Assembly (NCBI GenBank): GCA_003213175.1
Contig: QCNN01000001.1
Span: forward strand, 1-64,000
Direction: 5' to 3'
Length of the DNA: 64,000 nucleotides
Source of the DNA: SAR116 cluster bacterium AG-426-B08
GTDB lineage: Bacteria > Pseudomonadota > Alphaproteobacteria > Puniceispirillales > Marisalimonadaceae
Below, in pieces: positions 1 through 64,000 of the stretch (within the stretch, counting starts at the first letter, position 1; the number at the start of each line of letters is the position of its first letter). The position numbers were made by a program, and so were the translations under genes. Below the pieces are notes generated by a model. The model was given only the letters and a program-made list of their open reading frames with translations, was not told the origin of the DNA and did not search any database.

Positions 1-254
1 CCAAGACATATTCCAAGTAAAAATTTATTTTCATTTGACCAATTTCTCAAAAATTGAACAAGATCATTTTTAATCAAATTTTTCATTGCTGTTGGAAATG
101 CCCCAACCCCTGGTAAAATTATTAAATCAGATTTTTTTAATTCTTCTATTTTATTACTTACAAAAACATTACAACCAAGTGATTTAAAAAGTTTAGATAT
201 TGATTTCATATTACCTGTGTTGTAATCAATTATGCCAACAATATAGCCAGTCAA
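1..254 (-). CDS. hisH: HisH-type glutamine amidotransferase subunit, partial (runs off the left edge)
   Basis: Class I glutaminase half of an imidazole-glycerol-phosphate-synthase-like enzyme that releases ammonia from glutamine. The visible 84 residues show the N-terminal DYNTGNMKS motif, the LPGVGAF loop and GICLG, which contains the nucleophile cysteine at the very edge; the rest lies outside the window. The best start is a TTG at 254 that overlaps the stop of the amidotransferase gene upstream; no ATG fits before the DYNTGN motif. Beside a PseA/WbpG-type protein, HisH and HisF copies usually serve acetamidino-sugar synthesis rather than histidine synthesis, so I infer the paralog (HisH2) role. 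A true histidine role cannot be excluded from this fragment. Confidence 0.82.
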   Translation of the reverse strand, partial: MTGYIVGIIDYNTGNMKSISKLFKSLGCNVFVSNKIEELKKSDLIILPGVGAFPTAMKNLIKNDLVQFLRNWSNENKFLLGICL

Positions 255-1381
255 AGTCCAATTCCTACTTTAAATTTTCTTTTAATAGTTCCATTATTTT
301 CTATAGTAAATAAATCTTTATTTACATTTCTGTATATATTTGTCCAAAACTCTTCATTTGAAATACCAATAAAATTAGTAAATTCATCAATATATTTTTG
401 ACCGCAACTTTCATCGTAGAGTTCTACTAATTTTATGCCTTCATCTCTGCTCATTTTTCCAAATCTAATTTCCTCATTTACGTAATCACTCACTCTACCA
501 AATCCATATTTATAATATTTAATCATTTGATTTAAAGTTACCCAGTCTTCATCAAGAGAGAATATACCATGAAGATCACCAGTATTTTCAACTTGATCTT
601 TTCTTATTTCTAAGCCAGTCAAAACAGAATACATTCCATTATTAATAATTGACCAATCCTTCCAGAACCAACCTAAATAAATTATCTGTAGACTAGACTT
701 TTCAAATTCACGCTGAGATGGATATTTATATGGTTGCAACTTTTTTTCAGAAAAACCTGCTTGTTGTAACCACTTATCCGAACCTCCATCAAGTGTATTC
801 ATAAATTTAAGATTGTTTCCATCATATTCAGTTTTCCCGACTGTTTTTAGATCTCCTAGCTGCAAACCAGGATTTTCGCCCCATAAAATTAAATTTATTT
901 TATACTTTATAGCTATTTGAGGCACACAACTTAGTAATGCCAGCTCTGATCCTTTTGCCCAATTTGTAAAAGATTTAAAACCCTCTTTTAACATTTCTTT
1001 CCAAGTAATTGGAGATAAACTCGATATTACAACATCAAACCCAAGATTTATAAGGTTTGATAAGTTATTAACACCCCTTTCTGTTACTTGTTGTGGAGGA
1101 TATGTTAAGGAAACCAATAATGGCTTTAACCCAAGTTTATCTCTTACCCATAAAGCTTGCCGTGTACTATCTTTCCCTCCACTAACACCTATAATGCAAT
1201 CGAAGTTACTTCTATTATTTCTATACTTTTTTATAACTCTTAACAATTCATTATATCTTTCCTCCCAATCATTTAGATCTCTAACTTTATCGTAGTAACA
1301 ACAAGCAGGACATAATTGATCTTTAGAAAATTTAGTATTTGGTCTTGTGTCTGGTTGTAAGCAATTTTTACAATATTTCAT
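251..1381 (-). CDS. N-acetyl sugar amidotransferase (PseA/WbpG family)
   Basis: ATP-dependent enzyme of the PP-loop family that uses ammonia from a HisH/HisF-type pair to turn an acetamido group of an activated sugar into an acetamidino group. The 376 residues show paired cysteines at C4, C7 and C24, C27, probably a zinc site, and the PP-loop SGGKDS at residues 67-72. Its stop overlaps the HisH-type start by 3 bases, so the two are translationally coupled. Family members act on pseudaminic acid (PseA, Campylobacter) or on Pseudomonas O-antigen sugars (WbpG). With pseB, pseC, pseF and pseI a few kilobases away, a pseudaminic acid substrate is the favoured inference, but the sugar is not provable from sequence. 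Confidence 0.85.
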   Translation of the reverse strand: MKYCKNCLQPDTRPNTKFSKDQLCPACCYYDKVRDLNDWEERYNELLRVIKKYRNNRSNFDCIIGVSGGKDSTRQALWVRDKLGLKPLLVSLTYPPQQVTERGVNNLSNLINLGFDVVISSLSPITWKEMLKEGFKSFTNWAKGSELALLSCVPQIAIKYKINLILWGENPGLQLGDLKTVGKTEYDGNNLKFMNTLDGGSDKWLQQAGFSEKKLQPYKYPSQREFEKSSLQIIYLGWFWKDWSIINNGMYSVLTGLEIRKDQVENTGDLHGIFSLDEDWVTLNQMIKYYKYGFGRVSDYVNEEIRFGKMSRDEGIKLVELYDESCGQKYIDEFTNFIGISNEEFWTNIYRNVNKDLFTIENNGTIKRKFKVGIGL

Positions 1382-1387
1382 TCAAAA

Positions 1388-2290
1388 TTACCCTTTCTCA
1401 TGAATATACTTAATATTCTTGAATGGTAAAACATTATTTCCTTCATGATTTGTAATGCATGAATACACTGTTTTTTTTGCTTTTAGAGCTATATACATGG
1501 CATATGTATGAAATCCAATTACTTTATTTGACCAAGATAAGACTTCGGAAAGAGATTTTCGCTTTTCAATTTTAATGTTAAAAGATGCATTTTTTTCAAC
1601 CCAATCATCGTATTTATTTTTACTTTCTGAAGGATGGAGAAAAATTAACATTTTATAATTTTTTTTATTTTTTAATTTATAAAAGTTTTCTAACAGATTA
1701 TCTAATACCTTAAATTCGTTAATACTATTTTTATGTGAAACATTATTAAAAGGTTCAGATAGATAGACTATTCTCGATTCGTTATAATTTTTTTTTTCAT
1801 TTCTTAAACATTGAATTTTTTTTATTTCATTATTTAAATAAACATTTTTGACCAATCTAATTTTTAAATCCTTAAAATACAATTTTGCAAATTTGAAAGC
1901 ATATCTATCTGTTGTCCAGATCTCGTTTGGCAAGATTAAAACATCATTTCTTAAAAATCTCTCAACATAATTAAACCAATGATCTAATATTGTTATGTTG
2001 AAAATATTTTTCTCATTGGCAATTTGTCTAGCATTATACTCTTTAAAGATATTTTTAGTACTAGTTCCACTTATAAGAGTATTTGCATAATATAAACATT
2101 CATTTAAGTCTAAATTTTTAAACTTTTTTCTTTCCCTTTTAAAAATTAATTCAGAAGGACCAGAAACTGAAAACCTTAGATATTTATTTGGTACACTCGA
2201 TATAATATTTAGAATTTGGTTTCCACCTCCAGCGTCGTGACAAACAACTGCTATTGGTGGCTTTAAATTAATTGGTATATTACTAAACAT
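1388..2290 (-). CDS. unrecognised protein of the nonulosonate island, possibly GT-B-like
   Basis: A 300-residue protein that I do not recognise. It starts with a hydrophobic strand followed by a glycine-rich HDAGGGNQ loop at residues 18-25, as in the first nucleotide-binding fold of GT-B glycosyltransferases. Its C-terminal part contains LIFLHPSES and, later, IGFHTYAMYIALKAKKTVYS, reminiscent of the helix that follows the donor-binding loop of such enzymes. No signal peptide or membrane span is visible. It lies 6 bases upstream of the amidotransferase gene and 62 bases downstream of a DegT aminotransferase, so it is probably co-transcribed. It could be a glycosyltransferase or the missing UDP-sugar hydrolase step (PseG), but it lacks the GxGHxxR motif typical of PseG. 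Confidence 0.6.
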   Translation of the reverse strand: MFSNIPINLKPPIAVVCHDAGGGNQILNIISSVPNKYLRFSVSGPSELIFKRERKKFKNLDLNECLYYANTLISGTSTKNIFKEYNARQIANEKNIFNITILDHWFNYVERFLRNDVLILPNEIWTTDRYAFKFAKLYFKDLKIRLVKNVYLNNEIKKIQCLRNEKKNYNESRIVYLSEPFNNVSHKNSINEFKVLDNLLENFYKLKNKKNYKMLIFLHPSESKNKYDDWVEKNASFNIKIEKRKSLSEVLSWSNKVIGFHTYAMYIALKAKKTVYSCITNHEGNNVLPFKNIKYIHEKG

Positions 2291-2352
2291 GTACTTGATA
2301 ATAAATATAAATTTATAAAATTAAATAATATAATTTCTATTTTTTTTTGCTT

Positions 2353-3636
2353 TTAAATTTTACCTAATTGACCGAGATTATCCCAAACCTTGTAAAAACA
2401 TTTTAGAAAAAGATCTATCTCATAATCATCCATTTCATGCATGCACATTTGAAATCCAATATAAATATTATCTTGTAAGTTTTCAGCAACAGGACATATA
2501 CCTTTATTATAGTTTACATTTCTTTTACAAATATCTGATGACCAAGGAAAGCCGTTAGATCCATAAGCAATTTTCTTTTGAAAAATTGGAAGAAGATGAA
2601 TATTTGCAAAGCTCAATGATATTCCACTCAATCCTTCAGCTATTAAAGCCTTATAAATTTTATTTCGACTAATGTTTAATTTACTTAAATCTACTCTCAT
2701 TTGATACATGTAATAAACATGTGTACAGTTATCTCTAACCTTTGGAATTATGAGGCCATCTAATTTTGATAATTTTTCATTTAAAATACTAGCTATCTCG
2801 GTTCTTCTTTTTATAATTTTATCTAATTTATTTAATTGTTCTATTCCAATTGCACTTTCGATTTCACCAAGTCTATAATTATGACCTACCATATTAGTCA
2901 AATTTAGTTTTCCCATTCCCTCAACTACAGCCTCTGCGTGATTTCTGATAAGATACATATTCTCTGCAAGTTCGTCATCATTAGTCACTAAAACCCCTCC
3001 TTCGCCTGTATGAATATGCTTGTGACAATTAAGAGAATAACCACCTATATCTGCAAGCGTACCAGCAAATTTATCTTTATAGAGAGCACCAGGTGCTTGT
3101 GCTGTATCAGAAATTATTTTTAAATTGTATTTTTTTGCTATCTTTTTAAGTTCATCCATGTTTGCTGATTGACCAGCTATATCTACTGACATTATAGCTT
3201 TTGTATAAGGTGAAATATTTTTTTCTACTGATTTTGGATCAAGACAAAAAGTGTCCTCTTCAATATCTGCAAACACAGGAATTGCGTTCCAATGTAATAT
3301 TGAAGTTGCTGAAGCACACATTGTCCATGGGCTTACTATTATTTCATCACCGGGATTAATTCCAATAGCTCCTACAGCTACTGTTAGTCCAGAAGTCCAA
3401 GAGTTTGTTGTTATAGCATATTTCATGTTGAAATATTCGGCACATTTTTTTTCAAATTCTTTTACTTTATGCCCACCATAAAATTCTGACGACCATGTGC
3501 CCAAGTAATTTGACAAAGATCCTGACTCTACAACTTTTTTAGCTGCTTCAACTTCTTCGTTCCCAATAGAATTATACTTTTTAAAAGGTGAATTTATTAA
3601 TTTTTTTCCACCTAAAATAGCTAATTTATCTCTCAT
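2353..3636 (-). CDS. DegT/DnrJ/EryC1/StrS-family PLP sugar aminotransferase
   Basis: Predicted PLP-dependent aminotransferase acting on a nucleotide-linked keto sugar or keto-cyclitol. The 427-residue protein has the family layout: a TNSWTSGL segment near residue 80, the ring-binding aspartate D177 in IISDTAQAPG, and the PLP lysine K206 within SLNCHKHIHTGEGG. It is clearly different from the PseC in the same island and has the longer N-terminal ALLGG-type opening seen in AHBA-synthase-like and inosamine-type members. It is the first gene of the leftward block that ends in the amidotransferase and HisH genes, and is divergent from the formyltransferase gene. The substrate is unknown. Confidence 0.85.
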   Translation of the reverse strand: MRDKLAILGGKKLINSPFKKYNSIGNEEVEAAKKVVESGSLSNYLGTWSSEFYGGHKVKEFEKKCAEYFNMKYAITTNSWTSGLTVAVGAIGINPGDEIIVSPWTMCASATSILHWNAIPVFADIEEDTFCLDPKSVEKNISPYTKAIMSVDIAGQSANMDELKKIAKKYNLKIISDTAQAPGALYKDKFAGTLADIGGYSLNCHKHIHTGEGGVLVTNDDELAENMYLIRNHAEAVVEGMGKLNLTNMVGHNYRLGEIESAIGIEQLNKLDKIIKRRTEIASILNEKLSKLDGLIIPKVRDNCTHVYYMYQMRVDLSKLNISRNKIYKALIAEGLSGISLSFANIHLLPIFQKKIAYGSNGFPWSSDICKRNVNYNKGICPVAENLQDNIYIGFQMCMHEMDDYEIDLFLKCFYKVWDNLGQLGKI

Positions 3637-3694
3637 TGTGAATTTTCATGTAAAAAGTTAATTATTTAGAAAAATATTTTAAAAACTCAAAAAA

Positions 3695-3722
3695 TTGAAT
3701 AAATAATGTTATTATATATTAA
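3695..3722 (+). promoter_or_regulatory. possible promoter for the formyltransferase-pseI-DUF218 genes
   Basis: In the 121-base divergent spacer, TTGAAT (3695-3700) and TATTAA (3717-3722) are spaced by 16 bases in the plus direction, about 35 bases before the ATG at 3758. The region is almost pure A/T, so chance matches are likely. Confidence 0.25.
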
Positions 3723-3757
3723 AGTCAAAAATTATAAAATATATATTTTTATTGCAA

Positions 3758-4348
3758 ATGAAAAAAATAACACATAAAAAAATTCTTTTCTTAGGCTATA
3801 ATAACACTCAAACTGCCTTAATAGATGTTTTAAAAAATATAGGTTGTGATGTAGAACACTCTTCAAACTTTGTTAATTACGAAGGGAAAGATCTTATAAT
3901 AAGTTTTGGGTATAAAAAATTAATCAAAAAAGATATTATTAATAATACGAGGTGTCCCATAATTAATTTGCATATTTCTTACCTTCCATATAACAAAGGA
4001 TCTCATCCTAACTTTTGGTCATTCTATGATGAAACACCAAGTGGTGTAACGATACACCTCATAGATCAAGGTTTGGATACAGGCCCAATTATTTTTCAAA
4101 GATACATTAAGTTTAATTCAAGGAATTATACGTTTCAAGAAACTTACAAAATATTAAAAAAAGAAATTGAAGATTTATTTATTACAAATCTCGAGGATAT
4201 ACTAAATTATAATTGGGAGCCAAAAGATCAGATCGGTAAAGGTAGTTTTCATAAAAAGAGTGAATTACCAAAAAGTTTTAAAGGTTGGGATTCTACTATA
4301 TTTGGAGAAATTAAAAGATTAAAGGAATTATGTAATAAAAATGAGTAA
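3758..4348 (+). CDS. formyltransferase-family protein, probable nonulosonate precursor N-formyltransferase
   Basis: Predicted N10-formyl-tetrahydrofolate-dependent transferase that formylates an amino sugar. About 196 residues; the formyltransferase active-site pattern is complete: the Asn and His of INLHISYLP, then GSHPN, SGVTIHLID and the Asp of GLDTGPII. It is much shorter than methionyl-tRNA formyltransferase (about 310 residues) and lacks its C-terminal tRNA-binding domain. An in-frame TTG at 3752 precedes the ATG at 3758; I chose the ATG. Its end overlaps pseI by 8 bases, which argues for a joint pathway. Because no PseH acetyltransferase is visible, it may put a formyl group on the 4-amine made by PseC, giving a 7-N-formyl pseudaminic acid; that is an inference. 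Confidence 0.8.
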   Translation: MKKITHKKILFLGYNNTQTALIDVLKNIGCDVEHSSNFVNYEGKDLIISFGYKKLIKKDIINNTRCPIINLHISYLPYNKGSHPNFWSFYDETPSGVTIHLIDQGLDTGPIIFQRYIKFNSRNYTFQETYKILKKEIEDLFITNLEDILNYNWEPKDQIGKGSFHKKSELPKSFKGWDSTIFGEIKRLKELCNKNE

Positions 4349-5405
4349 GATCTCTATAAATGGAAGAATTTTGTCAAACAAAAATTCACCGTATATTATT
4401 GCAGAAATTTCTGCAAACCATAATGGTTCTGTAAACAGAGCTAAAGAAACAATTCGTATAGCCAATGAAATAGGTGTTGATGCTGTAAAAATACAAAGCT
4501 ACACACCTGAAACAATGACAATAAACTCAAGAAAAAAAGATTTTTTAATTAAAGACGGATTATGGAGAGGTAGAACATTGTATGATCTTTATAGTGAAGC
4601 ATACACTCCTTTCGAATGGCATGAAGAACTATTTGAATATGCCCAGAAAAAAAATATAACCTTATTTTCTACTCCTTTTGATGAAACGGCTGTTGACCTC
4701 TTAGAAACTTTAGATACACCAGCATATAAGATTGCTTCTTTTGAGTTAGTGGATTTACAATTAATAAAGTATGTTGCAGAAAAGAAAAAACCACTTCTTC
4801 TATCTACTGGAATGGCATCTTCAAAAGAAATTACTGAAGCAATTAATGTTGCTAAAAATAATGGAGCTGAACAAATTGGTATTCTTCATTGTATCAGCAG
4901 CTATCCAACGAAAATCAGTGATGCAAATTTACTTAGAATTAGAGAATTGAGACAGATGTTTAATTTAGAAATTGGTTTATCTGACCATACTATCGGTTCA
5001 ACAGCATCCTTAGTTGCAACTACTTTAGGTGCTTCATTTATAGAAAAGCATTTTACATTAGATAAAAATGATGGTGGCCCGGATAGTGCTTTTTCTCTTG
5101 ATCCTAAGGAAATGTCAAAACTTGTTACAGAATGTAAAAATGTATTTTTATCTCTTGGCAACTTATCAGGAAAACGGCCTAAAGAAGAAAAAAAAAGCGA
5201 AGTTTTTAGAAGATCTTTATATTTTGTAAAAGACTTACCTAAAAACTCTATTATATCTTCTGTAGATGTAAAAAGAATTCGACCTGGATATGGATTATCT
5301 CCAAAATATTTAGATAATATAATAGGAAAAAGAGTAATTAAAAATGTCAAAAAGGGTGATAGAGTTACATCAAAAGTGATTAAAAACTTTAGACCTGATG
5401 CATAA
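4341..5405 (+). CDS. pseI: pseudaminic acid synthase PseI
   Basis: Condenses a 2,4-diamido-2,4,6-trideoxy-L-altrose with phosphoenolpyruvate to form pseudaminic acid in the cytoplasm. The 354-residue protein has the NeuB-type TIM barrel opening with IIAEISANHNGS, then DAVKIQSYTPE, the Pse-specific stretch GLWRGRTLYDLY, STGMAS, the LSDHT motif and EKHF. A C-terminal SAF/antifreeze-like domain covers about residues 290-350. The GLWxxRxLYxLY region favours PseI over NeuB or LegI. Its start overlaps the formyltransferase by 8 bases and its end overlaps the DUF218 gene, so the three form a tight operon convergent with pseF-pseC-pseB. Confidence 0.93.
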   Translation: MSKISINGRILSNKNSPYIIAEISANHNGSVNRAKETIRIANEIGVDAVKIQSYTPETMTINSRKKDFLIKDGLWRGRTLYDLYSEAYTPFEWHEELFEYAQKKNITLFSTPFDETAVDLLETLDTPAYKIASFELVDLQLIKYVAEKKKPLLLSTGMASSKEITEAINVAKNNGAEQIGILHCISSYPTKISDANLLRIRELRQMFNLEIGLSDHTIGSTASLVATTLGASFIEKHFTLDKNDGGPDSAFSLDPKEMSKLVTECKNVFLSLGNLSGKRPKEEKKSEVFRRSLYFVKDLPKNSIISSVDVKRIRPGYGLSPKYLDNIIGKRVIKNVKKGDRVTSKVIKNFRPDA

Positions 5406-6000
5406 TTACATGATTAACAAAGATAAAAATGCTATTTTAGTCCTATCACATTTAATGAATAAAGATTGTAAGTTAGACGATGAAACATCTTTAAGATTAT
5501 ATAAAGCTCAGAAAATTTTTAAAAAAATAAAATTTGATTATTTAATTACTAGCGGTTGGAAACATCAAAAGAGTTGTAATGTTTCAATAGCAAAGGCAGT
5601 AAAGAATGAATTAATTCAAAAATATAAAATAGATAAAAATAAAATAATAATTGAAGAAAATTCGCGGGATACTGTCGGAGATGCTATATTTGTTAAATTT
5701 AATGTAATTTTGCCACTTGATATAAAATCTTTATTTATAGTTACTAGCAATTATCATTTAAAACGTACAAAGCAAATATTTAATTTTTTTTTTAAAAACA
5801 AAATAAATTTAAATGTTATAGGTATAAAATTTGATAAATTAAATTTAGAATCACAATTTATAAAAGAAAATAATTCTCAGGAAGCTTTTAATAAAACTTT
5901 TAAAAATGCTGACCCAGATAATAAACAAGAAATATTTAAGATTCTTTCTACAAAACACCCTTATTATAATGGTGAAGTTTTTTCAAAAAAATATTTATAA
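5398..6000 (+). CDS. DUF218 (YdcF/SanA/ElyC-like) family protein
   Basis: A 200-residue protein with the DUF218 hallmarks: an AILVLSH opening strand, YLITSG near residue 50, an IIEENSRDTVGDA motif near residue 82, and VTSNYHLKRT near residue 118. Members are often linked to envelope polysaccharide metabolism, but their reaction is generally unclear. Unlike SanA and ElyC, no N-terminal membrane anchor or signal peptide is visible, so it is probably cytoplasmic. It overlaps the end of pseI by 8 bases, suggesting translational coupling and a role in the same pathway, perhaps a sugar-phosphate or sugar-nucleotide hydrolysis step not otherwise encoded here. That role is inference only. It ends 2 bases from the convergent pseF stop. 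Confidence 0.78.
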   Translation: MHNYMINKDKNAILVLSHLMNKDCKLDDETSLRLYKAQKIFKKIKFDYLITSGWKHQKSCNVSIAKAVKNELIQKYKIDKNKIIIEENSRDTVGDAIFVKFNVILPLDIKSLFIVTSNYHLKRTKQIFNFFFKNKINLNVIGIKFDKLNLESQFIKENNSQEAFNKTFKNADPDNKQEIFKILSTKHPYYNGEVFSKKYL

Positions 6001-6002
6001 TA

Positions 6003-6692
6003 TTAATTATATTTGTTTTTAAACTCGAACATGATTTCTGCTTTTTTCCAATCACTTATCTCATCTATGTCTATTGTTCTCCATGAGGGTATTTTAAACC
6101 CAACAGATCCAAGGTGTAAGTTTTTTGAGGTCAACCATTTTTTTTTTGTACCCCAATAAAATTGTCCAGTATCAAAATATCCTTTTTTTAAGTCTTGAGA
6201 CCTTTTTAACTCATTTTCAGAAAAAAAGGGCTTTAAAATACCTTTTTTATTAATTTTTAAAGATCTTAAAAGTGATGATGGAAATTCTGATATCGGCAAA
6301 CAAAATTTTTCTTTATTTTTTAAAAATAGATTATAGCTAGATTTTAAGTCTTTTGGTTCAAGCATCGGTACACTTGGATAAATACAACAAACATTTTCGA
6401 ATAATATTTCTTTATTTATACAATCTTTTATTGCATGTGATATCACAGGAATAGTAGGGACATGGTCATCTGCAAGATTCTTAGGCCTTAAAAAAGGTAC
6501 TTCAGCGCCAAATTTAATAGAGATATTTTTTATTTCATTATCATCGGTGGAAACTATTATATGATTAAATAATTTAGATTTAATCGCAACATCAATAGCA
6601 TAAACAATCATTGGTTTTCCAAAAAAATTTTTAATATTTTTCCTTGGAATTCTTTTGCTGCCTCCTCTAGCTGGTATAATGGCAATATTCAT
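6003..6692 (-). CDS. pseF: pseudaminic acid cytidylyltransferase PseF
   Basis: Activates pseudaminic acid with CTP to CMP-pseudaminic acid, the glycosyltransferase donor. The 229 residues begin with the nucleotidyltransferase motif AIIPARGGSKRIPRKN, followed by IVSTDD, PFLRP and CCIYPSVP. The late segment LKRSQDLKKGYFDTGQFYWG is typical of PseF as opposed to NeuA. It is the last gene of the leftward run, one base downstream of pseC. Length is normal for the family. Confidence 0.92.
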   Translation of the reverse strand: MNIAIIPARGGSKRIPRKNIKNFFGKPMIVYAIDVAIKSKLFNHIIVSTDDNEIKNISIKFGAEVPFLRPKNLADDHVPTIPVISHAIKDCINKEILFENVCCIYPSVPMLEPKDLKSSYNLFLKNKEKFCLPISEFPSSLLRSLKINKKGILKPFFSENELKRSQDLKKGYFDTGQFYWGTKKKWLTSKNLHLGSVGFKIPSWRTIDIDEISDWKKAEIMFEFKNKYN

Positions 6693-6693
6693 T

Positions 6694-7842
6694 TTACAAA
6701 ATTTCTTTTATTTTTTTTACAATATCTTGTTGTTGTTGCTTTGTTAACCCTGGAAAAATTGGTAAAGATATTGCTCTTTTGTAATATTCCTCAGCGTTAG
6801 GAAAATCACCAGATTTAAAACCCATTTTCTTGTAATATGGTTGTAAGTGAATTGGTATGTAATGCAAGTTAATTAAAATTTTATTATTCCTTAAATAATC
6901 AAAGACTTTTTTATGCTTTGAACTTTTATCTAATCTTATTATATACAGATGAAATGATGATTTATTAATTGGTAAGACCTTAGGTATCTTTAAGGGAAGA
7001 TTTTTTAAAAGAGTATTATAGTTTAAAGATATTTTATTTCTTTTATTAACAAATTCATTTAATCTATTTAGTTGACTTATCCCAAGTGCTGCTTGAAATT
7101 CCGTAAGCCTATAATTCCATCCCAAATCAATTTGTTGATAATACCACTTTCCTTCTGATTTTTTTGTCATTAGATTTTGGTCTCGGGTAACTCCATGACT
7201 TGTCAATCTTTTCATATGAGATGCCAATTTATAAGAATTAGTGGTTGCCATACCACCTTCTCCAGTAGTTATCATTTTAACAGGATGAAAACTGAAAACA
7301 GTTATATCAGAATATTTACAACAACCAATTTTTTTATTTTCAAATTCACCCCCTAATGAATGACTTGCATCCTCTAAAATTTTTATGCCATAAGGTTTAA
7401 CAAGTTCATAAATTTTTTTGGCATCAGTAGATTGTCCTGCCATATGTACTGGAATTATTATCTTTGGAAGTTTTTTAGTTCTTTTAGCTTGTTTTAATTT
7501 TTTTTCCAAATGATATATACTTATATTAAATGTATCTGGATCAATATCGACAAAATCAACCTTAGCACCACAATATATACCGCAATTTGCTGATGCTACA
7601 AATGATATAGGCGATGTCCAAAACAAATCATCTTTTTTCAGCCCAAGGGCTACAACAGCGACATGCAACGCAGATGTTGCAGAATTTGTAGCGACTGCAT
7701 ATGAAGACCCTACATATTTACTTAATTTTAGCTCAAATTGATTTACAACTTTTCCTTGAGTTATAATATCAGACTTAAGCACTTTATTAACTTCAAAAAG
7801 ATCTTTGTTTGTTAAATTTTGTCTTGAGTAGGGTATATTCAT
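6694..7842 (-). CDS. pseC: UDP-4-amino-4,6-dideoxy-N-acetyl-beta-L-altrosamine transaminase PseC
   Basis: PLP aminotransferase that aminates C4 of the PseB product in pseudaminic acid synthesis. The 382 residues open with IPYSRQNLTNKDLFEV and DIITQGKVV, a hallmark of PseC, followed by ATNSATSALH near residue 51, LEDASHSLGG near 157 and the PLP lysine K189 in SFHPVKMITTGEGG. It overlaps the end of pseB by 4 bases and precedes pseF by one base. It belongs to the same superfamily as the aminotransferase at 2353-3636 but to a different branch. Confidence 0.92.
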   Translation of the reverse strand: MNIPYSRQNLTNKDLFEVNKVLKSDIITQGKVVNQFELKLSKYVGSSYAVATNSATSALHVAVVALGLKKDDLFWTSPISFVASANCGIYCGAKVDFVDIDPDTFNISIYHLEKKLKQAKRTKKLPKIIIPVHMAGQSTDAKKIYELVKPYGIKILEDASHSLGGEFENKKIGCCKYSDITVFSFHPVKMITTGEGGMATTNSYKLASHMKRLTSHGVTRDQNLMTKKSEGKWYYQQIDLGWNYRLTEFQAALGISQLNRLNEFVNKRNKISLNYNTLLKNLPLKIPKVLPINKSSFHLYIIRLDKSSKHKKVFDYLRNNKILINLHYIPIHLQPYYKKMGFKSGDFPNAEEYYKRAISLPIFPGLTKQQQQDIVKKIKEIL

Positions 7843-8834
7843 ATTTTAAGGAATCTATTTTTATTTAGTGAGATCCATTTTTCTAGAAATTTTGTTGTCA
7901 TCCAATCCTTATTATTGAGACTAGAATAAGTAAAACCTTTTTTGACTAGTGTTCCTTTTTTTATAGATTCTTTGAAATATAAATCATCATGAATAACAGG
8001 TAAAATTTTGTAAAAGTTTTTAAATTCATATGTACAAATAGCTTCGTCAGAACCTATCATTTGCTCATGTATTTTTTCTCCTGGCCTAACACCAGTTTCA
8101 TATAATGCACAATCTTTACAAATAGACTTTGCTATATCAACAACCTTCATTGAAGGAATTTTTTTTACAAAAATTTCACCACCAACCATTTCTTCAAAGC
8201 TTCCCAATACAAATTCAACACCATCTTCAACTGTGATCATAAATCTTGTCATTTCAAAATCAGTTATAGGTAATTTTCCTTTGTGACATTCATTCAAAAA
8301 AAAAGGTATCACAGAACCTCTAGAACCCATTACATTACCATATCTTACAACTGAGAACTTTGGAGTATTAAGTGAATAAGCATTAGCTGCAACAAACATT
8401 TTATCTGAGGCAAGTTTTGAGGCGCCATATAAATTAATAGGACTAGACGCTTTATCAGTGGATAAGGCAATAATTTTTTTTACCTTTTTATCAATACCTG
8501 CATCTATTACATTCATAGCACCAATTATATTTGTTTTAATACATTCAAAAGGATTATATTCTGCAATAGGAACAATTTTTGTAGCAGCAGCATGAACAAC
8601 GTAATCCACATTGTCAAAAGCTCTATAAAGCCTATCTTTATCGCGAACATCTCCAATAAAAAAACGTAACCTTGAATCGTGATTAAATTTTTTTGCCATA
8701 TCCCATTGTTTCATTTCATCCCTAGAAAAAATAATTACTTTAGCGGGTTTTCGTTCTCTCAGAATCTTTGAAACAAATGCATTACCAAACGATCCAGTTC
8801 CACCTGTAATCAAAATTATTTTATCTTGTAACAT
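7839..8834 (-). CDS. pseB: UDP-N-acetylglucosamine 4,6-dehydratase (5-inverting) PseB
   Basis: First committed step of pseudaminic acid synthesis: dehydration of UDP-GlcNAc with inversion at C5. The 331-residue short-chain dehydrogenase-type protein has the NAD(P) loop GGTGSFG at residues 10-16, FSRDEMKQWDM, FFIGDVRDKDRL, ALSTDKASSPINLYGASKL with the catalytic tyrosine and lysine, and FVVRYGNVMGSRGSV-like sequence. The length of about 330 residues and the soluble form match PseB rather than the membrane-bound PglF/WbpM class. It overlaps pseC by 4 bases. Confidence 0.93.
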   Translation of the reverse strand: MLQDKIILITGGTGSFGNAFVSKILRERKPAKVIIFSRDEMKQWDMAKKFNHDSRLRFFIGDVRDKDRLYRAFDNVDYVVHAAATKIVPIAEYNPFECIKTNIIGAMNVIDAGIDKKVKKIIALSTDKASSPINLYGASKLASDKMFVAANAYSLNTPKFSVVRYGNVMGSRGSVIPFFLNECHKGKLPITDFEMTRFMITVEDGVEFVLGSFEEMVGGEIFVKKIPSMKVVDIAKSICKDCALYETGVRPGEKIHEQMIGSDEAICTYEFKNFYKILPVIHDDLYFKESIKKGTLVKKGFTYSSLNNKDWMTTKFLEKWISLNKNRFLKI

Positions 8835-8860
8835 AAAAACTCTTAATTAATTTTAAAAAT

Positions 8861-9943
8861 TTATTCACCAACATGTTTCATTATTAACTTATCTTTTTTT
8901 GCAATTTCTAAATCTGCATCAATCATTTCTTTAATTAAACTGTAAAATGTCGTTTTTACACTCCACCCAAGTTTTTTTCTTGCTTTTTCAGAGTCGCCTA
9001 AAAGACTATTTACTTCGGTTGGGCGTATATATTTTTTATTAACCCTAATTATAATATTATTTTTATCACCATTCAAATAACCAACTTCTTTTAATTCTTT
9101 GCCACACCATGCTAAATTCATATTTAGAATTTTTGCTGCTATTTCAATAAATTCTCTAATTGTATGTTGTTTCCCAGTAGCTATAACATAATCATCAGGT
9201 TGCTTTTCTTGCAACATTAACCATTGCATTTCAGCGTAGTCCCTTGCATGACCCCAATCTCTTTTTGCATCTAGATTTCCTATATATAGACATTTTTGAA
9301 GTCCAATTTTTATTCTAGATAATGCCCTTGTGATTTTTCTTGTAACAAATGTTTCTCCTCTAACTGGGCTTTCATGATTAAATAAAATTCCATTGCATGC
9401 AAATATATTATATGCCTCTCTATAATTAATTGTTATCCAATAAGCATATAATTTAGATACAGCATATGGACTTCTGGGATAAAATGGGGTTGTTTCAGAT
9501 TGAGGAATAATTTTAGAATTTCCAAATAATTCGGAGGTACTGGCTTGATAAAATTTAGTTTTATTTATTAGTCCTAATGTTTTAATTGCCTCAAGTATTC
9601 TAAGAGTACCAAGAGCATTTACCTCTGCAGTGTATATTGGATTTTCAAAACTTACTGCGACATGACTTTGAGCCGCTAAATTATAAATTTCATCGGGCTT
9701 CAGATTTGATATTATCCTAAAAAGATTCTCACTTTCACACATTTCTCCATGATGCAAATAAAATGGAACATCTTTGTCATTGGCTTTTTCTAACAGATGG
9801 TCGATCCTTTTTGTGTTAAATAAGCTTGTCCTTCTTTTTATTCCATGAACTATGTATTCTTTTTTCAACAAAAATTCAGCTAAATAAGATCCATCTTGAC
9901 CAGTTATTCCAGTAATTAACGCTACTTTCTTTTTATTTTTCAT
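8861..9943 (-). CDS. gmd: GDP-mannose 4,6-dehydratase
   Basis: Converts GDP-D-mannose to GDP-4-keto-6-deoxymannose, the precursor of GDP-L-fucose and related sugars. The 360 residues show [15 protein letters not shown] at the NADP-binding fold, [23 protein letters not shown] with the catalytic Ser/Thr and Glu region, [15 protein letters not shown] with the Tyr-Lys pair, and the [16 protein letters not shown] region. It lies 3 bases downstream of fcl and 26 bases upstream of pseB on the same strand, and its substrate is supplied by manC in the same run. Confidence 0.95.
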
Positions 9944-9946
9944 ACA

Positions 9947-10918
9947 TTAGTACCTAACTGAAGAATTTTTCAATGATTTTAAAAACTCCAGATAAGTTTT
10001 TTTTAAACCATCCTTAATATTTATTTTTGGGGACCACCCGAGAGAGTTAATTATCTTTGAATTAAGTAGTTTTTGATAGGTACCATCAGGTTTTGCTCTA
10101 TCATAAATTACTTTTCCCTTGTAGCCTACAATATTATTAATTAGGTTGGCAATTTCTTTAATTTTAAAATCTTTTCCATAGCCAACATTAATATGACTTA
10201 ACCTTGGCTTTACTTTTTTTGATAAATCTTCTTTTTTAATATTCATAATAAGAATACACGCCTCAGCCAAATCATCAACATGTAAAAACTCTCTTCGTGG
10301 TTCCCCACTTCCCCAAATTTTCACAGTATCATATTTATTTTCTTTTGCTTCATGAAACCTTCTTAAAAGTGCTGGAATAACATGAGAGTTTTCTATGTGA
10401 TAATTGTCACCAGGTCCAAATAAATTTGTTGGCATAATGCATCTATAATCGATTTCATGGCTATCGCCATATTGACGATTATAACTCTCGCAAAGCTTTA
10501 TGCCTGAAATTTTTGAAATAGCATATGGTTCATTTGTACTTTCTAATTGACCTGTTAATAACTCATCTTCTGCGATTGGTTGGTTTGCATTTGCAGGATA
10601 AATACAACTCGATCCCAAAAACAATAATTTTTTAACTCCTGTTTGGAAAGCAGAATTAATGATATTAGCTTGTATCATAAGATTATCATATATAAAATTT
10701 GCTGGATATTCGTTATTGGCTAGGATACCACCAACTTTTGCTGCAGCTAAATAAACTTGAGTTGGTCTTTCCTTAACAAAAAAATTTAATACTTTTTTTT
10801 GATCTGTTAAATCTAATTCACTTCTGGATTTAGTTAGAACTTTTTTATTTCCATTTTTATTAAGTATTCTTAATATGGAGGAACCCACCATTCCATTATG
10901 ACCAGCAACAAAAATCAT
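9947..10918 (-). CDS. fcl: GDP-L-fucose synthase (epimerase/reductase)
   Basis: Bifunctional 3,5-epimerase and 4-reductase that turns the Gmd product into GDP-L-fucose. The 323-residue protein has the NADP loop [10 protein letters not shown] at residues 6-15, [17 protein letters not shown], the catalytic Tyr-Lys in [11 protein letters not shown] and the C-terminal [12 protein letters not shown]. It is directly followed by gmd (3-base gap). Together with manC and gmd it makes a complete mannose-1-phosphate to GDP-fucose route within this cluster. Confidence 0.94.
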
Positions 10919-10949
10919 TCAACAGTACATATTTTATTTATAATATAAA

Positions 10950-11969
10950 TTAAAATACATTTTTTTTAGATGTTTGTTCAAGAACAAAATATTTTAAAAC
11001 ACTTTTGCACATAACATCTAAAGAGTTTCTTGCTTCCCAACCTAAAAGTTCCTTTGCCTTTCTTACATCAGCATAACTTTCAGAAACATCTCCTTTCCTT
11101 CTAGGAGAATATTTGAATGGTATTATAACATTGTTAACTGATTGAAATTTTTCAATTATTTCTAAAACACTGTATCCTTTTCCAGTTCCTAAATTAACGT
11201 CGTGCCATCCACTATTTAATTTCAAATAATTCAAGGCTGCTAAATGACCTTCCACAAGATCCATTATATAGATATAATCTCTTATACCTGTGCCATCGTT
11301 AGTATCATAATCTTTACCAAATATTTCTAAAATTTTTATTTTCTTTTTCAAGACTTTTAGGATTATGGGAAACAGATTATTTGCGGTTCCAACCGGATTG
11401 TCCCCTATATTAACATCTTCATGACTGCCTATTGGGTTAAAGTATCGAAGACAAACAATTTTCCAACTTGGATCAGACATTGATAAAGACTTCAAAATAT
11501 TTTCTACTTTTAACTTTGATGCCCCATAAGGATTTTCTGGATTTTTAGGATGATTTTCATCTATAGGTAAATATTTTGGTTCCCCATAAACAGTAGCACT
11601 ACTGCTAAAAATTAATGTTTTCACTTTAACTGCTTTCATTGCTTTAATCAAACTGTGAGTTCCATTTACATTATTTTCAAAGTATTTTTTTGGTTGTGTG
11701 ATTGACTCATCTACAGATTTTAAACCTGCAAAATGAATTACGGCATTAATTTTATACTTGTTCAAAGTATCTTCCAAAGTTTTTGTATCTAACACATCTC
11801 CAATAACGAGTTTCAAGTTTAACCCAAGAGAGGTTTTGATTTTAAATAAAGTTTCTTCTCTGCTATTGGTTAAGTTATCGTATAAAATTACATTATGATT
11901 GTTCTGGTGAAGAGTAATTGCGGTATGGCTACCTATATAACCTGTGCCGCCTGTTAAAAGTATATTCAT
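10950..11969 (-). CDS. galE: UDP-glucose 4-epimerase GalE
   Basis: Interconverts UDP-glucose and UDP-galactose (or the N-acetylated pair). The 339 residues carry the NAD loop GGTGYIGSHTA at residues 7-17, LYDNLTNS, VIHFAGLKSVDES, SSSATVYGEP, the catalytic tyrosine-lysine in NPYGASKLKVE, and RYFNPIGSHE. Length is normal for GalE. It is in the same leftward run as fcl and the UDP-glucuronate epimerase, with about 30 bases on each side. Confidence 0.94.
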   Translation of the reverse strand: MNILLTGGTGYIGSHTAITLHQNNHNVILYDNLTNSREETLFKIKTSLGLNLKLVIGDVLDTKTLEDTLNKYKINAVIHFAGLKSVDESITQPKKYFENNVNGTHSLIKAMKAVKVKTLIFSSSATVYGEPKYLPIDENHPKNPENPYGASKLKVENILKSLSMSDPSWKIVCLRYFNPIGSHEDVNIGDNPVGTANNLFPIILKVLKKKIKILEIFGKDYDTNDGTGIRDYIYIMDLVEGHLAALNYLKLNSGWHDVNLGTGKGYSVLEIIEKFQSVNNVIIPFKYSPRRKGDVSESYADVRKAKELLGWEARNSLDVMCKSVLKYFVLEQTSKKNVF

Positions 11970-11995
11970 TTAAAACCTGTAAATCTATAGTATTA

Positions 11996-13024
11996 TTATT
12001 TTTTAAAGTAAGTAAGATACCATTTTACAAACTCTTTAATACCTTCACTTAATAATTTATTTGGTCTAAAACCAGTTAATTCTTTTAAAAGATCTGTATT
12101 AGAAAATGTCTCTTTGACGTCTCCCATTTGCATTTTTATATAATTCTTTTTTGATTTTTTACCTAGGGTTTTTTCTAAAGTCTCAATAAATTTAATTAGA
12201 TTAACAGATTTTGAATTACCAATATTGACTATTCTCCATGGAGCAACATTAGAAATACTATCATTTTTATATATTGTTTTTCTTTTTCCTAGTTCTTTAG
12301 GAGCTTTATCTATTAGAAGAAAAATACTTTTTATTAAATCATCTATATAAGTAAAATCTCTTTTCATATTTCCAAAATTATAAATATCAATTGGCTCATC
12401 AGACAATATTGATTTAGTGAATTGAAATAAGGCCATATCAGGTCGTCCCCATGGTCCATAAACTGTAAAAAAACGTAATACAGTAATAGGTATTTTATAA
12501 TTAAATGAGTATGCATGTGACATAGATTCATTAGATTTCTTGGTTGCCGCATAAAATGATAATTGAAGATCTGCTTTGTCTTTTTCATTGAATGGAGTTA
12601 AAAAATTAGATCCATAAACTGAAGAAGTTGAAGCTAATAATAAATGAGAAGTATTACTTTTTCTGGCTATTTCTAAAATGTTAAAAAAACCTAATAGATT
12701 TGATTTCACATATACCTCTGGGTTTTCGAAAGAGTACCTTACACCTGCTTGTGCAGCTAAATGAATAATTATTTTAGGCTTAAAATTTAAACAAATTTTA
12801 TTTAAAGCTTTTGAGTCTTCAAGCATAATTTCATAAGCTTTAAAATTTTTAAATTTTTTTAAAATTGCATGACGTTTTTTTTTTATTTTTACATCATAAT
12901 AATCTGTCAAACCATCAATACCAACTACTTGATAATTTTTTAAAAGATAATTGTGAGCAAGATGAAACCCTATAAAACCTGCTGATCCTGTAATTAAAAT
13001 TTTTGTATCTTTTTTAATATTCAT
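11996..13024 (-). CDS. UDP-glucuronate 4-epimerase-type NAD-dependent epimerase
   Basis: Predicted to convert UDP-glucuronate to UDP-galacturonate for polysaccharide synthesis. The 342-residue extended short-chain dehydrogenase has GSAGFIGFHLA in the NAD loop, the characteristic DGLTDYYDVKIKKKRH stretch, HLAAQAGVRYSFENP, STSSVYGS and a Tyr-Lys pair in FYAATKKSNE, then FFTVYGPWGRPDMALF, which is typical of the UDP-GlcA 4-epimerases (LpsL/CapI type). It lies 19 bases downstream of manC and 26 bases before galE. A different hexuronate epimerase specificity is possible. Confidence 0.88.
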   Translation of the reverse strand: MNIKKDTKILITGSAGFIGFHLAHNYLLKNYQVVGIDGLTDYYDVKIKKKRHAILKKFKNFKAYEIMLEDSKALNKICLNFKPKIIIHLAAQAGVRYSFENPEVYVKSNLLGFFNILEIARKSNTSHLLLASTSSVYGSNFLTPFNEKDKADLQLSFYAATKKSNESMSHAYSFNYKIPITVLRFFTVYGPWGRPDMALFQFTKSILSDEPIDIYNFGNMKRDFTYIDDLIKSIFLLIDKAPKELGKRKTIYKNDSISNVAPWRIVNIGNSKSVNLIKFIETLEKTLGKKSKKNYIKMQMGDVKETFSNTDLLKELTGFRPNKLLSEGIKEFVKWYLTYFKK

Positions 13025-13043
13025 AAATGAGTTTGTTTAATTT

Positions 13044-14480
13044 TTAAATATTTTTTCTTCCATAAATATCATCATAACGAATTATATCATCTTCTCCAAA
13101 GTAACTACCTGTTTGGATTTCAATGATTATTAAGTTTTTATTTTTCCTATTACAAAGTCTATGTTTTGACTTTACAGGAATAAATACAGAATCTCCCTTA
13201 TTTAAAATTTTTATTTTTTTATTTATTGTTACCTCTGCAATCCCTTCAACAACAACCCAATGTTCGGAACGAAAATTATGACTTTGTAAACTTAAAGTAG
13301 ATTTTGGGTTTACTAATATCTTTTTAACTTTATAAAATTCAGAAGAACTTATCACTTCAAACCATCCCCATGGCCTATAATCTTTTGGGAAAAATTCTGC
13401 TTCAGACAATTTTTTTCTTTTAAGTTTTTCAACCAAAAATTTTACTTCTTGAGACCTATTTTTATCTGCAATCAAAACAGTGTCTTTCATTGAGACTGCT
13501 ATTAAATTTTCTAATCCTAATCCTACAAGTTGTGTACCCTCGTCTTCAGTTTTTAAAAGCACATTCTTACATTCTGAATAGGTCACATTTCCTGACATAG
13601 CTACACCATTTTTATCCTTTTTTTGTTCGACCCATACTGTCCTCCAATCTCCAAGATCTGACCATTTACTATTGAAAGGAATAGCAATTATATTTTTTAT
13701 TTTTTCTAATATCGCATAATCTATTGAAATATTTTTACTTTTGGCCCAAGAATTTGGCTCTAATCTAAAAAAACCTAAGTCCTTGACACCACCTTCAAGA
13801 GAATTTTTTACATTATTGTATATTTTTGGGTGAAGATTCAAAAATGCATCTATAAGATCTCTTGCCCTGAACAATATTAGTCCTGAATTCCATAAAAAAC
13901 TGTTATTTTTATACATTTTTTTTGCTGAGAGAATATCAGGTTTTTCAATGAATTTTTTTATATTTGAATTTTGTTTATTTTGCCAAGACTTATTTATTTC
14001 TATATAACCATATCCAGTTTCTGGTCGATCAGGTTTTATACCAAACACCACTAAATTTCCTTTTTCAATACTTTTCATCCCCTCTATGATTAATTTATGA
14101 AATTTTTTTGTATCTGGTATAAAATGATCTGTTGGAGACATGAGTATTACAGAATTTTTATTTTTTTTGTATAAATATAGAGACGTAGCTAATACTGCAG
14201 GTGCTGTGTTTTTAGGTTCGGGCTCTAAAAAAATTGATCCGTTACTAACATTAATTTCTTCAAATTGATCTATAACTATAAATCTAAAATCGGAATTTGT
14301 AATTGTTAATGGTTTATTAAAAAAGATGTTTTTATTTGTAGTAACTCTTTTGACAGTTTCTTGAAATAATGTGTTTTTATTAAGGATCTTTTGAAACTGT
14401 TTGGGCATAGTTTTTCTGGACATAGGCCACAATCTCGTTCCACTGCCACCAGCCAATAGTACAGGAGTTATACTTTCCAT
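13044..14480 (-). CDS. manC: mannose-1-phosphate guanylyltransferase / mannose-6-phosphate isomerase
   Basis: Supplies GDP-mannose. The 478 residues contain an N-terminal nucleotidyltransferase domain with LLAGGSGTRLWPMSRKTMPKQF at residues 8-29, LMSPTDHFI, the FIEKPD motif and LWNSGLILF. A C-terminal cupin-type isomerase domain begins near RPWGWFEV and includes SLQSHNFRSEHWVVVEG. The length fits the bifunctional ManC/AlgA type. It starts the sugar-nucleotide run and lies 30 bases downstream of murQ, so murQ and the sugar genes may share a transcript. Confidence 0.94.
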   Translation of the reverse strand: MESITPVLLAGGSGTRLWPMSRKTMPKQFQKILNKNTLFQETVKRVTTNKNIFFNKPLTITNSDFRFIVIDQFEEINVSNGSIFLEPEPKNTAPAVLATSLYLYKKNKNSVILMSPTDHFIPDTKKFHKLIIEGMKSIEKGNLVVFGIKPDRPETGYGYIEINKSWQNKQNSNIKKFIEKPDILSAKKMYKNNSFLWNSGLILFRARDLIDAFLNLHPKIYNNVKNSLEGGVKDLGFFRLEPNSWAKSKNISIDYAILEKIKNIIAIPFNSKWSDLGDWRTVWVEQKKDKNGVAMSGNVTYSECKNVLLKTEDEGTQLVGLGLENLIAVSMKDTVLIADKNRSQEVKFLVEKLKRKKLSEAEFFPKDYRPWGWFEVISSSEFYKVKKILVNPKSTLSLQSHNFRSEHWVVVEGIAEVTINKKIKILNKGDSVFIPVKSKHRLCNRKNKNLIIIEIQTGSYFGEDDIIRYDDIYGRKNI

Positions 14481-14510
14481 GAAATTTTCCTCATAGTAAT
14501 AAATTTTATA

Positions 14511-15272
14511 TTATTCATTTTTTTTTTCTTCAAAATATTTTTCTATCATTAACTTTCTTTTCTTAAGTTTTTCATTAGCAGGTATCAAGTTAATCATTTG
14601 ACCTTCTTTAACATTACCTAATTTAATCATCAACATACTAGAGAGTAAGTTTAAGCAAACTTTTTGGGCTGTGCCAGCCTTCAATCTTGTAGATCCTGCA
14701 ATAACTTCTTGTTTTGTATCAAGGATTATTTTTATTTTTGCTTGATCTAAAATGTATCCTTTTGGATTATTACTTATTGCAATAGTAAGTGCTCCATTTT
14801 TTGACGCCAATTTTAAAATTTCTCCAGTAAACTTTGTGTTCCCACTCGCTGCTAATCCAATAACTACATCGCTATTTTTAAAAATTTTATTTTTTACAAC
14901 TAGCTTGGCATTTTCAACATCATCCTCAGAGTTTTCTATGGATTTTGTTAAAGCCTCTTTTCCTCCTGCTAGGATATAATCAAGTCTTTCAATTGGCCAA
15001 CCAAATGTTGGATACAACTCTACTCCATCCTGTACACCTATCCTGCCTGAAGTTCCCGCACCACAATAAATTATTTTGCTTTTATCATTTTTTTTTAAAT
15101 GAGTATAAATTAATTTTACAGCTTTTTCTATTTTTCTTAGACTTTTTCTTACTGACAAAATACCCTTTTCATGATCCCTTAACATTAATTTAAGAGCATC
15201 TATAGTAGGCAATTTGTCAACAGGTACAGAATTAGTATATAACATTTCTGTTTTTGAAATTTTTTCATTCAT
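14511..15272 (-). CDS. murQ: N-acetylmuramic acid 6-phosphate etherase, C-terminally short
   Basis: Cleaves the lactyl ether of MurNAc-6-phosphate to GlcNAc-6-phosphate in cell-wall recycling. The SIS domain has GAGTSGR at residues 71-77, the catalytic glutamate E85 in DGVELYPTFG, the second acidic site SEDD at 115-118, ASGNTKFT and GSTRLKAGTAQK near residue 190. At 253 residues it lacks roughly the last 45 residues of typical MurQ (about 300). There is no room for a frameshifted tail because manC starts 30 bases after the stop. It is divergent from anmK with only 17 bases between starts, an arrangement consistent with joint control. Confidence 0.9.
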   Translation of the reverse strand: MNEKISKTEMLYTNSVPVDKLPTIDALKLMLRDHEKGILSVRKSLRKIEKAVKLIYTHLKKNDKSKIIYCGAGTSGRIGVQDGVELYPTFGWPIERLDYILAGGKEALTKSIENSEDDVENAKLVVKNKIFKNSDVVIGLAASGNTKFTGEILKLASKNGALTIAISNNPKGYILDQAKIKIILDTKQEVIAGSTRLKAGTAQKVCLNLLSSMLMIKLGNVKEGQMINLIPANEKLKKRKLMIEKYFEEKKNE

Positions 15273-15289
15273 GAGTTAAATATATTTAA

Positions 15290-16399
15290 ATGGTTCAAAT
15301 TAAGAAAGATAAATTTTTAAATATAATAGGATTGATGTCAGGAACTAGTCTAGATGGAATAGATGTTAGCCTGGTTAAATCAAATGGAAAGGAATTGTTA
15401 TCTTCAAAAAAAAATTATTATTTCAAATATAAAAATAATGTAACTGAAGTCTTAAAAAGGGTTTTGGAGAATTATAAAAACATTCTTAGTAATGAAGATT
15501 TAAAAAATAAACTTGATAATTTTATAACTAACTTACATTTAAAAGCAATTATACAATCTGGATTTCTTAATAAATCTGATTATATTGGCTTTCATGGTCA
15601 AACTATTTTTCATGAACCAAAGGTAAAAAGCATCCAACTTGGAAACCCTCAAATGCTCGCAAATTTATTAAAAAAAATTGTGGTGTTTAATTTCAGGTCA
15701 AATGACATTTTTAATAATGGTCAAGGTGCTCCATTGGCACCCATCTATCATAAAATGATTATTCAAAAAAATAAAATTATATTACCCTCATGTTTTTTAA
15801 ATATAGGAGGCATTTCAAATATTTCATATTGGGATGGTAAATCTTTAATAGGTTTTGATACTGGCCCAGGTAATAATCTGATGGATAATTATATTCAATT
15901 AATGACCAATAATAAATTTGATCTAAATGGCGAAATTGCATCAAAAGGTAAGGTAAATAAAACTTTATTAAAAAAATTTCTATCAAATAATTACTTTCAA
16001 AAACCTTTTCCTAAATCTTTAGACAAATATTATTTTAATAATGAATTTAATTCTTTTAAACAAATAGATATCAAATTGTCAGATGCCATGTCTACATTGG
16101 CTGAGATAACAATATCATCTATAATTGATTCTTTTAAACTTTTTCCAAAATTTCCAAAAAGTATGATCATCGCTGGAGGAGGGTATAAAAATAAATATTT
16201 AACTAATCGACTCAAAGAAAAAATAAATATTTCTTTTTATGATTTAAATGAATTTAATCATGACCCAGATTTCATAGAATCTGAACTAATTGCTTTTTTA
16301 GCTGCTCGCACAATTAGAAAAATTCCAATAACTTTTCCAAAGACAACAGGGGTGAAACAACCTTTAACTGGGGGGGAAGTTTTTAATCCAATATTATAA
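15290..16399 (+). CDS. anmK: anhydro-N-acetylmuramic acid kinase
   Basis: Opens the 1,6-anhydro ring of anhydroMurNAc and phosphorylates it to MurNAc-6-phosphate, the MurQ substrate. The 369-residue kinase of the sugar-kinase/actin fold begins with IGLMSGTSLDGIDV at residues 13-26; HGQTIFHEP, FRSNDIFNNGQGAPLAP, INIGGISN-like sequence, GFDTGPGNNLMD and a C-terminal GGGYKNKYL region are all in place. It faces away from murQ and its last 6 bases overlap the convergent PIG-L gene. Confidence 0.94.
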   Translation: MVQIKKDKFLNIIGLMSGTSLDGIDVSLVKSNGKELLSSKKNYYFKYKNNVTEVLKRVLENYKNILSNEDLKNKLDNFITNLHLKAIIQSGFLNKSDYIGFHGQTIFHEPKVKSIQLGNPQMLANLLKKIVVFNFRSNDIFNNGQGAPLAPIYHKMIIQKNKIILPSCFLNIGGISNISYWDGKSLIGFDTGPGNNLMDNYIQLMTNNKFDLNGEIASKGKVNKTLLKKFLSNNYFQKPFPKSLDKYYFNNEFNSFKQIDIKLSDAMSTLAEITISSIIDSFKLFPKFPKSMIIAGGGYKNKYLTNRLKEKINISFYDLNEFNHDPDFIESELIAFLAARTIRKIPITFPKTTGVKQPLTGGEVFNPIL

Positions 16400-17083
16400 G
16401 AATCCATTTTTTTGGCTAATATGAAATGGTCTAATTTTCAATGATGGTGGTAATAAATTTCTAATATCTGAAAATGGAAAAGATTTTTCATAATAATATG
16501 CCTCAGCATATGTGCCCAAAGGTGCATTACACTGAGCTGCTCTAAAACTATTCATTAGCTTTATTAAATTAACAAATCTTTCTGGACTTTGGCTTTCATG
16601 TTTACGAATAGCTATAATTTTTTCTTTGTAAAATTCCGTAATATCAATGAAATAACAAGGGTTAAAATTTATCCCCATCATTGTATCACAATAAATTATC
16701 GGTATATAATGGCTTGCTACCTGCTTAACCAATTTTGAGAGATTTATATGATCCGAATGATAATCTTTTTCATAGTGAGTAATAATTAGATCCGGTTCAA
16801 TTTCTTCAATATTTTTTTTTATTTTAATTAAATCATTACTTAAATACCCTAAGTTACCATCTCTTAGATTTAATAATTTCAAAATACCTAAATTCTTCAG
16901 AGCTTTTTTAGTTTCTAATGCTCTTATACCAGACAAATTATTATTAACATTTATTCCACCTTGGCTTCCATCAGTAGCAACAGTTAAAAATATTTCATTC
17001 CCATTTTTTTTGAAACATGAAAGGATTCCATACATAAATATTTCAATGTCATCTGGATGAGCTCCAATCGCTAAAACTTTCAT
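16394..17083 (-). CDS. PIG-L (LmbE-like) family zinc deacetylase
   Basis: Predicted cytoplasmic N-acetyl amino-sugar deacetylase. The 229 residues begin with VLAIGAHPDDIEI, whose AHPDD motif supplies zinc ligands and the general base, and contain a second metal motif HSDH near residue 108; DGSQGGI and the MGINFNPCYFIDIT segment also fit. Known members act on GlcNAc-PI, GlcNAc-inositol (MshB) or small chitooligosaccharides (BshB-like). It lies 51 bases downstream of a formyltransferase on the same strand, suggesting sequential removal of an acetyl and addition of a formyl group. Its neighbours murQ and anmK allow an alternative role in GlcNAc salvage. The substrate is not known. Confidence 0.85.
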   Translation of the reverse strand: MKVLAIGAHPDDIEIFMYGILSCFKKNGNEIFLTVATDGSQGGINVNNNLSGIRALETKKALKNLGILKLLNLRDGNLGYLSNDLIKIKKNIEEIEPDLIITHYEKDYHSDHINLSKLVKQVASHYIPIIYCDTMMGINFNPCYFIDITEFYKEKIIAIRKHESQSPERFVNLIKLMNSFRAAQCNAPLGTYAEAYYYEKSFPFSDIRNLLPPSLKIRPFHISQKNGFL

Positions 17084-17134
17084 AAATTTTATATTCCTAC
17101 TTTTTATTGTATTAGATAATATATCGATTAAATA

Positions 17135-17809
17135 CTAAAAATTTTTTTTTAATTTTAAAATTACATCGTCACCTATATATTTTCTATACTTAGCTTCATT
17201 TTCATTTTGAATTATAGAATTCTCTATGCTTGAGACATCATTCATTAATTTGGAAATTAAATCTCGTACAAAAAACGATATTTCAGGATATATAGATGCT
17301 CTAAAGTTAAAATAAGACGAATAATCTAAATTTAATGTTCTTTTTTCAATAATATTTCCAGAATCTATTTTTTCGTTAATTAAATGAGCTGTGCAAATTA
17401 TTTTTTTATTTTCAATGTATTGATACTCAGGTGCACTACAACCTCTATAGAATGGAAGATCTCCTGGATGAAAGTTAATTATACCAAACTTAAAAAAATC
17501 AATAATATTTTTTTTTAAAATCCCAGTTCCGCCTTGGATTCCTATGCAGTATTTTTTTTGTTTTAAATGGTTAATAAAATCTTTAGATTCTAGGCTTTTA
17601 TAGAAAAAAAATTTAAAATAATTTTGTAAAAAAGATTGTTCTTTTGGACTCCAAAAACCTCCACATCTATCATTTTCTAATAAACTTATTTTGGGGAAAC
17701 TTCCTATGCAAATAACTTCAATATTATATCCAATTAGTTTTGATAAATATTCTCTACCTGGATATGAATTATCATTCATAATTAATATTATTTTTTTAAT
17801 GCGTTTCAT
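17135..17809 (-). CDS. second formyltransferase-family protein
   Basis: A 224-residue protein of the formyl-transfer fold. The active-site pattern is visible as IINFHPGDLPFYRG (Asn and His), SAPEY, and LINEKIDSGNII with the Asp. There is no tRNA-binding C-terminal domain, so it is not methionyl-tRNA formyltransferase. An N-terminal 90-residue part has no recognisable domain. It differs strongly from the copy at 3758-4348. The downstream gene on the same strand is the PIG-L deacetylase, so the pair may replace N-acetyl by N-formyl on a sugar; this is inference from order alone. Confidence 0.75.
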   Translation of the reverse strand: MKRIKKIILIMNDNSYPGREYLSKLIGYNIEVICIGSFPKISLLENDRCGGFWSPKEQSFLQNYFKFFFYKSLESKDFINHLKQKKYCIGIQGGTGILKKNIIDFFKFGIINFHPGDLPFYRGCSAPEYQYIENKKIICTAHLINEKIDSGNIIEKRTLNLDYSSYFNFRASIYPEISFFVRDLISKLMNDVSSIENSIIQNENEAKYRKYIGDDVILKLKKNF

Positions 17810-17959
17810 AAAACATATTTAAGAATAAGAACTTTTCCCTATAAAGCATAAAGTAATCGAAATTTGAGTATAAAATAAAAAAGTAACTTTTTTATGTAAT
17901 TAATTCAATTATATTCTATCTTCAACATATGAACCAATTAATGAGAAGAAAATTAATTT

Positions 17960-19117
17960 ATGATAAAGTTTGAAAAAAATATATTTGGATACATTGAAGG
18001 ATACTATGGAAATATTTTAGATTGGAAGTCTAGAAAAAGAATTATAAAAAAAATGAACTCATTGGGCTTGAATTCCTATTTTTATGCCCCAAAAGAAGAT
18101 ATTTATCATAGATTGCATTGGAGAAAAAATTATACTAAATCTTGGCAAAATAATTTCAAAAACTTTTGTTCGTTCGCAAATGAGAATAATGTTCAAGTAA
18201 TCGTTGGTTTGTCGCCAGGTTTAGATTTTAATTATAATAATATTTTAAAAAAAGATATTGAATTAATTAATAAAGATTTAGAAATTTTACTAAATAAATT
18301 TCAATCCTTAATAGATAATGGAGCCAATCATGTGGCATTACTTTTCGATGATATCGAAGTTAACTTTAGAAAATACCTCCCCAAAAAAATCGAGGGGTTA
18401 GTTCATGCAGAATTAATTAATATTGTATCAGACAAACTTAAAAAAAATATCTTCTCTGTTCCAAGAATATATTCTGATGAATTAATTAGAGAAAATAATG
18501 AGTATCTAAAGTGTTTTTTTGAAAAGCTAAATGATCAAACAAATATTTTTTACTGTGGTAAATATATTGTTAACAACAAATTCGACACAACTTTAAAATT
18601 AATTATTGAAAAAAAGAAAAAAAATAAAGTTATTTTTTGGGATAATTATTATGCTAACGATTATTGTCCTAAAAGACTAATTTTAGGTCCTTGGTTGATT
18701 AATGAAGAAATAAAAAAAGTAATGCTTAATTTAACCGGAATGATCGAAACAGATTTATTGATAATGGAAATAGTATCAAAATGTAAATTTTCAAAAAATA
18801 AAAAAGAAAGTTGGAAAAATGTACTAAAAATAAATAAAGTACCTGAAGAGTTTTTGGCAATATATAAATTTTTTGAAAAACCTAATCTTTCAAGTGATAA
18901 GAAAATTAAAGAAATTAAAATTGACAAAAATATATTTGATAAAATTGATAAACTTCTATGGAAATGGAAAACACCTTTGTCAAGGGAGTGGTACCCATAT
19001 CTACTAAGCCTTAAACAAGATTTACAAATTTTAAATGATGAATTACCATCTAATAGAATTTTTAAAACACAAACTTACCCTTTAGCTAAAAAATTTTTAA
19101 AAATTGATGGAGTATAG
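17960..19117 (+). CDS. cytoplasmic GH84-family beta-N-acetylglucosaminidase
   Basis: Predicted retaining hexosaminidase using substrate-assisted catalysis. The 385-residue protein shows the GH84 signature from its first residues: GYIEGYYG at 10-17, YFYAPKEDIYHRLHWR at 40-55, VGLSPGLDF near 82-90 and the paired catalytic aspartates D130 and D131 in LLFDDIEVNF. There is no signal peptide and only the catalytic barrel plus a short helical tail, unlike the large secreted bacterial members. The start at 17960 brings the catalytic domain almost to the N terminus. Near anmK, murQ and ampG, a NagZ-like role cleaving GlcNAc from GlcNAc-anhydroMurNAc is inferred. The next gene starts 3 bases downstream. 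Confidence 0.88.
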   Translation: MIKFEKNIFGYIEGYYGNILDWKSRKRIIKKMNSLGLNSYFYAPKEDIYHRLHWRKNYTKSWQNNFKNFCSFANENNVQVIVGLSPGLDFNYNNILKKDIELINKDLEILLNKFQSLIDNGANHVALLFDDIEVNFRKYLPKKIEGLVHAELINIVSDKLKKNIFSVPRIYSDELIRENNEYLKCFFEKLNDQTNIFYCGKYIVNNKFDTTLKLIIEKKKKNKVIFWDNYYANDYCPKRLILGPWLINEEIKKVMLNLTGMIETDLLIMEIVSKCKFSKNKKESWKNVLKINKVPEEFLAIYKFFEKPNLSSDKKIKEIKIDKNIFDKIDKLLWKWKTPLSREWYPYLLSLKQDLQILNDELPSNRIFKTQTYPLAKKFLKIDGV

Positions 19118-19120
19118 ATT

Positions 19121-19990
19121 ATGCAAAAAGTTGGTTTCATTGGATTAGGAAATATGGGAAAAGGGATGGCCCAAAATTTATCAAAAAATAACATTCAAAT
19201 TTCAGGTTTTGATGTTGATAAAACAGTTTTTAATAATTTAAAAGATAATAAAATTAAACAAGAAAAAAGTTTAGAAACATTAGTTAAAAATAACGAAGTT
19301 TTAATTACTATGTTGCCTGATGGACCAATAGTTAAAAACGTTTGGGAACAACTAATTAACCATTCAGACCAAGATAATATTCTAATAGATTGTTCTACGA
19401 TAGATGTTGAAACTTCTATGTATGTTCAAAAACTAGCAAATAGTGAGGGAATTAAAACTCTAGACGCTCCTGTATCAGGAGGTGTGATGGGAGCTGATTC
19501 TGGCACTTTGACATTTATGGTAGGTGGTAATTTTGATACATACTCGAGTTGCAAATATTTATTTGATATAATGGGTAAAAACTCAATCTTGTGTGGTGAA
19601 AATGGAGCTGGACAAAGTGCAAAAATTTGTAACAACATGCTGTTAGCATCAACAATGATAGCAGTTGGGGAAAGTTTTAATTTGGCAAAAAATTTAGGGC
19701 TTAATTTAGAAAAACTATTTGAAGTATTATCAACTTCTAGTGGTTCGTGTTGGGCTATAAACAATTACTGTCCTTATAAAGGTATAGGTCCTGACAGCCC
19801 TGCAGATAAGAATTATGATGGTGGTTTTGCCACATCCTTAATGAATAAGGATTTGTCATTAGCAATTTCAGCCGCAAAATCAACAGATACAAAGGTTAAT
19901 TACGCGTTACAATCTCAACATTCTTATGCAAAGTTAGTTGCTGATGGTCATGGTAATTTAGATTTCTCATGTATCGTAGAAAAATTATAA
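19121..19990 (+). CDS. mmsB: 3-hydroxyisobutyrate dehydrogenase
   Basis: NAD-dependent oxidation of 3-hydroxyisobutyrate to methylmalonate semialdehyde in valine breakdown. The 289 residues have the dinucleotide loop GFIGLGNMG at 5-13, DAPVSGGVMGADSGTLTFMVGG near 116-137, the catalytic lysine in KICNNMLLA, and the C-terminal pattern SSGSCW, YDGGFATSLMNKDLSLA that matches true HIBADH better than tartronate-semialdehyde reductases. It follows the GH84 gene by 3 bases, so the two are co-transcribed although the pathway link is not obvious. Confidence 0.9.
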   Translation: MQKVGFIGLGNMGKGMAQNLSKNNIQISGFDVDKTVFNNLKDNKIKQEKSLETLVKNNEVLITMLPDGPIVKNVWEQLINHSDQDNILIDCSTIDVETSMYVQKLANSEGIKTLDAPVSGGVMGADSGTLTFMVGGNFDTYSSCKYLFDIMGKNSILCGENGAGQSAKICNNMLLASTMIAVGESFNLAKNLGLNLEKLFEVLSTSSGSCWAINNYCPYKGIGPDSPADKNYDGGFATSLMNKDLSLAISAAKSTDTKVNYALQSQHSYAKLVADGHGNLDFSCIVEKL

Positions 19991-20011
19991 ACTAATTAAC
20001 TTTATTATATC

Positions 20012-22063
20012 TTAATGAGCTAAACCAGCTAACATTAATATTGCTACAATATTTATGATCTTAATCATAGGATTTATCGCGGGACCTGCTGTATCTTTAT
20101 ATGGATCTCCGACGGTATCACCTGTTACCGCAGCTTTATGTGCTTCTGAACCCTTACCACCATGATTCCCATCTTCAATATATTTTTTTGCATTATCCCA
20201 TGCTCCCCCACCTGCGGTCATAGAAATTGCAACAAATAATCCAGTTACAATAGTACCCAACAACATTGCACCAACAGCTATTAAAGCTGATTGTTGATCA
20301 TACAAAGAAATTAAAAAGTAAAGTACAATTGGTGCTAGCACAGGAAGTAATGAAGGAACAATCATTTCTTTTATAGCTGATTTAGTTAGCAAATCAACTG
20401 CTTTACTATAATCAGGTTTTGCTTTTCCAGTCATTATTCCTGGTATTTCTTTAAATTGCCTTCTAACCTCTTTAACTACTTCTCCGCCTGCTCTTCCTAC
20501 TGCTGTCATTCCCAATGCCCCAAAAAGATAAGGCAACATTCCACCGATTAGTAAACCCACAACAACGTTTGGATCAGATAAAGAAAAGCTTATATCTAGG
20601 TCAGGAAAATAATACTTTAAGTCATAAGTATACGCTGAAAATAAAACTAATGCTGCCAAACCAGCTGAACCAATAGCATAACCTTTAGTTACTGCTTTAG
20701 TTGTATTACCAACTGCATCAAGTGCATCTGTTGTCTTTCTTACTTCATCGTCTAAGTCGCACATCTCAGCAATCCCACCTGCATTATCAGTTACAGGGCC
20801 GTAAGCGTCTAATGCTACTATCATACCAGCTAAGGCAAGCATTGTAGTTGCTGAAATGGCAATTCCATAAATTCCATTGAGATGAAATGACACTAAGATG
20901 CCTACAGCAATTATAATTGCCGGTATTGCAGTTGCTTCTAAAGAGATAGCAAGGCCTTGTATTACATTTGTACCATGGCCTGTTTCAGAGGATTGAGCAA
21001 TTGACCTTACAGGTCTATATTCTGTTGAAGTATAATATTCTGTTATCCATACTATTAAAGCAGTAACTATCAAGCCTACAACAGCACATAAAAAGTATGA
21101 GAGATAATTATCTACAAAAATTGATTTAGAAACAAAAAATATCAATACAGCAGAGACTATAGCAGTTACAATTAATCCTCTATAAAGAGCACTCATAATG
21201 TTATTATTAGATCCAAGTTTAACAAAAAAAGTTCCAATGATAGAAGCTAAAATGCAAACTCCTCCAATTATAAGAGGATATTCCATACCTTTGATAATAT
21301 CTGAGCCAGTAAAACTGATTGTTGCTAACAGCATGGTAGCTACAATTGTAACTGCATAAGTTTCAAAAAGGTCAGCAGCCATTCCGGCACAATCTCCAAC
21401 GTTATCACCAACATTGTCAGCTATAACGGCTGGATTTCTTGGGTCATCTTCAGGAATTCCAGCTTCAACTTTACCCACTAGATCAGCTCCTACATCTGCT
21501 CCTTTTGTAAAGATACCTCCACCAAGTCTGGCAAAAATTGAGATTAGAGAAGCTCCAAAAGATAACGCTACTAATGCTTCAATCAAATCTCTAGTATCAA
21601 CATTTATTTCTCTCAAAAAAACATAATAACCTGTTACACCAAGTAGTCCAAGTCCAACAACCAACATACCTGTTATTGCCCCTGATTTAAAAGCTATATC
21701 TAACGCAAGCACTAAACCACTTTTTGCTGCTTCAGTGGTTCTCACATTTGCTCTTACAGATACATTCATTCCAACATATCCAGCAACACCTGATAATATT
21801 GAACCTAAAACAAAACCTATTGCTACAAATTGACCTAAGGTTAAAAATAATAAAATAGTAACAACAACTCCAACAATTGCGATAGTAGAATATTGTCTAT
21901 TTAAATACGCTTTTGCACCTATCTGAATAGAAGACGCAATCTCAATCATTTTTTTTGTGCCTGAAGAAGCTTTTAGAATTTGGTTTGTAGCCCAAATCCC
22001 GTAAAGAACGGCCAAAACCCCAAAAATCAGTGTCAAAGTTATAAAATCCATGTTTGTTACCAT
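20012..22063 (-). CDS. hppA: K+-independent membrane-bound proton-translocating pyrophosphatase
   Basis: Hydrolyses pyrophosphate and pumps protons across the cytoplasmic membrane. The 683-residue integral membrane protein has the substrate-binding loop [44 protein letters not shown] around residue 185 (quoted here only as its landmarks [14 protein letters not shown] and DNVGDNVGD), plus a second acidic set near [15 protein letters not shown]-type sequence at the C terminus. The segment [10 protein letters not shown] carries Lys and Thr at the two positions that separate K+-independent from K+-dependent enzymes (Ala and Gly/Ala there). About 15-16 membrane spans are expected. It is a single-gene unit. 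Confidence 0.95.
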
Positions 22064-22144
22064 TTAAATATAAAAATTAATAAAAAAAATAACAATACAT
22101 AATTATTGAAAGATATCAAGTGGGTTTATTTTTAATAAAAAATT

Positions 22145-22687
22145 CTAATTAATTTGAATTTTACATTTAGAATTTAACTTTTCACACAAATACAACAAGT
22201 TTTTTTTGTTTATAGCAATACAACCTTTAGTAGCTCTTAAATCATTGAAGCTACAATGAAGAAAAATTGCACTTCCTTTACCTTTTATTACTGGTTTAGT
22301 ATTATAGTTTAAAACTACAAACAAATCATATGCGTTATCTTTTCGATATAAGAATTCATAATTTACCTGTTCTTTGGTATTAAGTTTACTAATTTTGATA
22401 TACTTATTATAACTTACATTTTTTATATCATCACACCACCCACAATCTTTTGTGATTTTTCTAGCTTTGTACTTTAAAGATCTATTTTTTTTTAAAAACT
22501 TAATTTTATCTTTTCTAATAAATATACTTTCTAAACTCCATAAACCCATAGGTGTGCATGAGTCTCCCTCTTTTTTTTTGTAAAATGGTATTTTCCCATT
22601 TGCACCAATTTGACAATTAAAGACCTTTTTATTAAAAATTAATTTTGATCTTTTGTGTCCGAATACTCTGATTTTTTTTATATTCAT
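22145..22687 (-). CDS. YkuD-fold L,D-transpeptidase/L,D-carboxypeptidase-like protein without signal peptide
   Basis: A 180-residue protein of the L,D-transpeptidase catalytic (YkuD) fold. It shows GDSCTPMGLW near residues 41-50, DCGWCDD at 81-87, a GSAIFLHCS histidine motif (H144) and the nucleophile cysteine C156 in TKGCIAIN. The N terminus (MNIKKIRVFGHKR) has no hydrophobic stretch, so it is probably cytoplasmic, whereas crosslinking L,D-transpeptidases are exported. It is divergent from ampG with 88 bases between starts. I infer a trimming role on imported muropeptides, like the cytoplasmic YkuD-family carboxypeptidase ElsL of Acinetobacter; an unrecognised export route would change this. 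Confidence 0.82.
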   Translation of the reverse strand: MNIKKIRVFGHKRSKLIFNKKVFNCQIGANGKIPFYKKKEGDSCTPMGLWSLESIFIRKDKIKFLKKNRSLKYKARKITKDCGWCDDIKNVSYNKYIKISKLNTKEQVNYEFLYRKDNAYDLFVVLNYNTKPVIKGKGSAIFLHCSFNDLRATKGCIAINKKNLLYLCEKLNSKCKIQIN

Positions 22688-22775
22688 AACTTTTAATTTA
22701 ACATATTTAAATTAAATTTAATGAATTGTTATTAAAAAATTCCATTTCAAAAAGAATTATCATAAAATTTACACT

Positions 22776-24173
22776 ATGATTATTAGTAGAAAACCAGCTG
22801 TAAAAGAAATAATAGATTCTTATTTCGATTACAGGATGTTAAAAATTTTACTTCTTGGGGCAATAAGCGGCTTTCCATGGGTTTTAATAGGATCAAGTCT
22901 TAGTTTATGGTTAAAGGAAGAGGGTTTAAGTAGAAGCACCATTGGTTGGGCAGGTCTAATTTTTGCTGTTTACGCCTTTAATTATTTATGGGCACCATTA
23001 ATTGACAGACTCAAAATTCCATATCTTACGACAAAATTGGGACATAGAAAATCTTGGATAATTTTGATGCAATCTTTAATTATATTTTGTCTTGTAATGT
23101 GGAGTTTAGTAGACCCAAAGACAAATTTAATATTTATAATTTTAATAGGATTAATTATAGCAATATCTTCTGCATCCCAAGATATTACTGTTGATGCCCT
23201 TAGAATAGAGCAAATAAAATCTAATGAAAAAGCAGCAATGGCAGCCGGTGCTTCTATAGCTGTTGTTGGTTGGTGGAGTGGATATAAACTTGGTGGTTTA
23301 TTATCACTGACACTCGCCGACTTTTTAGAAAAATCTGGTTATGATAATTATTGGCAAATCACATTCCTTTTTCTTGGTTTTGTAATTGTCTTATTTAACC
23401 TTGGATTATTATTTATTAAAGAAAGTGATTTTCACACAAAAAATCAAACCCATTTAAAATTAGATAGAGAATTTGAGAAAAAATTAAAATCACAAAATTC
23501 ATTTTTCAATTTTCTTTCCTCGATGAAAATAAATTCATTTGTTGCATGGATTTCATCAACAATTATTGGGCCTATTCTAAGTTTTTTTAAAAAAAATGGC
23601 TTTTCAATTGCTCTTGGAATTTTAGCATTTATTTTTTTGTTTAAAATTGGGGAAGCATTTTTAGGAAGAATGTCCGTTATTTTTTATAAAGAAATGGGTT
23701 TTTCAAAAAGTGACATTGGTATCTTCTCTAAAGCACTTGGTTGGATTACCACAATTATATTTACTATCTTAGGCGGTATTTTTACCATTAGATCTGGAAT
23801 AATAAAATCACTATTTGTCGCTGGAATATTTATGGCTATTACAAATATACTTTTTTCTATCTTAGCTTGGTATGGGAAGTCTTATTTAATTTTTTCAATT
23901 GCAGTAATTTTAGATGATATTGCTGCAGCCTTTGCAACAGTAGCTTTTGTAGCATTTATTTCATTGTTAGTAGATAGAAATTATACAGCTACACAATATG
24001 CACTTTTGGCCTCTATAGGTACTGCAGGTAGAACTACACTGGCATCTTCATCAGGTTCTTTGGTTGATTTTTTAAATGGTGATTGGGGTCTCTTTTTTAT
24101 CATAACAGCTATTATGGTTATCCCTTCTTTGATTTTATTATTCTTCATTAAAAATAAAATTAGGTTGAATTAA
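22776..24173 (+). CDS. ampG: AmpG-family muropeptide permease (MFS)
   Basis: Inner-membrane importer of GlcNAc-anhydroMurNAc peptides. The 465 residues form about 12-14 membrane spans. Landmarks of AmpG are GFPWVLIGSSLSLWLKEEG near residue 34, YAFNYLWAPLIDRL, LGHRKSWI in the loop after span 2, and ASQDITVDALRIEQ near residue 133, which is a family signature. It is divergent from the YkuD-type gene and is followed by a possible terminator hairpin. With anmK, murQ and GH84 nearby, a muropeptide substrate is well supported. Confidence 0.92.
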   Translation: MIISRKPAVKEIIDSYFDYRMLKILLLGAISGFPWVLIGSSLSLWLKEEGLSRSTIGWAGLIFAVYAFNYLWAPLIDRLKIPYLTTKLGHRKSWIILMQSLIIFCLVMWSLVDPKTNLIFIILIGLIIAISSASQDITVDALRIEQIKSNEKAAMAAGASIAVVGWWSGYKLGGLLSLTLADFLEKSGYDNYWQITFLFLGFVIVLFNLGLLFIKESDFHTKNQTHLKLDREFEKKLKSQNSFFNFLSSMKINSFVAWISSTIIGPILSFFKKNGFSIALGILAFIFLFKIGEAFLGRMSVIFYKEMGFSKSDIGIFSKALGWITTIIFTILGGIFTIRSGIIKSLFVAGIFMAITNILFSILAWYGKSYLIFSIAVILDDIAAAFATVAFVAFISLLVDRNYTATQYALLASIGTAGRTTLASSSGSLVDFLNGDWGLFFIITAIMVIPSLILLFFIKNKIRLN

Positions 24174-24181
24174 GTACATTT

Positions 24182-24210
24182 TCTTTCTAAGGATGTTAGA
24201 AGAGATTTTT
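24182..24210 (+). terminator. possible intrinsic terminator after ampG
   Basis: An inverted repeat TTCTAA - GGATG - TTAGAA (24185-24190 and 24196-24201) can extend by a bulged TCT/AGA and is followed by ATTTTT. The stem is A/T-rich, so strength is uncertain. Confidence 0.38.
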
Positions 24211-24229
24211 AGCTAAGGGGAAATAAAAC

Positions 24230-25183
24230 TTGCAATTTGATAAATACAAGAAAAAAACTTTTTCTAAAGATTGGAATAATTTCGAAAAACAGTCCAAGTA
24301 TTCAAGTGGCTTTGCTTATTTTTTAAAAAAGACTAAAAACTTTTTTTACAAAATTTTAGGATTTAAAATCAGTCTTAAAATTATAAAATATAACGAATTT
24401 AAAAATGAAGAGTTCAATTCCTATCAGATTGATAAAGATATCATTATTTACAGAAATAGATTAGCTAATGAAACAATAAAAAACTTTTTATTAAAATTTA
24501 ATATCAATTCTAAAAAAACTGAGATAATCAATTTCATAAATCAATATCAAAAACTATTTTATAATAGCCCAATAAAAGATTTAAGAAGTGGCTATGGTTA
24601 TAATGAAGGTTTAATTTTATATTGTACTTTAAAAAAAATTAAACCTACCTTAGTTGTGGAATCTGGTGTAATGAAAGGATTTTCCACGTATATAATTCAC
24701 CATGCAACTTCAAATGATTGCAAAATTTTTTGCTATGATATCAACTTTGACAATTTAATTTTTAAATCAAATAAAGCTCAGTATTTTAATCATGATATAA
24801 CACTGAATCATCCAAACTTTAAAAATCATAACTCTTTTGCTCTATGGGATGATCATACTAGTCATTTGAATAGACTAAAATTTTCTCTTAAGCATAAAAT
24901 AAAATATAATATATTTGATGATGATTTAGGCTTTACCAATTTTCATTCAGATGGTTGGCCTCCGATTCCTTCATTGGCAATGTTGTATGAAATAAGAGAT
25001 AAAGTTATCACTAAAGATGAGGTTGAATGGATATGCAGAAATAAAAAAGGTAAAATTTGGTTATCCAATTTTTCTTCCGACAAATCCATAAATAATATTA
25101 AATATTATCATAATTTCCCTAATCTTTTTTCTATTAGCGGGTACAAAAATAATAGTTGTTCCTCTTTTGTTATGACTAATTAG
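24230..25183 (+). CDS. methyltransferase-like protein of unknown substrate
   Basis: A 317-residue protein with a class I SAM-methyltransferase-like core in its second half: PTLVVESGVMKGFST near residue 140 resembles the glycine-rich motif I, followed by IFCYDIN (acidic end of strand 2) and a later KYNIFDDDLG strand. The first 100 residues are lysine-rich with no recognised domain. The start is a TTG at 24230, chosen because AAGGGG lies 9 bases before it and no ATG is available. Its stop interlocks with that of the convergent glycosyltransferase (TTAG, 4 bases). Placement beside two glycosyltransferases suggests polysaccharide modification. Function is not established; it could instead be a hydroxylase-like relative of this fold. 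Confidence 0.6.
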   Translation: MQFDKYKKKTFSKDWNNFEKQSKYSSGFAYFLKKTKNFFYKILGFKISLKIIKYNEFKNEEFNSYQIDKDIIIYRNRLANETIKNFLLKFNINSKKTEIINFINQYQKLFYNSPIKDLRSGYGYNEGLILYCTLKKIKPTLVVESGVMKGFSTYIIHHATSNDCKIFCYDINFDNLIFKSNKAQYFNHDITLNHPNFKNHNSFALWDDHTSHLNRLKFSLKHKIKYNIFDDDLGFTNFHSDGWPPIPSLAMLYEIRDKVITKDEVEWICRNKKGKIWLSNFSSDKSINNIKYYHNFPNLFSISGYKNNSCSSFVMTN

Positions 25184-26271
25184 ATTAAAAACTTTTCTCT
25201 TATTTTATCTATTGTAATTGCGGCTTTTTCGCCAGTATGATGAAAATTTTGCCAAGATTTTTTTTGATACAATTTTAATAATTTAGGATTATTTATAAGT
25301 TCTAAAATACTCGCAGCTAATTTCTTAGCATTAATATTATTTATCAAAATGCCGTTGTCTTTGATAATTTCTGGAATACCTCCTTTATTAGATGCGATCA
25401 CTGCAGCCCCATTGCTCATTGACTCAGAAACAACTAAACCATAAGGTTCGTTCCAAATTGAAGGTATCACGACTATAGCGGCTTCTTGCATTCTTTTTTG
25501 GACATCTTCATGACTTAATGACATCTCTAGATTACCTTGGTCGAACATTAACTTTATTGTATTCTTAACATTATTAAAAAATTTTAAATATTCTTTATTA
25601 GTTCTTTTCATAGGAGTGCCAATGACAGAAAATCTCCAATTTTTATATTCTTGGAAGATTTGTTTAATGGCTTCTACATATAAATGAACACCTTTATCTT
25701 TATTTATTTTTCCAACAAATAAGACTTCTTTTTTCTTTTTTGGAAAAGACTTTAATTTTCTATTAACACCATTGTGTAAAACAACAACTTTTTCTCTATT
25801 GAATTTTATACCTTTTAAAAATAAATTTCTAATAAAATTGCTAACACATAGTATTTTGTCACAATCTTCCAATAGATTTTTTCTTTCTTTAAGAGTTTTA
25901 GAACCTTTCATCATTAGAGGATCATTATGAAAAATCAAAAAAATTTTCACATTTTTTAATTTTTTTAAAACACCATTTACTAAATTTGGTCTATTATGAA
26001 TTTCAATTATCTCTCTGGAATTAATATTTTTTTTAATAAGTGAGCACATTTGATCTGCAAGATGTTTATTTTTGCTTTTGAAAGGATTTTTAGTTTTTTC
26101 TATGCCTACAAAATTTTTTGGCAAAATTGGATTTTCGACTTTATCACCATAAATAACCAAATCCTTTTTATACCTACTGAAGTGGATAGTATTTTTAATG
26201 GTAATTGATACAGAGCCAGGAAAATTTTTATCAAACTTATCTTTAAAAGGAAGTAAAATATGAATTGCCAT
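25180..26271 (-). CDS. GT4-type glycosyltransferase
   Basis: Predicted retaining GT-B glycosyltransferase. The 363 residues contain IEIHNRP in the N-terminal fold, ILCVSNFIRN near residue 140, VVLHNGVN, the FVGKINKDKGV opening of the C-terminal donor domain, IPSIWNEPYGLVVSESMSNGAAVIAS with the conserved ExxxxxxxE-type pattern (E in EPYG and SES), and GGIPEII. This is the standard family 4 arrangement. It is divergent from another glycosyltransferase with 69 bases between, and convergent with the methyltransferase-like gene. Acceptor and donor are unknown; lipopolysaccharide or capsule assembly is inferred. Confidence 0.88.
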   Translation of the reverse strand: MAIHILLPFKDKFDKNFPGSVSITIKNTIHFSRYKKDLVIYGDKVENPILPKNFVGIEKTKNPFKSKNKHLADQMCSLIKKNINSREIIEIHNRPNLVNGVLKKLKNVKIFLIFHNDPLMMKGSKTLKERKNLLEDCDKILCVSNFIRNLFLKGIKFNREKVVVLHNGVNRKLKSFPKKKKEVLFVGKINKDKGVHLYVEAIKQIFQEYKNWRFSVIGTPMKRTNKEYLKFFNNVKNTIKLMFDQGNLEMSLSHEDVQKRMQEAAIVVIPSIWNEPYGLVVSESMSNGAAVIASNKGGIPEIIKDNGILINNINAKKLAASILELINNPKLLKLYQKKSWQNFHHTGEKAAITIDKIREKFLI

Positions 26272-26340
26272 ATTGTTATGTTATCTTGAAAAAAAAAAAT
26301 AGTTAACTAATGTAGTTATTTTTATTTAATAGGAAAAAAA

Positions 26341-27075
26341 TTGCAAACTATTATATGTATGAAATGGGGAAATAGGTATAATTACCAATACGTAAATAGA
26401 CTTTATAAATCTATTTTACGTCATACTAGAAATAAGACTAGATTAATTTGTTTTACAGATAACAAAAGTAAAATTGATAAAGAAGTAATCTGTCTTCCTT
26501 TACCTAATATCAAAATTCCTAATCAAATATCTTTTACTCCATGGAGAAAATTAAGTGTTTGGCAATTTCCTCTTCATGATCTTAAAGGTGACGTTTTGTT
26601 TTTAGATTTAGATTTGGTAATTACTGGCAACTTAGACAAATTTTTCAATTACAAAAAAGGTAAATATTGCGTTATTGAAAACTGGACACAATTAGGTAAA
26701 AAAATTGGTAATACAAGTTGTTTTAGATTTCCTGTAAAATTATTTAAGCATATTTTTGATGATTTCGAAAAAAATCCAAAATATATCTGGGAGCTCTACC
26801 ATATAGAACAAGTTTATATTAGTGACAAAATTAAAGATCAGGTTTTTTGGCCAGAAAATTGGTGTAAAAGTTTTAAACACAGTCTCCTACCAAATTGGCC
26901 AATGAGAATTTGGCAACCAGCAAAGTTAACAGCTGGAACAAGTATTGTGGTGTTTACCGGAAAACCAGACCCTGAAGATGTTTTACTTGGCAAATGGCCA
27001 GTGCCTAAAAAAGAATTCTATAAAAAAATCTACAAAAGATTAATTGCGCCGAGTTGGTTAAAGTCTAATTGGTAG
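26341..27075 (+). CDS. GT-A-fold glycosyltransferase with DxD motif
   Basis: A 244-residue predicted nucleotide-sugar-dependent transferase. It has an N-terminal ICMKWGNRYNYQYVNRLYKS segment, a LICFTDN strand near residue 37, and the metal-binding DxD within VLFLDLDLVITGNLD near residues 81-95. The C-terminal half is rich in Trp and His. No membrane span or signal peptide is visible. The start is a TTG at 26341 preceded by AGGAAA; no in-frame ATG occurs before residue 8. It stands divergent to the GT4 gene and 2 bases from the convergent dehydrogenase stop. Similar short proteins occur in marine bacterial O-antigen islands. Confidence 0.78.
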   Translation: MQTIICMKWGNRYNYQYVNRLYKSILRHTRNKTRLICFTDNKSKIDKEVICLPLPNIKIPNQISFTPWRKLSVWQFPLHDLKGDVLFLDLDLVITGNLDKFFNYKKGKYCVIENWTQLGKKIGNTSCFRFPVKLFKHIFDDFEKNPKYIWELYHIEQVYISDKIKDQVFWPENWCKSFKHSLLPNWPMRIWQPAKLTAGTSIVVFTGKPDPEDVLLGKWPVPKKEFYKKIYKRLIAPSWLKSNW

Positions 27076-27077
27076 AG

Positions 27078-28037
27078 TTAATTAAGAACATTTTCAGGCC
27101 TTTTGTTTAGAAAAGCCTTAATAGCTAGAACGTAACCATTATGAAATTTTTCATAAGTTTCTTCAGAAACATAACCTATGTGCGGAGTTAAAACTAAATT
27201 GCAAGTCTTTTCCAATTTTCTTAATTTGTGCATTTTTGGAAGTGGTTCTGTATCATAAACATCCAAACCAGCTCCAGAAATTAACTTATTTTCCAAACTA
27301 TTTATCAAATCTTTTTCTTTTATAATAGCTCCTCTACTAGTATTAATAATAATTGATGTTTTTTTCATTAATGAAAGTTTTTCAATATCAATAAAATTTA
27401 AAGTTCTTTCAGATAGTTTTGTATGGATAGACAAGATATCTGATTTTTGAAATAATTCTTGTCTGTTCACATGTTTCACATCTTCTTCCTTACACCTCTC
27501 CTTTGTTAAATTATGACTCCATGCTATCACATCCATTCCAAAAGCCTTGCCAAAGCGAGCAACTTGCTTACCCTGTCTTCCTAGACCAAAAATTCCAAGT
27601 GTTTTACCAAATAAAGATCTACCAATTTCTGTTTGCCATTTTCCATTTTCCATATTTTTAAATTCATTTTTGATTCCTCGCCAAACTAACATAGTGAGTA
27701 ACCATGATAATTCAGCTGTTGAATGAAAACGATTGTCTGTTCCACAAAAAATTATATTTTTTTGTTTGAGCTTTTTACTATCTACTGAAGGATTCCACAT
27801 ACCGCTTGTTATTACTAATTTTAAATTTGGAAGTTTATCTATAATATCTGCAGATAATTTTGTTCTTTCTCTCATTAAACATATTACATCAAATTCAGTT
27901 AGGCTTTTAATTAATACTGCTTTATTTTCAATATAGTTATTAAAAACTTTTAAATAAATTTTGTCTTTTAAAATTTCCCAAGCACCAAATTTTTTTGTTA
28001 CATTTTGATAATCATCTAGAACTGCAACCTTTAACAT
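27078..28037 (-). CDS. D-2-hydroxyacid dehydrogenase (phosphoglycerate dehydrogenase-like)
   Basis: NAD-dependent D-isomer-specific dehydrogenase. From the ATG at 28037 the protein has 319 residues, beginning MLKVAVLDDYQNV. The open frame continues upstream to 28199, but the 28037 start has a GAGGAT Shine-Dalgarno 9 bases before it and matches the family N terminus; the longer form would overlap the divergent permease gene. Landmarks are GIFGLGRQGKQVA in the NAD fold, INTSRGAII with the catalytic arginine, the acidic residue in GLDVYDTEPLP and the histidine of LTPHIGYVS. Substrate is unknown; the SerA-type regulatory domain is absent. Confidence 0.88.
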   Translation of the reverse strand: MLKVAVLDDYQNVTKKFGAWEILKDKIYLKVFNNYIENKAVLIKSLTEFDVICLMRERTKLSADIIDKLPNLKLVITSGMWNPSVDSKKLKQKNIIFCGTDNRFHSTAELSWLLTMLVWRGIKNEFKNMENGKWQTEIGRSLFGKTLGIFGLGRQGKQVARFGKAFGMDVIAWSHNLTKERCKEEDVKHVNRQELFQKSDILSIHTKLSERTLNFIDIEKLSLMKKTSIIINTSRGAIIKEKDLINSLENKLISGAGLDVYDTEPLPKMHKLRKLEKTCNLVLTPHIGYVSEETYEKFHNGYVLAIKAFLNKRPENVLN

Positions 28038-28064
28038 AATTAAAATCCTCTTAAGTGATAAAAG

Positions 28065-28084
28065 ACAAAGTTTAAACTCTTTGT
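28065..28084. promoter_or_regulatory. inverted repeat in the divergent spacer, candidate operator
   Basis: ACAAAG (28065-28070) and CTTTGT (28079-28084) form perfect 6-base arms around an 8-base centre that itself extends a palindrome AGTTTAAACT. It lies between the 2-hydroxyacid dehydrogenase and the permease gene and touches the -35 region of the candidate permease promoter. Confidence 0.35.
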
Positions 28085-28107
28085 GCTTTTGAATAATTTT
28101 ATATAAT
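28080..28107 (+). promoter_or_regulatory. possible promoter of the EamA permease gene
   Basis: A perfect TATAAT at 28102-28107 has TTTGTG at 28080-28085, 16 bases upstream. The predicted transcript would start near 28114, about 40 bases before the ATG at 28153. The -35 match is weak. Confidence 0.35.
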
Positions 28108-28152
28108 GTTAAATATGACTTTAGTTCACTATAGTTAATTTTCAATTGTTTT

Positions 28153-29073
28153 ATGTCTAACAATTTATTTGGGTCAATTCTAGGTTTTTTAGCAGTCATA
28201 CTATCATTGTTTACTCATTTGATTATGAAATCTCTAACCAATGAAGTTGACTTTTTAATGACTATTTTTGGTAGATTTGTATTCTCTCTTCCTTTGCTTT
28301 TTTTATTTGCAATATTTATTAGAAAGAATTTGTTTTTCCAGATTAATAATTGGGTTAACGTATTATTGAGATCATTTTTTGGAATAATTACGATGATCCC
28401 TGTTTTTTTATCAATTCAACTTATACCAATTGGTCTTGTAACTGCATTAGCTCAAAGTTCAGCAATATTTATTACAATTTTCGCTCCAATTTTTATAGGT
28501 GAAAAAATTGGGTACATTAGATGGTGTGCTGTTCTATCAGGACTTTTTGGCATTTATTTAATGACTAATCCAATCGGGATTATTCTTGGAACAAGTAATT
28601 TATCATCTCTTGGGTTGGCATTAGCTACTTTCAGTGCTTTATCACATGCTGGTCTTGCTTTAACGCTAAGAAAATTAGGTCAAACTGAACACCCAACAAC
28701 AACGGCGTTAATACACAATATAATCACATCAATTATCGTAATTTTTTCAATAAGTTTTTTTGGTACAAAATTTCTTGGTGAAACAGGACATCATGGAATA
28801 GATATAATTCTTAATCCAAATATCTATCTTTATATAATTATTTCATTAGGCGTTATTGGTTCCTTTGTTCAGTACTTGATGGCGACAAGCTATAAGTATG
28901 CAGAAGCAACTGTACTAGTAACAATTAGATATTTAGCAATTCCTATAGCTTCTATTTTTGGATATTATATATGGGGTGAAGTTTTAACTTTTAGTCAGAT
29001 TTTAGGTGCTTTTTTAATAATCACTGCATCCTTAATTATTACTGCCAGAGAAATAAAAGTTAAAAAGTATTAG
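28153..29073 (+). CDS. EamA-family (DMT superfamily) permease
   Basis: A 306-residue inner-membrane protein with about ten predicted spans in two homologous halves, as expected for the EamA/RhaT group of the drug/metabolite superfamily. Visible landmarks are GRFVFSLPLLFLF near residue 40, the SIQLIPIGLVTALAQSSAIF helix near residue 85, and ATVLVTIRYLAIPIASIFGYYIWGE near residue 260, the typical last-but-one helix followed by ...QILGAFLIITASLII. The substrate is unknown. It is divergent from the 2-hydroxyacid dehydrogenase, with a shared regulatory-looking spacer. Confidence 0.88.
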   Translation: MSNNLFGSILGFLAVILSLFTHLIMKSLTNEVDFLMTIFGRFVFSLPLLFLFAIFIRKNLFFQINNWVNVLLRSFFGIITMIPVFLSIQLIPIGLVTALAQSSAIFITIFAPIFIGEKIGYIRWCAVLSGLFGIYLMTNPIGIILGTSNLSSLGLALATFSALSHAGLALTLRKLGQTEHPTTTALIHNIITSIIVIFSISFFGTKFLGETGHHGIDIILNPNIYLYIIISLGVIGSFVQYLMATSYKYAEATVLVTIRYLAIPIASIFGYYIWGEVLTFSQILGAFLIITASLIITAREIKVKKY

Positions 29074-29086
29074 ACTTATAAATAGC

Positions 29087-29767
29087 TTAAATTCCTCCAT
29101 TAGTTTTTGACCATTCACTTGGTTTATTTAAAAACTCTTCAACTGTAGTTAATGTTTTATTATCAAACTTATCTAAATTTTTTGCACATTCCAATACATC
29201 CCACCATGTTGCAAGATAATGTAAATTCAATTTATTTTTTTTAAGATTTGGAATTGTTTCTTTAAAAATATCATAATAGAAAATAACAAATGTATGATTT
29301 ACAATACCTCCAGCTTCTCTAATAGCTTTTGCAAAGTTTAATTTACTACCACCATCTGTTGTAAGATCTTCAACTAATAATATCCTCTGATTCTTTTTGA
29401 TGTCACCCTCTATTCTTGCGTTTCTTCCAAAGCCTTTTGACTTCTTTCTAACATATTGCATTGGTAAATTAAGCCTGTCGGCAATAAAAGCTGCAAAGGG
29501 TATCCCAGCTGTTTCGCCACCAGCAACAGCATCAAATTGTTCAAATCCTACATCTTTTGCTAGTAATGAAGCTCCAAAATCCATTAACGTTGATCTTACT
29601 CTTGGGAATGAAATTAATTTTCGACAATCAATATAGACTGGACTGGCTGTGCCTGAGGTGAACACGAAAGGTTTTCCACTAGTAAAGTGAACTGCCTCTA
29701 TCTCAAAAAGCATTTTTGATGTTAATTCTGCTACTAATTTTTTATCAGTAAAAGTCAGTGGTTGCAT
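29087..29767 (-). CDS. pyrE: orotate phosphoribosyltransferase
   Basis: Forms orotidine monophosphate from orotate and PRPP in pyrimidine synthesis. The 226 residues have [24 protein letters not shown] near residue 27 (orotate and phosphate contacts), [18 protein letters not shown], the flexible catalytic loop [12 protein letters not shown], and the PRPP motif [14 protein letters not shown]. The length and the [13 protein letters not shown] loop fit the alphaproteobacterial type. It follows the gamma-glutamyltransferase-like gene by 19 bases on the same strand. Confidence 0.94.
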
Positions 29768-29786
29768 ACATTATCTTTTATATTTT

Positions 29787-31391
29787 TTACACCCCTAATG
29801 CAAGACCATCTTTTCTCCAATCAGATGCACCTATTAATACTTTCTTTTTTCTGTCCACATAAATCATCTGACCTCCACCAATTGGAAATACTTGGTGATT
29901 AATTTCATGGCCTTTATTCTTTAAGTCTTTTAAAATATTTTTATCAAATCCATTTTCAACATCGATAATTCCGTTGTTAGGAAAAATTCTTGGAAGATCT
30001 AAAGCTTCTTGAGGGCTCAACCCAAAATCAAATATTTGTGATAGAATAAAAGCATGTCCAGCAGCCTGATAATGGCCTCCCATAACACCAAAAGAAGCTA
30101 TTATAGAATTTTTTTCACTTATCATGCCTGGGATAATAGTGTGCAATGGTTTCTTTAAACCTTCGATTTCATTAATATGGTTTTTTTTCAAATTAAAACT
30201 TCTTCCCCTACAATGTAATAATATTCCAGTATTTTTAGATGTGATTCCACTACCAAATGCATCAAAAAGTGAATTAATAAAAGAAATTATCATTCCTTCT
30301 TTGTCTCTAACTGTTAGATAAACAGTATCAGGATGATTTGGAAAGTCTGATTTTTTAAAGGTACTTGCTGTTTTAAAATTTATGCTACTTGAATAATTTT
30401 TTATTGATTTAGAATTTAAAAGCTTTTCATAATTCATGTCTCTAAACTTGGGATCTGAAATATAACTATCTCTGATTAAATACGATATCTTAACTGCCTC
30501 ACAGAACAAATGATAGTAATCACCTTTAGATAAATTTTCTAAATGAAAAGATTTTAATATCGCAAGAATAATGAAAACTGTTATTCCTTGTCCATTTGGG
30601 GGACATTCATGTATTGAATAACCCCTATAATTATAATTAATTGGTTTAACCCAGTTAGCCGTGTAGTTAGAAAAATCTTCCAAAGTTTGCAAACCACCTA
30701 GTTCATTTAATTTATCACATATATCTCTAGCAATAAATCCATTGTAAAAGCCCTTACTACCTTCCTCCCCAATTAGTCTGATTGAATTTATTAATTTATC
30801 ATTTTTAAATAATTCTAAAAATTTGAGAGCTTTCCCTTTGTTTAAAAATATATTTTTTGTTATCTTATCTTTAGACAACTTCATTTGATTTCGTGACCAA
30901 TCTAAACTTACTCTCTCACTTATTAACACTCCATTCTCAATATATTGAAGAGCAAACTTAAATATCTCACGCCAAGGTAATTTCCCATATTTCTTATGCA
31001 ACATCTCCCATGCTGAAACAGCACCTGGTATTGTTACAGAATGAGGTGTGTCTGCTTCAATGTTACTTAATCCCATGTTTTTTAAGGTTTTATTTTCATA
31101 TTTTTTACCAGCATAACCAGAACCATTTATAGCCCTAATATTTTTTTTTGAACCATCTCGTGAGATAAGAGCAAAACAATCTCCGCCAATGCCAGTCATG
31201 TGTGGTTCAGCCATACACAATACTAAACTCATCACAATTGCCGCATCTAAAGCATTACCTCCCTCCTTCAACATCATCAAACCAGCATTACTAGCAAGTG
31301 AATGAGATGAAGCCACCATGCCATGTTTGGACATTGCATGAGATCTTCCTGGGCTATCAAAACTCCTTATATTAAAATCTGTAAGATGCAT
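29787..31391 (-). CDS. gamma-glutamyltransferase-family protein, no signal peptide
   Basis: An Ntn-hydrolase of the GGT family: a proenzyme that cleaves itself before a threonine. The 534 residues start GMVASSHSLASNAG and EGGNALDAAI, followed by MTGIGGDCFAL and CPPNGQG. The likely processing threonine is in HPDTVYLTVRDKEG near residue 358, and FGSGI with TGILLHCRGRSF follows. The C-terminal subunit ends in IGGGQMIYVD and GASDWRKDG. Classical GGT is exported, but here no N-terminal hydrophobic segment is present, as in YwrD-type relatives, so a cytoplasmic role is likely. It may hydrolyse gamma-glutamyl amides or acyl amides. Confidence 0.88.
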   Translation of the reverse strand: MHLTDFNIRSFDSPGRSHAMSKHGMVASSHSLASNAGLMMLKEGGNALDAAIVMSLVLCMAEPHMTGIGGDCFALISRDGSKKNIRAINGSGYAGKKYENKTLKNMGLSNIEADTPHSVTIPGAVSAWEMLHKKYGKLPWREIFKFALQYIENGVLISERVSLDWSRNQMKLSKDKITKNIFLNKGKALKFLELFKNDKLINSIRLIGEEGSKGFYNGFIARDICDKLNELGGLQTLEDFSNYTANWVKPINYNYRGYSIHECPPNGQGITVFIILAILKSFHLENLSKGDYYHLFCEAVKISYLIRDSYISDPKFRDMNYEKLLNSKSIKNYSSSINFKTASTFKKSDFPNHPDTVYLTVRDKEGMIISFINSLFDAFGSGITSKNTGILLHCRGRSFNLKKNHINEIEGLKKPLHTIIPGMISEKNSIIASFGVMGGHYQAAGHAFILSQIFDFGLSPQEALDLPRIFPNNGIIDVENGFDKNILKDLKNKGHEINHQVFPIGGGQMIYVDRKKKVLIGASDWRKDGLALGV

Positions 31392-31436
31392 AATTTTAAT
31401 TTTTACCTTATATTAATTTAAAATTAAATTTTAATT

Positions 31437-32690
31437 ATGTATAAAAATAATATGAAAGATATAAATAAAATAATAATAGTAGGAGCAGGGCACTCTGGAG
31501 TACAAGCTGCAGCAAGTTTGAGAGAAAAACAATATCAGGGCGAAATTACAATTATTGAAAAAGAGACACATATACCTTATCAAAAACCGCCATTGTCTAA
31601 AAAATTTTTGTTAGATAAAAAAAATACTGCATCGTTGCTCAGAAGTGATGAATGGTACAAAAAAAATAATATTAATTTGTTAAATAATAAAAATGTTATT
31701 CAAATAGACAGAAATAAGAAAATCATACTTGTTCAAAAAAATAAAAAATATTCCTATGATAAATTAATCCTTGCGACTGGTTCAAGAAACAGAAACTTTG
31801 ATGCATTAAATTTTGAAGACATAAAAAATGTTATAAACCTTAGATCTTTAAACGACTCGATCCATTTAAAAATACTATTATCAAAATCAAATGATTTAAT
31901 AATTGTTGGAGCTGGATTCATTGGTTTAGAAGTAGCTTCAATTGCCCGTAAACTTAATAAAAAAGTTACGATTGTAGAAGCCGGTAATAGAGTTATGCCT
32001 AGAAATGTCTCAAAAGACTTATCTGATTGGTACATAGATTATCACAAAAAAAAGGGAGTGAAGTTTTTGTTTAATGAAAAAGTTATTTCAACAGAGCAAA
32101 TGAAAGACAAAATTTTATCATTAACTACTCAAAGTAAAAAAATTTTGAGAGCTGATTGCTTTCTAACTGCAATTGGATCTTTACCAGAAACATCATTAGC
32201 TGAGCAAATTGGTCTTGAAATAAAAAATGGGATATGTGTTAACGAATATATGCAAACCAACGACCCTGATATTTATGCAATTGGTGATTGTACTAGTTTT
32301 GTTAATAATAAAATGTATTTAAGATTAGAGTCTATTCAAAATGCTGTTGACCAATCAAAAGTTGCTGCATCAAATATATTGAGCATCAAAGAAAAATATT
32401 TTCCAACACCTTGGTTTTGGTCAGATCAATTTGATTTAAAACTTCAAATTGTGGGTATAATTTCTGATAATTTAAAAAATAATATAATAAAAATTTTAGG
32501 ATCAATTGAACAATCTGAATTTTCTAATTTAATATTTGATGATGATAAGCTAGTTTCAATCGAGAGTATAAATAGACCTGCTCACCACATGTTATTTAAA
32601 AATCGTTTCAAAGATTGGCACTTGATTAAACCAGACATGATAAAACCCGATATGGATATTAAATTATTTTTAAAAAATTTAACCGAGTAA
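31437..32690 (+). CDS. FAD-dependent ferredoxin/rubredoxin reductase-like oxidoreductase
   Basis: Predicted NAD(P)H-dependent flavoprotein that reduces a small iron-sulfur protein. The 417 residues show the FAD motif IIVGAGHSGVQAAASLR near residues 13-28, PYQKPPLSKKFL, the ATGSRNR motif, a second nucleotide loop IIVGAGFIGLEVASIARK near residue 158, and YAIGDCTSF near residue 280. A C-terminal reductase domain (PWFWSDQFDLKLQIVG) is typical of the class. An ATG at 31452 is an alternative start closer to the FAD motif. No ferredoxin or oxygenase gene lies nearby to name its partner. Confidence 0.87.
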   Translation: MYKNNMKDINKIIIVGAGHSGVQAAASLREKQYQGEITIIEKETHIPYQKPPLSKKFLLDKKNTASLLRSDEWYKKNNINLLNNKNVIQIDRNKKIILVQKNKKYSYDKLILATGSRNRNFDALNFEDIKNVINLRSLNDSIHLKILLSKSNDLIIVGAGFIGLEVASIARKLNKKVTIVEAGNRVMPRNVSKDLSDWYIDYHKKKGVKFLFNEKVISTEQMKDKILSLTTQSKKILRADCFLTAIGSLPETSLAEQIGLEIKNGICVNEYMQTNDPDIYAIGDCTSFVNNKMYLRLESIQNAVDQSKVAASNILSIKEKYFPTPWFWSDQFDLKLQIVGIISDNLKNNIIKILGSIEQSEFSNLIFDDDKLVSIESINRPAHHMLFKNRFKDWHLIKPDMIKPDMDIKLFLKNLTE

Positions 32691-33869
32691 TTTTTTGACA
32701 TTTTTGGCAGCTTGTCGAATTCTATGCTCATTTTCAACTAAGCCAATTCTGACATAACCTTCACCATATTCACCAAATGCTAAACCAGGAGCGACAGCTA
32801 CACTAGCTTTTAACATCAAATCTTTTGCAAATCCAAGAGAGCCCTTTTTCTGAAACAATTTGGGTATAGGTGCCCAAGCAAACATGCTTGCTTTTGGTTC
32901 AGGAATTATCCAACCTGACCTGCTCATAGAAGAAATTAATACATCTCTTCTTTTTTTGTATGTATTCCTTATTTCACTAACGCAATCTTGTGGGCCGTTA
33001 AGAGCGGCAGCAGCGGCAACCTGGATTGGGGTAAATGCTCCATAATCAAGATAGGATTTAATCCTTGTTAATGCTGAAATTAATGACTTGTTTCCAACTG
33101 CAAACCCAATCCGCCATCCCGCCATAGAATAGGTTTTTGACAATGAGGTAAATTCTACAGCTATCTTTTTGGCATTTTTCACTTGTAAAATAGAAGGTGG
33201 GGGATTGTTGTCATAGTAGATTTCAGCATAAGCTAAATCAGATAAAATATAAGTATTGTATTTGATACCAATCTTAACAACTTCTTCATAAAACCCTAAA
33301 TCTACAATTTGAGCAGTTGGATTTGATGGGAAAGAAACTATAATTGCTTTTGGAGAGGGGACTGAATGCCTTATTGACCTATCAAGTTTTTCTAAAAATA
33401 ATTCTTGGTTAAATATCCCTTCATCCATTGCAGTTAAGTGTCGAAGAGAAGCTCCTGCAATTATAAACCCATAAGGATGTATTGGATAAGATGGATTTGG
33501 CGTTAAAATAATGTCGCCAGGCGATGTTATTGCTTGAGCTAAATTAGCAAGACCTTCTTTAGAACCAAGGGTAACTATTACCTCAGTTTCAGGATCTAAA
33601 GAGACATTAAACCTTCTTTTATAATATTTAGCTTGTGCTTTTCTTAATCCTGGAATTCCTTTGCTACTCGAATATCTTCCAGTTCCGGGCTTATCAACTG
33701 TTTCTTGAAGCTTTCTTCTAATATGTTCAGGGGTAGGCATATCTGGATTACCCATACCAAAGTCAATAATATCTTTTCCTGCAGATCTTAATTTAGCTTT
33801 TAGACTATTTACTTCTGAAAAAACATAAGGTGGGAGTCTTTTAATTCTTTCAAATTCATTTTCCATCAA
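32679..33869 (-). CDS. alaC: AlaC-type alanine/glutamate-pyruvate aminotransferase
   Basis: Class I PLP aminotransferase for alanine synthesis. The 396 residues match AlaC at the opening FERIKRLPPYVFSEVNSLKAKLR and IIDFGMGNPDMPTPEHI, then YSSSKGIPGLRKA, NPSYPIHPYGF, SFPSNPTAQ, the PLP lysine in TSLSKTYSMAGWRIGF and YVRIGLVENEHRIRQA near the end. The first Met at 33869 and the next codon Met are equally possible starts. It overlaps the convergent flavoprotein gene by 12 bases. A diaminopimelate aminotransferase is a related alternative, but the opening motif is AlaC-like. Confidence 0.88.
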   Translation of the reverse strand: MMENEFERIKRLPPYVFSEVNSLKAKLRSAGKDIIDFGMGNPDMPTPEHIRRKLQETVDKPGTGRYSSSKGIPGLRKAQAKYYKRRFNVSLDPETEVIVTLGSKEGLANLAQAITSPGDIILTPNPSYPIHPYGFIIAGASLRHLTAMDEGIFNQELFLEKLDRSIRHSVPSPKAIIVSFPSNPTAQIVDLGFYEEVVKIGIKYNTYILSDLAYAEIYYDNNPPPSILQVKNAKKIAVEFTSLSKTYSMAGWRIGFAVGNKSLISALTRIKSYLDYGAFTPIQVAAAAALNGPQDCVSEIRNTYKKRRDVLISSMSRSGWIIPEPKASMFAWAPIPKLFQKKGSLGFAKDLMLKASVAVAPGLAFGEYGEGYVRIGLVENEHRIRQAAKNVKKLLG

Positions 33870-33977
33870 AAGTATCAGCTCTTTAAATAAAACTTATTAA
33901 TTTATAATTAATATCAATAATTAATCAAACAATTAATAATTTTGTATAATTAATTTATATGTATAATTAGATTAAAT

Positions 33978-34379
33978 ATGAAAATACTAAAAATAATATC
34001 TTTTGCATTTTTGGGTCTTATAGGCGTTTTTTTATTACTATGGTTTGGCATGCCAGAAATAAGAAAAGTTTTTAAAGACACTGAGATTATTCCTGTTGTT
34101 GTAAAGCTAGATAATAGGTGTACAGTCGGAGATGATGCTTTTATTGTTTCTGTAGTTGGAACTGACTTAAAATATACTTTTAAAAATGGCGTCGTAAGAC
34201 TCAGGCTTAAGTCAGATAGAAAACTTCAACTAAAAGCTAATCCTAAGTATAAAGCAATTAGATATGAAGGAATGTATGAAGAAGTTAAAAAAAATGTTAC
34301 TTTAATAGCTGATTGCAGTTCATCCCCTAGACTAAAAGGTATATTCAACTCAATGAAGAACCAATTTAAAAAAGAATGA
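33978..34379 (+). CDS. small membrane-anchored hypothetical protein
   Basis: A 133-residue protein that I do not recognise. Residues 4-24 form one hydrophobic helix, followed by a mostly polar domain with two cysteines, C48 in DNRCTVGDD and C113 in IADCSSS, which could pair if the domain is periplasmic. The N-terminal lysine and the helix favour an N-in, C-out orientation. It sits 17 bases upstream of the amidase gene, so they are likely co-transcribed. A TATAAT at 33945-33950 lies about 30 bases upstream. No function can be assigned. Confidence 0.65.
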   Translation: MKILKIISFAFLGLIGVFLLLWFGMPEIRKVFKDTEIIPVVVKLDNRCTVGDDAFIVSVVGTDLKYTFKNGVVRLRLKSDRKLQLKANPKYKAIRYEGMYEEVKKNVTLIADCSSSPRLKGIFNSMKNQFKKE

Positions 34380-34396
34380 ATTAAAGGAGATAAATT

Positions 34397-35812
34397 ATGT
34401 CTAAATTACCTAATGACCCTTTGTTAAATATTAGTTTACAACAATTAATTCAAAAAATTAAAAGCCAAGCAATAACTTGTGAAGAAGTTACTAAAATTTA
34501 TCTCAAAAGAATTGAGCTTCTAAATAAAAAATTACATTCGTATATCTATATTGATTATGAAGGGGCAATTAAATCAGCTTCAGCAATTGATAATCTTATA
34601 TCATCAGGAGTTGATTTAGGTCCTTTAATGGGAACACCCATTGCAATCAAAGATATTTGTGCTGTCTCAGGTATGCCTACAACAAATGGTTCTATTGTTA
34701 AATCAGATGATTTAACTGGTTCAGAAGGGACCTTAGTAAAAAGACTCAAAAGCTTGGGTTGTATAATTTTAGGTAAAACTCATACAGTTGAATTTGCATT
34801 AGGTGCAACTGGTTTAAATAAACATAAAGGCACACCTAAAAACCCTTGGGATATCAAAACACACAGATTTCCTGGAGGATCTAGTAGTGGCTCTGCTGTT
34901 GCGGTCGCCTCAGGTCTAGCAGCATTTGCTATTGGAACTGACACAGGTGGTTCTGTAAGAATACCTGCGTCTTTGACTGGTATTGCAGGTCTTAAAACCA
35001 CTAAAGGTGTTTGGCCTACCGATGGTATATTTCCATTATCTCCTACTTTAGATACTCCTGGTCCATTAGCTAGATCTTTAGAAGATATAAAATATATTTT
35101 TAATGCTTACCAATCTAACCTTATATCAGAAAAAAAACTAATGAGCTTGAACGGACTGACCTTAGCTAAATTAGGGTCCCCTTTTACTGATGAATTAGAT
35201 GAAGAAGTTTCAATTGCATATGAAAGTTTCTGTAATGAATTAATTAAAAAAGGAGTAAATATTATTGATTTAAATATTCCAGAGGCGAATGAAAGAACAA
35301 AATTATTCCCTTCAATAGTAGGATCAGAAATAGTGTCAGCATTTGGGGAAACCAGATTCCTTAATGAAGTTGAAAAAATGGACCCTGTGACTGCAAAAAG
35401 GGCAAAAGTAGGACTTGATGTTAGATCAATCGATTATTTAAATTTAAAATCTAGACTAAAAGAATTAGAAGTCATGGCATCAAAATTTTTTCAAAAATAT
35501 GATGCTTTGGTTTCACCAACAACTGTTATGAGAGCTATGAAAGTTAAAGACTGTGAAATTGACGCTCCTTTACATGATAGAAGTTTGTTATCATCAGCTA
35601 ATACACAACCGGCAAATTTGTTTAATCTATGTGCAATAACATACCCTATACAAAAATATTGCGCTGATTTTGGAACAGAAAATTGTTTGCCAGTAGGGTT
35701 TCAAGTTATTTGTGAGAAAAACCATGATATTCAATCAATTGATATAGGATTGGCTTTAGAAAAAGAATTTGGGAAGCCAATCTTACCAGATATAACCAAT
35801 TTTTTATCTTAA
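34397..35812 (+). CDS. amidase-signature family hydrolase
   Basis: Predicted cytoplasmic amide hydrolase using a Lys-cisSer-Ser triad. The 471 residues show the catalytic lysine in GTPIAIKDICAVSG, GGSSSGSAVAVASGLA with the cis-serine and GTDTGGSVRIPASLTG with the nucleophile serine. AGLKTTKGVWPTDGIFPLSPTLDTPGPLARS-type sequence follows the usual spacing (cited by its landmarks GLKTTKG and DTPGPLA). A Shine-Dalgarno AAAGGAG lies just before the ATG. It is not clearly GatA: no gatB or gatC is nearby and the C-terminal part differs. Substrate unknown. Confidence 0.88.
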   Translation: MSKLPNDPLLNISLQQLIQKIKSQAITCEEVTKIYLKRIELLNKKLHSYIYIDYEGAIKSASAIDNLISSGVDLGPLMGTPIAIKDICAVSGMPTTNGSIVKSDDLTGSEGTLVKRLKSLGCIILGKTHTVEFALGATGLNKHKGTPKNPWDIKTHRFPGGSSSGSAVAVASGLAAFAIGTDTGGSVRIPASLTGIAGLKTTKGVWPTDGIFPLSPTLDTPGPLARSLEDIKYIFNAYQSNLISEKKLMSLNGLTLAKLGSPFTDELDEEVSIAYESFCNELIKKGVNIIDLNIPEANERTKLFPSIVGSEIVSAFGETRFLNEVEKMDPVTAKRAKVGLDVRSIDYLNLKSRLKELEVMASKFFQKYDALVSPTTVMRAMKVKDCEIDAPLHDRSLLSSANTQPANLFNLCAITYPIQKYCADFGTENCLPVGFQVICEKNHDIQSIDIGLALEKEFGKPILPDITNFLS

Positions 35813-35816
35813 TGCC

Positions 35817-35838
35817 CTTGAAAAAAGTTTTTTTTAAG
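35817..35838 (+). terminator. possible A/T-rich terminator after the amidase gene
   Basis: CTTG plus an A-run (35817-35826) pairs with a T-run plus AAG (35828-35838), just after the amidase stop at 35812. The stem is nearly all A/T, so it may simply be a homopolymer tract. Confidence 0.33.
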
Positions 35839-35877
35839 TTAAATTCCAAAATAATTATTTAATAAACTAGGAACTAA

Positions 35878-36606
35878 ATGATGGCATTGATAGATGCTAA
35901 AAATTTGAAAAAAAATTTTGGAAGTATTACTGCAGTTAATAATATAAGTCTATCTCTTGATGTAGGAGAGGTAGTTGGATTTTTAGGTCCAAACGGTGCT
36001 GGTAAATCTACAACGATGAAAATGTTAACTGGATTTTTAGATCCAGATGCAGGTACGGTTGATATAAATAATATTAATTTAATGGATAATCCTATAAAAG
36101 CTAAATCTCTTATTGGTTATTTGCCAGAAGGTGCTCCTGCATATTCTGATATGACTGTTTACTCTTTCTTAAATTTTATTGGTTTAATGAGAGGCTTAAA
36201 AGACAAAAAACTTATTCAAAGACTAGATGAAATGGCCAAAACAATTAATCTTTCTGAAGTTTGGAACCAGCCTATTGAAACACTTTCTAAAGGATATAAA
36301 AGAAGAGTAGGCATTGCTCAAGCATTAATTCATGATCCTCAAATTTTAGTATTAGACGAACCAACTGATGGACTTGACCCTAATCAAAAACATGAAATGA
36401 GAAAACTTATAAAATCAATATCTTCAAACAAAGGTATAATAATTTCAACACATATTCTTGAGGAAGTTGAAGCAGTTTGCTCAAGAACAATTATAATATC
36501 TAATGGTAAACTATTGCTTAACAAAAATACAAATGAACTTTTAAAAAATAAAAAAACTACACTTGATGAAGTTTTTAGAAAAATAACTACGATGAGCTCA
36601 AAATAA
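35878..36606 (+). CDS. ABC exporter ATPase, GldA-like
   Basis: ATP-binding subunit of an ABC-2 type exporter. The 242 residues carry Walker A GPNGAGKST near residues 39-47, the Q-loop region GYLPEGAPAY, the signature LSKGYKRRVGIAQAL, Walker B ILVLDEPTDGLDP and the switch histidine in IIISTHILEE. Two Met codons are adjacent (35878 and 35881); either may start. It is followed without gap by the permease, then by GldG-like and DUF4340 genes, the arrangement seen for Gld-type systems. Gliding itself is not implied. The substrate is unknown. Confidence 0.92.
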   Translation: MMALIDAKNLKKNFGSITAVNNISLSLDVGEVVGFLGPNGAGKSTTMKMLTGFLDPDAGTVDINNINLMDNPIKAKSLIGYLPEGAPAYSDMTVYSFLNFIGLMRGLKDKKLIQRLDEMAKTINLSEVWNQPIETLSKGYKRRVGIAQALIHDPQILVLDEPTDGLDPNQKHEMRKLIKSISSNKGIIISTHILEEVEAVCSRTIIISNGKLLLNKNTNELLKNKKTTLDEVFRKITTMSSK

Positions 36607-37353
36607 ATGAAAATATACTTTGAAAAAATACTATACATATTTTTAAGAGAATTTAATGGCTATTTTCGAACACCTTTAGCCTCAATATTTTTACTGGTTT
36701 TTCTGGCTTTGTCTGCGGGAATGTGTTTTTTTATGGGTCAGTTCTTTCAAAGAGGTCAAGCTGATTTAAATTCTTTCTTTATCTGGCATCCTTGGCTTTT
36801 TCTAGTTTTAATGCCTGCTATAGGAATGAGATTGTGGGCAGAAGAAAGAAAATCTGGAACCATAGAACTTTTAATTACGCTTCCAGTAACTAACACTCAA
36901 TTGGTAGTCGGAAAGTTTGTTGCAAGTTGGTTCTTTACATTTATAGCATTACTCCTTACGACACCAATTTGGTTTACCGTCAATTATTTAGGAGAACCTG
37001 ATAACGGTGTTATTTTCATTTCTTATGTCGGAAGTTGGCTAATGGCAGGATGTTTTTTAGCTCTCTCTTCGTGTTTATCTACATTAACAAAAAACCAAGT
37101 AATTGCATTTATAATATCCACAATTAGTTGTTTTATTTTAGTAATGGCAGGTTTTGGATTAATTTTGTCTAGTGTCAGATCTTGGGCACCGATATGGGTA
37201 ACCGAAACAATAACTTCATTATCTTTTCTTTCTCACTTTAAAAGAATTCAGTTTGGAGTTTTAGATCTCACAACTTTGGTGTTTTTTCTTTCAATGATTA
37301 TTCTATGTCTTTGGATAAATATACAGTTAGTACAAATTAAAAAAGCGGATTAA
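36607..37353 (+). CDS. ABC-2 type permease, GldF-like
   Basis: A 248-residue inner-membrane permease with six predicted spans. Landmarks include FLREFNGYFRTPLASIFLLVF at the N terminus, MPAIGMRLWAEERKSGTIELLITLPVTNTQLVVGKF around residue 75, which is typical of this family (landmarks AEERKSGTIELL and VVGKF), and ending in a C-terminal helix. It begins directly after the ATPase stop and ends 4 bases before the GldG-like gene, so it is the transmembrane part of the same exporter. Confidence 0.9.
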   Translation: MKIYFEKILYIFLREFNGYFRTPLASIFLLVFLALSAGMCFFMGQFFQRGQADLNSFFIWHPWLFLVLMPAIGMRLWAEERKSGTIELLITLPVTNTQLVVGKFVASWFFTFIALLLTTPIWFTVNYLGEPDNGVIFISYVGSWLMAGCFLALSSCLSTLTKNQVIAFIISTISCFILVMAGFGLILSSVRSWAPIWVTETITSLSFLSHFKRIQFGVLDLTTLVFFLSMIILCLWINIQLVQIKKAD

Positions 37354-37357
37354 TCAT

Positions 37358-39199
37358 ATGTCACTTCTAAACTTAAATAAAAATGTTTTTACAAAGCTCT
37401 CAATTATTTTATCTTTAGTCTGTTTTTTTGCTATTAATATTATATCTAACAACTCACTAAAAAACTTCACTATAGATGTCACATCAAGTAAACTTTATTC
37501 TGTAAGTGATGGGACAAAAAATTTAATTTCAAATTTAAAAGAGCCAATTCATTTACGATTGTTTATGTCAAGTAATCTTGTAAAATTAGCACCTCAATTA
37601 TCTACTTATGCTAATAGAGTTGAGTCTGTATTAAATGCTTACGCTAATATGTCAAACGGTAAAATTACATTAGAATTAATTGATCCTAAACCTTTTTCTG
37701 ACCAAGAAGACCGTGCTGTGGGGATGGGTATTAGTCCCTTTGGAGGATCTAGTTCGAATGATCCAGTTTATTTTGGATTAGCAGCTACCAACTCAACAAC
37801 TGGACAGAAAAATATTAATGTTTTCTCTCCAGAGAGAGAGCCTTTTTTAGAATATGATATAACAAGATTAATAGCTGAACTTGCACAAACTAAAAAACCA
37901 ATAATAAGTATTATCGACAACCTTGGATTGGAAGCAAACTCAAGAATTGGAAAACCTGAGCAACAAATTCTTACTCAGATGAAAGCTATGTATAATGTTA
38001 ATTATATTGATGACGAAACAATAGAATTACCAGAAAATACTAAAATATTGATTTTAATTAACCCAAAGTATTTGAATGACGAAAAATTATTTATGATTGA
38101 GCAATGGATTTTATCCGGTGGATCAACTTTGATTTTTCTAGATCCATATGCTGAAACAGAGGTTGGTATGAATCCTGGAATGCCCGCTTTAAATCCGAGG
38201 TCTGACTTAAAAAAGTTAATAGATATTTGGAATATTGAATTTGATAACAAAAGATCTGTCGCTGATCCAAAGTTTGCACTCAGAACCGTCAGAAACATTA
38301 AAGGTAGAGAAGTTGAAGTTGCTAACTATCCATGGATACAAATAACAAAAGAGGGAATAAATCAGAACGAAGGTGTTTTAGCCCAACTTTCAAGCATAAT
38401 ATTAACAAATTCAGGGTCTTTTAAAGTTAAAAATGATAAAACGACTTTTACTCCTTTATTAACTGCAAGTGAGTTTTCTGGTTTAGTAGATGCAGACAAG
38501 GCAGGAAATCAAGAGGGCGACCCAAGAGAATTAATTAAAGATTTAAAAACTTCCAACGAAAAACAAATACTTGCTGGTTGGTTAAGAACTGATCTTAAAT
38601 CAGCTTTTCCAGATGGTATAAAAGGAAAGAAAGGCCTTAAAAAATCTAGCCAAAAGTCAAATGTACTTTTAGTTGGTGATTCAGATATGCTAATGGATAG
38701 AAATTGGCTATCCAAACAAAACTTGTTAGGTCAAGAAATAGTGTCTGCATTCGCAAATAATGGTGACTTTGTATTAAATGTAATTGAAAATATGATTGGT
38801 GGTGCGGTTTTATCTGATTTAAGAGGTAAGGGTATTTCTTGGAAACCTTTTGTCAAAATATCAGAATTAGAGAGGAAAGCTGAAGAAAAGTTTTTGTCTG
38901 AAGAGCAAGCTTTAGCAGAAAAATTGGAGAAAATGGAAAACAAAATCCAACAGCTAACTAAAAACAACGAGAATGAGAGTGACGTATTATCTCCTCAAAC
39001 TATAAAAGCTATAGAAGGATTTAAATCTGAAATGATGACAACTAGAGCAGAACTTAGAAATGTGAAATTTAATCTTAGAAGAGATGTAGAAAACCTTAAA
39101 TCTACAATTATGTTCATAAATATTGGTTTGTTACCTACTATTGTAGCTACTTTAGCCCTGCTGATTGCACTCCGCAGACCAAGAAATATGAACAATTGA
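37358..39199 (+). CDS. GldG-like ABC transporter auxiliary protein
   Basis: Accessory membrane protein of the exporter. The 613 residues have one N-terminal span (about residues 13-31), then a large, presumably periplasmic region starting with the typical TIDVTSSKLYSVSDGTKNL, corresponding to the GldG/ABC_transp_aux domain. A coiled coil is likely around residues 495-580, where Glu, Lys and Leu are periodic (LAEKLEKMENKIQQL). A final span (about 585-607) ends with RRPRNMNN in the cytoplasm. It overlaps the TTG of the next frame at its stop. The role in substrate handling is unknown. Confidence 0.88.
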   Translation: MSLLNLNKNVFTKLSIILSLVCFFAINIISNNSLKNFTIDVTSSKLYSVSDGTKNLISNLKEPIHLRLFMSSNLVKLAPQLSTYANRVESVLNAYANMSNGKITLELIDPKPFSDQEDRAVGMGISPFGGSSSNDPVYFGLAATNSTTGQKNINVFSPEREPFLEYDITRLIAELAQTKKPIISIIDNLGLEANSRIGKPEQQILTQMKAMYNVNYIDDETIELPENTKILILINPKYLNDEKLFMIEQWILSGGSTLIFLDPYAETEVGMNPGMPALNPRSDLKKLIDIWNIEFDNKRSVADPKFALRTVRNIKGREVEVANYPWIQITKEGINQNEGVLAQLSSIILTNSGSFKVKNDKTTFTPLLTASEFSGLVDADKAGNQEGDPRELIKDLKTSNEKQILAGWLRTDLKSAFPDGIKGKKGLKKSSQKSNVLLVGDSDMLMDRNWLSKQNLLGQEIVSAFANNGDFVLNVIENMIGGAVLSDLRGKGISWKPFVKISELERKAEEKFLSEEQALAEKLEKMENKIQQLTKNNENESDVLSPQTIKAIEGFKSEMMTTRAELRNVKFNLRRDVENLKSTIMFINIGLLPTIVATLALLIALRRPRNMNN

Positions 39200-40242
39200 T
39201 AAGGAATACATGGAATAATATGATATTAAGAAAATTTATATATTTTTTAAGCTTTACTGTTTTATTGGTATTTCTTGCTATTTTTTCCACCTATAAGGAT
39301 GATAGCTCAAACTTATTTGCTGAAAGGGGTGATGTATTTTTAAAAAACCTGACAGCTGAGATAAATAATATTAATAAAATTTCTATCTTAGGTAGAGAAT
39401 TGGATATGGAATTAATAAAATATAAGAATAAATTTATTGATCCTTCAGGATATCCATTTAAAGATGGTGTTTGGGAAAGTTTTATCACAAGCCTTTCCTT
39501 ACTCAGGATTGAAGAAAAGAAAACAAATGATCCAGATAGATTAAAAGAATTAAACTTAATTTCTATAGATAAATTCGATAAAAATGACGATGTAAACGAT
39601 CCCGCAACAAAAATCGTCTTCTATAACAAAAATAATAATGTTTTTAAATCTATATTGCTAGGTAAAATAGATAGAACTGTTGGTGGTATAAGTGGTGGTC
39701 AATTTGGACGATTTGAAGACAATTTTCAAAGTTATCTTTTGAAGGGTGCTTTACGAATGCCTTCTGGAAAATCTGATTGGTTTCAAAGTTTACTTTTTCA
39801 AACACAAAAAGATGATTTAGTTTCCGTAAAGTTAATAAATGAAAGAACTGTTTTTGAAGTTGAAAATAAAGAAAAAAAATTAAAACTTAAAAATAATCCT
39901 GACCTAAATATAGATGATGAAAAACTCACTCAGATATCTGAAATTATTGAAAGTTTTTATTTTTATGATGTTCGTAAAGATAACCCTAATATTGAGAAAA
40001 AAGGACCAAAACTAGTTTTTAATCTTAAAGAAGGTTTTAGTATAAATATTAAGTTTGTAGAAAAAAAGAAAGATAGCGACGAAGCATGGGTTCTATTGAG
40101 CTCTGTGTCCAAAAACAAAAAATCAGACGACAAATCGAAAGAAATAAACAAAAAAACAACTGGATTTCAATTTCTAGCAAATATTAACACATCTGAAGTT
40201 CTCAATTGGAGAATTAAAAACTTAATAAAGAAGAAAAACTAA
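39196..40242 (+). CDS. DUF4340-type membrane-anchored protein of the Gld-like operon
   Basis: A 348-residue protein with one N-terminal span (about residues 12-30) and a long lysine-rich exterior domain, matching the DUF4340 protein that often follows GldG in this operon type. Residues from about 150 include GKIDRTVGGISGGQFGRFE and a repeat of short beta-type segments (DPDRLKELN, VFEVENKEKKL) as expected for that domain. The frame opens with TTG at 39196 overlapping the previous stop; ATG at 39220 follows AAGGAA at 39201-39206 (13-base spacing) and is a good alternative, giving 340 residues. Its stop interlocks with that of the convergent gene (CTAA). Confidence 0.78.
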   Translation: MIRNTWNNMILRKFIYFLSFTVLLVFLAIFSTYKDDSSNLFAERGDVFLKNLTAEINNINKISILGRELDMELIKYKNKFIDPSGYPFKDGVWESFITSLSLLRIEEKKTNDPDRLKELNLISIDKFDKNDDVNDPATKIVFYNKNNNVFKSILLGKIDRTVGGISGGQFGRFEDNFQSYLLKGALRMPSGKSDWFQSLLFQTQKDDLVSVKLINERTVFEVENKEKKLKLKNNPDLNIDDEKLTQISEIIESFYFYDVRKDNPNIEKKGPKLVFNLKEGFSINIKFVEKKKDSDEAWVLLSSVSKNKKSDDKSKEINKKTTGFQFLANINTSEVLNWRIKNLIKKKN

Positions 40243-41429
40243 TAAGACCTTGGCATGCCTAACACGTGTTCTGCTAAATAAGATAATATCAAATTTGTTG
40301 AAATTGGCGCAACCTGATATAACCTAGCCTCCCTATATTTTCTTTCAATGTCATATTCTTCGGCAAAACCAAATCCTCCGTACGTTTGAACACATGCCTC
40401 AGCTGCTGACCAGGATGCATCTGCAGCTAAAAGTTTAGCGGTGTTCGCTTCTTCACCTATAGATTCTCCTTTATCATATAAATTAGCAGCATGATAAACC
40501 ATCAATTCTGCAGCCTTCATATTTGCATAAGCTCGAGCTATTGGAAATTGTATTCCTTGATTCTGTCCAATAGGTCTACCAAAAACATGTCTATCATTTG
40601 CATAATTTGTCGACTTGTTTGTAAACCATTTTGCATCGCCAATACATTCAGCTGCAATCAAAATTCTTTCTGCATTCATACCCGACAATATGTACCTAAA
40701 GCCTCTTCCTTCATCTCCAATTAGATTGTCCTCAGGTATCCTTAAGTTATCAAAGAAAACCTCTGTAGTAGAGTGGTTCATCATAGTTTTGATTGGCTTT
40801 ATACTTAAACCTTTTTTCTTTGCTTCTTGCATATCTAATAAAAAAACTGATAAGCCCTCAGTTTTTTTACTAACTTGGTTTAGTGGTGTTGTTCGAGCTA
40901 ATAACAACATTAAATCTGAATGCTCAGCACGGCTTGTCCAAATTTTTTGTCCATTGATAATATATTCATCACCATCTTTAATTGCAGTAGTCCTTAAACT
41001 AGTTGTATCTGTACCACTTGTAGGCTCCGTTACACCAAAAGCTTGTAATCTCAGTGTTCCATCAGCTATTTTTGGTAAATACTTCTTTTTTTGCAATTCT
41101 GAACCATGTCTTAAAACAGTCCCCATAGTATACATTTGAGCATGACAAGCAGCTGCATTACATCCTTGATGATGTATTTCTTCCAAAATAGTTGATGCCG
41201 CAACAATACCTAGACCTGATCCACCATACTCTTCTGGAATTAATACACTCAAAAAGCCAGACTCTGTCAAGGCTTTCACAAATTCTGTTGGATACTCTTG
41301 ATTTCTATCTAATTCTCTCCAGTAATCACCGGAATAATCCTGACAAAGTTTGGCAACTGACAGTCTTATTTCTGAAATAGTTTCTTGTTGTGAATTAATA
41401 ACATCATTACTTGTTATAGATTCTGGCAT
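40239..41429 (-). CDS. acyl-CoA dehydrogenase
   Basis: FAD-dependent alpha,beta-dehydrogenation of an acyl-CoA. The 396 residues show the FAD/substrate loop AFGVTEPTSGTDTTSL near residues 131-146, WTSRAEHSDLMLLLAR, GFRYILSGMNAERILIAAECIGDA and TYGGFGFAEEYDIERKYREARLYQV. At the usual catalytic site after IYEGT the protein reads LYQVAPISTN, with no Glu. The acidic residue in MNAERI instead matches the isovaleryl-CoA/long-chain type position (LDLER), so that Glu is the likely base. It is a single gene upstream of nothing related, and the substrate is unknown, perhaps a branched-chain acyl-CoA. Confidence 0.9.
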   Translation of the reverse strand: MPESITSNDVINSQQETISEIRLSVAKLCQDYSGDYWRELDRNQEYPTEFVKALTESGFLSVLIPEEYGGSGLGIVAASTILEEIHHQGCNAAACHAQMYTMGTVLRHGSELQKKKYLPKIADGTLRLQAFGVTEPTSGTDTTSLRTTAIKDGDEYIINGQKIWTSRAEHSDLMLLLARTTPLNQVSKKTEGLSVFLLDMQEAKKKGLSIKPIKTMMNHSTTEVFFDNLRIPEDNLIGDEGRGFRYILSGMNAERILIAAECIGDAKWFTNKSTNYANDRHVFGRPIGQNQGIQFPIARAYANMKAAELMVYHAANLYDKGESIGEEANTAKLLAADASWSAAEACVQTYGGFGFAEEYDIERKYREARLYQVAPISTNLILSYLAEHVLGMPRSY

Positions 41430-41517
41430 TTAATTGACCCTTATTAAATTATATAATAGATAAAATAAACATTTTTTTGTAGATTAAAAGATATAGATTT
41501 ATTTATTGGAGATTTTC

Positions 41518-41937
41518 TTGAAATTAACATTTCATCATATCAATTATGTTTCAAAAAATGTAAATGAATTAAATAATTTTTATAAAAATATTTTGCAAAT
41601 GGACACCGTTCCAGAGACAAACTTTCCTAGAACATCATCAACAGATAACTCTGGTTATGATGGGAAAATAAAGTTTTTGACAGAAGGTAGTATGCAAATG
41701 CACTTAGCAGAAAAAAATTTAAATGTAGCAAAAATTAATAACCAGCATATAAATCCTGTGGAAAAGGGACATATTGCTTTTAGAACAGATGATATAGAGG
41801 CATTTAAAAAAATTTTAATAAAAAACAACATAAATTTTGCAGATTACGGAACTGCTTTTGCAAAAGAGTGGTACCAAATTTTTTTTTACGATCCTGAAGG
41901 AAATATAGTGGAAGTTCATCAATTATTAAAAAATTAA
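41518..41937 (+). CDS. VOC (glyoxalase-like) family protein
   Basis: A 139-residue vicinal-oxygen-chelate protein with two beta-alpha-beta-beta-beta halves. Metal-site residues appear as FHHINYVS at the N terminus (His) and the glutamate motifs near GHIAFRTDD and DPEGNIVEVHQ. A frame starting TTG at 41506 is open, but GGAG at 41508-41511 sits inside it and lies 6 bases before the TTG at 41518, which gives the standard MKLTFHHINYV start; I chose that. The MFS gene begins 3 bases after the stop, so they are likely co-transcribed. Fosfomycin-resistance or glyoxalase-type reactions cannot be told apart. Confidence 0.82.
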   Translation: MKLTFHHINYVSKNVNELNNFYKNILQMDTVPETNFPRTSSTDNSGYDGKIKFLTEGSMQMHLAEKNLNVAKINNQHINPVEKGHIAFRTDDIEAFKKILIKNNINFADYGTAFAKEWYQIFFYDPEGNIVEVHQLLKN

Positions 41938-41940
41938 TTG

Positions 41941-43173
41941 ATGATTATAGAATGTTTTCAAAATAAAAAATTCAATATCCTCTGGTCAGCAGGATGTATG
42001 ACTGGAGTTGCAAGAGCTATGGAATTTCTTGCACTTAGCTTATTTATTTTAGAAGGTCTTGGAATTGCATTTTTAATAACCATTGTTTTTGCAACAAGAA
42101 TGCTTCCGATGAGTTTATTAGGAATTTTTATTGGTTCAATTTCAGAAAATGTAAAAGCTTCAAGTGTGGTCACGTTTTTATATTTGTGTTCAACCATTAT
42201 CGTACTTTGTTGTTTCATTTTACAAGCAAATGATTACTTCAATATTTATTTAGCTTTGACTTTAGCATTCATTAATGGAACGACATGGGTGGCAGACTTA
42301 GCAGTTAGAAGGAGAATTATAACAGAAAATATTGAAGAAAAATTTTTAAGTACCTCTCTAGCAATGGAAACTTTATCAAATAATGCTACTCGTCTAATAG
42401 GTCCTTTATGCACTGGATTTTTATATATTACTATAGGATTAGAAGGTATTTTTTTTATCTTATTTTTTTTATATTTTAGTGCTCTAATCTTTATTATTGT
42501 TTTTCAAACTAAATTTGAAAAATCCAAAAGCCAAAAATCTAGAAACTTTTCTGTTTTGGATGAAACAACGAATTTATATTTTAATATTAAGAAAACAGTT
42601 TTACATGGATATAAAGATGCAAAGTTAAGACTATTACTTGTGGTAACCTTAATCTTTAATCTTTTTGGCTTTCCCCTAATTTCTCTAGTTCCAGTTTATG
42701 GAAAAAATAATTTAAGTTTAAACGAATTTGATATTGGAATATTGGCTTCTTCAGAAGGCCTAGGTGCATTAATAGGATCTTTGATAATTGCGAAATTTTC
42801 GCCTCAAAAAAATCTTTCATTACTATTTTTATTTGGATGTGTAGGTTTTTTCATTGGTATGTTTTGTTTTTCTATTAGCCCAAGTTTAATCATAGGTTTT
42901 GTATGTTTAACTATTGGAGGGATATTTCTATCAGGTTTTAGCACAATGCAGGGAGCATTAACTTTTAGGTCTGCTAAAAAAGGAGAAAGAGGTTACAATT
43001 TCGGAATACTGGTAACTTTTATAGGCATGGCACCTTTAGGTTTACTGTATCTTTCTTTTTTAATAACAACTCTTCCAGTTGAAAAATTAATTCAAATTAA
43101 TACTACAATTGCCTTCATTACTCTGACAATTATTGGCTATTTCATATATAAGAAAAAGTTTATTATTTTTTAA
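41941..43173 (+). CDS. MFS transporter
   Basis: About 410 residues with 11-12 predicted spans. Landmarks: LWSAGCMTGVARAMEFLALSLFILEGLG at the N terminus, ATRMLPMSLLGIFIGSISENV in the second span pair, and LASSEGLGALIGSLIIAKF in the C-terminal half. Both TTG (41938) and ATG (41941) can start; the ATG is preferred. Probably follows the VOC gene on the same transcript. Its stop codon interlocks with htpG (TTAA). The exported or imported substrate is unknown; drug or metabolite efflux is the most common role for this branch. Confidence 0.84.
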   Translation: MIIECFQNKKFNILWSAGCMTGVARAMEFLALSLFILEGLGIAFLITIVFATRMLPMSLLGIFIGSISENVKASSVVTFLYLCSTIIVLCCFILQANDYFNIYLALTLAFINGTTWVADLAVRRRIITENIEEKFLSTSLAMETLSNNATRLIGPLCTGFLYITIGLEGIFFILFFLYFSALIFIIVFQTKFEKSKSQKSRNFSVLDETTNLYFNIKKTVLHGYKDAKLRLLLVVTLIFNLFGFPLISLVPVYGKNNLSLNEFDIGILASSEGLGALIGSLIIAKFSPQKNLSLLFLFGCVGFFIGMFCFSISPSLIIGFVCLTIGGIFLSGFSTMQGALTFRSAKKGERGYNFGILVTFIGMAPLGLLYLSFLITTLPVEKLIQINTTIAFITLTIIGYFIYKKKFIIF

Positions 43174-45038
43174 TTAACACTTTTAACCAAAAAGCTGTTC
43201 ATTACTTTTGCAAATTGAGCAGGATCATTAGGAAGCTTTCCTTCCATCATTCTAGCTTGTTCAAATAAAAGCATACCTGCATCATTCACAAGTTCATTAT
43301 TTTTTTTATTATCCATTAATTTATTCATATTTAAAATTAATTGGTGCTCCGGATTAATTTCTAAAATTCTTGGAGCACCTTTATACTCTGGATCTCTTTG
43401 CATCATTAAACTTTCCATAGCAACATCCATGTCGCCTTTGTCTGCAACTAAACATGAAGGACTGTCAGTTAATTTACTTGAAATCCTAATGTCTTTTACT
43501 TTGTCGCCTAATGACATTTTCAGCTGAGCAATTAGAGTTAAATATTTTTTATCATCAGGTTTCTTTTTGCCCCCTTTTTTATCATCACTCGATTTTATAT
43601 CATCAAGGTTTAATTCTCCATGTGTTATAGAGACAAAATTTTTCTCTTTATACTGACCTGCCATAGATAGCCAAAATTGATCAATAGCATCAGACATTAC
43701 TAAAACTTTAACACCTTTAGATTTAAAAACTTCAAGATGAGGGCTTGAAAGAGCCTGAGTTTTTGTTTCAGCTGAAATGTAAAAAATATCCTTTTGTTTA
43801 TCTTTCATTGACTCAATATATTCGTTTAACGAAATGAATTCATCTCCGTCATTTGTCGAAAATCTGCAGAGTTCTAGTAAAGCTTCTTTTCTTTCCATGT
43901 CTTCATAAAGACCTTCTTTTAAAACAGGTCCATATTGATTCCAAATCTCTTTATACTTATCTTTATCTTTTTCTGAGAGTTTCTTTAACTCTCGTAACAC
44001 CTTACCCACCAAAGATTTACTAATTTTTGCCACTGCAGGATTATTTTGAAGCATTTCTCTGCTAACATTTAAATCTATGTCTTGTGTGTCAACTATACCC
44101 TTTACAAACCTTAAATAAGCGGGAACTAATGCGTCACATTTATCAGTGATATAGACTCTATTTATATAAAGTTTAAGACTAGATTTTCTTTCTGGATTAA
44201 ATAAATCAAATGGCCTTGTTGAGGGTATACATAGTAGATTTGTGTAGCTAATTGTACCTTCAGTATTATTATGTAGTGTAAGCAAAGGTTTTCCAAATCC
44301 AGCCCCAATATGTGAAAAAAATTCATCATATTGCTCATTTTTTATATCTTTTGGAGGTCTTGTCCATAATGCAGAAGCTTCGTTTATTGTTTCTTCTTTT
44401 GAGTCCTTTTTACCAATTTCTATCAATTTAACAGGATAAGAGATATGATCAGAATATTTTTTCACAACGAATTGGACACGAGAACTTTCCAAAAATTCTT
44501 TTGCATCATTTTTTATGAATAATTTTACTTGAGTACCCGAAGTATCTTTAGAACTTTTTTCTATGTTAAAGCCATTTCTTCCATCAGAAATCCACTTCCA
44601 AGCATCGCTCTCACCAGCCTTTTTTGTAGTCACCTCAACACTATCAGAAACCATAAATGATGCGTAAAAACCAACGCCAAACTGTCCTATTAAATTAACA
44701 TCACCTTTTTCTTTAGAGTCTTTCATTTGATCTAAAAAAGCTTTCGTACCTGATCTAGCTATTGTTCCTAAAGAATTTTTTAAATCTTCTTCATTCATCC
44801 CAATACCATTATCTGAGATCACAATACATTTTTCTTTATTATCTATTTCTATATTAATTTCAAAAGGGTTTGCGGTATCATCTATCGATTTATCAGTTAA
44901 ACTAAGATACTTTTTTTTATCAATAGCATCGGAAGCATTTGATATTAATTCTCTGATAAAAATCTCTCTTTCAGAATATAAAGAATTTATAACTATATCT
45001 AAAATTTTACCAGTATCAGCTTCAAATTTATTATTCAT
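43170..45038 (-). CDS. htpG: molecular chaperone HtpG (Hsp90)
   Basis: ATP-dependent chaperone. About 622 residues: the N-terminal GHKL ATPase domain has REIFIRELISNASDAIDK near residues 29-46, VISDNGIGMNEEDL, LGTIARSGTKAF and GQFGVGFYASFMVSD; the middle domain holds LYINRVYITDKCDALVPAYLRFVKG; the C-terminal dimerisation region ends in AKVMNSFLVKS. TTG at 45047 or ATG at 45038 can start; the ATG gives the expected N terminus and I chose it. The upstream spacer contains CTTGAA and a hairpin that may belong to heat-shock control. Confidence 0.95.
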   Translation of the reverse strand: MNNKFEADTGKILDIVINSLYSEREIFIRELISNASDAIDKKKYLSLTDKSIDDTANPFEINIEIDNKEKCIVISDNGIGMNEEDLKNSLGTIARSGTKAFLDQMKDSKEKGDVNLIGQFGVGFYASFMVSDSVEVTTKKAGESDAWKWISDGRNGFNIEKSSKDTSGTQVKLFIKNDAKEFLESSRVQFVVKKYSDHISYPVKLIEIGKKDSKEETINEASALWTRPPKDIKNEQYDEFFSHIGAGFGKPLLTLHNNTEGTISYTNLLCIPSTRPFDLFNPERKSSLKLYINRVYITDKCDALVPAYLRFVKGIVDTQDIDLNVSREMLQNNPAVAKISKSLVGKVLRELKKLSEKDKDKYKEIWNQYGPVLKEGLYEDMERKEALLELCRFSTNDGDEFISLNEYIESMKDKQKDIFYISAETKTQALSSPHLEVFKSKGVKVLVMSDAIDQFWLSMAGQYKEKNFVSITHGELNLDDIKSSDDKKGGKKKPDDKKYLTLIAQLKMSLGDKVKDIRISSKLTDSPSCLVADKGDMDVAMESLMMQRDPEYKGAPRILEINPEHQLILNMNKLMDNKKNNELVNDAGMLLFEQARMMEGKLPNDPAQFAKVMNSFLVKSVN

Positions 45039-45106
45039 TTTTTCCAACTTATTCCCCCATTTTTTTATAAGATATAATTAGATTAGTTAGTAATTTTTAT
45101 AGTAAT

Positions 45107-45152
45107 TTCAAGATTTGAAAATCATAAATTTCTTAGTTATTGCACTAAGAAA
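45107..45152 (-). promoter_or_regulatory. htpG upstream region: CTTGAA element and inverted repeat
   Basis: Reading leftward to htpG, CTTGAA (complement of 45107-45112) resembles the -35 element of heat-shock sigma-32 promoters. A perfect 9-base inverted repeat TTTCTTAGT - TATTGC - ACTAAGAAA lies just upstream at 45129-45152. No clear -10 was found, so this is only a candidate. Confidence 0.28.
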
Positions 45153-45207
45153 TAAATTTATTGATATTATTTCTTTTCAGAAAAGTTTAGCGTTTTACTA
45201 AAATTTT

Positions 45208-46005
45208 TTACTGGGAATAATCAGAATTTTCTTTATCTAAAATTAATTTTATTTCTTCTAAAAAAGAAGTTCCTGCTGGATTTGGAATTTCTTCTTCTTC
45301 TAACTCTACTGCCGTTTTTTCGGCTACTATATCACTCAATACACTCAATTCTTTGCCAGTTTGTAATGCTTTTATATAAATTTCTGCAGCTCTTTCAAAA
45401 TAAAATAATCTATGGAAAGCTTCAGCTACATTCTGCCCAACAACTAAAAAACCGTGATTACCCATGATCATTGTTGTGAATTTTGTATTTTGTAACAACT
45501 GAGAACATCTTTCACCTTCTTTTTCAAAAGCTAAACCTCCATAGTTATTATCTACAATTTGTCTATTAAAAAAAATAGAAGCCACTTGATTTATAGGTGG
45601 AAGAATACTCTCTTTCATTGAAGCAAGAACAGTTGCATGAACAGAATGTATATGCATAACACATTTTGCATGTGGACAGTTTTTGTGAATGGCACCATGC
45701 AATCCCCAAGCTGTTGCATCTGGAGGGTTTTCTGATTCTAAAACGGATTTATCATTTGCATCTAATAAAAGCAAATCACTCGCTTTTATTCTAGAAAAAT
45801 GCCACCTATTTGGGTTCATTAAAAACTTCGTCCCATTTTCATTAACGGCTAAACTAAAATGATTGGCGACTGCTTCATGAAGATTAAGTCTTTCAGCCCA
45901 ACGAAAAGCTGCTGCCATATCTTTTCTTTCTTCATAAAATTCAATGTTTTGTATTTTTTGCATTAATCTAGTTCTGACAAATTTTTCAAAATCTATGATA
46001 ATCAA
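45208..46005 (-). CDS. class II aldolase/adducin-family protein
   Basis: Predicted metal-dependent aldolase or decarboxylase. The 265 residues have NHFSLAV, a metal site MHIHSVHATV near residue 118 (two or three His) and GNHGFLVVGQNVAEAF near residue 183 with the third His, the layout of the L-fuculose-phosphate aldolase/adducin fold. The frame opens at 46005, but an ATG 14 codons later (MQKIQNIEFYEE) is also plausible. It is a single gene with no sugar operon. The substrate is not known; pentulose- or fuculose-phosphate-like aldol cleavage or dehydration of methylthioribulose-phosphate are family possibilities. Confidence 0.85.
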   Translation of the reverse strand: MIIIDFEKFVRTRLMQKIQNIEFYEERKDMAAAFRWAERLNLHEAVANHFSLAVNENGTKFLMNPNRWHFSRIKASDLLLLDANDKSVLESENPPDATAWGLHGAIHKNCPHAKCVMHIHSVHATVLASMKESILPPINQVASIFFNRQIVDNNYGGLAFEKEGERCSQLLQNTKFTTMIMGNHGFLVVGQNVAEAFHRLFYFERAAEIYIKALQTGKELSVLSDIVAEKTAVELEEEEIPNPAGTSFLEEIKLILDKENSDYSQ

Positions 46006-46096
46006 ATTATAATTTTTTTACTATCAATAAATATCTTTAAATTATAAATTATACTAATTAATTTTATTCTTCCTAATTAATCAAAAGGAAAATTTT

Positions 46097-46432
46097 ATGG
46101 GATATTTTTATTTAATAATTGCTATCGTTGGTGAAGTTATTGGAACAATTTCAGTAAAAAATAGCGAGGGATTTTCGCAACCAATTCATACTATTTTAGT
46201 TGTTATCGGTTATGTTATAGCGTTTTATTTTATGATGCTATCTATGAAAACAATACCAGTTGCAATTACTTACTCTATCTGGTCTGGTATTGGGATTACT
46301 GCAATTGCAGTAATATCTGCTTTAAGGTTTGGAGAGGTCCCTGATTTTTATGCAATTTTGGGACTATTATTTATAATTGTTGGTATATTTATATTAGTTT
46401 CATTAAGTGAAATGGGTAAAAATATTAATTAA
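46097..46432 (+). CDS. SMR-family small multidrug efflux protein (EmrE-like)
   Basis: A 111-residue proton-coupled exporter of the small multidrug resistance family, with four predicted spans. The membrane glutamate needed for coupling is E14 in IAIVGEVIGTISVKNSEGF, and the usual SMKTIPVAITYSIWSGIGITA and FGEVPDFYAILGL segments are present. A Shine-Dalgarno AAAAGGA precedes the ATG. As a single copy it probably works as an antiparallel homodimer. Quaternary ammonium or guanidinium compounds are known family substrates; a host-specific one cannot be assigned. Confidence 0.9.
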   Translation: MGYFYLIIAIVGEVIGTISVKNSEGFSQPIHTILVVIGYVIAFYFMMLSMKTIPVAITYSIWSGIGITAIAVISALRFGEVPDFYAILGLLFIIVGIFILVSLSEMGKNIN

Positions 46433-46434
46433 TT

Positions 46435-47847
46435 TTATGAATGAATAGCTTTTGAAAAAGTTGCTAAAGCAGCTTCTTTTATTGCTTCATTAACCGTTGG
46501 ATGACCATGACAAATCCTTGCTACATCTTCAGATGAAGCTCCAAAACCCATAGCTATACTTAACTCATGTATTATAGTACCTGCTTCGTGACCAATTATG
46601 TGAGAACCTAAAATTTTATCAGTATTTTTGTCAGACAAGATTTTAACCATGCCATCCGTATGTCCAATTGCTTTTGCTCTACTATTTGCTGAAAATGGAA
46701 ATACACCTTTGTTATAGGGTATTTTTTTTTCTTTCAAATCATCTTCAGTAAGTCCGATAGAAGCTACCTCAGGTGAGGTGTAAATTATATTTGGTACCAA
46801 ATTATAATCTATGTGACCCGCTTCATTATTTATTAATTCTACTAACGCCACTGCATCCTCTTCAGCTTTATGTGCAAGCATTGGCCCTTTAATTACATCA
46901 CCAATAGCATAAATATTTGATATATTAGTTTCAAAGTTTTCGTCTGTTTCTATAAAACCCTTTTTATCTAATTTTAATCCTAAGTCACTTAAACCTAGGT
47001 TTTGTGTATTTGGTTCTCTTCCAACAGCAACCAAAACTGCGTCTGCTTGCAAGTTTTCTTCATTTGAGTTTAATTGTTCTTTAATTTGTAAATCTACAAC
47101 ATCACCATTTATTGAAGTTTTTTCCACAGACCAGCCTAACCTGAATTTAATTCCTTGATTTACCAATATTTTCATAAATTTTTCTGAAATTTCAGTGTCC
47201 ATTCCATTTAATATTCTTGGAAGAAACTCGATCACTTCAACTTCAGACCCAAGCCTTCTCCATACAGTTCCCATCTCTAGACCAATTACACCAGCGCCTA
47301 TAACGACCAATTTTTTTGGAACTTTATCAAATTTAAGTGCTCCAGTTGAACTAACAACTCTACTTTCATCAATATCTACATTTCTTAATTTTGAAGGGTT
47401 GGAACCAGTTGCAATTATAATGTTCTTAGCTTTAATTATTTCTTCTTTTTTGTTAGCTAAAATTTTTACTTTATTTTCTTTTAATATTTTAGCTTCCCCA
47501 ATAAATCTATCAATTTTATTTTTGTTAAATAAAAAATTAATTCCTTTGGTTAAATCATCTACTATACCTAGTTTTTTTTTCATTAGTTTTTGCAGGTCTA
47601 ACTTTACATTATCTACTTCAATTCCCCAATCAAAGTTACCTGTATTTTTTAAATTATTTTCATATTGTTCTGATGCATGCAATAACGCTTTTGAAGGAAT
47701 ACATCCTACATTTAGACATGTTCCACCTAATGTTTCTCTTTTTTCAATGTTAGCAACTTTCATTCCTTTTTGCGCCGCCACAATTGATGCAACATATCCA
47801 CCAGGACCAGCACCAATGACTATAAGATCATAATTTTTTTCTGACAT
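46435..47847 (-). CDS. lpdA: dihydrolipoamide dehydrogenase (E3)
   Basis: Re-oxidises dihydrolipoyl groups of the 2-oxoglutarate complex, reducing NAD+. The 470 residues show IVIGAGPGGYVASIVAAQKG at the FAD fold, the redox disulfide GGTCLNVGCIPSKALL near residues 42-57, VIGAGVIGLEMG in the NAD fold, YAIGDVIKGPMLAHKAEEDA and the C-terminal catalytic His-Glu in GHPTVNEAIKEAA. It is the last gene of the TCA run, 5 bases after sucB, which indicates that the run makes a dedicated E1-E2-E3 complex. Confidence 0.96.
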   Translation of the reverse strand: MSEKNYDLIVIGAGPGGYVASIVAAQKGMKVANIEKRETLGGTCLNVGCIPSKALLHASEQYENNLKNTGNFDWGIEVDNVKLDLQKLMKKKLGIVDDLTKGINFLFNKNKIDRFIGEAKILKENKVKILANKKEEIIKAKNIIIATGSNPSKLRNVDIDESRVVSSTGALKFDKVPKKLVVIGAGVIGLEMGTVWRRLGSEVEVIEFLPRILNGMDTEISEKFMKILVNQGIKFRLGWSVEKTSINGDVVDLQIKEQLNSNEENLQADAVLVAVGREPNTQNLGLSDLGLKLDKKGFIETDENFETNISNIYAIGDVIKGPMLAHKAEEDAVALVELINNEAGHIDYNLVPNIIYTSPEVASIGLTEDDLKEKKIPYNKGVFPFSANSRAKAIGHTDGMVKILSDKNTDKILGSHIIGHEAGTIIHELSIAMGFGASSEDVARICHGHPTVNEAIKEAALATFSKAIHS

Positions 47848-47852
47848 TAAAA

Positions 47853-49139
47853 CTAAACTCCAATTAATATCCGTTGTGGATTTTCTATGTTTTCTTTTAC
47901 TCGTACTAAAAAAGATACTGCTTCTCTACCATCAATTATTCTGTGATCGTATGAAAGAGCTAAGTACATCATAGGTCTTAATTCAATATTGTCTCCAATA
48001 GCAACTGGTCTTTTTTGTATTTTGTGCATTCCTAAAATACCTGACTGTGGAGGGTTTAAAATAGGTGAAGACATTAGTGAACCATATATTCCACCATTAG
48101 ATATTGTAAAGGTGCCATCTGACATATCTGAAATTGTTAAACTTCCATCCCTAGCCTTCGAACCAAAATTTACAATATTTTTTTCGATTTCTGGAAAAGA
48201 CATATTTTCTGCATTTTTTAAAACAGGAACTACTAATCCCTCTGTTGTACCAACTGCAACACCAATGTTATAATAATTTTTATAAACAATTTCGTCGTTA
48301 TTAATTTCTGCATTAACAGCTGGAAACTCCCGAAGTGACTCAATAACTGCCTTTACAAAAAAACTCATGAATCCAAGTTTAACTGAATGTTTCTTTTCGA
48401 ACATTGGCTGAAAATTTGTTCTTATTTTCATTACTTCTGTCATATCCACTTCATTATAAGTAGTTAACATAGCAGCATTGTTTTGAGCATCCTTCAACCT
48501 TTTGGCAATAGCTTTTCTAAGCCTTGACATAGGTACTCGTTCTTCTTCTTTAAAATTAACATTGTTTTTATTTGAAACATTTGTGTTCACAATAGAAACT
48601 TCTTTAATTTCATTTGGAGTTTTTTCAGAAATTTCTTTTGTTTGTGTTTCTTTTTTTTCAACTGGAGAGGGTTTTTTATCAGCTTTTTTTATAGAACCAA
48701 GAACCTGACCCACTTCTACGGTTTCGCCTTCTGAAATATCGATTTTCTCTATAAGACCTTCCATACTTGCTGGTACTTCAAGTGTCACCTTATCAGTTTC
48801 TAACTCCACAATTGGTTCGTCTATTTCAACATAATCGCCTTCTTTTCTTAACCATTTGGAGACTGTTGCCTCAACAATAGATTCTCCAAGTGTAGGAACA
48901 ATTATATCCATTATGTTATCCTTTCTATCAGTTGAAATTTTCTTTTCTTGTCTATTTAAATTATTTTCTACAATTAAATTTTTGTCTTTTAAGTATAATA
49001 ATACATCACCTTTTGTGATTCTTCCTTCTTTACCTGTTCCGATAATTTCATTAATATTGAGACTGTTTTCTCTAATTAATTTTGCTGCTGATGGCATTGT
49101 TCTTAGCAATATATCTTCCATATTAGCTTCAATGTTCAT
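47853..49139 (-). CDS. sucB: 2-oxoglutarate dehydrogenase E2 (SucB) with E3-binding domain moved to the N terminus
   Basis: Dihydrolipoamide succinyltransferase core of the 2-oxoglutarate complex. Of 428 residues, about 13-51 are a peripheral-subunit-binding (E3-binding) domain: MPSAAKLIRENSLNINEII then GTGKEGRITKGDVLLYL. A spacer (52-76) follows, then the lipoyl domain at 77-150 with lipoyl lysine K117 in ELETDKVTLEV, a 50-residue Lys/Glu linker and the catalytic domain from about 200, with YDHRIIDG holding H399. Normally the order is lipoyl, E3-binding, catalytic; here nothing like an E3-binding domain lies between lipoyl and catalytic. An internal ATG at residue 77 has its own Shine-Dalgarno. 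Between sucA (14 bases) and lpdA (5 bases). Confidence 0.94.
   Translation of the reverse strand: MNIEANMEDILLRTMPSAAKLIRENSLNINEIIGTGKEGRITKGDVLLYLKDKNLIVENNLNRQEKKISTDRKDNIMDIIVPTLGESIVEATVSKWLRKEGDYVEIDEPIVELETDKVTLEVPASMEGLIEKIDISEGETVEVGQVLGSIKKADKKPSPVEKKETQTKEISEKTPNEIKEVSIVNTNVSNKNNVNFKEEERVPMSRLRKAIAKRLKDAQNNAAMLTTYNEVDMTEVMKIRTNFQPMFEKKHSVKLGFMSFFVKAVIESLREFPAVNAEINNDEIVYKNYYNIGVAVGTTEGLVVPVLKNAENMSFPEIEKNIVNFGSKARDGSLTISDMSDGTFTISNGGIYGSLMSSPILNPPQSGILGMHKIQKRPVAIGDNIELRPMMYLALSYDHRIIDGREAVSFLVRVKENIENPQRILIGV
48911..48925 (-). promoter_or_regulatory. internal ribosome-binding site and ATG within sucB
   Basis: On the coding strand GAAAGGA (complement of 48919-48925) lies 7 bases before an in-frame ATG at 48911. 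This ATG is the first residue of the lipoyl domain (MDIIVPTLGESI), where canonical SucB proteins start. The first ATG of the gene at 49139 has a weaker, more distant GGAG. Confidence 0.5.
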
Positions 49140-49152
49140 TTTAATCTAATAC

Positions 49153-52044
49153 CTACTCCGCTGCTTGTTTTTTTGACTTTTTATTTTCTATTTCAAGAGA
49201 CTTTTTAACAATATTTTCTTGTTCTTCGTTGTGTCTTGCGTATGAACCAGTAGCCGGAGATGCGGCCTCATCACGACCAATATATTTTGGTCTTTTAAAT
49301 TTTGATTTGAAAAGGGTTAAAGTTTCCTCAATTTTTCTATCTACAAAAAACCATGCACCCATATTTTTAGGCTCCTCTTGACACCATACCACTTCCGCAT
49401 CAGGAGTTTTTTCAAGTTCATTTTTGAGTGTAGAAGTTGGAAAAGGATATATTTGTTCGATTCTTAACAGTTTAATATTATCTAACTTTCTTTTTTCTCT
49501 TTCTTCTAAAAGATTATAAAAAACTTTTCCTGTACAAATTACTACTCTCTTAATTTTATTATTTTTTAAACTCTTATTTGGATCCATCATTACCCTATGA
49601 AACGTTGTGTTTGGACCCATATCTTCAAGTTTTGATACACACAATTTGTGTCTCAATAGACTCTTTGGAGTCATAATAATTAACGGTTTTCTAAAATCTC
49701 TTTTTAACTGTCGCCTTAGGGCATGAAAATAATTTGCCGGAGTGGTGCAATTCAAAACCTGCATATTTTCTTCGGCACATAATTGAATATATCTCTCTAA
49801 TCTAGCAGAGGAATGTTCGGGACCTTGCCCCTCATATCCATGAGGTAAAAGCATTACAAGACCAGACATTCTAAGCCATTTAGCTTCACCACTCGATATA
49901 AATTGATCTACTATAACCTGTGCACCATTAGCAAAATCACCAAATTGTGCCTCCCACATAACAAGAGCAGACGGGTCTGTTACAGTATAGCCATACTCAA
50001 ATGCTAACACGGAAGCTTCAGATAAGGGAGAATCAATAACTTCGAATTGTTGTTGCTTGTTACTCAAATTATTCAAAGGTACATATCTATTTTCATTTTC
50101 TTGATCTACAAAAACAGCGTGACGTTGTGAAAATGTTCCTCTGCAACTATCTTGACCCGATAATCTAACCGGATGTCCTTCTTCTAATAATGAACCAAAT
50201 GCTAAATGCTCAGCTGTTGACCAGTCTAAATTATGTCCTTCTTGAATGTTTTTTCTTCTTTGTTCGATAATTCTTATTAATTTTTTATTAAGTTGATAAC
50301 CATCAGGTATTTTTGTAATTGATAATCCAATTTTTTTCAGGTTGTCAATTGAAACAGAAGTTTCTCCTCTTCTTGCCTCTCCATGAGCCGCTCTTAAACC
50401 TGACCATTGCCCGTCCAGCCAATCGGCTTTGTTAGGCTTATAACTGGTACCAGCTTGATATTCTTTTTCAAGAAATAAATTATGATTTAAAACTTCCTTT
50501 TCAGCATCATTTTCTGAGATAACACCTTCTGATATTAGTTTTTTTGCATAAATATTACTTATACTTTTGTGTTGGGCAATCTCTTGATACATTAATGGCT
50601 GAGTGAATGCAGGTTCATCTCCCTCATTATGTCCAAATCTTCTATAACAAATAACGTCTAAAACCACGTCACATCTAAATTTTTGTCTAAACTCTGTTGC
50701 AATTCTTGCAACATGAACAACTGATTCAGGATCATCTCCATTTACATGGAATATTGGAGCCATAACCATTTTAGCAACATCTGTACAATATGGACTTGAC
50801 CTTGAATAATTTGGACTTGTTGTAAAGCCTATCTGATTATTAACAATAACGTGAATTGTTCCACCTGTTTTATAACCTTTCAAATCTGAAAAATCAAAAG
50901 TCTCCGCGACAATACCTTGTCCTGCAAATGCAGCATCACCATGCAAAACAATTCCTAGAACAGATAATCGTTCATCAGTATCATTATGTTGATATTGTTT
51001 AGCTCTAACTCTTCCCACAACAACAGGTGCAACAACTTCTAAATGAGAAGGATTAGCTTGCAAAGATAGATGAACTTTTTCTCCATCAAACTCTCTATCT
51101 GCTGAAGCTCCCATATGATATTTCACGTCACCAGAGCCACCAGCCTCTTCTGGGTTTGACTGGTTCCCAGAAAACTCAGAAATTATTGCCCTAAACGGTT
51201 TATTAAGAATATTGTATAGAACATTTAGCCTTCCTCTATGCGCCATACCAATAACCACTTCTTTTAAACCTAATTGACTTCCTCTTTTTAGAATTTGCTC
51301 TAGAGCAGGGACAACAGACTCTGCTCCATCTAGACCAAACCTTTTAGTTCCAGTATATTTTTTATGTAGAAATTGTTCAAATGTCTCTGCACCAACTAAT
51401 CTCTCGTAAATCGCTTTTTTCCCCATCTCAGTAAATTGAGTGGTATTTCTTATAGACTCTATTCTTTCTTGTATCCAAGCTTTTTGCGCTGGATCCTGAA
51501 CGTGCATAAATTCAACACCTATTGAGCCACAATAAGTTTCTTTTAAAATTTCCATAATTTGTCTTAGAGATGCACTCTCCATACCTAAAACATTATCTAT
51601 AAATATAGGTCTGTCCCAATCATTTTCGTTGAACCCATAAGTTGATGGATCTAACTCTGGATGTACTTCTTCTTGTTGAAGATTCAAAGGATCTAAATTA
51701 GCTAAAAGATGGCCTCTAATTCTGTAAGCTCTGATTAACATAATAGCACGAATTGAATCAGTTGTACCTGACCTAATATCCTTTGCAGAAATATCTCCCT
51801 TACCTGCAATACCCTTGGCTACAGCTTTTACAGACTCTTCAACATCAACCGCACCTATAATTCGTGTCTTATTGGAAGCCCAACTGGGTGGCTCATCAAT
51901 TACTTCGTTGCCAACTTGACTAAACCAATCAGACCAAATTTGTGGAACGGATTTAGGATCCTTAGTCCATTTATTGAAAAGTTCTTTAATAAAAGTGGAG
52001 TTTGCACCAGATAAAAAGGTTTGTTCAGGATATAAATCATTCAT
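49153..52044 (-). CDS. sucA: 2-oxoglutarate dehydrogenase E1 (SucA)
   Basis: Thiamine-diphosphate-dependent decarboxylase that feeds succinyl groups to SucB. The 963 residues include the start motif SGANSTFIKELFNKW, GMAHRGRLNVLYNILNKP near residue 265, FSGNQSNPEEAGGSGDVKYHMG, LQANPSHLEVVAPVVVGRVRAKQ, HGDAAFAGQGIVAE with the TPP-binding region, INNQIGFTT-like sequence, FGHNEGDEPAFTQP and GSYARHNEEQE at the C terminus. A good Shine-Dalgarno AGAGG lies 6 bases before the ATG. It stands 57 bases after sucD and 14 bases before sucB. Confidence 0.96.
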   Translation of the reverse strand: MNDLYPEQTFLSGANSTFIKELFNKWTKDPKSVPQIWSDWFSQVGNEVIDEPPSWASNKTRIIGAVDVEESVKAVAKGIAGKGDISAKDIRSGTTDSIRAIMLIRAYRIRGHLLANLDPLNLQQEEVHPELDPSTYGFNENDWDRPIFIDNVLGMESASLRQIMEILKETYCGSIGVEFMHVQDPAQKAWIQERIESIRNTTQFTEMGKKAIYERLVGAETFEQFLHKKYTGTKRFGLDGAESVVPALEQILKRGSQLGLKEVVIGMAHRGRLNVLYNILNKPFRAIISEFSGNQSNPEEAGGSGDVKYHMGASADREFDGEKVHLSLQANPSHLEVVAPVVVGRVRAKQYQHNDTDERLSVLGIVLHGDAAFAGQGIVAETFDFSDLKGYKTGGTIHVIVNNQIGFTTSPNYSRSSPYCTDVAKMVMAPIFHVNGDDPESVVHVARIATEFRQKFRCDVVLDVICYRRFGHNEGDEPAFTQPLMYQEIAQHKSISNIYAKKLISEGVISENDAEKEVLNHNLFLEKEYQAGTSYKPNKADWLDGQWSGLRAAHGEARRGETSVSIDNLKKIGLSITKIPDGYQLNKKLIRIIEQRRKNIQEGHNLDWSTAEHLAFGSLLEEGHPVRLSGQDSCRGTFSQRHAVFVDQENENRYVPLNNLSNKQQQFEVIDSPLSEASVLAFEYGYTVTDPSALVMWEAQFGDFANGAQVIVDQFISSGEAKWLRMSGLVMLLPHGYEGQGPEHSSARLERYIQLCAEENMQVLNCTTPANYFHALRRQLKRDFRKPLIIMTPKSLLRHKLCVSKLEDMGPNTTFHRVMMDPNKSLKNNKIKRVVICTGKVFYNLLEEREKRKLDNIKLLRIEQIYPFPTSTLKNELEKTPDAEVVWCQEEPKNMGAWFFVDRKIEETLTLFKSKFKRPKYIGRDEAASPATGSYARHNEEQENIVKKSLEIENKKSKKQAAE

Positions 52045-52101
52045 AATGTGCCTCTTGGTATATATTATCTTTTAAACTTATTTATTAATTTAAACAAATA
52101 T

Positions 52102-52977
52102 TCAACCTTTCATTGCTCTAACTATAGCCTCTCCCAAATCAGATGGAGAAAGAGCAACTTCAATTCCACATTCTTCAAAAGTTTTTATTTTAGTTTCAGC
52201 ATCTCCACTGCCACCACTAACAATAGCACCAGCATGGCCCATGGTTCTACCTGGTGGAGCAGTTCTACCTGCTATAAAGCCTGCTACTGGTTTTTTAATT
52301 GTATGATTTTTTATAAATTTTGCTGCCTCCTCTTCTGCTGAACCTCCAATTTCACCTATCATTAAAATACCTTCAGTTTGTTCGTCTGATAAGAAAAGAT
52401 CAAGACAGTCAATAAAATTAGTTCCATTAAGAGGGTCGCCTCCAATTCCAACACAAGTGGATTGTCCTAATCCTACTTCAGTCGTTTGAGCAACTGCTTC
52501 ATAAGTCAAAGTACCAGATCTTGATACTATACCTATTTTACCTGGTAAATGAATGTGGCCTGGCATTATACCTATTTTGCATTCTCCTGGTGTAATAATA
52601 CCAGGACAATTAGGACCAACCAATCTACTTTTTGAGTTATTTAAAAACTTTTTAACTTTAATCATATCTTGAACTGGAATTCCCTCAGTAATGCATATTA
52701 TTAGAGGAATTTCAGCATCTATTGCCTCTAAAATAGAGTCTGCCGCAAATCTTGGTGGAACATATATAACTGATGCGTCAATATTTAAGTTAGAAGCAGC
52801 ATCAGTAACAGTATTAAAAACAGGTAAATCTAAATGTTTTGTTCCTCCTTTACCTGGAGTAACGCCACCAATCATATTAGTTCCATAGGATATAGCTTGT
52901 TCTGAATGGAAGGTACCTTGACTACCCGTAAACCCTTGACAGATGACTCTTGTTGACTTGTTTATAAATATAGACAC
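52102..52977 (-). CDS. sucD: succinyl-CoA synthetase alpha subunit
   Basis: Forms succinate and NTP from succinyl-CoA with SucC. The 291 residues begin with [18 protein letters not shown], the CoA-binding fold, followed by [13 protein letters not shown], the [10 protein letters not shown] motif, and the phosphohistidine in [18 protein letters not shown] near residue 248. It starts on the base after the sucC stop, so the pair is translated together in the usual ratio. Confidence 0.96.
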
Positions 52978-54144
52978 TTAATTTCCTTTTACAGATTCAA
53001 CTATTTTATCAGCAGCTTCATCCAGATTATCAGCAGAAATTATTTTTAAATCAGATTCTGCTAAAATCCTTTTTCCTTCATCTACGTTTGTTCCAGATAA
53101 CCTAACAACTAGTGGTTTATCAATACTTAAATCACTTGCAGCCGCAACAACACCTTCGGCTATTACATCGCACCTCATTATTCCTCCAAAAATATTCACT
53201 AAAATTCCTTTTACCGAATTATCAGACAAAATAATTTTAAATGCTTCTGTTACTTTTTCTTTAGTTGCACTCCCACCTACATCTAAAAAATTTGCAGGTG
53301 ACGAGCCTTTGAGTTTTATAATATCCATAGTAGCCATTGCTAATCCTGCTCCGTTGACAAGACAACCAATTTCACCATCTAGCTTTATATAAGCTAAATC
53401 ATGCTTTTTTGCCAAAGCCTCTGATGGGTCTTCTTCTGTTTCATCATTCAATTCTGCAATATCTGGATGCCTAAATAGACTATTATTATCAAAAGACATT
53501 TTTGCATCTAGCGCTATCAGCTTTTCTTCTTTGGAGAGGACCAAAGGATTAATTTCTAATAAACTGGCATCTAAATCAAAAAAAGCTTTATACAATTTTG
53601 AGAAAAAACTAAAAGATTCCTTGAAAGCTAAACCTTCAAGACCCAGCCCATTTGCTAGTATTCTTGCATGAAATGGCATAAAGCCAAGCAAAGGATCTAT
53701 AGATACTTTAATTATTTTTTCAGGTGTTTTTTCCGCCACCTCTTCTATATTCATTCCACCTTCTGTTGATGAAATTATTGAGACGCATGCCTGTGACCTA
53801 TCCACCAAAATTGAAAAATAAAATTCTTTATCAATGTTACATCCATTTTCTATGTATAGCCTATGAACTTTTTTACCTTTTTTTCCTGTTTGAGGAGTAA
53901 TTAAGATTTTACCTAAAATTTCATCTGCGGATGACTCAACTTTTTTAAGATCATCCACGACCTTAACTCCCCCAGCTTTTCCACGTCCACCAGCATGTAT
54001 CTGAGCTTTAACGACGTAAATTGGCCCTGGCAATTGTTTCGCACGACTAACTGCTTCTTCTACACTAAAAGCTGGGAATCCTTCTGGCACTAAGACTCCA
54101 TATTTTTTTAGTAAATCTTTCGCCTGATGTTCATGAATATTCAA
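52978..54144 (-). CDS. sucC: succinyl-CoA synthetase beta subunit
   Basis: ATP-grasp subunit that binds nucleotide and succinate. The 388 residues start [22 protein letters not shown] and include the ATP-grasp segment [19 protein letters not shown] near residues 44-62, [38 protein letters not shown] and the succinate-site loop [14 protein letters not shown]. Length is normal. It lies 26 bases after mdh. Confidence 0.96.
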
Positions 54145-54170
54145 TTTAATACCTTATTTTTTATAAATCT

Positions 54171-55145
<975 letters not shown>

Positions 55146-55147
55146 TT

Positions 55148-55160
55148 AATGTTTAACATT
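55148..55160. repeat. 13-base palindrome upstream of mdh
   Basis: AATGTT-T-AACATT is a perfect inverted repeat in the 72-base spacer between zapE and mdh, about 25-37 bases before the mdh ATG. It may be an operator or a chance palindrome in A/T-rich DNA. Confidence 0.35.
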
Positions 55161-55196
55161 ACTTTCTTTTAAACTTTAATCAAGCAATCAATTAAC

Positions 55197-56261
55197 TTAA
55201 TCTTTCATTCTAGACATCTCAATTAAACGAGAAGATGTTCTTTCAAATTCAAATTTCCATTGTTCTCCAGTATAAATTTTTTTTATTTCTAACTCAGCAC
55301 TTGCTAACAAAAAACATTTTCTATCGTACAGAGCATCAATTAGCCAAATAAATCTTCTTGATTCGTTATTCTTTCTGTTATCAAGAACAGGAATATTATA
55401 AATCAACAAACCTTTGTACTTATCTGCAATTTCAACATAATCTCCAGCAGCCAATGGTTTTTCACAAATATCTTTAAATTCAAATTTTGCTACTCCTCCA
55501 GCAGAACTAGGGACTATTACTTCTCTTCCTGAAATACTTAATCTTTCTTTAATTGGAATAAAACCTTTTGTTAATTGTTTGAAAAAACTATCTAACATGA
55601 TTTTATTTTTTTCATTATTTGGATATAACCAAGTTTTCTTACCTTTTAAAAAAACTTCTCTCCAATCTTTTCCTCTTTCAATCTGCTCTACATTCATATT
55701 TTGATTTAAAAGATCTATAAAAGGTAAAAATCTTTCCCTATGTAAACCATTTTTATATAAATTTTCTGGCATTTGATTAGAAGTAGATATTAAAATCAAA
55801 CCCTTTGTAAATAGTTTTTCAAACAATCTATATAAGATCATAGCATCAGCTATATCCCTTACTTCCATTTCATCAAAGCATAGCAAAGTTGTTTTTTTTA
55901 TAAAATTATTTGCAACTACTTCAATTGGATCATCATTTTTATTTTTTTTTCCTGCAAGGAATATATTTGTATGAATTTCTTTCATAAAATCATGAAAATG
56001 TAATCTTCTTTTTTTTTTAAATTCTATGTTTTGAAAAAAAATATCCATCAACATTGACTTTCCTCTGCCAACACCACCATAAAGATATATACCTTTAATT
56101 TTTTTTGATTTAGTCAAAAAATTAAAAACTGATTTTTTTGAGTTTGATAGAATTTGAAAATTTAATTTATCAAAAATTCTTACTATCTTTAATTGACCAA
56201 TGTCAAAATTGATATTTAAACTTTGCGCAACATTCTCAATTGAATTGAAATTTTGTCCCAC
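55197..56261 (-). CDS. zapE: cell division ATPase ZapE (AFG1-like)
   Basis: AAA-type ATPase of the AFG1/ZapE family. The 354 residues have Walker A GGVGRGKSMLMD near residues 77-88, LHFHDFMKEIH, the Walker B LLCFDEMEVRDIADAM near residue 133, and ISTSNQMPENLYKNGLHRERFLPFI with sensor and arginine-finger regions. In other bacteria ZapE links to FtsZ at constriction, while the mitochondrial homologue handles inner-membrane proteins. Its place between sdhB and mdh is characteristic of alphaproteobacteria. Confidence 0.93.
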   Translation of the reverse strand: MGQNFNSIENVAQSLNINFDIGQLKIVRIFDKLNFQILSNSKKSVFNFLTKSKKIKGIYLYGGVGRGKSMLMDIFFQNIEFKKKRRLHFHDFMKEIHTNIFLAGKKNKNDDPIEVVANNFIKKTTLLCFDEMEVRDIADAMILYRLFEKLFTKGLILISTSNQMPENLYKNGLHRERFLPFIDLLNQNMNVEQIERGKDWREVFLKGKKTWLYPNNEKNKIMLDSFFKQLTKGFIPIKERLSISGREVIVPSSAGGVAKFEFKDICEKPLAAGDYVEIADKYKGLLIYNIPVLDNRKNNESRRFIWLIDALYDRKCFLLASAELEIKKIYTGEQWKFEFERTSSRLIEMSRMKD

Positions 56262-56289
56262 AATAGAACCTTCTTTGAAATTTTATTTA

Positions 56290-57066
56290 CTAATTTTCTA
56301 ATTGTAATTTTTTTATTGCACCAATTGCTTTAGCAGGATTAAGTCCCTTAGGACATGTTTTTGTACAATTCATTATTGTATGACATCTATATAATTTGAA
56401 TGAGTCTTCCAACTCATTCAATCTTTCTTTTTGAGCTTCGTCTCTACTATCTGCTATCCATCTATAAGCTTGTAACAAAGTGGCTGGCCCCAAATATTCA
56501 TCGCTGTTCCACCAATAAGATGGACATGAAGTTGAACATGAAAAACATAACACACATTCCCATAGCCCATCAAGTTTCTCTCTTTCTTCTGGAGTCTGTG
56601 TTCTTTCGCTATCTTCATTAACATCTTTTTCTGCCTGAAGCCATGGCTTTACTGATGCCAATTGTTTATAAGCATTTGTAAGATCCGGAACCAAATCTTT
56701 TATTACAGACATATGTGGTAATGGATAGATATATACATCGCCTTGTACCTCTTCAATTGACTTCAAACAAGCCAATGTGTTAGTGCCATCTATATTCATT
56801 GAACAAGATCCACATATTCCTTCTCGACATGATCTTCTAAATGTCAAACCAGTATCAATCTCATTCTTTATTTTTATTAACGCATCTAATACCATTGGCC
56901 CACAATCGTCTAAGTCTAATGTATATGTGTCTAATCTTGGATTCTGCTGATCATCAGGCGACCATCTGTAAATGTGAAAATGCTTCACATTGTTTGATTT
57001 TCCATTGTAATCAAATTTATTTCCTTTAACTATTTTTGAATTTTTAGGTAACGAAAATTCTGCCAT
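56290..57066 (-). CDS. sdhB: succinate dehydrogenase iron-sulfur subunit
   Basis: Electron-carrying subunit of complex II. The 258 residues contain the [2Fe-2S] cysteines in [17 protein letters not shown] with a fourth in LACLKS, the [4Fe-4S] set [12 protein letters not shown] near residue 170, and the [3Fe-4S] set in [21 protein letters not shown] near residue 230. The quinone-site tryptophan region CPSYWWN is present. It follows sdhA by 13 bases. Confidence 0.96.
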
Positions 57067-57079
57067 TCAAAACTCCAAT

Positions 57080-58870
57080 TTAATATACCCTTGCAACAGG
57101 AGGTATTGATTTCACCTCATTAGATAGAGTATTTAAATGAACATCTCTATATTGCAATTTAGATTTATTTTTTTCGTCTAGCCACATTACTGTATGCTTC
57201 ATCCAATCTTTATCATCTCTATTAGGAAAATCTTCATGAGCATGTGCACCTCTAGATTCTTTTCTTTGATCTGCAGACCTCATTGTTACTAAAGCTTGTT
57301 GCATTAAATTTTCAAGTTCAAGAGACTCAACTAGATCGGTATTAAAAATTAAAGATTTATCTTTAACACTAACATCATCTAATCCACGACTTATAGTATT
57401 AATTTTGCTAACACCTTCATTTAGAGATTTTGTAGATCTAAAAACAGCAGCATGTTTTTGCATTGCATTTTGCATTGCAAACCTGACATCATTAACAGAA
57501 GTATCCCCTTTTGCATGTAATGTTCTGTTTAAACGATCTAGTATTTTATCAGTAATAGATTTATGAATTTTAGAGTGAGAAAGACCCTTTTTTAAAGTAT
57601 CATCAGTTCTCATTGCGGCAGCTCTTCCAAACACCACTATATCTAGGAGTGAATTAGTTCCTAGTCTATTTGCACCATGAACAGAGACGCATGCAGCTTC
57701 GCCAATCGCCATTAAGCCTGGTACAACTGAGTTTTTATCACCATTTTTTGGTGAAATCACTTCACCATGAAAATTTGTTGGTATACCTCCCATATTGTAG
57801 TGAACTGTTGGTAAAACAGGGATTGGTTCTTTTGTTACATCTACACCGCAAAATATTTTTGCTGTTTCACTAATACCAGGTAATCTAGTAGATAAAGTTT
57901 CTGGATCAATATGATGAAGATGCAAGTTTATATGATCTCTTTTTGGACCAATACCTCTACCTTCATTTATTTCAATTGTCATTGCTCTAGATACAACATC
58001 CCTACTTGCTAAATCTTTTGCTGTCGGAGCATATCTTTCCATAAATCTTTCACCTTCAGAATTTGTAAGATAACCTCCTTCTCCACGAGCACCTTCTGTA
58101 ATTAATACGCCTGCTCCGTAAACACCCGTAGGATGGAATTGAACAAATTCCATATCTTGAAGAGGCAATCCAGCTCTTAAAACCATAGCATTACCATCTC
58201 CTGTACATGTATGAGCAGAAGTACAAGAAAAATAGACTCTACCATAACCACCTGTAGCTAAAACAGTCTTATGAGCTCTAAATCTATGGATTTTACCATC
58301 CTCTAGACAAAGAGCAATAACCCCCTTACATTCTCCATTATCATCCATTATTAAATCTAAGGCAAAAAACTCTACAAAAAATTCAGCTTCATGTTTTAAA
58401 CATTGTTGATAGAGAGTGTGTAAAATTGCGTGACCAGTTCTATCTGCTGCTGCACAAGCCCTTCTTGCCATACTTTTACCATAATCTAGTGTATGACCTC
58501 CAAAAGGTCTTTGATAAATTTTTCCTTCAGAAGTTCTTGAAAAAGGAACACCATAGTTCTCTAATTCAATCACTGAGGGTATAGCATTTTTACACATATA
58601 TTCAATTGCATCTTGATCACCCAACCAATCGGAACCTTTTACAGTATCATACATGTGGTATTGCCAATTATCATCTTCACCCATGTTATTTAATGCAGCC
58701 CCAATCCCACCTTGGGCTGCAACAGTATGGCTTCTAGTTGGAAAAACTTTCGTTATACATGCTGTTTTGAAACCTTTGGTAACCATTCCAACCGTTGCCC
58801 TTAAACCAGCACCTCCTGCACCAACTACAACTACATCATGCTCATGATCAATGATTTCAAATTTTGTCAT
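57080..58870 (-). CDS. sdhA: succinate dehydrogenase flavoprotein subunit
   Basis: Catalytic subunit of complex II, oxidising succinate to fumarate. The 596 residues show [16 protein letters not shown] at the FAD fold, the covalent FAD histidine in [18 protein letters not shown] near residue 47, [23 protein letters not shown] with catalytic residues (landmarks QFHPTG and EGARGEGG), [10 protein letters not shown] and [19 protein letters not shown] with the active arginine. It lies between sdhD and sdhB in the usual order. Confidence 0.97.
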
Positions 58871-58894
58871 TTATCTTTTCCTTTTTAATTCTGA

Positions 58895-59266
58895 TCAATA
58901 AAATAAAATTCTTAAAACTGAAATTATAGATATTGCAGCCAATAAAAATAATATCATTTTGCAAAATACAATCATTGTATTTCTTAACTTTATATTAGAA
59001 ATATAATCTTCAATAACAACTTGCAAGCCCATTCCTGAATGATAGAAAACAACTGCTAATAACAGTATAAGTATAGTTGAATTGACAGGGTTTTTAATCC
59101 ATTCAATAGCTTGGTTATATTCGCTAGACATATTTATCATAAATGAAAAAATAGTCCAAATTATTAATGGAATTAATATTAGCGCTGACAACCTTTGTAA
59201 CTTCCAGTGAGATAACCCTGGGTTTAGAGCTACAGAAGTTTTGTTTTTGTTATAATTCATACTCAT
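58895..59266 (-). CDS. sdhD: succinate dehydrogenase membrane anchor subunit D
   Basis: Small membrane subunit of complex II. The 123 residues have three predicted spans. The N-terminal GLSHWKLQRLSALILIPLIIWTIFSF includes the conserved H-W-x-x-Q-R-x-S/T-A quinone/heme region, and the second span contains the heme-ligand-type histidine in VFYHSGMGLQVVIEDYI. It lies 12 bases after sdhC and 24 bases before sdhA. Confidence 0.92.
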   Translation of the reverse strand: MSMNYNKNKTSVALNPGLSHWKLQRLSALILIPLIIWTIFSFMINMSSEYNQAIEWIKNPVNSTILILLLAVVFYHSGMGLQVVIEDYISNIKLRNTMIVFCKMILFLLAAISIISVLRILFY

Positions 59267-59278
59267 ACTATTAAGCTT

Positions 59279-59656
59279 TTAAAATAAAATGTATATCCAC
59301 ACCAAAGAAGTTAATACTAGCGTACTAAATATTACAACCACACCAGATTTAAATACTACGTCTAATTCAAATCCATATCCTAAATCCCAAAACAAATGTC
59401 TTATACCATTACTAAGATGATAACTTAACGCAAATGTGAAGGCTATTAGAATTAATTTTCCAAAAACTGATTTAACAAATATTATATAATACTCATAAGA
59501 AGATTCTCCTAAAGATAGAGATGTTAACCATAAAACAATTAGAATTGTTCCAACTGATAAGCCAATACCTGTCAATCTATGCATAATTGATAATATAGAT
59601 GTTATTTGAGGTTTATAAATCTGTAAATGAGGTGATAATGGACGAACTTGTTTCAT
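59279..59656 (-). CDS. sdhC: succinate dehydrogenase cytochrome b556 subunit C
   Basis: Larger membrane anchor of complex II and first gene of the TCA run. The 125 residues start RPLSPHLQIYKPQITSILSIMHRLTGIGLSVG, the typical SdhC signature with the quinone-site Ser and Arg (landmarks RPLSPHLQIY and SIMHRLTG), followed by the heme-ligand histidine in LSYHLSNGIRHLFWDLGYG in the second span. Three spans are predicted. A strong promoter candidate lies 33-62 bases upstream. Confidence 0.94.
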   Translation of the reverse strand: MKQVRPLSPHLQIYKPQITSILSIMHRLTGIGLSVGTILIVLWLTSLSLGESSYEYYIIFVKSVFGKLILIAFTFALSYHLSNGIRHLFWDLGYGFELDVVFKSGVVVIFSTLVLTSLVWIYILF

Positions 59657-59688
59657 AATTTTGTCAGAGTTAATATTTAAATATATTT

Positions 59689-59718
59689 ATTATATATGTT
59701 CATAAACAAATCTATCAA
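59689..59718 (-). promoter_or_regulatory. sigma-70-type promoter upstream of sdhC
   Basis: On the minus strand TTGATA (complement of 59713-59718) and a perfect TATAAT (complement of 59689-59694) are 18 bases apart, the -10 lying about 33 bases before the sdhC ATG. The -35 is part of a perfect 12-base palindrome at 59713-59724. Confidence 0.52.
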
Positions 59719-59724
59719 TTGATA
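59713..59724. promoter_or_regulatory. 12-base palindrome overlapping the sdhC -35 element
   Basis: TATCAATTGATA is perfectly symmetric and covers the -35 hexamer of the candidate sdhC promoter, a position suited to a repressor site. No known consensus is claimed; it differs from the FNR/FixK form, in which TTGAT comes first. Confidence 0.4.
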
Positions 59725-59736
59725 AATAAAAAAACT

Positions 59737-60657
59737 TTATATTCTTGCAAATATTACAATCAAAATTGATGTCGCCAAAAGCATAATACCTATGACTTCT
59801 GTTTTATTTATTTTTTCCCTAAAAATTAATATAGAAACTAAAATTGAAAAAATTAATTCTATCTGACCAACTGCTCTGACTTCTGCCACAGATGCTAATG
59901 CAAAAGCAATGAACCATCCAGCAGTTGCTCCACTACCAGATATACCTGCTGGCAAAGAAGGTCTCCAAAATTTTATTACAGCATAAAGTTGTTCTTTTTT
60001 ATAAAAAATTAACCATAAGCCTACAAAAAATGTTTGTGCCACTATAGCTATTGCAGACAAATATATAGTTGCGTCTAATATTGGTGAGTCTATTGAAATA
60101 ATTGCCAGCCTATAACCTATTGTGGAACCAGCTAGTATCATTCCAGTAATAACCCCCAAAAGTGTGCCAATAGAAAATAAAGAAGTATAAATCTTTTTAA
60201 AAACGTCAGAAATATTTGAATTTTGTTTTGCTATAGACAGAAAAACAACAGCAAAAACACCTAAAAATATTCCGAAGTTGACAACAGGTAAAAAATAAAT
60301 ATTTAGAATAAACATTTCTACAAGAGCTGCAAACAAGACTTCTGTTTTTGAAAAAGCAATCCCTGCAGCAAAATTTCTAAAAGAAAATACTATCATTAAT
60401 GATAAAGTAAAAGCAACTTGACAGAATGCACCAATTAAACAAAAGATTATTGATTTATGCGATAATTCTGGTATCGCATTATTTAAAAAGTAAAACCAGA
60501 AGATAAATATTAACAAAGTGAATGGTAAAGCGTAAATAAAACGGATATAAGTTGCTCCAAATTCACCTAATTGTGGTATCATTTTTTTTTGGTAAGCAGA
60601 TCTTATAGTTTGAAGGGATGCAGCAATGACGGCTGCTAAAATCCATAAATGTTCCAT
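59737..60657 (-). CDS. EamA-family (DMT superfamily) permease
   Basis: A 306-residue inner-membrane protein with about ten spans, beginning with the helix MEHLWILAAVIAASLQTIRSAYQKKM. The middle region FSFRNFAAGIAFSKTEVLFAALVEMFIL and the C-terminal SVAEVRAVGQIELIFSILVSILIFREKINKTEVIGI are the two half-repeat signatures of this group (landmarks KTEVLFA and VAEVRAVGQIE). It lies 27 bases downstream of asd on the same strand, so it is probably expressed with asd-leuB. The substrate is unknown; it is not similar in detail to the permease at 28153. Confidence 0.87.
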   Translation of the reverse strand: MEHLWILAAVIAASLQTIRSAYQKKMIPQLGEFGATYIRFIYALPFTLLIFIFWFYFLNNAIPELSHKSIIFCLIGAFCQVAFTLSLMIVFSFRNFAAGIAFSKTEVLFAALVEMFILNIYFLPVVNFGIFLGVFAVVFLSIAKQNSNISDVFKKIYTSLFSIGTLLGVITGMILAGSTIGYRLAIISIDSPILDATIYLSAIAIVAQTFFVGLWLIFYKKEQLYAVIKFWRPSLPAGISGSGATAGWFIAFALASVAEVRAVGQIELIFSILVSILIFREKINKTEVIGIMLLATSILIVIFARI

Positions 60658-60684
60658 TAGATTATTTGCTTTCTAACAAAGAGT

Positions 60685-61710
60685 TCATAATTTTTTTACT
60701 AAGTCTTTTGCTATTAACAATTCTGCAATTTGAACTGTATTTAATGCAGCTCCTTTTCTTAAATTATCTGAAACACACCAAAATAACAAACTCTTGGACT
60801 GGCTTGGGTTTTGTCTAATTCTGCTGATATAAACATCATCTTCACCTGCCACTTCTATTGGTGAAACATATCCTTCGTCTGCCCTATGATCAATTACTGT
60901 TATACCATTGGAACTTTTTAATAAATTTCTTGCTTCTTTTTCATCTATATTTTTTTCACAATCAATAAAAATTGATTCCGAATGACCTATAAAAACTGGA
61001 ACACGGACACAATTAGCTGTAACCTCTATAGTAGGATCTAAAATTTTTTTTGTTTCCACATTCATTTTCCATTCTTCTTTGGTAAATCCATCATCTACAA
61101 AATTGTCTATGTGTGGTATTACATTGAACGCAATTTTTTTTGTAAATTGTTCAGGTAAAGCAGAGTCGTTAACATAAACGCCTTTTGTTTGATTAAATAA
61201 CTCATCCATAGCTAATTTCCCTGCACCTGAAACAGCTTGATAAGTTGAAACATAAACTTTTTTTATCTTATATTTTTTGTGTAACGGTGCTAAAGCAACC
61301 ACCATTTGTATAGTGGAACAATTTGGATTAGCTATTATATTTTTCTTTTTAAAATTATAAATATGTTCTGGATTTACTTCAGGTACAATTAAAGGTACCT
61401 GTTCATCCATTCTGTAACATGAAGAATTATCAATCGATATACAACCTTTTTTACTAGCAATAGGAGCATATTTTTTTGCAGTATCAGAACCAGCAGAAAA
61501 AAGAGCTATATTAGCTTTCGAAAAATCAAATTCTTCGAGGTTTAAAATTTTTAAAACTTTATTTTCTCCAAAGGAAACCTCTTTTCCAACAGAAGATTTT
61601 GAAGCTAGAGCATAAACATTTTCTACTGGGAAGTTTCGTTCTGATAATGTTTGGAGCATCTCTCTTCCAACAGCACCAGTAGCTCCAACAATAGCAACAT
61701 TATAACGCAT
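60685..61710 (-). CDS. asd: aspartate-semialdehyde dehydrogenase
   Basis: Reduces aspartyl phosphate to aspartate semialdehyde for lysine, threonine and methionine synthesis. The 341 residues begin VAIVGATGAVGREMLQ at the NADP fold and contain ALFSAGSDTAKK, the active cysteine in IIANPNCSTIQMVVAL near residue 128, STYQAVSGAGKLAMDEL and ANCVRVPVFIGHSES. It overlaps the leuB stop by one base. Confidence 0.96.
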   Translation of the reverse strand: MRYNVAIVGATGAVGREMLQTLSERNFPVENVYALASKSSVGKEVSFGENKVLKILNLEEFDFSKANIALFSAGSDTAKKYAPIASKKGCISIDNSSCYRMDEQVPLIVPEVNPEHIYNFKKKNIIANPNCSTIQMVVALAPLHKKYKIKKVYVSTYQAVSGAGKLAMDELFNQTKGVYVNDSALPEQFTKKIAFNVIPHIDNFVDDGFTKEEWKMNVETKKILDPTIEVTANCVRVPVFIGHSESIFIDCEKNIDEKEARNLLKSSNGITVIDHRADEGYVSPIEVAGEDDVYISRIRQNPSQSKSLLFWCVSDNLRKGAALNTVQIAELLIAKDLVKKL

Positions 61711-62825
61711 TATCTACTTAGCTCATCAAGATTTCTAATTATATTTTTAGTAATCTCTTTTGTACCTACAATCTTTCCATCACTAGATAAAATATCTTTT
61801 GTTCTATAACCTTGATCTAATGTATTTGAGACTGCTTGATTTATTAATTCAGATTCTTTGTTAAGTTCAAATGAGTATTTAAAGAGCATAGAAAGACTTA
61901 ATATTTGTGCCATTGGATTTACAACACCTTGACCCGCTATATCTGGAGCTGATCCATGCACAGGTTCATAAAGAGCGTGTCTTTTACCTGTTTTTTCATC
62001 TTTATTTCCTAAACTCGCAGAAGGAAGCATGCCTAATGATCCTGTCAACATGGCTGAACAATCAGACAAAATATCTCCAAATAAATTATCTGTAACTATG
62101 ACATCAAACTGTTTTGGGTTTCTAACTAATTGCATAGCACAATTATCAGCATACATGTGTGTCAACTCAACATTATTACGTTCAACTGCATGAAGATTTG
62201 TCATTACCTCCTTCCATAATACTCCTGACATCATTACGTTAGATTTTTCAACTGAAGTTACTTTTTTATTTCTCAATTCTGCTAAATCAAATGCTACTCT
62301 ACCAATTCTCTCAATTTCAGAAGTTGTGTATAAATTGGTATCAAATCCTTTTTTTTCACCATTATCTAAATTTTCTATACCTCTTGGTTCAGCAAAATAT
62401 ATTCCGCCAGTAAGCTCTCTTAAAATAAGAATATCAAGTCCAGAAACTACATCAGGTTTTAAAGTAGAAGAATTTGACAAAGCAGGAAAAACTATTGCAG
62501 GTCTTAAATTTGCAAACAAATCCATTTCTTTTCTCAACTTCAACAAACCTCTTTCTGGTTTTTTTTCAAAATCAATATTATCGTATTGAGGACCACCAAC
62601 AGAACCAAATAATACAGCATCAGCATTAACTGCATCTGCAAGAGTTTCATCTTTTAATGGAACACCATATTTATCATAAGCGGCACCACCAACTAAATCT
62701 TCCTCAATGTGAAAATTTAATCCTTGATTTTTTGCAAACCAATCCAAGACTTTTTTTGTTTCATCCACAACTTCTGGCCCAACACCATCTCCGGGCAATA
62801 TCATAATTTTTTTGTTAGAAGTCAT
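61710..62825 (-). CDS. leuB: 3-isopropylmalate dehydrogenase
   Basis: Oxidative decarboxylation step of leucine synthesis. The 371 residues begin [20 protein letters not shown] and show [39 protein letters not shown] near residue 135, [12 protein letters not shown]-type lysine region (here [13 protein letters not shown]), [17 protein letters not shown] with metal-binding aspartates and [15 protein letters not shown]. It lies 3 bases downstream of leuD and meets asd with a 1-base overlap. Confidence 0.97.
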
Positions 62826-62828
62826 TTT

Positions 62829-63434
62829 TTAAAGCCAGGGACGTTCAATGTCTATTAAATTCTCAAATTCCTTAATGTTCTTTTCCTTTTTTAAGGTAAT
62901 TCCTATATCATCTAACCCTTCCATCAAACATTTCTTTCTAAAAGGGTCCAATTCAAATTTAATCACTGCACCATTTGGTCTTCTTATTTCTTGGGTTTTT
63001 AAATCGATTTCTAATTCAGGGTTTTCGGCATCTTTAGCATCCTCAAGGAGAGCATCTCTTTGGTCTTTTGAAACTTTTATTGGCAATAATCCATTTTTAA
63101 ATGAATTATTATAGAATATATCAGCGAAAGAAGTAGAAATGATACACTTTATACCAAAATCCGCCAAAGCCCATGGTGCATGTTCTCTACTAGAACCACA
63201 GCCAAAATTGTCTCCAGCCACTAATATTTTTGCCTGTCTATATGGATTTCTATTTAAAATAAAATCGTCACTTTCAGACCCATCGTCATTATATCTCATT
63301 TCATCAAATAAATGTTTTCCGAGACCTGTTCTTTTGATTGTGGTTAAAAATTGTTTCGGTATTATTTTATCTGTATCCACATTAAGTATGTTAAACGGCG
63401 CTGCAATACCTTTTAAATTCTGAAACTTTTCCAT
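62829..63434 (-). CDS. leuD: 3-isopropylmalate dehydratase small subunit
   Basis: Works with LeuC to isomerise isopropylmalate. The 201 residues contain [24 protein letters not shown] at the start, [31 protein letters not shown] near residue 70 (landmarks [17 protein letters not shown]), and [10 protein letters not shown]. It begins 1 base downstream of leuC, and the length is normal for the bacterial type. Confidence 0.96.
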
Positions 63435-63435
63435 T

Positions 63436-64000
63436 TTAAACTATCTCCAGAGGATCAGTTAATTTTCCAGTTATCGCTGAAGCAGCAGCAATTTCTGGAC
63501 TGACCAAATGAGTTCTACCACCTTTTCCTTGCCTGCCTTCGAAATTTCTATTTGATGTACTAGCACATCTTTCGCCAGAAGAAAGTTTATCTGAATTCAT
63601 AGCTAAGCACATTGAACAACCTGGTTCTCTCCATTCAAAACCAGATTGCTTAAAAATTTTATCAAGACCTTCTTCTTCAGCTTGTTTTTTTACTAAACCA
63701 GATCCAGGTACAACCATTGCTCTAATATTATCATTAACTTTTTTACCAGATAAAATTTTTGCGGCACCTCGTAAATCTTCAATTCTAGAGTTTGTGCAAG
63801 AACCTATAAAAACAGTATCAATTTTAACTTCGTTTATTTTCTGCCCAGCTTTTAACCCCATATATTCAAGTGATCTTTTTATCTTTTCTTTTTTTAAATC
63901 ATCTTTAACTTTTTCTGGATCTGGTACAACTCCATCAATACTTACTATCTCCTCAGGGCTTGTCCCCCAAGTAACAGTTTGTTTAATTGAAGATGCGTCT
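63436..64000 (-). CDS. leuC: 3-isopropylmalate dehydratase large subunit, partial (runs off the right edge)
   Basis: C-terminal part of the aconitase-family isomerase. The reading frame is open to the right edge; the in-frame ATG at 63861 is internal. Landmarks upstream of it are [11 protein letters not shown] and VPDPEKV. Downstream come [34 protein letters not shown] and [13 protein letters not shown]; these supply the three iron-sulfur cysteines. The end [30 protein letters not shown] is typical (landmarks NRNFEGRQG and LVSPEIAAA). Confidence 0.96.

Follow-up and report, generated by a model that had tools for sequence, protein, structure and literature searches.

The locus described here can be compared with three classes of recycling L,D-carboxypeptidase, LdcA (S66), LdcV (a LAS metalloprotease) and ElsL. 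The reaction that we propose below is the one attributed to LdcA and LdcV, which differ in being unrelated to YkuD. ElsL of Acinetobacter baumannii (NCBIfam NF040925) is a leaderless, single-domain YkuD protein linked to recycling through AmpG. Also within the YkuD superfamily, Csd6 of Helicobacter pylori, Pgp2 of Campylobacter jejuni and Bd1075 of Bdellovibrio bacteriovorus have been termed L,D-carboxypeptidases (PMC10653827, PMC4599014, PMC8938487); these three have an NTF2 domain and work on the wall, outside the cytoplasm. DpaA (YafK, LdtF) is likewise a hydrolytic YkuD enzyme but an amidase, cleaving the Lpp-DAP bond.

For the Alphaproteobacteria, the relevant passages of two experimental papers conclude that Caulobacter and Agrobacterium are without a cytoplasmic L,D-carboxypeptidase, on the basis that LdcA orthologues are lacking and that sugar-linked tetrapeptides are found in amidase mutants (PMC13046382, PMC9790009). 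The Caulobacter amidase mutant accumulates anhMurNAc-tetrapeptide, and its authors judge such a carboxypeptidase unlikely (PMC13046382), while the A. tumefaciens ampD mutant accumulates tetrapeptide species that can be trimmed by E. coli LdcA (PMC9790009). Two of the 14 YkuD proteins of A. tumefaciens are reported to have no predicted signal peptide (PMC11527210); our guess is that one of these two, Atu2764, is an orthologue of the protein described here.

The window, by which we mean the whole 64,000-nucleotide stretch analyzed, comes from SAR116 cluster bacterium AG-426-B08 (a 1.47-Mb assembly in 93 contigs, about 52% complete) and contains a YkuD gene, ykuD, divergent from ampG (Table 1). 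The product of ykuD scores 29.7 bits with Pfam PF03734 (YkuD; cut-off 23.4), and together with His144 and Cys156 this match places it in the YkuD superfamily. It is a single domain of 180 residues with no leader and no NTF2 domain; Pfam gives YkuD only, with no S66 domain. Its branch of the superfamily is one that we take to be COG3786. His144 is invariant in all 41 carriers sampled from the order, and Ala158 lies two residues after Cys156, at the position (C+2) where many crosslinking enzymes have Arg. In-frame stops lie close above the ATG and leave no room for a longer start with a signal peptide, and no hydrophobic stretch was seen by eye in the N terminus, MNIKKIRVFGHKRSKLIFNKK. The first-pass annotation, made from the window's sequence, had drawn attention to the interval 22145-22775, which is the ykuD gene plus its spacer; its reading of an intact His144 and Cys156, of an N terminus unable to direct export and of an 88-base spacer shared with ampG is borne out at each of these points, the neighbor being AmpG by TIGR00901.

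Table 1. Features of the ykuD-ampG region (window positions; bit scores with model cut-offs where given).
Feature	Coordinates	Strand	Evidence or remark
murQ, MurNAc-6-phosphate etherase	14511..15272	-	NF003915 (subfamily) 260.9 bits, cut-off 168
anmK, anhydro-MurNAc kinase	15290..16399	+	NF007141 359.3 bits, cut-off 352
PIG-L deacetylase of the island	16394..17083	-	PF02585 86.6 bits
GH84 beta-N-acetylglucosaminidase catalytic domain	17960..19117	+	PF07555 162.9 bits
3-hydroxyisobutyrate dehydrogenase	19121..19990	+	TIGR01692 329.8 bits, cut-off 291.6
Proton/sodium-pumping pyrophosphatase, neighbor	20012..22063	-	PF03030
ykuD, leaderless YkuD-fold protein, candidate cytoplasmic L,D-carboxypeptidase	22145..22687	-	ATG start, 180 aa
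Catalytic Cys156 codon	22220..22222	-	Aligns with Csd6 Cys176
Catalytic His144 codon	22256..22258	-	Aligns with Csd6 His160
Tyr120 codon	22328..22330	-	Aligns with Csd6 Tyr133 (profile alignment)
Glu40 codon, KxEGDxxTPxG motif	22568..22570	-	Aligns with Csd6 Glu110
Divergent spacer common to ykuD and ampG	22688..22775		88 bases
ampG, muropeptide permease	22776..24173	+	TIGR00901 371.9 bits, cut-off 350
Protein without Pfam or NCBIfam match	24230..25183	+	

We assessed the pairing of the two genes in 61 genomes of the order, the window's own and 60 relatives, 24 of the 61 having a completeness of 90% or more. The ykuD gene is present in 41 genomes and an AmpG match in 48 (44 of them exceeding the cut-off); AmpG accompanies every one of the 41 ykuD carriers and occurs alone in seven genomes, 13 genomes have neither, and ykuD never occurs alone. 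The joint absences are weak evidence, as the genes are adjacent and many genomes incomplete. The pairing itself is far beyond chance: ykuD and ampG are divergent in 41 of 41 carriers, which span three families of the order, and are direct neighbors in 40, with a spacer of -6 to 203 nt in 31 of the 32 loci measured and 2465 nt in the remaining one, that of genome G053. A promoter scan of 22600-22860 found two sites against 2.5 expected from shuffled sequence, and thus no excess. The protein encoded beyond ampG has relatives of about 50-97% identity near ampG or ykuD in some related genomes.

The seven genomes with AmpG only are G009, whose missing ykuD is explained by the end of a 3062-base contig, and six genomes of a single genus, g8 (L045-L050; G043 among them consists of one contig), which retain ampG but gave no ykuD match, either genome-wide or within the island. 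As far as the contigs reach, the g8 loci keep murQ in five of six, anmK in four and GH84 in three, and neither ykuD nor LdcA was found in the genus. Since g8 keeps ampG without either enzyme, the carboxypeptidase step would be dispensable there, and the genus offers a natural test of what the YkuD enzyme is for.

The genes around the pair form a recycling island. In other families of the order the gene order is ampG-ykuD-murQ-anmK-PIG-L-GH84; in the taxonomic family of the window's genome a pyrophosphatase and a 3-hydroxyisobutyrate dehydrogenase are inserted between ykuD and the other island genes, the latter as a neighbor seen only in that family and the former probably not part of the recycling pathway. 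In the stretch of sequence available for each locus, tblastn detected all six genes in 12 of the 20 carrier loci from the window's taxonomic family and in 9 of the 12 from elsewhere in the order; several of the incomplete loci are cut by contig ends. The MurQ of the window, assigned by its subfamily model, falls under the cut-off of the equivalog TIGR00274 (199.8 versus 302). The GH84 protein, present in 30 of 39 loci inspected, some of which end at contig ends, can be aligned with O-GlcNAcases across its catalytic domain, where the Asp-Asp pair is conserved, and no signal was seen by eye. Because GH3/NagZ was found in none of the 61 genomes (E. coli and Caulobacter controls positive), GH84 is a good candidate for the enzyme that removes GlcNAc from muropeptides, a non-homologous stand-in for NagZ; our literature search for GH84 in a NagZ role or with anhydro-MurNAc found no such paper. 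The PIG-L deacetylase is likewise common in the island (27 of 39 loci) and might remove the acetyl group from GlcNAc once this is released, or from an anhydro-sugar.

Two further enzymes were sought across the 61 genomes. LdcA (S66) was found in none, with the E. coli control positive, and no genome has an Mpl match above cut-off, the sub-cut-off matches in 51 genomes being read as other Mur ligases. Searching the same genomes with PF03734 gave 40 matches in 39 genomes, of which 39 are the ampG-paired gene and one is partial; this search missed the paired ykuD of G018 and G039, and other divergent YkuD proteins could escape it too. Members of the order thus seem to keep one leaderless YkuD protein beside a muropeptide importer, and as the only other match is the partial one, its use as a crosslinking transpeptidase is unlikely. 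The partial match (L226, G042:C1:1065500-1067300) lies in an 89-residue open frame with the motif TAGCIGV in the single-contig genome G042 and is possibly a broken or divergent gene.

Beyond the order, the protein family of the window's YkuD was surveyed in 153 Alphaproteobacteria with the A1 profile, which was built without motif selection, and was found in 88 (45 genomes, all without a match, are known by count rather than as individual rows). LdcA occurs in 37 of the 153 and AmpG exceeds its cut-off in 101. The family tends to be present where LdcA is not: 9 genomes have both, 79 the family only, 28 LdcA only and 37 neither (Fisher p 3e-6). The pattern persists with about one genome per taxonomic family (8, 60, 23 and 30 of 121 genomes in the same order, p 1e-4), a count that takes G061-G177 as one per family and is the sole correction for phylogeny. 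This alternation suggests that the family performs the same task as LdcA in the class. A second profile, A3, unites the window protein with 79 named relatives (the best 80 of 575). For 54 of these 79 relatives the frame extends no more than 15 codons above the aligned start, which is not enough to encode a signal peptide; for the remaining 25 the measure leaves room for one. Phenylobacterium and a member of the Caulobacteraceae carry the family, and Caulobacter may therefore carry it too.

The nearest solved relatives by sequence profile appear to be Csd6, Pgp2 and Bd1075, at modest E values. PF03734 matched all 80 A3 members (the best 80 of 575) at E 0.01. Against 177635 PDB sequences, the A3 profile gave only four matches at E up to 10, namely two Pgp2 sequences (whole-sequence E 6e-5), Csd6 (1.5e-4) and Bd1075 (8e-4); the matches are weak, with single stretches at E 0.3 to 9, and residues 138-145 are conserved in A3 by selection, members having been gathered with the pattern [KRM]GSAIF[ILF]H[CI]. 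The A1 profile, not so selected, reached only Pgp2, twice, and Csd6 (E 0.001 and 0.007), and a single-sequence search of solved structures gave nothing useful (best E 0.58, an entry not named YkuD). Fold comparison of the predicted structure (mean pLDDT 91, pTM 0.86) gives Csd6 and Pgp2 a small lead but places Bd1075 below both B. subtilis YkuD and LdtMt2, with Z scores of 12.6 for Csd6, 12.1 for Pgp2, 11.2 for B. subtilis YkuD, 10.8 for LdtMt2 and 10.6 for Bd1075. In Foldseek the top three matches were Csd6, Bd1075 and the transpeptidase LdtMt1, in that order; Pgp2 is absent from the 50 matches listed.

The comparison extends to individual residues. All three enzymes share with the window protein the YkuD fold, the catalytic His and Cys and an aromatic residue two positions before the catalytic His, and Csd6 and Pgp2 also share the EGDxxTPxG motif and Ala at C+2, the residue found there in 78 of 80 family members (the best 80 of 575; the counting pattern misread a single row in each of the window's and the ElsL groups). 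Loss of any of six residues is reported to abolish Csd6 activity. By profile alignment only, four of the six are identical in the window protein (Glu40, Tyr120, His144 and Cys156), with Phe142 in place of Trp158, retaining an aromatic at the D-Ala pocket position, and Ser139 in place of His155. DpaA is reported to have Ala at C+2, where many transpeptidases have Arg, and Met at the position of Phe142. The C+2 residue does not by itself decide activity, since ElsL, a proven carboxypeptidase, has Arg there.

Taken together, these comparisons lead us to favor, with reservations, the reading that the ykuD product is probably an L,D-carboxypeptidase of the YkuD fold that works in the cytoplasm, in the muropeptide-recycling pathway of SAR116. 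We infer its enzymatic activity, substrate and physiological role; the computation itself provides its sequence, its lack of a leader, the ampG pairing, the island, the kinship, and an order in which no LdcA, NagZ or Mpl was found. AmpG, made from the other side of the spacer, would import anhydro-muropeptides; Cys156, activated by His144, would attack the meso-DAP-D-Ala bond, and water rather than a second peptide would release the acyl-enzyme, converting tetrapeptide to tripeptide and D-Ala. The GlcNAc would be cleaved off by GH84, serving as a NagZ substitute, and the anhydro-MurNAc handled by AnmK and MurQ. The substrate may be the muramyl tetrapeptide or, at least as likely in our view, the free tetrapeptide left by an amidase step; in a cell with no Mpl, the product would go to breakdown or D-Ala recovery rather than direct re-ligation. 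The candidate L,D-carboxypeptidase of wall recycling proposed by the first-pass annotation therefore stands as the best-supported reading on the strength of profile kinship, pairing, island and LdcA avoidance. Our confidence is held at this level by the lack of an above-cut-off match to Mpl, the usual user of the tripeptide, by the genus that keeps ampG without ykuD, and by the Caulobacter and Agrobacterium results; the unmatched His155 of Csd6 also speaks against a carboxypeptidase. If Caulobacter and A. tumefaciens do carry the family, it must act poorly on sugar-linked tetrapeptides there, and an enzyme requiring free peptide would fit the published observations.

The alternative that survives best, which we consider unlikely though worth keeping in view, is a cytoplasmic YkuD hydrolase with another substrate, for example a DAP amidase specific for glycine or another residue, or a peptidase with a part in degrading free stem peptides to amino acids; the link to recycling would hold, and the protein would not be an equivalent of LdcA. 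With no Mpl found, the peptides may instead be degraded, the fate proposed in Caulobacter and Agrobacterium, and the precedent of DpaA, an amidase with Ala at C+2 that does not release D-Ala, points the same way, as do the two substitutions relative to Csd6. Against this, the solved sequence relatives release D-Ala, Phe142 keeps the pocket aromatic where DpaA has Met, the DpaA NCBIfam model gives weak matches in only 2 of 80 family members (the best 80 of 575), and the avoidance of LdcA suggests the same job as LdcA.

Less probable still is an L,D-transpeptidase for crosslinking or protein anchoring, exported by an unrecognized route or working in the cytoplasm, for example in D-amino acid exchange. 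The Pfam domain is named for this activity, B. subtilis YkuD scores within 1.4 Z units of Csd6 in the fold comparison, and incorporation of non-canonical D-amino acids has been reported for YkuD enzymes. In a 57-row tree, the window's protein family (29 rows, comprising 28 of the 80 A3 rows and an Ensifer relative), ElsL (15 rows) and exported transpeptidases (13 rows) form three separate clades with supports of 100/99, 98/95 and 98/91, respectively. The tree is unrooted and gives no sister pair among the three groups, and the window's family has its longest branch. Clustering with exported crosslinking enzymes, one of two outcomes that the first-pass annotation had said would count against its proposal, was thus rejected for the 13 used; the other, a true start further upstream with a signal peptide, is excluded by the in-frame stops. 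The window protein also lacks the export signal expected of crosslinking L,D-transpeptidases, 54 of its 79 named relatives (among the best 80 of 575) are too short upstream to have one, the usual Arg is replaced by Ala, and the gene sits among cytoplasmic recycling genes, all of which speak against a transpeptidase.

The pairing with ampG could also be inherited gene order without functional meaning, the protein having an unrelated cytoplasmic role, a reading to which we give very little weight. Support for it comes from outside the order, in findings that also count against the favored reading. No ampG was found near the family in 28 loci outside the order, with 1.5 kb inspected on each side; ampG is adjacent in 18 of the named loci (the best 80 of 575) and not in the other 62, of which 57 extend at least 1.5 kb upstream; and all 33 Pelagibacteraceae/Pelagibacterales loci in that set are without an adjacent ampG, 31 of them with at least 1.5 kb upstream. 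Nor are the family and AmpG significantly associated across the 153 genomes (62 with both, 26 with the family only, 39 with AmpG only, 26 with neither; p 0.23), and linked genes vanish together with missing contigs. The conserved pairing that the first-pass annotation proposed to look for in other genomes holds in the order and was not seen beyond it in the loci inspected, and looks like a SAR116 trait. Within the order, however, the pair is kept across families f1, f2 and f4 even where AmpG itself is of a very different type (G005, G021, G027 and G036, in the same place, with 31-35% identity to the window's AmpG versus 54-96% in the other carriers), and it is kept in the window's taxonomic family while the rest of the neighborhood changed through the insertion of the pyrophosphatase and dehydrogenase genes. 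This divergent type of AmpG, beside the island, has 29-35% identity to the window's and a higher TIGR00901 score; it occurs in five genomes of the window's taxonomic family, four of them carrying ykuD (L005, L018, L019, L028, L044), and in three of genus g8 (L046, L048, L050).

The link to ElsL drawn by the first-pass annotation did not hold. A leaderless gammaproteobacterial family was reached from a seed sequence, and one member led to the A. baumannii protein, which has 167 residues and a single cysteine, residue 138, the position mutated in the ElsL paper (PMC8649774). As a positive control this protein scored 328.2 bits against NF040925 (cut-off 270), and three other gammaproteobacterial relatives scored 144-210 bits, below the cut-off. 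The model gave no match at E 10 to the window protein, a relative from the order or the Ensifer relative, and one weak match among 80 A3 members (E 6e-4; the best 80 of 575). BLASTP of the window protein against ElsL gave no meaningful alignment (best E 52), and profile-profile comparison with hhalign gave 34% probability over 59 columns around the active site. A control search of the PDB with the ElsL profile first reached B. subtilis YkuD and entries mostly named transpeptidases, and Csd6 and Bd1075 only at E 1.4 and 0.7, respectively. ElsL has the motif SHGCIRM, with Arg at C+2. That the window protein is a diverged member of the ElsL clade proper, as its similar size, common superfamily, shared lack of an export signal (for the window protein from the closed frame and the N terminus by eye), that one weak match and the action of ElsL downstream of AmpG might suggest, we regard as refuted at the level of sequence family by NF040925, BLASTP, hhalign, the separate clades, the Ala at C+2 and the different solved relatives that the profiles reach. 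A leaderless YkuD protein is not automatically an ElsL, which matters for annotation. In a separate observation, four A. baumannii records in a plasmid collection match the ElsL family (CP040041.1, NZ_CP077849.1, NZ_CP064203.1 and NZ_CP104448.1), three of which, at 3.7-4.1 Mb, look like chromosomes filed as plasmids.

The recycling carboxypeptidase reading has a wider form. By sequence, the window's family appears to be a large branch of leaderless alphaproteobacterial proteins, distinct from ElsL and closer to Csd6, Pgp2 and Bd1075, and our literature searches aimed at this branch found no paper characterizing it, nor any on the recycling of peptidoglycan in SAR116. We raise tentatively, and with more doubt than belief, the possibility that it is a further class of recycling carboxypeptidase beside LdcA, LdcV and ElsL, which would have arisen from a Csd6-like branch independently of ElsL, would occur in more than half of the sampled Alphaproteobacteria (relatives in SAR11 and SAR116 included) in alternation with LdcA, and would supply the carboxypeptidase that the class seems to lack, with free tetrapeptide as its substrate once the amidase has acted; the SAR116 pathway would then have been rebuilt, with GH84 replacing NagZ. 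If this is true and those species carry the family, action on free tetrapeptide would explain the muramyl tetrapeptides of the Caulobacter and Agrobacterium amidase mutants. For the fate of stem peptides in alphaproteobacterial recycling, the YkuD gene is a concrete and widespread candidate, and it comes with a sharp prediction: D-Ala should be released, possibly from free tetrapeptide alone. Both SAR116 and SAR11 abound in the ocean, and their recycling route bears on the saving of nitrogen and carbon in the sea.
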